Position numbers and translations under genes: made by a program. A DNA stretch of 22,934 nt from Triparma columacea. Lineage: Eukaryota; Sar; Bolidophyceae; Parmales; Triparmaceae. Shown one piece after another: positions 1 through 22,934 of the stretch (the first letter of the stretch is position 1; the number at the start of each line of letters is the position of its first letter). Below the pieces are notes generated by a model. That model did not search any database and had not been told where the DNA came from. It saw only the letters and a program-made list of their open reading frames with translations. The DNA is taken from assembly GCA_030267965.1 (NCBI GenBank), contig BRYA01000254.1, positions 37,093 through 60,026 on the forward strand. The letters are read 5' to 3'.

Positions 1-156
1 GGATTGGGGAGGGGGGGATTATAAAAGTTACTAAAGTCAGGAGGGAACATCCGTGCTTTTTTTTTCGCAAAGTCTGACATTACTTTGAATCCGTTCCCCC
101 CCTTTCCACCTTGATTGATGAAACACTCACTCACCCGACCACTCCTCTCTACCCCC
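1..156. other. left flank, no gene seen
   Basis: This stretch lies downstream of the minus-strand gene that ends at 157. It is rich in C and T runs and would hold that gene's 3' UTR and polyadenylation site. I see no RNA gene or supported reading frame. Confidence 0.5.
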
Positions 157-986
157 CTAAACACAAAACTGTTCGCCCCAGCAACAAAGATCGCCACGGA
201 GAGATCGAATACCCCCCCCTCTCTGCTCCAACAACTCCTCAACCAACTGACTGTGAGTCTTGCCAACAATCACAGTACCGGGGTTAGGGAACTTAGCCAT
301 GAGCATGGTATTCTTTGAGTCGCAAATATTTTGACCATCAGAAACGAAGCATTTAGCGTCGCGGTAGATTCGGGCAGTTTGGCCACCCGAGCAAACTTCA
401 ACACTTCCGGGAGCATAAAATTCACTGTTAGCGCCAGCAAGCGAGAGAAACTGATTGTCACCCTCCTTAGCTCCCAAATATCCGGGGAAGGCCGTTAGAG
501 CAACTGGCTCGAACTCCGGCTGGAACGGAGTTTGGGGGGAAGCAACGTATTCACCGTACTCTTTTCCAAAGTAGTTGCAGAGGGTGTTGGATTGAGCCTT
601 GTTGAACTCAAACACAACTTGTACGTTAGCAGTAGCATTATTGCTGAAGTAGGTGGTTAGAGGCTCCAAGACAAGCCATTTCCCCGAAATATCTTGGCAG
701 CTCTGAACCTGAGGACGGGAGGGGGTAGGTGCGAGTTAGTGTCATCCAGGCAGGGAGAGTGTTACGGCGCGCAACCTAGGATTCTCACCTTGCCCTTGCC
801 CTTGCCCTTCCCTTTGAGCTTACGGTGGACCTGCCCGTTCTCCAAGTGGATCGTAAGTCCATCTGAAACATCAGTCTGGGTAGGTCCTTCGGCTTCCAGG
901 CTGCGAAGGTTGTCTGCAGAGGCTGTTTCAAGGTCTTTGGTCAACGCTAGGAGAAAGAAAGCGATGTAAGGTAGGATAATCTTCAT
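157..986 (-). CDS. secreted protein of unknown function, two exons
   Basis: Exons 986-789 and 708-157 join in phase 0 to give 249 residues ending in TAG at 159-157. The ATG at 986 is preferred over upstream in-frame sequence because it opens directly into a signal peptide: MK, then a hydrophobic stretch (residues 3-15), then a polar region with an ASA-type cleavage site near residue 24. A basic Lys-Gly repeat (about residues 57-66) ends at the splice junction. The second exon begins with a Cys-containing stretch (SCQDISGKW) and has several more cysteines (in CNYF, EVCS, KCF, NIC, LCCWG, QFCV), which fits a disulfide-bonded extracellular domain. An Asn-Asn-Ala-Thr stretch may be glycosylated. 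GKW near the domain start is reminiscent of a lipocalin GxW, but this is too weak to assign. It is divergent from the gene starting at 1707. I do not recognise the family. Confidence 0.7.
709..788 (-). other. intron of the secreted-protein gene (80 nt)
   Basis: On the minus strand the intron starts with GTGAGA after AAG and ends with CTCAG. It interrupts between codons. It is needed because the first-exon frame soon runs into a stop, while the second exon has no ATG of its own. Confidence 0.75.
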
Positions 987-1706
987 AACTGCGGTGTGTG
1001 ACGGTCGCGAGAAGAGTAAGAAAAGGAAATATTGATTGTAGAAGTGGGAACACTTGTTTCTTATTGTCCCGATATGGTTAGATTTCACACTCCACGAAGC
1101 CTTCTAAGAGCTAAAAAGCACGCACAATCATAGATGATGATACATATGAAGGCACAGTGACAAAGTGCGACCTCCCACACCGCCATATTGTCACATATCT
1201 TACTAAAAGTGGAGGATTGGGAAATTGAGGGGAAATCCAAGGCAGCATGAGAACATTCAACGGAAGCAAAATTGAAAATCTCAAAGTAAACGTTTGCGTT
1301 TGATGACGACATTATGTTGATGTGTTTATGTTTTCATGGCTATTCTGTGAATCCCTTCTCTTCTCCCCCGAACCCAAACCCCAAAGGCTCGTCAAATATA
1401 GAATATTTATTATTCTTCCTCAAAAAAAACTTTGTCACGAAAATCTAGGCGCAACACTCCTCTTATCTCTCCATTCTACCCATCTCTTCCCTCGCATTCT
1501 TCTACTCCCTTCCCTCTCTACTTTCCTTCCTCCCCCCTTGGTCAGATCCCCAGGTCCCAAGGTCAAGGTTAGGGTCAAAAAGCCCAGGGTCGAGGTTTCG
1601 CGTTGCATAACTCAAGCTGTATTCGGCGTTGTTTTCCGTCGCTTGCCACCTTGAAACCTAAATCCGCTAACCTCCTGGATCAAAGGCGTTAACAACAAAA
1701 CCTTCC
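987..1706. promoter_or_regulatory. divergent intergenic region, shared promoter area
   Basis: This 720-bp gap separates the start of the minus-strand secreted-protein gene from the start of the plus-strand XKR-like gene, so it must hold both promoters and 5' UTRs. An AT-rich patch lies near 1395-1435 and a C/T-rich stretch near 1440-1540. No clear TATA box or known operator could be assigned. Open frames at 1085-1312 (minus) and 1322-1654 (plus) show no recognisable protein character. Confidence 0.5.
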
Positions 1707-3949
1707 ATGAATCCAGGCAGGGTCTCAGACGAAGCAAGTGCGGCTTCCGATAATCACAGATCCTTCCGCCGGAAGTCAATCGACAATGGCCTCGCGATGC
1801 CCTTAAATCGCGAAGACTACAAACACATCTCCATGAAGCAGTTAAGCAGCTTGAAGGGTTTCGTGAACCGGGTCGCCGAATCTTACATCGACCTCCTGAA
1901 GAGTTACAGCGGAAACGTCGAGGTTGGTGTTGGAGAGTTCTGTGACGAGGTGCTTCCAGAGGAAGAGGTACTGGCAAGGGAACTCCTCATTGACCTCGCT
2001 CCCAAGATTAAGCCGTCACTGAAGTTGGCGAGGATTGGACTCGGAGTGAGGATGCTGCTGTCTATGGTATTGACATACATGGACTTGATTACGGATTTCC
2101 TCGTGCTGAAGGAGTACGGAGAGGGAGGAGAAGGGATGAGGAAGTATCTTCACATTTCCATTGCGATCCTTGCCGTGTCCACGCTCGCGAATGTGCTTGC
2201 TGCATGGATCGCAAATAAGAGGAAGGGCGCGAAGGCCGTAGGGAAAGGGATATTTATTGCACTTTTACAGCTCAACCCACTTGTGCACGGCTTGAACGTG
2301 TGGAGGGGAGTGGAACAAAGTGAGGATGATGCAATGAACCCATTTATCATGTTCCTCATGGTAAGAATGGGCGAGCTTACATTCGAAGTGATGCCAGAGA
2401 CTGTCCTGCAGCTGTTTGTCATCTACCACACGAAGGATATCTCATGGACGTCAACAATCTCTATTTTAAGCAGTGTGGCGAGCGCCGCGTTCATCATGAC
2501 GGACAACAGCATGATGTTCGAGAGGGGACTGATGGTGAGTGTGAGAGGAGAGAAGGCGGTTCGATTCCCGATTTTACGCATCCCTTACACCGCATACTCG
2601 TGTTTTGCTTCACACAGAATGCTCAGAAACGTGGACCCTACACTCACCCCATTTATGGGTTCATCCCTTCACATGCACCCTACGCTGCCGCAATTCAATT
2701 CGGAATGTTCCTCTCTTACGGGGGATTCATCTCTTGTAGTATGATTGCCCTCTCTGCTGTGCTTACTGCTTTCAATTGGTATTACGTACCTCTCGTCATG
2801 GGTTGTGAGTTTGCGTTGTTTATAGGAGTATACGCAAGCAGGGGACAGCTGCTTAATGTCCTTGAGGCTCCCGGCAGTAAGATAGTCTCCTCTGTTGTCC
2901 ACGTTGCGTTCTACCTCATCATGTCTTTGTGTCCTTGGGTGCAACTTCGCGCTGATGATAGCCAACTCGGTGGTGGATGGTACTCGTCTATGATAGTTTA
3001 TAAACTTCTATCCAGCGCCGCAATCGTTATGTATGCGACGGGTCAGTTTGCAGAAATCGACAGTGGGACTAGGGAAGTCTTCATGGAGGGAAGAACCGTG
3101 AGATCAATGTTTTTCATAGCACTTGTCGTAACAATCGGTGGGGTAACGCTCTTCCTAACATACATTCAGCAGTCTCACCGATGGACCTTCTATGCCAGCA
3201 GAATGACAGGGCCAGAAATGTTTCAGTGGGCCTTTGATGCTACCCAACTTGGCGGTGATGCAGAAACGAAGGAACAGCAGAGAGTGTCGGTATGGCTGAA
3301 GGCCCACCCAAGCTACTCAGACCAAGACAAGGTGAAGGAGTGGCTTCTTGGGCTAAAGAGCGACGGTGAGATCCTTGGCGGCGTCGACAAGAAATTACCA
3401 AAAGGCTGCCATGAGTTCACAGGTCACTCCCTTGACACCTTCTTCGCCAAGAGCCTGGACCGCTACGCCTACTACAACGATACCGAGGGCTTCCTCCTAG
3501 TCGAGGCCCACCTCAACAAGCTGAAGGAGGAGGTTGAATCTCGCGCCCTCGTCGTCACAATAGAAGGGGCGACCATACGCAGCTCGACCAAAGGAAAGGA
3601 CAAGGAGGAGGACAAGGAGGAGGACAAGGAGGAGGACAAGGAGGAGGACAAGGAGGAGGACAAGGAGGAGGTGGGAAATGGGATGAAAGCCACCGACGAT
3701 GAGGAGATCCTTCGGTTGAAGGTTTTGCTTGAGTCAAAGGAGAAGGAGATGGAAGAGAAGAAGAGAGAAGCTGCAGAAGAGATGGAAGCGAGGGAGAGAG
3801 AAATTGCTGAAGAGAGGGAGGAGAACAGGGCCAAGTTCATGGCAAAGGAGAAGGAGATACAAGAGAGAGACGGAATTATACAAGAGAGAGACGAGAAAAT
3901 TGTGAGGTTGAAGGAGAGGATCGCGAAGTTGGAAGAGAGAGAAGGATAA
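1707..3949 (+). CDS. XKR-like multi-pass membrane protein with coiled-coil tail
   Basis: Exons 1707-2534 and 2618-3949 join in phase 0 to give 719 residues. ATG 1707 is the first after an in-frame TAA at 1668. A soluble head (about residues 1-105) is followed by several hydrophobic helices (about 108-465), a soluble linker, six DKEE units (about 603-627) and a charged coiled coil to the end. The membrane part matches the two membrane domains of the giant protein at 11042-22486. It also has the layout I know from XK-related scramblases: a DLITD helix (D126, D130), a later ExxxExxP motif (E223, E227, P230), then a Gln-Leu-rich helix and a Ser-rich helix. XKR proteins exchange phospholipids between membrane leaflets, and animal members mark dying cells. 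Unlike the giant protein, this one has no START-like domains. XKR membership is inferred from pattern, without a search; another multi-pass family is the alternative. Confidence 0.75.
2535..2617 (+). other. intron of the XKR-like gene (83 nt)
   Basis: It starts with GTGAGT after an ATG codon and ends in a T-rich tract plus CACACAG. It lies between codons and joins two overlapping open frames. In the aligned protein it falls just before the conserved stretch (Y-G-F-I-P here, Y-G-Y-V-P in the giant protein) that precedes the next hydrophobic helix. Confidence 0.85.
3599..3670 (+). repeat. 12-bp coding minisatellite, six units
   Basis: Six perfect tandem copies of GACAAGGAGGAG encode Asp-Lys-Glu-Glu six times. 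The perfect identity suggests recent expansion or active slippage. It separates the membrane-domain linker from the C-terminal coiled coil. Confidence 0.95.
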
Positions 3950-4131
3950 GATAAGAGGGAAACCTCTGATTTCTGATGAACCCATTTCTTTTTTTTCAAA
4001 TTTTCTTACTGACCCTACGCACTCCCCTTACACTTCCCTTTTTTCTTCTTACTCGCTTTCCCCTTTCCCGCTCATGTCCGATCCTTGTTCCCCTTCCTTC
4101 ACTTCCTAATTGTTTGTTCCTCGTGGAAAAC
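3950..4131. other. convergent 3' intergenic spacer
   Basis: This 182-bp gap lies between the stop codons of the plus-strand XKR-like gene and the minus-strand PDZ/zinc-knuckle gene. It is C/T-rich on the plus strand and must contain both 3' ends. No clear hexamer or RNA gene was found. Confidence 0.5.
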
Positions 4132-6842
4132 TCACTCGTCCACGTCCAACATAATCGTCTCTGCGTGAGCGCTGGAGAACGCCGTCCACTTGATGTGAGG
4201 GTTCGCATCAAAATCCGCGAAGTGTCTTGCGTACATCCTAAGGTGAGCGGGATCGAATGCGGCGGAGCGAATTTGTGTGGGGTGAGCCATGGTGTGGAGT
4301 GAGCGATTATGAAATGTTGAGAATAGGTCGTTGGTTTCGTCCATCCTCACCTCGTCCTCCCGGATACCCCCCCAGTATACGAGGTTCCGTTCAACCTCGC
4401 GGCGCCATATTCGCCGATCTGGAAGTCCTCCTTCTCCTTCTTCTTCCTCTTACTTAGCTCCCTCTCCTCCTTCTCCCTAGTCGCGGGGGTAGTGTTGCGG
4501 GGGTAGTGTTAAAAGTAGCGATGTGGCGGGGGGGGGGGGGGGGTTCGACCACTCTCACCTCTTCCTCCTCTCCTGCGCCTTCCTCTCCTCGATCTTGCGC
4601 ATCTCCGTTTTGACCTGTGCGGACTCCCTCTGGGCTTGGTTCTTGCACTTCGAGGGGTCACGTACGTAGCAGACGTCCTCGTAATGACCACGCTTTTTAC
4701 AGTAGTCGCAGAACATCTGGATAAAAGGCGGTGGGGGACGCCCCAGTGTGAGATTATGTCAAGATCGTTGTCGCATCTTCCTCGTCGAACATTTCACTCG
4801 CTCGCTTACCTCGCGCCTCTGGATTGAAGCAACGGCGGAATTGGACGTCCCTATCCAACCCCCCCCCGTGACGTACTCGGAGAGCGACGGGTTGAGGCTC
4901 TGAACCGTCATGTAGCCCCCCACGTAACCAGGGTCGTGCATGGCCTTGGGCTTGTGGTTGTCCCACGCCTCCCTGGTGTTCGGGGCCTGCGGCTTCGGGC
5001 CAAGCTTCAGACCGGTCGACTCCTGCAGGAGGGAAGAGGGAGTCGCGGCGGAACTGTGGGTCACGCTGCAGAGGAAGTGCTTGCGGATGTAGGAGGGACG
5101 GGAGAGGGAGAGGATCTTGCGGTCGCGGATTATCTCGATGATGACGCCATTTTGGATGACGTCCTCATCCGTCAGGATGTCAGGGATCTAGGGGGGAGGG
5201 GGGGGTTGGCAAAAAGTGTGTGTGTATGAGTGTGTGAACGTGTGTGAACGTGTGTTTCACGTGTGCTTACGTGTCGTCGCCCCCCCCCCCCCCCCTCTCA
5301 CCTCATTAAGAACCTGTTCGAGCGTCCCTGCCTCCTCGTCCGTGATGTCGAGAGTATCGAAGCTGACGATCATATCCCCAACCTCGATCCCGGCCTTCTC
5401 TGCGTTGCTAAGGATCTTGTCTTTTACAACGTCTCTGTCCTCGGGTGCGTCAAAGGCGCTGACAGTGACTGATTCGAAGACAGTCGCAATGTCCCCTCTT
5501 TTCTTGGTTGCGGAGGCGGCGACGATGTTAGTCTCGAGTTTTTCTTCCCTGACGGCAGTGACCAAGTTGTCGATAGCTGGAGCTACCGATGCTGCCAAGG
5601 TGTCCGATTCCGCGGTGGTGCTGTCTCCCCCATCTTCGTCCTTGACCTCGACCTTGATGATGTCGTACTTGGCTTTTATAGTTATCTCGAACTTGACTTC
5701 CAGGCCGGCCAACTTCCGCCACACCTGAGGTACTATCACAGGCACTGTGTGCGTGCGCGTGTGTGTGTCGGGCACCAAGTCGGCGACGCTGATAATCTTG
5801 ACGTTGATGTCACCATCGCGCAACTTTTTAGAAAAGTGGCCGCTCTCTCTCTGCAATCTCTCTCTCTCTCTCTGCAATTCCGCCGCAGGCAACAAACCCT
5901 GAAACACGGGCAGTTGATCAGGATGCTGCTGCTGTGCCGGATGAAGGCTCGCTAGGATACCGGTTTTGAGTACATCGACGAAAGTAGTGAAAGTCTCGAA
6001 GTCAGCGACAAAATTAGAGAAGAGATCGACATCAGCGACACCAGCGACATCGGGGACCTGGAGGTTTTTCAGAGTGACGGCCGCTGAGATGGTACTAACG
6101 TACGGTTTGTCATGTTTGACCTCGAGGACGACGGCGAAGGGGGGAAGATTGGAGTCGGTGACCTCGGAGGACCAGGGGACGTTGACAAACTCGGGTGGGA
6201 GGAGGGTGGAGGCCAGGTTGAGGCCGGTTACGTCCTCGAAGGCATTGAGTGAGTCAAAGACACTGGTGGTGGGCAAGGTTAGGTTGATGGTCTTGACGTT
6301 TAGGTCGGTGACTACGAACATCCCGGATAAGTGGAGGTCAGGGTCGGCGGTGAAGACGTTGCATAGGAGTTTGGAGCCGGGGGGGTTTGAGAAGAGCATG
6401 GAGGTGAGTACTGAAAGGTAAGTGGAGAAGATGTTGGGGCGGGAGGATGAACCCTCGTGGAGCGTTCCCAACTAGGGGGGGGGGGGGGAGGGTTAATTAT
6501 GTTGTCGAGCTAAGGGAAGCATACGCTGTTGACACTTTTAACAATGGAGCGTCTCACCTCCCTCTCCCAACCCTCCTCGTCGATGGTGTTCACCGTGATT
6601 GCTACAATCACGTCCTTCGGTTTGAGGCCAGAAGTAGATGAAGGGGAATTCTTGCGAACAGATACCACACGGGCGAAAGGCTCTGGGTATACAGGGAGGT
6701 CAGAAAGGTGTGAAAAGGTGGAGGCCTCACTTGAAGAAGAGGTGTGACTAGAGGAGGAAGTGGAAGAGGTCATAGAGGTGGTCGACATGGCATCGAAGTT
6801 GTCCTCGTGTGTATCGCTGCCATCGATTCTGTCAATATCCAT
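4132..6842 (-). CDS. PDZ-like and CCHC zinc-knuckle protein, six exons
   Basis: Exons 6842-6558, 6471-5302, 5187-4810, 4716-4559, 4476-4351 and 4237-4132 give 2223 nt (740 residues), with every phase matching. A Ser/Thr-rich head (about residues 19-42) precedes a PDZ-like segment (from about 51 to 137, with a glycine-led GLKPKDVIVAI strand). A second PDZ-like segment spans the exon 2/3 junction (about 425-515, GIEVGDMIVSF, then VIIEIIRDRKILSL). Between them are long beta-rich stretches that I do not recognise and an Arg/Glu coiled region. Exon 4 opens with a CX2CX4HX4C zinc knuckle (C614, C617, H622, C627), then a Lys/Glu-rich helix. PDZ domains bind C-terminal peptides and CCHC knuckles usually bind nucleic acid, so a scaffold or adaptor is likely. 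The short last exons are the least certain; the gene could instead stop at the in-frame TGA that opens intron 4 or intron 5. Confidence 0.65.
4238..4350 (-). other. intron 5 of the PDZ/zinc-knuckle gene (113 nt)
   Basis: Donor AG/GTGAGG, acceptor CCTTAG, phase 2. It joins exon 5 to a last exon of 34 whole codons. An in-frame TGA would end the protein if it is retained, so this junction is less certain than the others. Confidence 0.5.
4477..4558 (-). other. intron 4 of the PDZ/zinc-knuckle gene (82 nt)
   Basis: Donor AG/GTGAGA, acceptor CTAG, phase 2; splicing restores an Arg codon and continues a Lys/Glu-rich helix. It holds a 16-base homopolymer (4528-4543) and a perfect 14-bp tandem duplication (4483-4496 and 4497-4510) where the branch point should lie. 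If the intron is not spliced, its first bases give an in-frame TGA. Confidence 0.6.
4717..4809 (-). other. intron 3 of the PDZ/zinc-knuckle gene (93 nt)
   Basis: Donor GTAAGC after GAG, acceptor TCCAG directly before ATG-TTC-TGC, phase 0. It is the only coding-region intron in the window with a GTAAG-type donor. The zinc knuckle starts two residues after the junction. Confidence 0.7.
5188..5301 (-). other. intron 2 of the PDZ/zinc-knuckle gene (114 nt)
   Basis: Donor GTGAGA, acceptor CTAG, phase 0. It holds a 16-base homopolymer (5280-5295) just inside the donor, an alternating GT/AC stretch (5216-5277) and a C-rich acceptor tract. The junction lies inside the second PDZ-like segment. Confidence 0.75.
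5216..5277. repeat. GT-rich microsatellite inside an intron
   Basis: An imperfect run of GTGTGT units broken by GAAC and CACG, directly next to a 16-base C run (5280-5295). It lies wholly inside intron 2 of the PDZ/zinc-knuckle gene. Confidence 0.85.
5845..5878. repeat. CT microsatellite inside coding sequence
   Basis: CTCTCT runs around two CTCTGCAAT copies encode, on the minus strand, the alternating Arg-Glu of the PDZ/zinc-knuckle protein (a Leu-Gln-Arg-Glu-Arg-Glu pattern). It is short, imperfect and in frame. Confidence 0.8.
6472..6557 (-). other. intron 1 of the PDZ/zinc-knuckle gene (86 nt)
   Basis: Donor GTGAGA, acceptor CTAG, phase 0. The tract before the acceptor is an almost pure C run (14 C on the minus strand, 6488-6475). 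A TTAAC branch-point candidate lies just upstream of it. Confidence 0.75.
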
Positions 6843-7639
6843 TGGAGGAGGATTAGGATCAGCGGTCTGGGTTTGGATGGCATTTAGTGTGATATTTAGG
6901 GTTAGAAGGGGGGAGACAGAGGGGGTTAACTAGCGTAACAAAGTGAATAGAGTCTTGATACTGAATTCTATCGACTATATTATGCAATGGTGTTCATAAA
7001 TGAGGAGAAATCAGCTAAGAACAGACAACGCTCCGATCACAGTGAAGACTCAGATATTATTAGATATCTACCATCTGTTTCACTTTCTTCTTCGTGATAT
7101 GACTACTTTACGATTGTGTGGGAGTGGAAGAATAGAATAGGGTCGTGGAATCGTGGGAAGGCAGACTCACCATGGCAATCAGAGGGGAATGGGCTCAGAC
7201 ACAAGAACTCAAGACACCAAGAAATAATTTCTGGGGATTTTTCCGAAAGAAGAAAATAAATCCAAAAATTCTATGCAACGTGCATTACGTATGAAAAGCT
7301 CGCATCACATAAATGGTATATTTCCTGTCCGCAAGTTGTTTTTGTTTTGTCGCGACGCTTCGTTTAACAACTGTTGGATCGAAGTTTACTTTTCTCTCAA
7401 GGAGCCAGGAACATGCCTTTTTTGGTGGAAATCTTTGTTGGTAAACTTATTAGAATCTGGTGTTTACAGCGCTATTCTTTTTTCCCACCGACACTAAATA
7501 TACTTTATTCGCAACATCCGTCGATTTTCAAGTCTTAAAATCCCTCCATAGTATACTATTTCAACCTCTTCGACAAAACTCTACCTCTTCTTTGACAAAA
7601 ATCTAGCTCTCTCTTTGACACTCTTCCCCCTCACCCCCA
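6843..7639. promoter_or_regulatory. divergent intergenic region, shared promoter area
   Basis: This 797-bp gap lies between the starts of the minus-strand PDZ/zinc-knuckle gene and the plus-strand transporter-like gene. A short out-of-frame upstream ATG (6883-6881, minus) lies before the PDZ gene start. Upstream of the transporter start there are three imperfect CTTTGACAAAA/TTTGACACT-like copies (about 7567-7625). A 74-codon open frame (7273-7497) has no recognisable features and is taken as chance. Confidence 0.5.
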
Positions 7640-9717
7640 ATGAACTTCAAAGATGGCGCATCCCCTCATCGTCTCCCCAAACATATATCTCTTCTCCTCT
7701 TTTTAAATGGTTTCCTCCAAGCCCTCGTCCAACCCTCCTTAACCTCCCTCCTCACCCTCTCCCCTATGGCCGTTGACCTCTCCAAGCTCTCCGTCGTCTA
7801 CTCCCTCCTCTACATCCCCTATCTGTGCAAACCTACCTACGCGCGGTTGCTAAACTACCTCGAGAAGCGAGTCGGGTCCCCCTTGATATCAACCCTCCTT
7901 CCCCAAACCTACCTCTTCCAAGCCCTCACACTGCTCCTGCTGACGACGGTCGTTGACCTGGAGGGCGATGGGGGGCTCCTCTACTTCACGGCGATTAACT
8001 GGGCGAGGGAACTCAGCTTGGCGGTGGGGGATTGGATGCTCACAATTGCCGTCATTAGGTTCTTAAGAGGTGAGGGGAGAATAAAGCACGACTGGCAATG
8101 ACAGAAAGAAATGGTCGGAGGGGAAGGAACGAGAGCGTTTGTTAAGTTTTGGGACACAGAGCCTCACCCCTCTTCCCCCCACCCCCCACTCCGAATCAGG
8201 CTCCCAAAACTGTACGACATCTTCGATAAACGTGTCAATGGCGGAGTCCTCGCGGCTCCGCTCCCTCGGCTCCTTCGTCGGCTCCCTCCTCACCCTCCTC
8301 GTCTACGCAATACTCGGGGACGATGGAAGCAACGGTGTGCCCAAGGGGGTCATGGTCCTGTGCTTCGTAATAGCGGCCGCCTGCAGCGGGGGAGGGGCGG
8401 TCGTCGTCATGAGGGACTATAGAGATAGAAGGCAAACAGAGGAAGGGGGGGCGACGAGGTGAGGAGGGAGGGTTGAACGAATGTAGAATGATTCGACACG
8501 AGCACAAGACAAAAACAACTCACACACACACACATCCCCTATTACAATGCCCCCGCAGCATGTTGAAGGAAGGAGGTGAGAATGGACGAAATGATTAAGT
8601 GAACTGAAAAATGAAGTAAAGCCCAACGAGAAGGCGATCAGGAACCCACCCACCTAACACACACCTCCCCTACTCGCTCGTCTCAGGCACTCCAGCGCAA
8701 CATTCTGGCGTACCCCTTGCAAGGAAAAGCGCGCAGTACAAGGTCGTGTACCTTCAGGCCCTCCTCCTACTAACCTTGGTCCCAGGTTACCCAATTTGGC
8801 TCACTGGCGTCCTCATCCTCCCCCTTCTAGCCTCTACCGACCGCTCCGACGCCAACATCCTCGCTTACAACATAGCCCCGAACCTAGGCTACGCCGCCAC
8901 GGGGGTCATCTACCAGGTGTACCAGGACAACGTGTGGTTCCTCCTCGTCACCCCCTGCCTAGGAATGCTCGTCTCCACAGCGGGGGCACATTTCTACAAG
9001 GCGTCCACAGCCAAGTCGGTTAAAGCTCTGTGGGCACTCCTGGCTGTGGCCACGTTGGTGGACTGCACCGCGGGGGAGGGGGTGGGGTACACAAGGGCAA
9101 TAGGGACCTATTGTCTCAATGCGACAGCCACGGCGGGGGGGGGGGAAGGGGGGTGCGAGGATGACTGCTACGGTGGGGAATGCGGGAGAGAGGCGGAGAC
9201 GGCGTATGCGTGGGTTGGGGGGATGGTTTGGACGGCGGTTAAGGGGGCAACCGCGGAGGTTGCTTTCCTGCCTGTGCTTGCGCTGGCGACTAGGAGGATT
9301 AACGATGAAGAGGGGAGGGCAAGGGGGGGGGGGGAGGAGGATAGAGGAGAACAAGACAACAACGCTCTCATCAACCGCCAATCGCAAGATGCTTCAGATG
9401 TCTATAAGTACACCATATCCTACACCCTCACAGTGGACGTGGGGAACGTGATATCTGACCTCCTCACGCCCCTCTACATCTCGCAACTTTGCGCCGCTAT
9501 GGGGGGGACGGAGGAGACAGTAAATCCCGTAGACTACATTGCATGGGGGTTGGTGGGAATGATGGCCTACAAAATTGCCGTATGCTGCTGGGGGTACTAC
9601 AGGGCATGGGCTTACGACAAAATGGGAGAGAGGGGGAGAGTAGAAGTGACGACAGGAAAGGAGACGAAAGGGGGGAGAAAGGAGGAGGAAGAGGAAGCTG
9701 GGCTAATGGTGGGATAA
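7640..9717 (+). CDS. multi-pass transporter-like protein (MFS, possibly BT1 type)
   Basis: Exons 7640-8069, 8200-8458, 8559-8575 and 8687-9717 give 1737 nt (578 residues) with all phases matching (1, 2, 1). ATG 7640 sits right before the first hydrophobic helix. There are about ten hydrophobic segments. The first helix pair is followed by a loop with a KPTY motif (in IPYLCKPTYARLL), comparable to the W-x-x-KPxYG loop of folate-biopterin transporters, then an alanine/serine segment where that family has its E-x-A-x-x-E-S loop. A Gly/Glu/Cys-rich loop near 9130-9190 lies between late helices, and the tail is Lys/Glu-rich. If BT1-like, it would move folates, pterins or related solutes across a plasma or plastid membrane. 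Membrane transporter is well supported; BT1 membership is a tentative reading, and the substrate is unknown. Confidence 0.6.
8070..8199 (+). other. intron 1 of the transporter-like gene (130 nt)
   Basis: Donor AGAG/GTGAGG, acceptor AATCAG, phase 1. A C-rich tract (about 8165-8190) precedes the acceptor. Splicing joins the hydrophobic exon 1 frame to a different open frame without a stop. Confidence 0.75.
8459..8558 (+). other. intron 2 of the transporter-like gene (100 nt)
   Basis: Donor ACGAG/GTGAGG, acceptor CCCCCGCAG, phase 2. It contains a (CA)n run at about 8519-8533. Retention would give an in-frame TGA at once. Confidence 0.6.
8559..8575 (+). other. 17-nt microexon of the transporter-like gene
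   Basis: CATGTTGAAGGAAGGAG sits between a strong acceptor (CCCCCGCAG) and a donor (GTGAGA) identical to others here. It accepts phase 2 and leaves phase 1, which is exactly the shift needed to join exon 2 to the canonical acceptor CTCAG at 8686. It adds about six residues (Ser, Met, Leu, Lys, Glu, Gly). The alternative is to skip it and use a weaker GCAAG acceptor near 8724, which also keeps the frame. Confidence 0.6.
8576..8686 (+). other. intron 3 of the transporter-like gene (111 nt)
   Basis: Donor GGAG/GTGAGA, acceptor CGTCTCAG, phase 1. The acceptor is preceded by a C/T-rich tract (about 8661-8684). The exon that follows runs openly to the TAA at 9715-9717. Confidence 0.6.
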
Positions 9718-9960
9718 GATGTACATAAATCATTTTTGTGATTCATAAAGTGGGTGATACAACTCACAAAAACAAAATACTGTATGTTCCAGTTCAAAAC
9801 ATCTAGGATAATTGGCGAGCCAAAGCTGCGGTAGATCTTTTCATCGTCAACGGAATATAAGCTTTTCGTAGACTCTTGGATGATTGTAGGTCGTACAAGA
9901 GATTGTCTGTGTGGTTTGAGGTGTAAACACGATATCTTCTTTTAGCAAAATTGTGCGTTA

Positions 9961-10440
9961 GAAAATAAGAGATTCCTTGCTATCATTTTGTGTAATATAA
10001 TGCACTATCTTTAGACCGAATTTCCATACCAGGTTTACGCTACTATCTCCTACGAAATCAATCATTTTGAGATTTTTCGTGACCACGGTGACATTCTTGT
10101 CAATACAATTTTATATACATATATTTACGATTTTATGTATGTTATATACAAATGTGTAATTTAATTGTAAATGGAATCAGTTATGAATATTTAATTATAT
10201 CTGTGATAAATTTTTGAATATTTATTGGCCAATATTGACTTCAGACGTTTAATATCATATTAAATACAAATTCGATTTTTATTAAATCTATTTGAAACCT
10301 TTGAAAAAATATTTTGACTATTTATCAAGATCCAATTTGTGAGATATAAATTTACAAATTTATGTTTCTATTTGATACAGCAAAATATAACACATTTTTA
10401 AAGTCTCAGCTAATCAATTTCATTTTGCCGATTTTTTGTC
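9961..10440. other. AT-rich island
   Basis: By hand count this stretch is about 25% GC, and 10081-10440 is 80 G/C in 360 bases (22%), against roughly half GC in flanking genes. It is made of short A and T runs, TATATA and ATTAAT motifs without a clear tandem period. Such islands can be ordinary spacers, scaffold attachment sites, origins or centromere-like DNA; nothing here decides among them. Confidence 0.7.
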
Positions 10441-10810
10441 AATTTTCACTTTGCACCCTTACCACAAATATAATTGTGCTTGCGACTACCGACCGCCCAA
10501 TAACTAGCACTCGAGCTTGTTATTAAACCAACTTCGACTAGAGGCTCCGTTATCACAAGCAAAACTTGCCCGACGCTTCCCCCAACACCCCTTCCCTCGG
10601 CACAACTGTTTTTACTGGCTTTTTTAATCTCGTATATTGGACCTCCTGCGCCCCGTAAATCAGATTTATCCTCCTACCCGCTCAATCTAAGACCGCTCCT
10701 ACCCTCAATCCTCCTCCTCCCCCGTCCCACCACCATATCCTAATCCACCAACCTCGTGCCATCCGAGCCTGGCTCCAAAACTCCACCGTTCTAGGATAAT
10801 CGGGGTCGAG

Positions 10811-11026
10811 GTAAGTCAGGGTTTGCAAGCTTCTCCCCAAAAGGCCAAATACCGCCGTTGTCCGGTCCGCAAAAATACCGCAGAGACAAAGTTGGTGCTG
10901 AGTCAGGCCACTGACATCATCACATTTTTGGCCACCTCTGAAACCGCTCGAAAGGTGTAAATTATCCCTCGCCCCTGCTCATCTACACCGACCTAACGTC
11001 CCGCACCCCTTCAATCCCGTCCGCAG
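10811..11026 (+). other. candidate 5' UTR intron of the giant gene
   Basis: GAG/GTAAGT at 10811 is a near-perfect donor and CCGTCCGCAG ending at 11026 is a good acceptor 15 bases before the ATG. Removing 216 nt would leave a short leader. A second, weaker donor (GGTGTAA at 10955) shares the acceptor. No transcript evidence is available. Confidence 0.4.
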
Positions 11027-11041
11027 ACCTACTTCGACAAA

Positions 11042-14000
11042 ATGGACATGAGACCACCATCTCCTGCAAATGGTGATCCTGTGCCTACTCCTGCGTCACC
11101 TACTCCTGCGCCTACGCTTGCGCCTGCGCCTGCGCCTACGCTTGCGCCTGCGCCTACTCCTGCACCTACGCTTGCGCCTGCGCCTACTCCTGCGCCTACG
11201 CTTGCGCCTGCGCCTACTCCTGCGCCTACGCTTGCGCCTGCGCCTACTCCTGCACCTACGCTTGCGCCTGCGCCTACTCCTGCGCCTACGCTTGCGCCTG
11301 CGCCTACTCCTGCGCCTACGCTTGCGCCTGCGCCTGCGCCTACGCCTACGCTTGCGCCTGCGCCTACTCCTGCGCCTACGCTTGCGCCTGCGCCTACTCC
11401 TGCGCCTACGCTTGCGCCTGCGCCTACTCCTGCGCCTACGCTTGCGCCTGCGCCTACTCCTGCGCCTACGCTTGCGCCTGCGCCTACGCTTGCGCCTGCG
11501 CCTACGCCTACGCTTGCGCCTGCGCCTACGCTTGCGCCTACGCTTGCGCCTGCGCCTATGCTCGCGCCTGCGCCTACGCTTGCGCTTATGGCAAGCGCTC
11601 CTTCTTTCCTAAGTGATCCTCCTTCTTCTGCAAGCGACCATCTTCCATCTCAATGTGGCCCAGACAATGAGGAGCAGTACGCGCTTATCCACAATGAGAT
11701 CTACGATGCTTTAGTTTTTAGAGGCGCAGTGGAAGGGCAGCTCGACCTTTCTAAGAATGACATTGTCAAGGAATTGAAGCAGGGCACATTCATCCACAAT
11801 TCACCTGACAAGGTGCTGAATTTCCTTCTCGAAGAATGTGCAGTTGGAGTGTGGCACAGGCACATCCTAGACCCCCTAGAGGAGGAGGGGGGCACAAAGC
11901 TAGCGTTTTGGCGGCACTACCTCGGGGACAAGGTAGTGGAATATGTCTTCACATTAGAAACAACTCACGACCTTTACAATCAGGCCCACACCATCACATT
12001 CACGTCCATCAGGGACAAGGATTTAACCAGTGTGGCTATGAAGAAACTTACGAACCAAGACCAAATTGGGAAGAAGGCCAGCAGGAGGGCTAGACTCGAA
12101 GGAAAACTGTATCTTGAAGCAGCTCAGTACGGTCAGACCAGGCTTGTCCTTACTGGAAAGTTTCGAGCAGAAGAGACGACCTTCTCTGCTGGAAAGAAAT
12201 TGGACATAAATTTCCTTTATTCCTCCCTCAAGGGTATAATTGGCGAGATCGAGAAAAACTTCCACAAGCCCGGCGTTATAGACGAGAGAAGGAAAAGGCA
12301 CTTTGTGGAGGAGGTTATGCCTAGTTTGCCTCCACTAACAGTAGAGGAGGAAAGCATGCTGGAAGGAGTTCGAGGGTTGGAGAATGAGCTCTATAAGAAG
12401 GGAAAGAGAGTCAAGAGAACATTGAAGGAGGGCATTGACAAGTTCCTGTGGAGAGAGGGGGAAAATGTGTGGGCAGCCTTCGGGGTCACTGTGGACAAGT
12501 CAGCAGAGGGTATGCTGGCTGAGCTAAGTTTAGGCGACACTTACACTTATGCAAGAACCCATCGGAAGGAGAACGGCAATCTGCCTAGGGTTATTAGAAA
12601 TAACTTCAATGGAACTAGAAGTCGCCATCAACACCAAGGAAAACACTTGCCTGGTCCAGGAAAAGACCGCTTATTTGAAGCCTGGTTTACGTGGAAGGAA
12701 ATTAAGTTGAGCAGTGGCAGGGCAGCCTACTTGTTGGGGTTTGTGCCGCTGACAGAGTTCCCAGGAGGAGGCTTCAAGGACCTCAGTAAGGAAGGATTTG
12801 AGCTGGCAGAGACTACAGGTGCCTACTTCTTCTACGAGATTGCCCCAAATGTCTGTAGGGTGACACGTATTCAGACAGTTGATCTGCATTTCCAAGGCCT
12901 TCAAAAGACACTGATGGACAATGCCATTGACTACCTTGCAAAGAGTCAGCTTGTTGAGGCCAACAGGTTGCAGGAGAAGTTCAGGAGGAATGAGAAGAAG
13001 GTTGATGCTGAGGTCAGGGGGGCCTTGGTGGAGAGGATGAGGGAGGGAGTTGAGCTGGAGAAAGACCAGGAGAAGGTCTTCAAGGACCTGGGTGATCTCT
13101 TTGATGGGGAGGAAGGAGGGTGGAAGCCTCTTGAGTCACCTTATGAGGGAGTGAAGATGGAGATCAAGTACAGTCAGCAGAAGAAGGGTGAGAGGAGCAT
13201 TGCACTCGGGAGAGCTTATGGAAATGCAGACTGTACAGCAGAGGAGGCAGCTGCTTGGTTCTTTGAGTACTGCAGCAGGGAGAGAACTACCAAGGGACTT
13301 GCAACAGGAGAGCTTGCTCGTCTAGAGATCAGGGAAGGGACTGAGAGGACCAATGAGAAGAAGTTTGCAACAGTGAAGAAATTCCCTTTTCCGATTACTA
13401 ACAGAGAATTTGTCCAGAGGTTAATTTGGAGGAGACACAACACTGACTGTGTCACTGTGGCTGTGTGGTCAATTGCCAAGAAAGTTGATTATGGAGGATT
13501 AGGAAACCTAGTAAGAGGCACAACAAAGGCAATATTCACAATCACCAACACCCAGGAAATCAATGGCTTTCCGCAATGCAAGATTGAGCTAATGCAACAT
13601 GTTGATGCCGGAGGTTATCTACCTGCAAAGTTGGTGGAAAAACAAACACCAAAGGTATTGAGGGTTTTGAAGAGTGCAATTCAAAGCTTCGAAAAAGACA
13701 AAGAGTTTGATAAAGTTGCACTGGCCTCTCTTGCCAACATCATCAAGAATGAACACCAAGATTATACAGATAAGGAGAAGGATGCAATCAGGAAGGGGAA
13801 GGAGCTCTATGAAAAGTGCAAGGTGGATGAGAATTTTGATGATCTGAAGAGCCCTGATGAGAGGGTCAAGATGAAGCTAGTTCATGTCGATGGGGCAAGC
13901 AGTGGGACTGGTTTTGCCACTACTGTAGTTGACGCTAGTGTGGAGGAGTGTGCTGCGCATGAATTTTATTTTGATTCTAGAGAATTCCGTAAAACTTCAA

Positions 14001-17000
14001 AGGAGCGAGGGATCACAGAGTACCACATCAAAAACTCCAATGGTCACACCTGCTTCTTCATCTCTACAAGGGAACTTGGCATCCCTGGGCTTTTTCCTCG
14101 TGATGGTCGGAGTAAAATTACCTGGTTCAAGCAAGATGACGGCAAAGTTATCATTGATGTTAGAGACACCGAAGAAGTACACAAAGACTACCCTGTGAAG
14201 ACTAGGAATGTTTTAGTGAAGGCACACACAGTATGGGTATTTGAGCCATTAGACTCTATTGGAAGTGTGCCACAAACATCAGTGACCTTCATAACAAAGG
14301 TAGATCTTGGTGGTGTCTTCTACTCTTCTATCATGAACAAGCTTGCACCAAGGTTTCTTGCACAAGTCTCAGACTTGAGAAAGAAGTTTGACAAGAGTAA
14401 GGAAATCGACAAAGCAAGCAGGAAAAAGCTAGTTGAAAAGATGAATGAGCTTGCTACCGTTGGAAGTGAGACTGTTGCCAAAAGGCTTGAGGAGGTCAAT
14501 GGAGCTGAGAAGATAAAAGGGAAAAACACTAGGGTGAAAGCTCAAGGGGGGGAGGGGTGGGGAAAAAGTGTTGTAACTGTGAAGGCAGGCCTTGAGGAAA
14601 CAGCTGCTTTCTTCTGGGATGTCACTAGCCGTTTTTGGGTAGAAAAGGGAAGGATTGTCGAGATTTTAAGGAGAGAAGGATTTGAGATGGTTGTGAAGAG
14701 ACTTGAAAAGTTAGAAAGTAAGCTTGGGGGAATTCACCATACCCGGGAGTTCTTGTCCAAGATGGAGCTTGTGAGGGTTGATAATAACACTCTTGTGATG
14801 ACAGTTGAGCCTAAAGAAGGAGAGGAAGAGGTGCAAAGAAGAAGATCAAGAAAACGTTCTTTATTAAAATCAACTACCAATGCGACTGAGTCTACTACTG
14901 TGAGGTTCACAAAGGTTGGAGAGAAAGACACGAAGGTAGAATTAGTGACAAATTTGTCTCTGGGAGGAAATGTGAGCAAGGGTGCAACCACTGAAGTGTT
15001 GGAGAAGTATCTAGCTCAAAACACTACAGCATCTTACTACTTCAACAACCTGCAAAGCTCCTCTGAGATGACAGAAGAAGACGGCAAGATTGCGGCAGAG
15101 GAGTTGATGATGAGGGTGAAGGATAGGGAGAAGGGAGAGACAAAAGCAAAAGCTGTGAAAGATGTCATTGCTGCAAACAATGCACTAAGGGAGCTTGTTG
15201 AGAAGTACAGTTTCTGTTCACCGCTTTTGTGTGCAGTTGTTGAAAATAAGCTACACCCAATGGTGAAGGTGGGAGGAAAGGCTGAATGCTTGGAGAAAAA
15301 GGAGGGAAGGGATATTGGTTCAAGTTTGGCCATAACGTTAGCAACTACTCTAACTGCAACTCATGGGGTGGATGAGTGGGTGCATCAGTATCCTTCATTA
15401 AGGCAGCTAATGAAGGAGTATATTTGGCTGAGGCCACTGTTTGAGGCAATAGGGTACACGCTGGTGGGGGAAGTAAGGTGGGGTGTCAAGGCTAGGGTGA
15501 TTGTTGGGGCAGCCACGAGCATGCTTGACTTGCTGACTGATGTGTATGTTACACTCATGTTTAGGAAAGATAATGAAAAACAAGGGTACTTTTGGGCTTC
15601 ACTGGCAAGTTTAGCAGTGTCAATGGGATTCCAGTTTTTTTTGGTTTGGATTAATAACAGGAAGTTGGGGATGAAGAAAGTGCTGAGGGAATGGTTTCCG
15701 GTAATGATTGGTTTCAAACCAGCGTTGGACGCATTTAGAATTGCCACAGGAGAGAAGGAAGAGGTTGGACATGTTGTTGACCCAATGGTAGAAATGACTT
15801 ACATGAAGGGCATTGAGATGTTTGCAGAAGCAATCCCTGCAGTGATTATTCAATTAATGGCCATTGCAACAACAATCCAGGAAAAAGACATTGCTAATTC
15901 AGCATGGATTTCACTGGTAGTTTCAATTCTTTCTACAGGGTTCATTTCAGCAACAATCAGTTATGACTGGGATACAAACCCAGAAAGGCGACAACAAGCA
16001 CCAGACTTCTACGGCTACGTGCCTGCACTTGCCAGCAAGAGGACAATAGTATTTGCATCAATGCTTTTAGTGTCATCAGGGTTGCTGTTGACCAGATGTA
16101 CAACAATTGTACTGTTGGGCCTGTTGGGGAAGAGATGGGCCTTTGCCTACATTGGGGCAGACCTTGGTCTGTATTTAGCCATCAAATTTTTGAGAGGTGA
16201 TTTCTGGTATTGGATACCAATGGGAAGTTACGCAGAAGAAGTAGCAATGAGTCTTTTTGAAGGAGTTCTAGTCAAGATTGTGACAGACTTCACCTCCATT
16301 GTTCACTTTAGACACCCATATGAAATTGGTGGTGCATACTGGGTATTCAGTTTAGTGTTGACGATGGGGAGTCTTCCATATGCAATAATGGCAGCTGAAC
16401 ATGTAGAAGAAGCAAAAAGAGGTGTAGAGATAGCGTGGACAGTTTTGTGGTATGTTATACCTTTTACTGTAATTTCCTTTGTTGTCTTCTTCTTCAACAT
16501 TGAGCTGCAATATTGGAACACCTTCTTCAGTTTACAGAGAGGAAAGGACTATACATTAAAGAACTTTAGAGAAGGGAAGGATGAAGCTACAAGAGCTGCA
16601 TTTACATTCCAGATGTCAAAACACCACTGGAAGTCAATTGAAGAGGAAGTGCGAGGCTGGGTTGAGACCAACTGGGAGAGGTGGCAAGAAGAAGAGCCAA
16701 ATTGGCTAGACGAGGCAATGAGGGCAAGGATACCATTAGAATACATTCCTACTGCCACAGCTAGGCAGCAAGAGAAAGAGAGAAGAGGGTTAGTTGTAAA
16801 CACCAGTACAAAAAAGAGGGTGAAACCTGTACGCCCAGAGCAAGACATGTTAGATCAATTCCCTTCAGACAAAACAAATTTAGAGAATCCCACCATCGCT
16901 GACACTAACCTCAGACAGAAAGAGATAGCAAAGCTAATGGCTGCTGTCCGCAAAAGAAGATACAACAAGAAGGCGACCAAGGAAGCCACTACAAGATTTA

Positions 17001-20000
17001 TTGCAAAGTTGGAAGAAAGAGGTGCAGTGGAAGGTCTATTTCACTACTCTCAGGACAATCATGACTTGAAAACCGAACTAGGTTTAGTTTTGCACCATAA
17101 TCCAGAAGAAGTCCTCAACTTTTTACTTAGTGACATCAAGGAGGGAGACTTCACGAGGCAAACCATTCAAACAAGCAAAAAAGGCACAAGGATTGTGCTA
17201 TGGAAGCAAACACAGGGACGGAAAATCTCAGCTGAATTCCTCATGAACATTATGGTGACCAAAAACACAGACGACTCAAAATATACCATCCAAATTAGAC
17301 AAGTCAAAGATGTAGATCTAGCAGAAAGTGTAGCAGGCAAGTCAAATAATCCGAGAGGAATGGTGGAAGGTCACATCAGATTAGCTGATTTCGAACTTGG
17401 GCAAACAGCTCTGACCTTTGCAGGAAATATTACAGTATTGCTTGGAAAGAAAAAAGGACTAGGAGCACCTGAAAGCAAGACAAATGTAGCTCAGTCTGTG
17501 ACTACAATAGCTAGTAAGACAAAAAGCAACCTTCCAAAGAAAGTATCTACCATGAAACCTAGGAATTCCTTCCTTCCTACCCTAACCCCAAAATCTAGCA
17601 GCATAGAAAAAATAAACCAGGAAAGAATTGAAATTGTCAAGGCCTTCAAGTGCATTTTTGGTGAGATTGGGAAACACTTCCACAAGCCTGGCGTTATTGA
17701 TGAGAGGAGGAAGAAGCACTTTGTGGAGGAGGTCATGCTGAGGGCACCGCCTCTGACAAGAGAGGAGGAGGAAATGTTGGAGAGGGTTGGGAGGCTAGAG
17801 AAGGAACTTCACACAAAGGGGAAGAGAGTCAAGGGGACATTGAAGGAGGGGATGGACAAGTTCCTGTGGAGAGAGGGTCACAAGGTGTGGGCAGCCTTTG
17901 GGGTCACTGTGGACAAGTCAGCAGAGGCTGTGTTGGCAGAACAATCAATGTTTGACACATATGAGGCTTCCGCCATTCATTTCAGCGATAACAAAAATTT
18001 ACCAAGGGCTGTAAGGGAAAACGTGGATGGAAGTAGGAGCTTTCAAGTCTATAGAGGAATTCACTTGCCTAGTCCAGCAAAAGACCGTCTGTTCGAAGCC
18101 TGGTTTACTTGGAAGGAAATTAAGTTGAGCAGTGGCAGGGCAGCCTACTTGTTGGGGTTTGTGCCACTGACAGAGTACCCAGGAGGAGGCTTCAAGGACC
18201 TCAGTAAGGAAGGATTTGTGCTAGCAGAGACTACAGGTGTCTACTTCTTCAATGAGATTGCTCCAAATGTCTGTAGGGTGACACGCATTCAGACCGTTGA
18301 CCTACAGTTTACAGGCCTGCTTCAAAATGCAATGATGGACAATGCAATTGACTACCTTGCAAAGAGTCAGCTTATTGAGGCCAACAGGTTGCAGGAGAAG
18401 TTTAGGAGGAATGGGAAGAAGGTTGGTGCTGAAGTCAGGGGGGCCTTGGTGGAGAGGATGAGGGAAGGGGTTAAAATGGAGGAGGACCAGAAGAAGGTGT
18501 TTAGGGAGTTGGAGGAGCTCTTTGGTGGTGAGGGGAAAGGAGGGTGGGGGCCTCTTGAGTCACCTTATAAGGGAGTGAAGATGGAGATCAAGTACAAGCA
18601 GCAGGAGAAAGGAAAAAAGACACTTGGTTTCGGAAGAGCTGAGTGTATCTCTGACTGCTCAGCCGAGGAAGCAGTTGCTTGGTTCTTTGAGTACTGCAGC
18701 AGGGAGAGGATGCTTAAGAGCAGAGAGAGAGGGGAGCCTGCAAGACTTGAGATAAGGATGGAAGGACAGGGAAGGATCAATGAGAAGCTATTTGCAGTAG
18801 TAACGAAACTTCCCTTCCCCTTTCGGAAAAGAGAGGCCATCATGAGATATGTTTGGCAAAAGGGACACCAAGACGGCAAGATGTCATTGGTATTTGTCCC
18901 AGCAGAGGAGAAGGTGGACTATGGAGGAAAATTTGGAAAGCTTGTGCTTGCAAGAACAAGTGGCATTCTCACTGCCAAGAATATTGAGGACCATAATGGT
19001 GTTCTCCAGTGTAAACTTACATTGACACAATTTATGGACACAGGGGGGCATATTCCAGTCAAAATTGTCGACAGATCTACTCCACGAGTACTAAGTACAA
19101 TAGCAGCACTCAGGGATTCCTTCAAGCGGGATGAAGAGGTTGATAAGTTTGCACTGGCCTCTCTTGCCAACATTATAAAGAATGAGACCCAATATTATAC
19201 CGATAAGGAGAAGGATGCAATCAGCAAGGGGAAAGAGTTTTATAAAAAGTGCAAGGAGGGAAATTTTGATGATTTGAAGAGTCCTGATGAGAGGGTCAAG
19301 ATGAAGCTAGTTCATGTTGATGGGGCAAGCAGTGGGACTGCTTTTGCCACTACTGTAGTTGATACTAGTGTGGAGGAGTGTGCTGCGCATGAGTTTTATT
19401 TTGATTCAAGAGAATTCCGTAAAACTTCAAAGGAGAGAGGGATCACAGAGTACCACATCAAAAACTCCAATGGTCACACCTGCTTCTTCATCTCTACAAG
19501 GGAATTTGGCATCCCAGGACTTGCTCCTCGTGATGGAAGGAATAAAATTACCTGGTACAAGCAAGATGATGGCAAAGTTATCATTGATGTTACAGACACA
19601 GAAGAATTTCAGGCAGACTTTCCAGTAAAGGCTGGGAATGTGTTAACAAAGGCACACACAGTATGGGTGTTTGAGCCACTTGGCACTATTGGAGGTGTGC
19701 CACAAACATCAGTGACTTTCACAACAAAAGCGGACCTTGGTGGTGTTTTCTACTCTTCTATCATGAACAAGATTGCACCAAGGTATCTTGCACAAGTCTC
19801 AGACTTGAGGAAGAAGTTTAATAGAAGCAGAGCTATTGACGCTTCAACAAGGATCCAGATAGTAAGTGGAATAGGTGAAATCAAAAAAATGTCCACTGAG
19901 ACATTTGATGCTAAATTCCTTGAGGTTGAAGGCAAACAAAAGGTTGAAGGTGCATTCCCCCTGTCAGATACCTGCATTAAGGTAGAAAAGAAGGGAAAGG

Positions 20001-22486
20001 GGTGGGGAAAGACAACAGTGACAGTTACAGCTGATTTGGAGGAAGCTGCTGCCTACTTCTGGGACTTTGAGAGCAGAGTCCATCAAGAAACAACAGGAGA
20101 TATTGAGAGGGTTGTTGAGGAGAAGAAGGGGACATGGGAAGTGGTTGTGAGAAGAAGGAAGAAGTTGGCGTCAGTAAGTGGTGGGGGGCATAGAGATAGG
20201 GAGTTCTGGAATGTGATGATGCTGCACAAGATGGATGAAAATACTATTGTGATTATAATAGAGCCAATAATGGAGAATATGGAGAGAAGTGATGCTGTGA
20301 GCAACACTGAGAGAAGTGCCGCACAAAGTTTATCTGGATTATTGAGAAGTACTGCACAAAGTGCTGTGAGCAAAACTAAGAGAAGTGCTGCACGAAGGGC
20401 ATCTGAAGAAGTCGCAATAAAGTTCACAAAAAAAGGAGAGAAGACAACCAAGGTAGAATTTGTCACCAAGGTAGAGCTTGGTAGCTCTGTGAGTGTGGAG
20501 GCAACAAAAGCAACTCTGGAGAGGCACCTAGACGAGGCTGCTGAGGCACAAAGATACTTTATCGACCTTGTCCCTTTAATGGAGATGTCTAAGCAAGTTG
20601 GCGAGGCCTTGGGTGCTGATTTGGTTTGGGATGGAGGACAACTTGGAGGAGCAAACTCAAGGAAGGACAGGGAGAGATATGTCAAGGAGGTTTGTAATGA
20701 GAATGTCGCTTTGAGAGAGGTTGTCAAGAAGTACCCTTGGTTTGTGACTTTGCTGAAGAGGGCAAGGCTTTGTGAGTTTAGCTCCAACAGCTCAGTGTCT
20801 ACCAAGCTTGAGTGTGTTGAGGAGAAGGAGGCAAGGGTGATTGGAAACAACTTGATGCCTTGTTTGAAGAGCAGGAAGGTGATAAAGGCTGGGGTAGATA
20901 TGTGGAAATTGCAGAACAGGGCTGTTGGGGAGCTGTTTGAGGAGTTTCAATGGATGGAGGGTATGTTTGTTGAGATAGGGAAGGGAGTTGTGAAGGCTGC
21001 ACCGTGGGGTCTCATGTTTCGAGTTGCTGTTGGTGCTGTTACATCTATCTTTGATTTGCTTACTGATGTGTATGTGACGTACATGTTTTGGAGTGATAAG
21101 AAGTATGGGTACTTTAAGGCATCTTTGGCAAGTTTGATGGTATCAATGGGGATTCAGATGCTTGTAGTTTGGGCACAGAACAGGAATTTGGGGATGGTGA
21201 GGGTGGTTAGGGAGTGGTTTCCTATTTTGATTGGCTTTAAGCCTGCTGTTGATGCTTACAGGGTTGCAAAGGGAGAAAAGCAAGAGGTTGGGCATGCTGT
21301 TGATCCAATGCACGAGTTGACTGTCATGAAAGTGATTGAGATGTTTGCTGAAGCCATACCAGGAGTGATTATCCAACTTATGGCTATTGCAACAAATAAA
21401 AAAGACGTTGCGGATGCAGCTTGGGTCTCACTTTCAGTTTCAGCATTGACAACAGGATATGCATCTGCAACTATCAGTTATGACTTTGATACTGACCCAG
21501 TGAAGAGATTACAAGTGCCTGACTTCTATGGTTATGCGCCTGCGAATCCCACAAAGAGATCTATCATATTTGTTGCAATGATGTTCTTTAGCGCATGTAT
21601 GCTTGTGATAAGGTGCATGACAATAGTTGTGTTGGGGCAACTTAGTGGTAGATGGGTCTCTCTCTATGTTGGTGCTGACCTTGGTCTGTATTTATTGGTG
21701 AAGATATTAAGAGGAGACTTTTGGTATTGGATGCCTGTTGGTGGTAAGACAGAAATAGTGTTTAGTATTGTCAACAGAGTGTTGGTGAAAGTTGTGACAG
21801 ACTTTACATCAATTGTGCAGTTTAGGCATCCTAATGAGGTTGGAGGGATATATTGGATGTTTGGATTTGTGTTGACAATGGGAAGTCTTCCAGTAGCTAT
21901 AATTATAGCTGAAAGGGGAGGTGTTGCAGACAAAGGGCTTTTATTTGCATGGAAAGTAGTAAGATCAGTTATACCATGTACAGTTGTGTTGTTTGCTGTA
22001 TTTTTCTTTAACATCGAGAAAAAATACTGGGGCACCTTCTACAGCTTACAGAAGGGTAAGGAATTGACAATGAAAGGGTTTAGAGAAGGAAAAGATGACG
22101 GAATAAAGGCTGCACACATGGCTATGTCAAAGCATCACTGGAAAGCAATTGAAGAAGAAGTGAAAGCTTGGGTGGAGGAAAATTGGGATAGATGGGAAGA
22201 GGAGAAACCAGACTGGTTTGATGAAGCAATGAGAGCTAGCGTGCCAGTTGAATACATTCCAGGAGCAGGAAATGCTAGAATGAGAGAGAGTGTTAGGAGA
22301 GCAAGTGTTGATGCTGAAGCTGAGGGTGGTCTAGCAGGTGCTTTGGGAGCAAGTGTTAGAAGAGCAAGTTTTGGAGGCGCTGATGGTGTGGATATTATAG
22401 GGGTAGGAGGTGGGAAGGCTAAAGTAAACAATGTTGTGCCGGTTAAAGATGAAGAAGAGAAAGAAGGCAAAGTGATTGAAATGTGA
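11042..22486 (+). CDS. giant tandem (START-like x5 + XKR-like) x2 membrane protein
   Basis: One uninterrupted frame of 3814 residues. A Pro/Ala/Thr decapeptide repeat (17-183) is followed by two homologous modules. Module A has START/SRPBCC-like domains at about 220-420, 463-673, 696-917, 934-1143 and 1162-1348, then an XKR-like membrane domain at 1480-1825 (D1496, D1500; E1592, E1596, P1599) and a Trp-rich tail. Module B repeats this order at about 1983-2230, 2270-2480, 2505-2725, 2743-2947, 2975-3187 and 3322-3664 (D3338, D3342; E3433, E3437, P3440). Several of the soluble units end in a long amphipathic helix followed by a basic/Phe and then Asp-containing stretch, for example [15 protein letters not shown], as in START arrays that I recall from stramenopile algae. 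START domains hold a lipid in a hydrophobic groove; XKR proteins scramble phospholipids. I infer coupled lipid capture and leaflet exchange at a membrane. Domain families are assigned by eye; the joint function is hypothetical. Confidence 0.75.
11090..11590 (+). repeat. 30-bp coding minisatellite, Pro-Ala-Thr decapeptides
   Basis: A tandem array with a 30-bp unit (GCGCCTACGCTTGCGCCTGC core) encodes [14 protein letters not shown] decapeptides. The central part (about 11150-11470) keeps the period almost exactly; the ends are shorter variants. Two copies carry GCACCT instead of GCGCCT, marking sub-blocks. The peptide should be extended and disordered. Copy number may differ between strains, and assembly here may be imprecise. 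Confidence 0.95.
11700..16750 (+). repeat. internal module A of the giant gene
   Basis: This is the first copy of a duplicated segment of about 5.4-5.5 kb; the second copy is at 16980-22255. Equivalent points are 12430 and 17850 (offset 5420), 13861 and 19291 (offset 5430), and 15479 and 21005 (offset 5526). Similarity is uneven: 13861-14100 differs from its partner at only 12 of 240 bases, while the first membrane helix differs at about 16 of 60. Confidence 0.9.
16980..22255 (+). repeat. internal module B of the giant gene
   Basis: This is the second copy of the module at 11700-16750, with the same domain order. It has segments that module A lacks or has in another form: a Ser/Thr/Lys-rich insertion at 17460-17620 inside the first START-like unit, and a Ser/Arg/Ala-rich insertion at 20280-20410 inside the fifth. 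The linker between modules (about 16750-16980) is polar and basic. Confidence 0.9.
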
Positions 22487-22627
22487 ACAAACAGCGTTCA
22501 CAAATAGATCAGAAAATAGTTAAAAAACATAAAATGATAAGAAGGATCAACAGGAAAAATAGTTAGAACACATTAGAAAGATGGAGGAGAAAAACTAGAG
22601 AGTTCAATTTTGTATTGAAAAAAATGA

Positions 22628-22633
22628 AATAAA
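22628..22633 (+). terminator. AATAAA polyadenylation signal candidate
   Basis: A perfect AATAAA lies 142 nt after the stop codon of the giant gene, with a T-rich and then G-rich sequence downstream (TTTTGTTGGATGTGGG), which fits a cleavage site plus GU-rich element. Confidence 0.5.
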
Positions 22634-22845
22634 TTTTAGAGTATAAGAGTTTTGTTGGATGTGGGGGTGGGAGACTGAGGGTTAAGGAAGGGGGTTTGTG
22701 GGGAGAGTATTGTGTAGGTAAGGGGAAGGGGAAAAAAAAAGGAGGAGTGAGGCTGATTGGGGTTCATGCAGATGTTTTGCAGGGAGGTACAGCGTTAAGA
22801 GAGAGTGTATTTTGGTTTATGGTTAAAATCTAATAGGGAAGACAG

Positions 22846-22866
22846 GGTAACCCTAAGGTTGTTACC
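22846..22866. repeat. short inverted repeat GGTAAC...GTTACC
   Basis: Six-base perfect arms (22846-22851 and 22861-22866) flank a nine-base loop. It lies 14 bp before the first of two larger palindromes. Confidence 0.6.
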
Positions 22867-22879
22867 AAATTTGCCCCAT

Positions 22880-22900
22880 ATTTCTCAGATTCTGAGAAAT
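22880..22900. repeat. palindrome with ATTTCTCAG arms, first copy
   Basis: Nine-base perfect arms ATTTCTCAG and CTGAGAAAT around a three-base centre. The same arms recur at 22911-22930, 31 bp further on. Confidence 0.85.
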
Positions 22901-22910
22901 CCAGCCTAAT

Positions 22911-22930
22911 ATTTCTCAGGCCTGAGAAAT
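22911..22930. repeat. perfect 20-bp palindrome, second copy
   Basis: ATTTCTCAGGCCTGAGAAAT is its own reverse complement and uses the same nine-base arms as the palindrome at 22880-22900. The window ends four bases later, so further copies may follow. Confidence 0.9.
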
Positions 22931-22934
22931 ACAG

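What the first reader, a model, noticed from the sequence alone, without database searches (positions are those of the whole stretch)
11042..22486. Giant lipid machine: five START-like domains plus an XKR-like scramblase domain, duplicated in tandem
One intronless frame encodes ten START/SRPBCC-like units and two XKR-like membrane domains in the order 5+1, 5+1. I know of no described protein joining START arrays to XK-related scramblases. START domains bind single lipids and XKR proteins move phospholipids between leaflets, so the fusion suggests direct hand-over of lipid between soluble carriers and a scramblase. Two XKR domains in one chain could act as a built-in dimer.
Basis: partly seen in the sequence, partly recalled or inferred. 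Interest (0 to 1): 0.9.

Follow-up and report, generated by a model that had tools for sequence, protein, structure and literature searches.

The report
Telomere-borne START–scramblase giant gene family
Near the ends of its contigs, some of them right beside telomere repeats, the alga Triparma columacea (a relative of diatoms) carries a large family of giant genes that join a row of START-type domains (a lipid-binding family) to an XKR-type domain (a lipid-scramblase family); the proteins are predicted to carry lipids to a membrane, and their middle START cores were likely swapped between gene copies.

Summary
The frame is real: 3814 codons, no stop, two halves, each five START-type units plus one XKR-type membrane domain. 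START rests on Pfam hits above cut-off in sister frames of the same genome and on a five-unit predicted structure; XKR on PF09815 and on XKR4/8/9 as best rows of a weak model. The genome is Triparma columacea (Parmales). An XKR motif has 474 exact matches (reversed control 0); 97 of the 100 listed lie within 10 kb of the contig end they point to; in contigs C1-C70, 12 of 16 telomere-bearing ends carry a copy. START units 2-4 reassort among copies while units 1, 5 and XKR stay linked; among ten related genes synonymous sites are near saturation in the unit 3/4 cores but dS is 0.17-0.32 in unit 5/XKR. Best reading: telomere-borne lipid carriers with a scramblase-like module whose lipid-binding cores are exchanged between chromosome ends. 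Lipid binding, scrambling and expression are untested.

The parts
11042..22486 (+). giant intronless frame, 3814 aa
   Evidence: equivalent intact frames in C84 and C147
11099..11585 (+). in-frame 30-bp minisatellite coding for a Pro/Ala/Thr/Leu-rich N-terminus
   Evidence: same start in C107, C147 and C371, absent from C84, C620 and C717
11735..12325 (+). half A START-type unit 1 (residues 232-428)
   Evidence: predicted structure only
12434..13045 (+). half A START-type unit 2 (residues 465-668)
   Evidence: predicted structure; no Pfam hit alone
13124..13750 (+). half A START-type unit 3 (residues 695-903); core reassorts between copies
   Evidence: (START E 3.8e-4, under cut-off)
13838..14443 (+). 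half A START-type unit 4 (residues 933-1134); core reassorts
14528..15049 (+). half A START-type unit 5 (residues 1163-1336); history linked to XKR
15464..16801 (+). half A XKR-type membrane domain (residues 1475-1920)
   Evidence: 56-64% identical to half B's; hydropathy peaks; no PF09815 hit by itself
17033..17743 (+). half B unit 1 (about residues 1998-2234)
   Evidence: alignment to half A
17852..18463 (+). half B unit 2 (approximate)
   Evidence: alignment to half A
18548..19183 (+). half B unit 3 (approximate)
   Evidence: alignment to half A
19271..19873 (+). half B unit 4 (approximate)
   Evidence: alignment to half A
19958..20566 (+). half B unit 5 (approximate)
   Evidence: alignment to half A
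20984..22312 (+). half B XKR-type membrane domain (residues 3315-3757; Pfam 3328-3610)
   Evidence: PF09815 E 1.9e-7; XKR4/XKR9/XKR8 are the top five VIA rows of a weak model
22487..22934 (+). 448 bp between the stop codon and the end of contig C248; no TTAGGG tract here

Best explanation
This gene is one member of a large family near contig ends in Triparma columacea, with nearly all listed copies read toward the contig end, whose proteins join START-type domains to XKR-type membrane domains and are predicted to load lipids into the START cups and pass them to the scramblase-like domain. Shown: domain order, family size, end location and direction. Shown by comparison: START units 2-4 have histories independent of one another and of the rest, while units 1 and 5 and the XKR domain keep a common history. 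Inferred: unit 5 plus XKR is the fixed coupling module and units 2-4 are exchangeable lipid-specificity cassettes, shuffled by recombination or gene conversion between chromosome ends. The window copy was likely made when an A-type gene was joined in frame to a B-type gene, once, and then spread. Untested: lipid binding, scrambling, localisation and expression.
Against: No expression data; gene models for this species used no RNA-seq. The window's own START match is under the Pfam cut-off and its half A XKR has no Pfam match; the T. laevis homologue P0017 has START above but XKR under the cut-off (13.9 bits). The XKR model is poor (pLDDT 51.7): Foldseek E for XKR9 is 0.18 and the XKR rows have rmsd 8.6-11.2. 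Part of the u1-u5-XKR linkage is the A/B class itself: within class it is 0.59 (u1-u5), 0.75 (u5-XKR) and 0.36 (u1-XKR). The u3-u4 flank also has raised dS (0.79), as do u1 (0.46) and u2 (0.91), so the contrast is graded. Copies share exact stretches up to 163 nt, so a short-read assembly could make some chimeras. Many double copies are broken: C422 has 2 TAA; C371 and C106 stop in or just after B unit 1, and C107 and C717 break in half B. The window's contig end shows no telomere repeat.
Confidence: 0.55

Rival explanations
1. Ligand-gated scramblase repertoire: the START cups are sensors, not carriers. Binding of a lipid or small hydrophobic molecule to the variable cups would open or close the XKR-type module, and variation between copies would give different ligands.
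For: Unit 5 and XKR share a history (r 0.85), as expected of a gate next to its channel; the fold list includes abscisic-acid receptors of the helix-grip type (PYL2/PYL3 rows).
Against: No direct evidence; the strongest fold rows are lipid-transfer START domains (CERT, STARD4/5).
Confidence: 0.2
2. Telomere hitch-hiker: the family mainly spreads because subtelomeres recombine, like other subtelomeric repeats, and the mosaic is a by-product with little role for the protein.
For: Very high copy number at ends; several broken copies and one frame that runs into the telomere tract (C422).
Against: Protein-level constraint in both halves (dN/dS 0.22-0.39); 99 of 112 XKR matches lie in frames of at least 1400 codons; a T. 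laevis homologue has the same 5+1 order at 32% identity.
Confidence: 0.17
3. Two separate genes: transcription or processing splits the frame between half A and half B, so the ten-unit protein never exists.
For: Half B resembles stand-alone genes (68-72% identity to four of six, C503, C228, C320, C641); in several copies the frame breaks in half B.
Against: No stop or frame break between the halves here, in C84 or in C147; all ten A arrays examined run on into a B unit.
Confidence: 0.1
4. Assembly artefact: the unit mosaic was made by short-read assembly switching between paralogues.
For: Illumina/Platanus assembly; longest shared exact stretches between copies have median 75 nt, up to 163 nt, 26 of 120 pairs at 100 nt or more.
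Against: Units 1, 5 and XKR stay linked across the intervening reassorting units, also within gene class though more weakly; random switching would destroy this. Cores of one type still differ from each other (u3 type of W_A 82-88% between copies).
Confidence: 0.07

Closest known systems
Plasmodium Fam-A proteins (START domain, mostly subtelomeric multigene family)
   Same: START-domain multigene family with mostly subtelomeric genes; several members transfer phosphatidylcholine in vitro (PMC5113031, passages read).
   Different: About 300 aa, mostly one START domain, six exons, in a parasite; here intronless giant frames with five or ten START-type units fused to XKR-type domains in an alga.
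VPS13A-XK partnership (lipid transfer protein plus XK scramblase)
   Same: Functional logic: a cytosolic lipid-transfer protein works with an XK-family scramblase (PMC9436381; abstract, part of the introduction and passages seen).
   Different: Two separate proteins; VPS13A is a bridge-like chorein-motif protein, not a row of START cups; no chorein-type Pfam hit in the window protein at E<=1.
XK-related proteins (XKR4, XKR8, XKR9; PF09815)
   Same: PF09815 match in half B and best structural rows of a weak model.
   Different: The animal proteins carry no START array (recalled, no call); here one or two XKR-type modules sit after START arrays.
START proteins of the CERT/STARD4/STARD5 type (PF01852)
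   Same: Helix-grip fold, best rows for unit 4.
   Different: Those solved domains are single START domains; here five in a row per half, with reassorting cores.
START expansion in Parmales (Ban et al. 2023, PMC10328945)
   Same: Reports START as one of the most enriched domains in Parmales, with multi-domain examples such as transporters (passages read).
   Different: Its main text has no 'XK-related', 'Xkr', 'scramblase', 'telomer' or 'subtelomer'; figures and supplements could not be read, so a START-XKR example there is not excluded.

Membership tests
START domain (PF01852) | curated HMM score above the cut-off | tested here: inconclusive
   Window unit 3: 20.3 bits, cut-off 22; units 2 and 4 none; whole protein none at E<=1. 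Above cut-off in sister frames C602, C166, C147, C620 and in P0017 and P0008.
START domain (PF01852) | helix-grip fold | tested here: met
START domain (PF01852) | lipid or sterol bound in the cup | not testable with these tools
   needs a binding assay
XK-related (PF09815) | curated HMM score above the cut-off | tested here: met
   Half B 30.8 bits, cut-off 24.8, profile 3-284 of 337. The half A fragment has no hit.
XK-related (PF09815) | XKR fold | tested here: inconclusive
XK-related (PF09815) | phospholipid scrambling | not testable with these tools
   needs a liposome assay
Subtelomeric variant gene family | copies concentrated next to telomeres | tested here: met
   97 of 100 listed motif matches within 10 kb of the contig end ahead; 12 of 16 telomere-bearing ends of contigs C1-C70 carry a copy. 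The window's own contig end has no telomere repeat.
Subtelomeric variant gene family | sequence exchange between copies | tested here: met
   Unit correlations, trees and dS contrast; the process itself was not observed.
Subtelomeric variant gene family | switching or exclusive expression | not testable with these tools
   no RNA data here
VPS13/chorein-type bridge protein | chorein N-terminus or bridge-type domains | tested here: not met
   Only three Pfam families at E<=1 in the whole protein, none chorein-type.

The most novel reading that the evidence does not exclude
A free-living alga keeps a combinatorial repertoire of lipid-handling machines at its telomeres: hundreds of scramblase-anchored START arrays whose lipid-binding cores are exchanged between chromosome ends as cassettes, giving each copy a different lipid specificity, much as antigen families diversify in parasites but aimed at membrane lipids (prey, virus, mating or self recognition, or lipid uptake).
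Probability: 0.3. Interest if true: 0.95.

Novelty: new variant of a known kind. Interest (0 to 1): 0.86.

Why it matters
Lipid transfer proteins and scramblases are thought to work as partners; here both types of domain sit in one chain, which would make their coupling testable in a single polypeptide. Telomere-borne, recombining gene families are best known from parasites that change their coats (recalled); one built from lipid-binding-type domains in a free-living picoalga next to diatoms would widen what such families are for. The natural reassortment of units 2-4 against a fixed unit 5 plus XKR offers a ready-made map of which parts may set specificity and which may couple to the membrane.

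Tried and rejected
START in the whole window protein by Pfam: no hit at E<=1. Whole-sequence PDB search: only three matches, all in the low-complexity N-terminal repeat. Profile searches of the PDB: none for the XKR alignment, one weak START row (3qsz, E 0.32). The XKR fragment alone against PDB sequences: two rows at E>1, neither an XKR. NCBIfam: nothing at E<=0.1. Pattern scans of viral contigs and prokaryote genomes found no relative (37 and 212 stretches matched a pattern, none confirmed), which speaks against a virus or a bacterial contaminant without excluding it. I first read the sharing of a unit-3 type with Triparma columacea proteins as cross-species sharing; rejected when one search showed that the window's genome is that species. 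Recent tandem duplication of the two halves: rejected. Local positive selection as the cause of the variable cores: rejected, because synonymous sites are near saturation there too. Paper searches on subtelomeric families in diatoms (15 papers, 10 listed) and telomere-associated mosaic families in algae (1 paper) showed nothing on this family in their listings.

Selections: one search pieced together stretches of 26 contigs, C248 included. 15 of the other 25 plus the whole window frame went into, chosen for long open frames; 10 were left out, mostly because the fetched stretch was incomplete. Searches used 23 halves of this genome, ten A halves (36 or 45 pairs). Pairs with too few aligned residues were skipped by the scripts. 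C422 enters without units 1-2 (sequence before its stops not used) and C107 half B without its XKR. One search uses contigs C1-C70 only, because the lists are cut at 100 rows in contig order; it takes 140 ends for granted and counts an exact (TTAGGG)4 match near an end as a telomere. The bootstrap of the XKR tree had not settled.

Full report
Observation. The frame 11042..22486 (+) codes for 3814 residues without a stop. Residues 227-1918 and 1993-3756 align end to end at 55% identity. The N-terminus is an in-frame 30-bp minisatellite, with the same start in C107, C147 and C371 and absent from C84, C620 and C717. Hydropathy peaks above 1.6 (residues 200-3814 scanned) lie only in the two XKR regions.

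Organism. The genome holding the window is Triparma columacea: its protein TrCOL_g12708 matches at 100% over residues 1-1493 of 1510 on a contig of 76143 bases, the contig length listed for that protein. The held copy has 37.85 Mb in 789 contigs, the published one 43.0 Mbp in 1858 scaffolds, so the held copy may lack small scaffolds. The published assembly is Illumina/Platanus, and its gene models for this species used protein hints only (PMC10328945, passages). The annotated TrCOL_g12708 covers part of a 2488-aa frame.

Family at contig ends. PF09815 gives 112 matches among 119 scored of 580 first-look candidates; 99 of the 112 lie in frames of at least 1400 codons. A degenerate motif of the XKR domain gives 474 exact matches, reversed control 0. 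Of the 100 listed (contigs C1-C128), 97 lie within 10 kb of the contig end they point to; three are internal (C8:38835, C61:30941, C62:39151). They fall on 64 ends of 55 contigs, nine with copies at both ends; scaling to 474 gives about 313 ends, if the listed contigs are typical. In a wider tally of 163 places on 134 ends, which includes a few XKR frames outside the family, five of those with a known contig length lie nearer the end behind: four on contigs of 10-14 kb, and C470:4815, a 640-aa frame probably not of this family; C133:39666 (241 aa) is 14 kb from its end. Contig breaks at a repeat should give both orientations, so the single polarity argues for true subtelomeres. Telomere repeats agree: in contigs C1-C70, 12 of 16 telomere-bearing ends have a copy against 23 of 124 other ends (Fisher p 1e-5). 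Of 11 ends looked at, six show telomere repeats; in five the last frame stops 324-1289 bp before them (in C106 this is a second, shifted frame) and in C422 the frame runs into them. The window's own contig ends 448 bp after the stop without telomere repeats.

Not a recent duplication. Half B is closer to four of six stand-alone single-array genes examined (68-72% to C503, C228, C320, C641) than to half A (55%); the other two, C360 and C126, are 49-51% to half B and 56-57% to half A. A-B dS is about 1.2. In trees of XKR and of unit 5 the A halves are one clade (100/99 and 98/98), while B halves and stand-alone genes mix (the XKR bootstrap had not settled). All ten A arrays examined run on into a B-type unit 1. 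Of these, the window, C84 and C147 are intact through the second XKR; C620 runs off its contig; C619 was not fetched whole; C371 and C106 stop in or just after B unit 1; C107 and C717 break in half B; C422 has stops in half A. The simplest history is one in-frame joining of two old paralogues, then spread. Elsewhere the usual two-XKR layout has XKR motifs 1.76-1.87 kb apart (27 of 33 spacings); the window's spacing of about 5.4 kb is seen in 3 of 33. C422 and C503 show a short unit-5-like stretch between their close XKR domains.

Reassorting cores. Identity matrices of units over 23 halves correlate for u1-u5 (0.70), u5-XKR (0.85) and u1-XKR (0.68), while u2, u3 and u4 show -0.15 to 0.11 with every other unit. 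Within gene class the linked values are 0.59, 0.75 and 0.36, the others -0.26 to 0.21. The u3 tree is random with respect to gene class (20 changes; shuffled mean 19.0; 167 of 200 shuffles as low). Among ten A genes dS is 2.1 in the u3 core and 1.8 in the u4 core (pS about 0.7, near saturation), against 0.17 in u5 and 0.32 in XKR; u1 has 0.46, u2 0.91, the conserved stretch before u3 0.25 and the stretch between the u3 and u4 cores 0.79. pN/pS is 0.30-0.54 throughout. In A genes identity in 20-residue windows falls to 30-59% in the u3 and u4 cores, between flanks of 63-90%. High synonymous divergence together with non-synonymous means old, exchanged (or unequally converted) cores rather than local positive selection. 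Short-read chimeras are a real concern (exact shared stretches up to 163 nt), but random switching would also break the u1-u5-XKR linkage, which persists.

Mechanism. Commitment: unit 5 and the XKR-type domain form the fixed membrane module; units 2-4 are exchangeable lipid-binding cups; the array is predicted to load lipids and hand them to the scramblase-like domain. This follows the partnership proposed for VPS13A and XK (PMC9436381; abstract, part of the introduction and passages), in one chain and with cups in place of a bridge. Steps shown: order, family, location, constraint (dN/dS 0.22-0.39; dS above 1 in about half of the comparisons), reassortment pattern. Steps inferred: lipid cargo, specificity differences, scrambling, coupling. 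I give the whole reading 0.55, the anatomy alone far more.

Relation to the known. Searches of about 5.8 billion proteins found relatives only in T. columacea, T. laevis (one protein, same 5+1 order) and unnamed metagenome/ENA proteins. These searches see only proteins of limited length that share exact words with the query, and scored 7988, 7990 and 4299 candidates. Pattern scans of viral and prokaryote contigs found none. Ban et al. report START enrichment in Parmales with multi-domain examples, but their main text names neither XK-related proteins nor telomeres (figures and supplements not readable here). Plasmodium Fam-A is the nearest precedent for subtelomeric START genes (PMC5113031, passages). 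Paper searches: XKR + START domain + lipid transfer, 0 papers; START domain + tandem + scramblase + fusion, 5 papers, none on such a fusion by title or abstract start; Triparma + telomer, 0; subtelomeric + START domain + lipid, 4, all on malaria parasites by title. The library holds open-licence papers only, so absence there is not absence from print.

Noticed in passing
G000 contigs C70 (75484 bp) and C364 (64824 bp): Telomere repeats at both ends, so these look like complete chromosomes of only 65-75 kb. N50 values of 73-83 kb in four Triparma assemblies (63.5 kb for T. columacea) would fit a genome of hundreds of mini-chromosomes; the two genome papers have no 'telomer' or 'chromosome' in their main text.
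   Followed up: partly
window 1707-3949 (+): A second XKR-type gene without a START hit, in two overlapping frames (PF09815 E 1.1e-6 in the first), about 7 kb upstream of the giant gene.
   Followed up: partly
G000 C107 left end and C228 left end: Contigs end in a TTTACACCC repeat instead of TTAGGG, perhaps a subtelomeric satellite.
   Followed up: no
G000 C422 right end: The frame of this copy runs directly into the telomere repeats, as if the chromosome had been cut near the gene's end and capped.
   Followed up: no
G000 C8:38835, C61:30941, C62:39151: Three internal XKR-motif matches, candidates for chromosome-internal relatives or founders of the family.
   Followed up: no
window 5257-6471 (-): Weak PDZ-domain match (PF17820, E 9.5e-5, under its cut-off).
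   Followed up: no
window 7640-9717 (+): Frames that look hydrophobic and multi-pass by eye, without any Pfam match at E<=1.
   Followed up: no
window 3597-3671: 12-bp tandem repeat, about 6 perfect copies, in the second frame of the upstream XKR-type gene.
   Followed up: no
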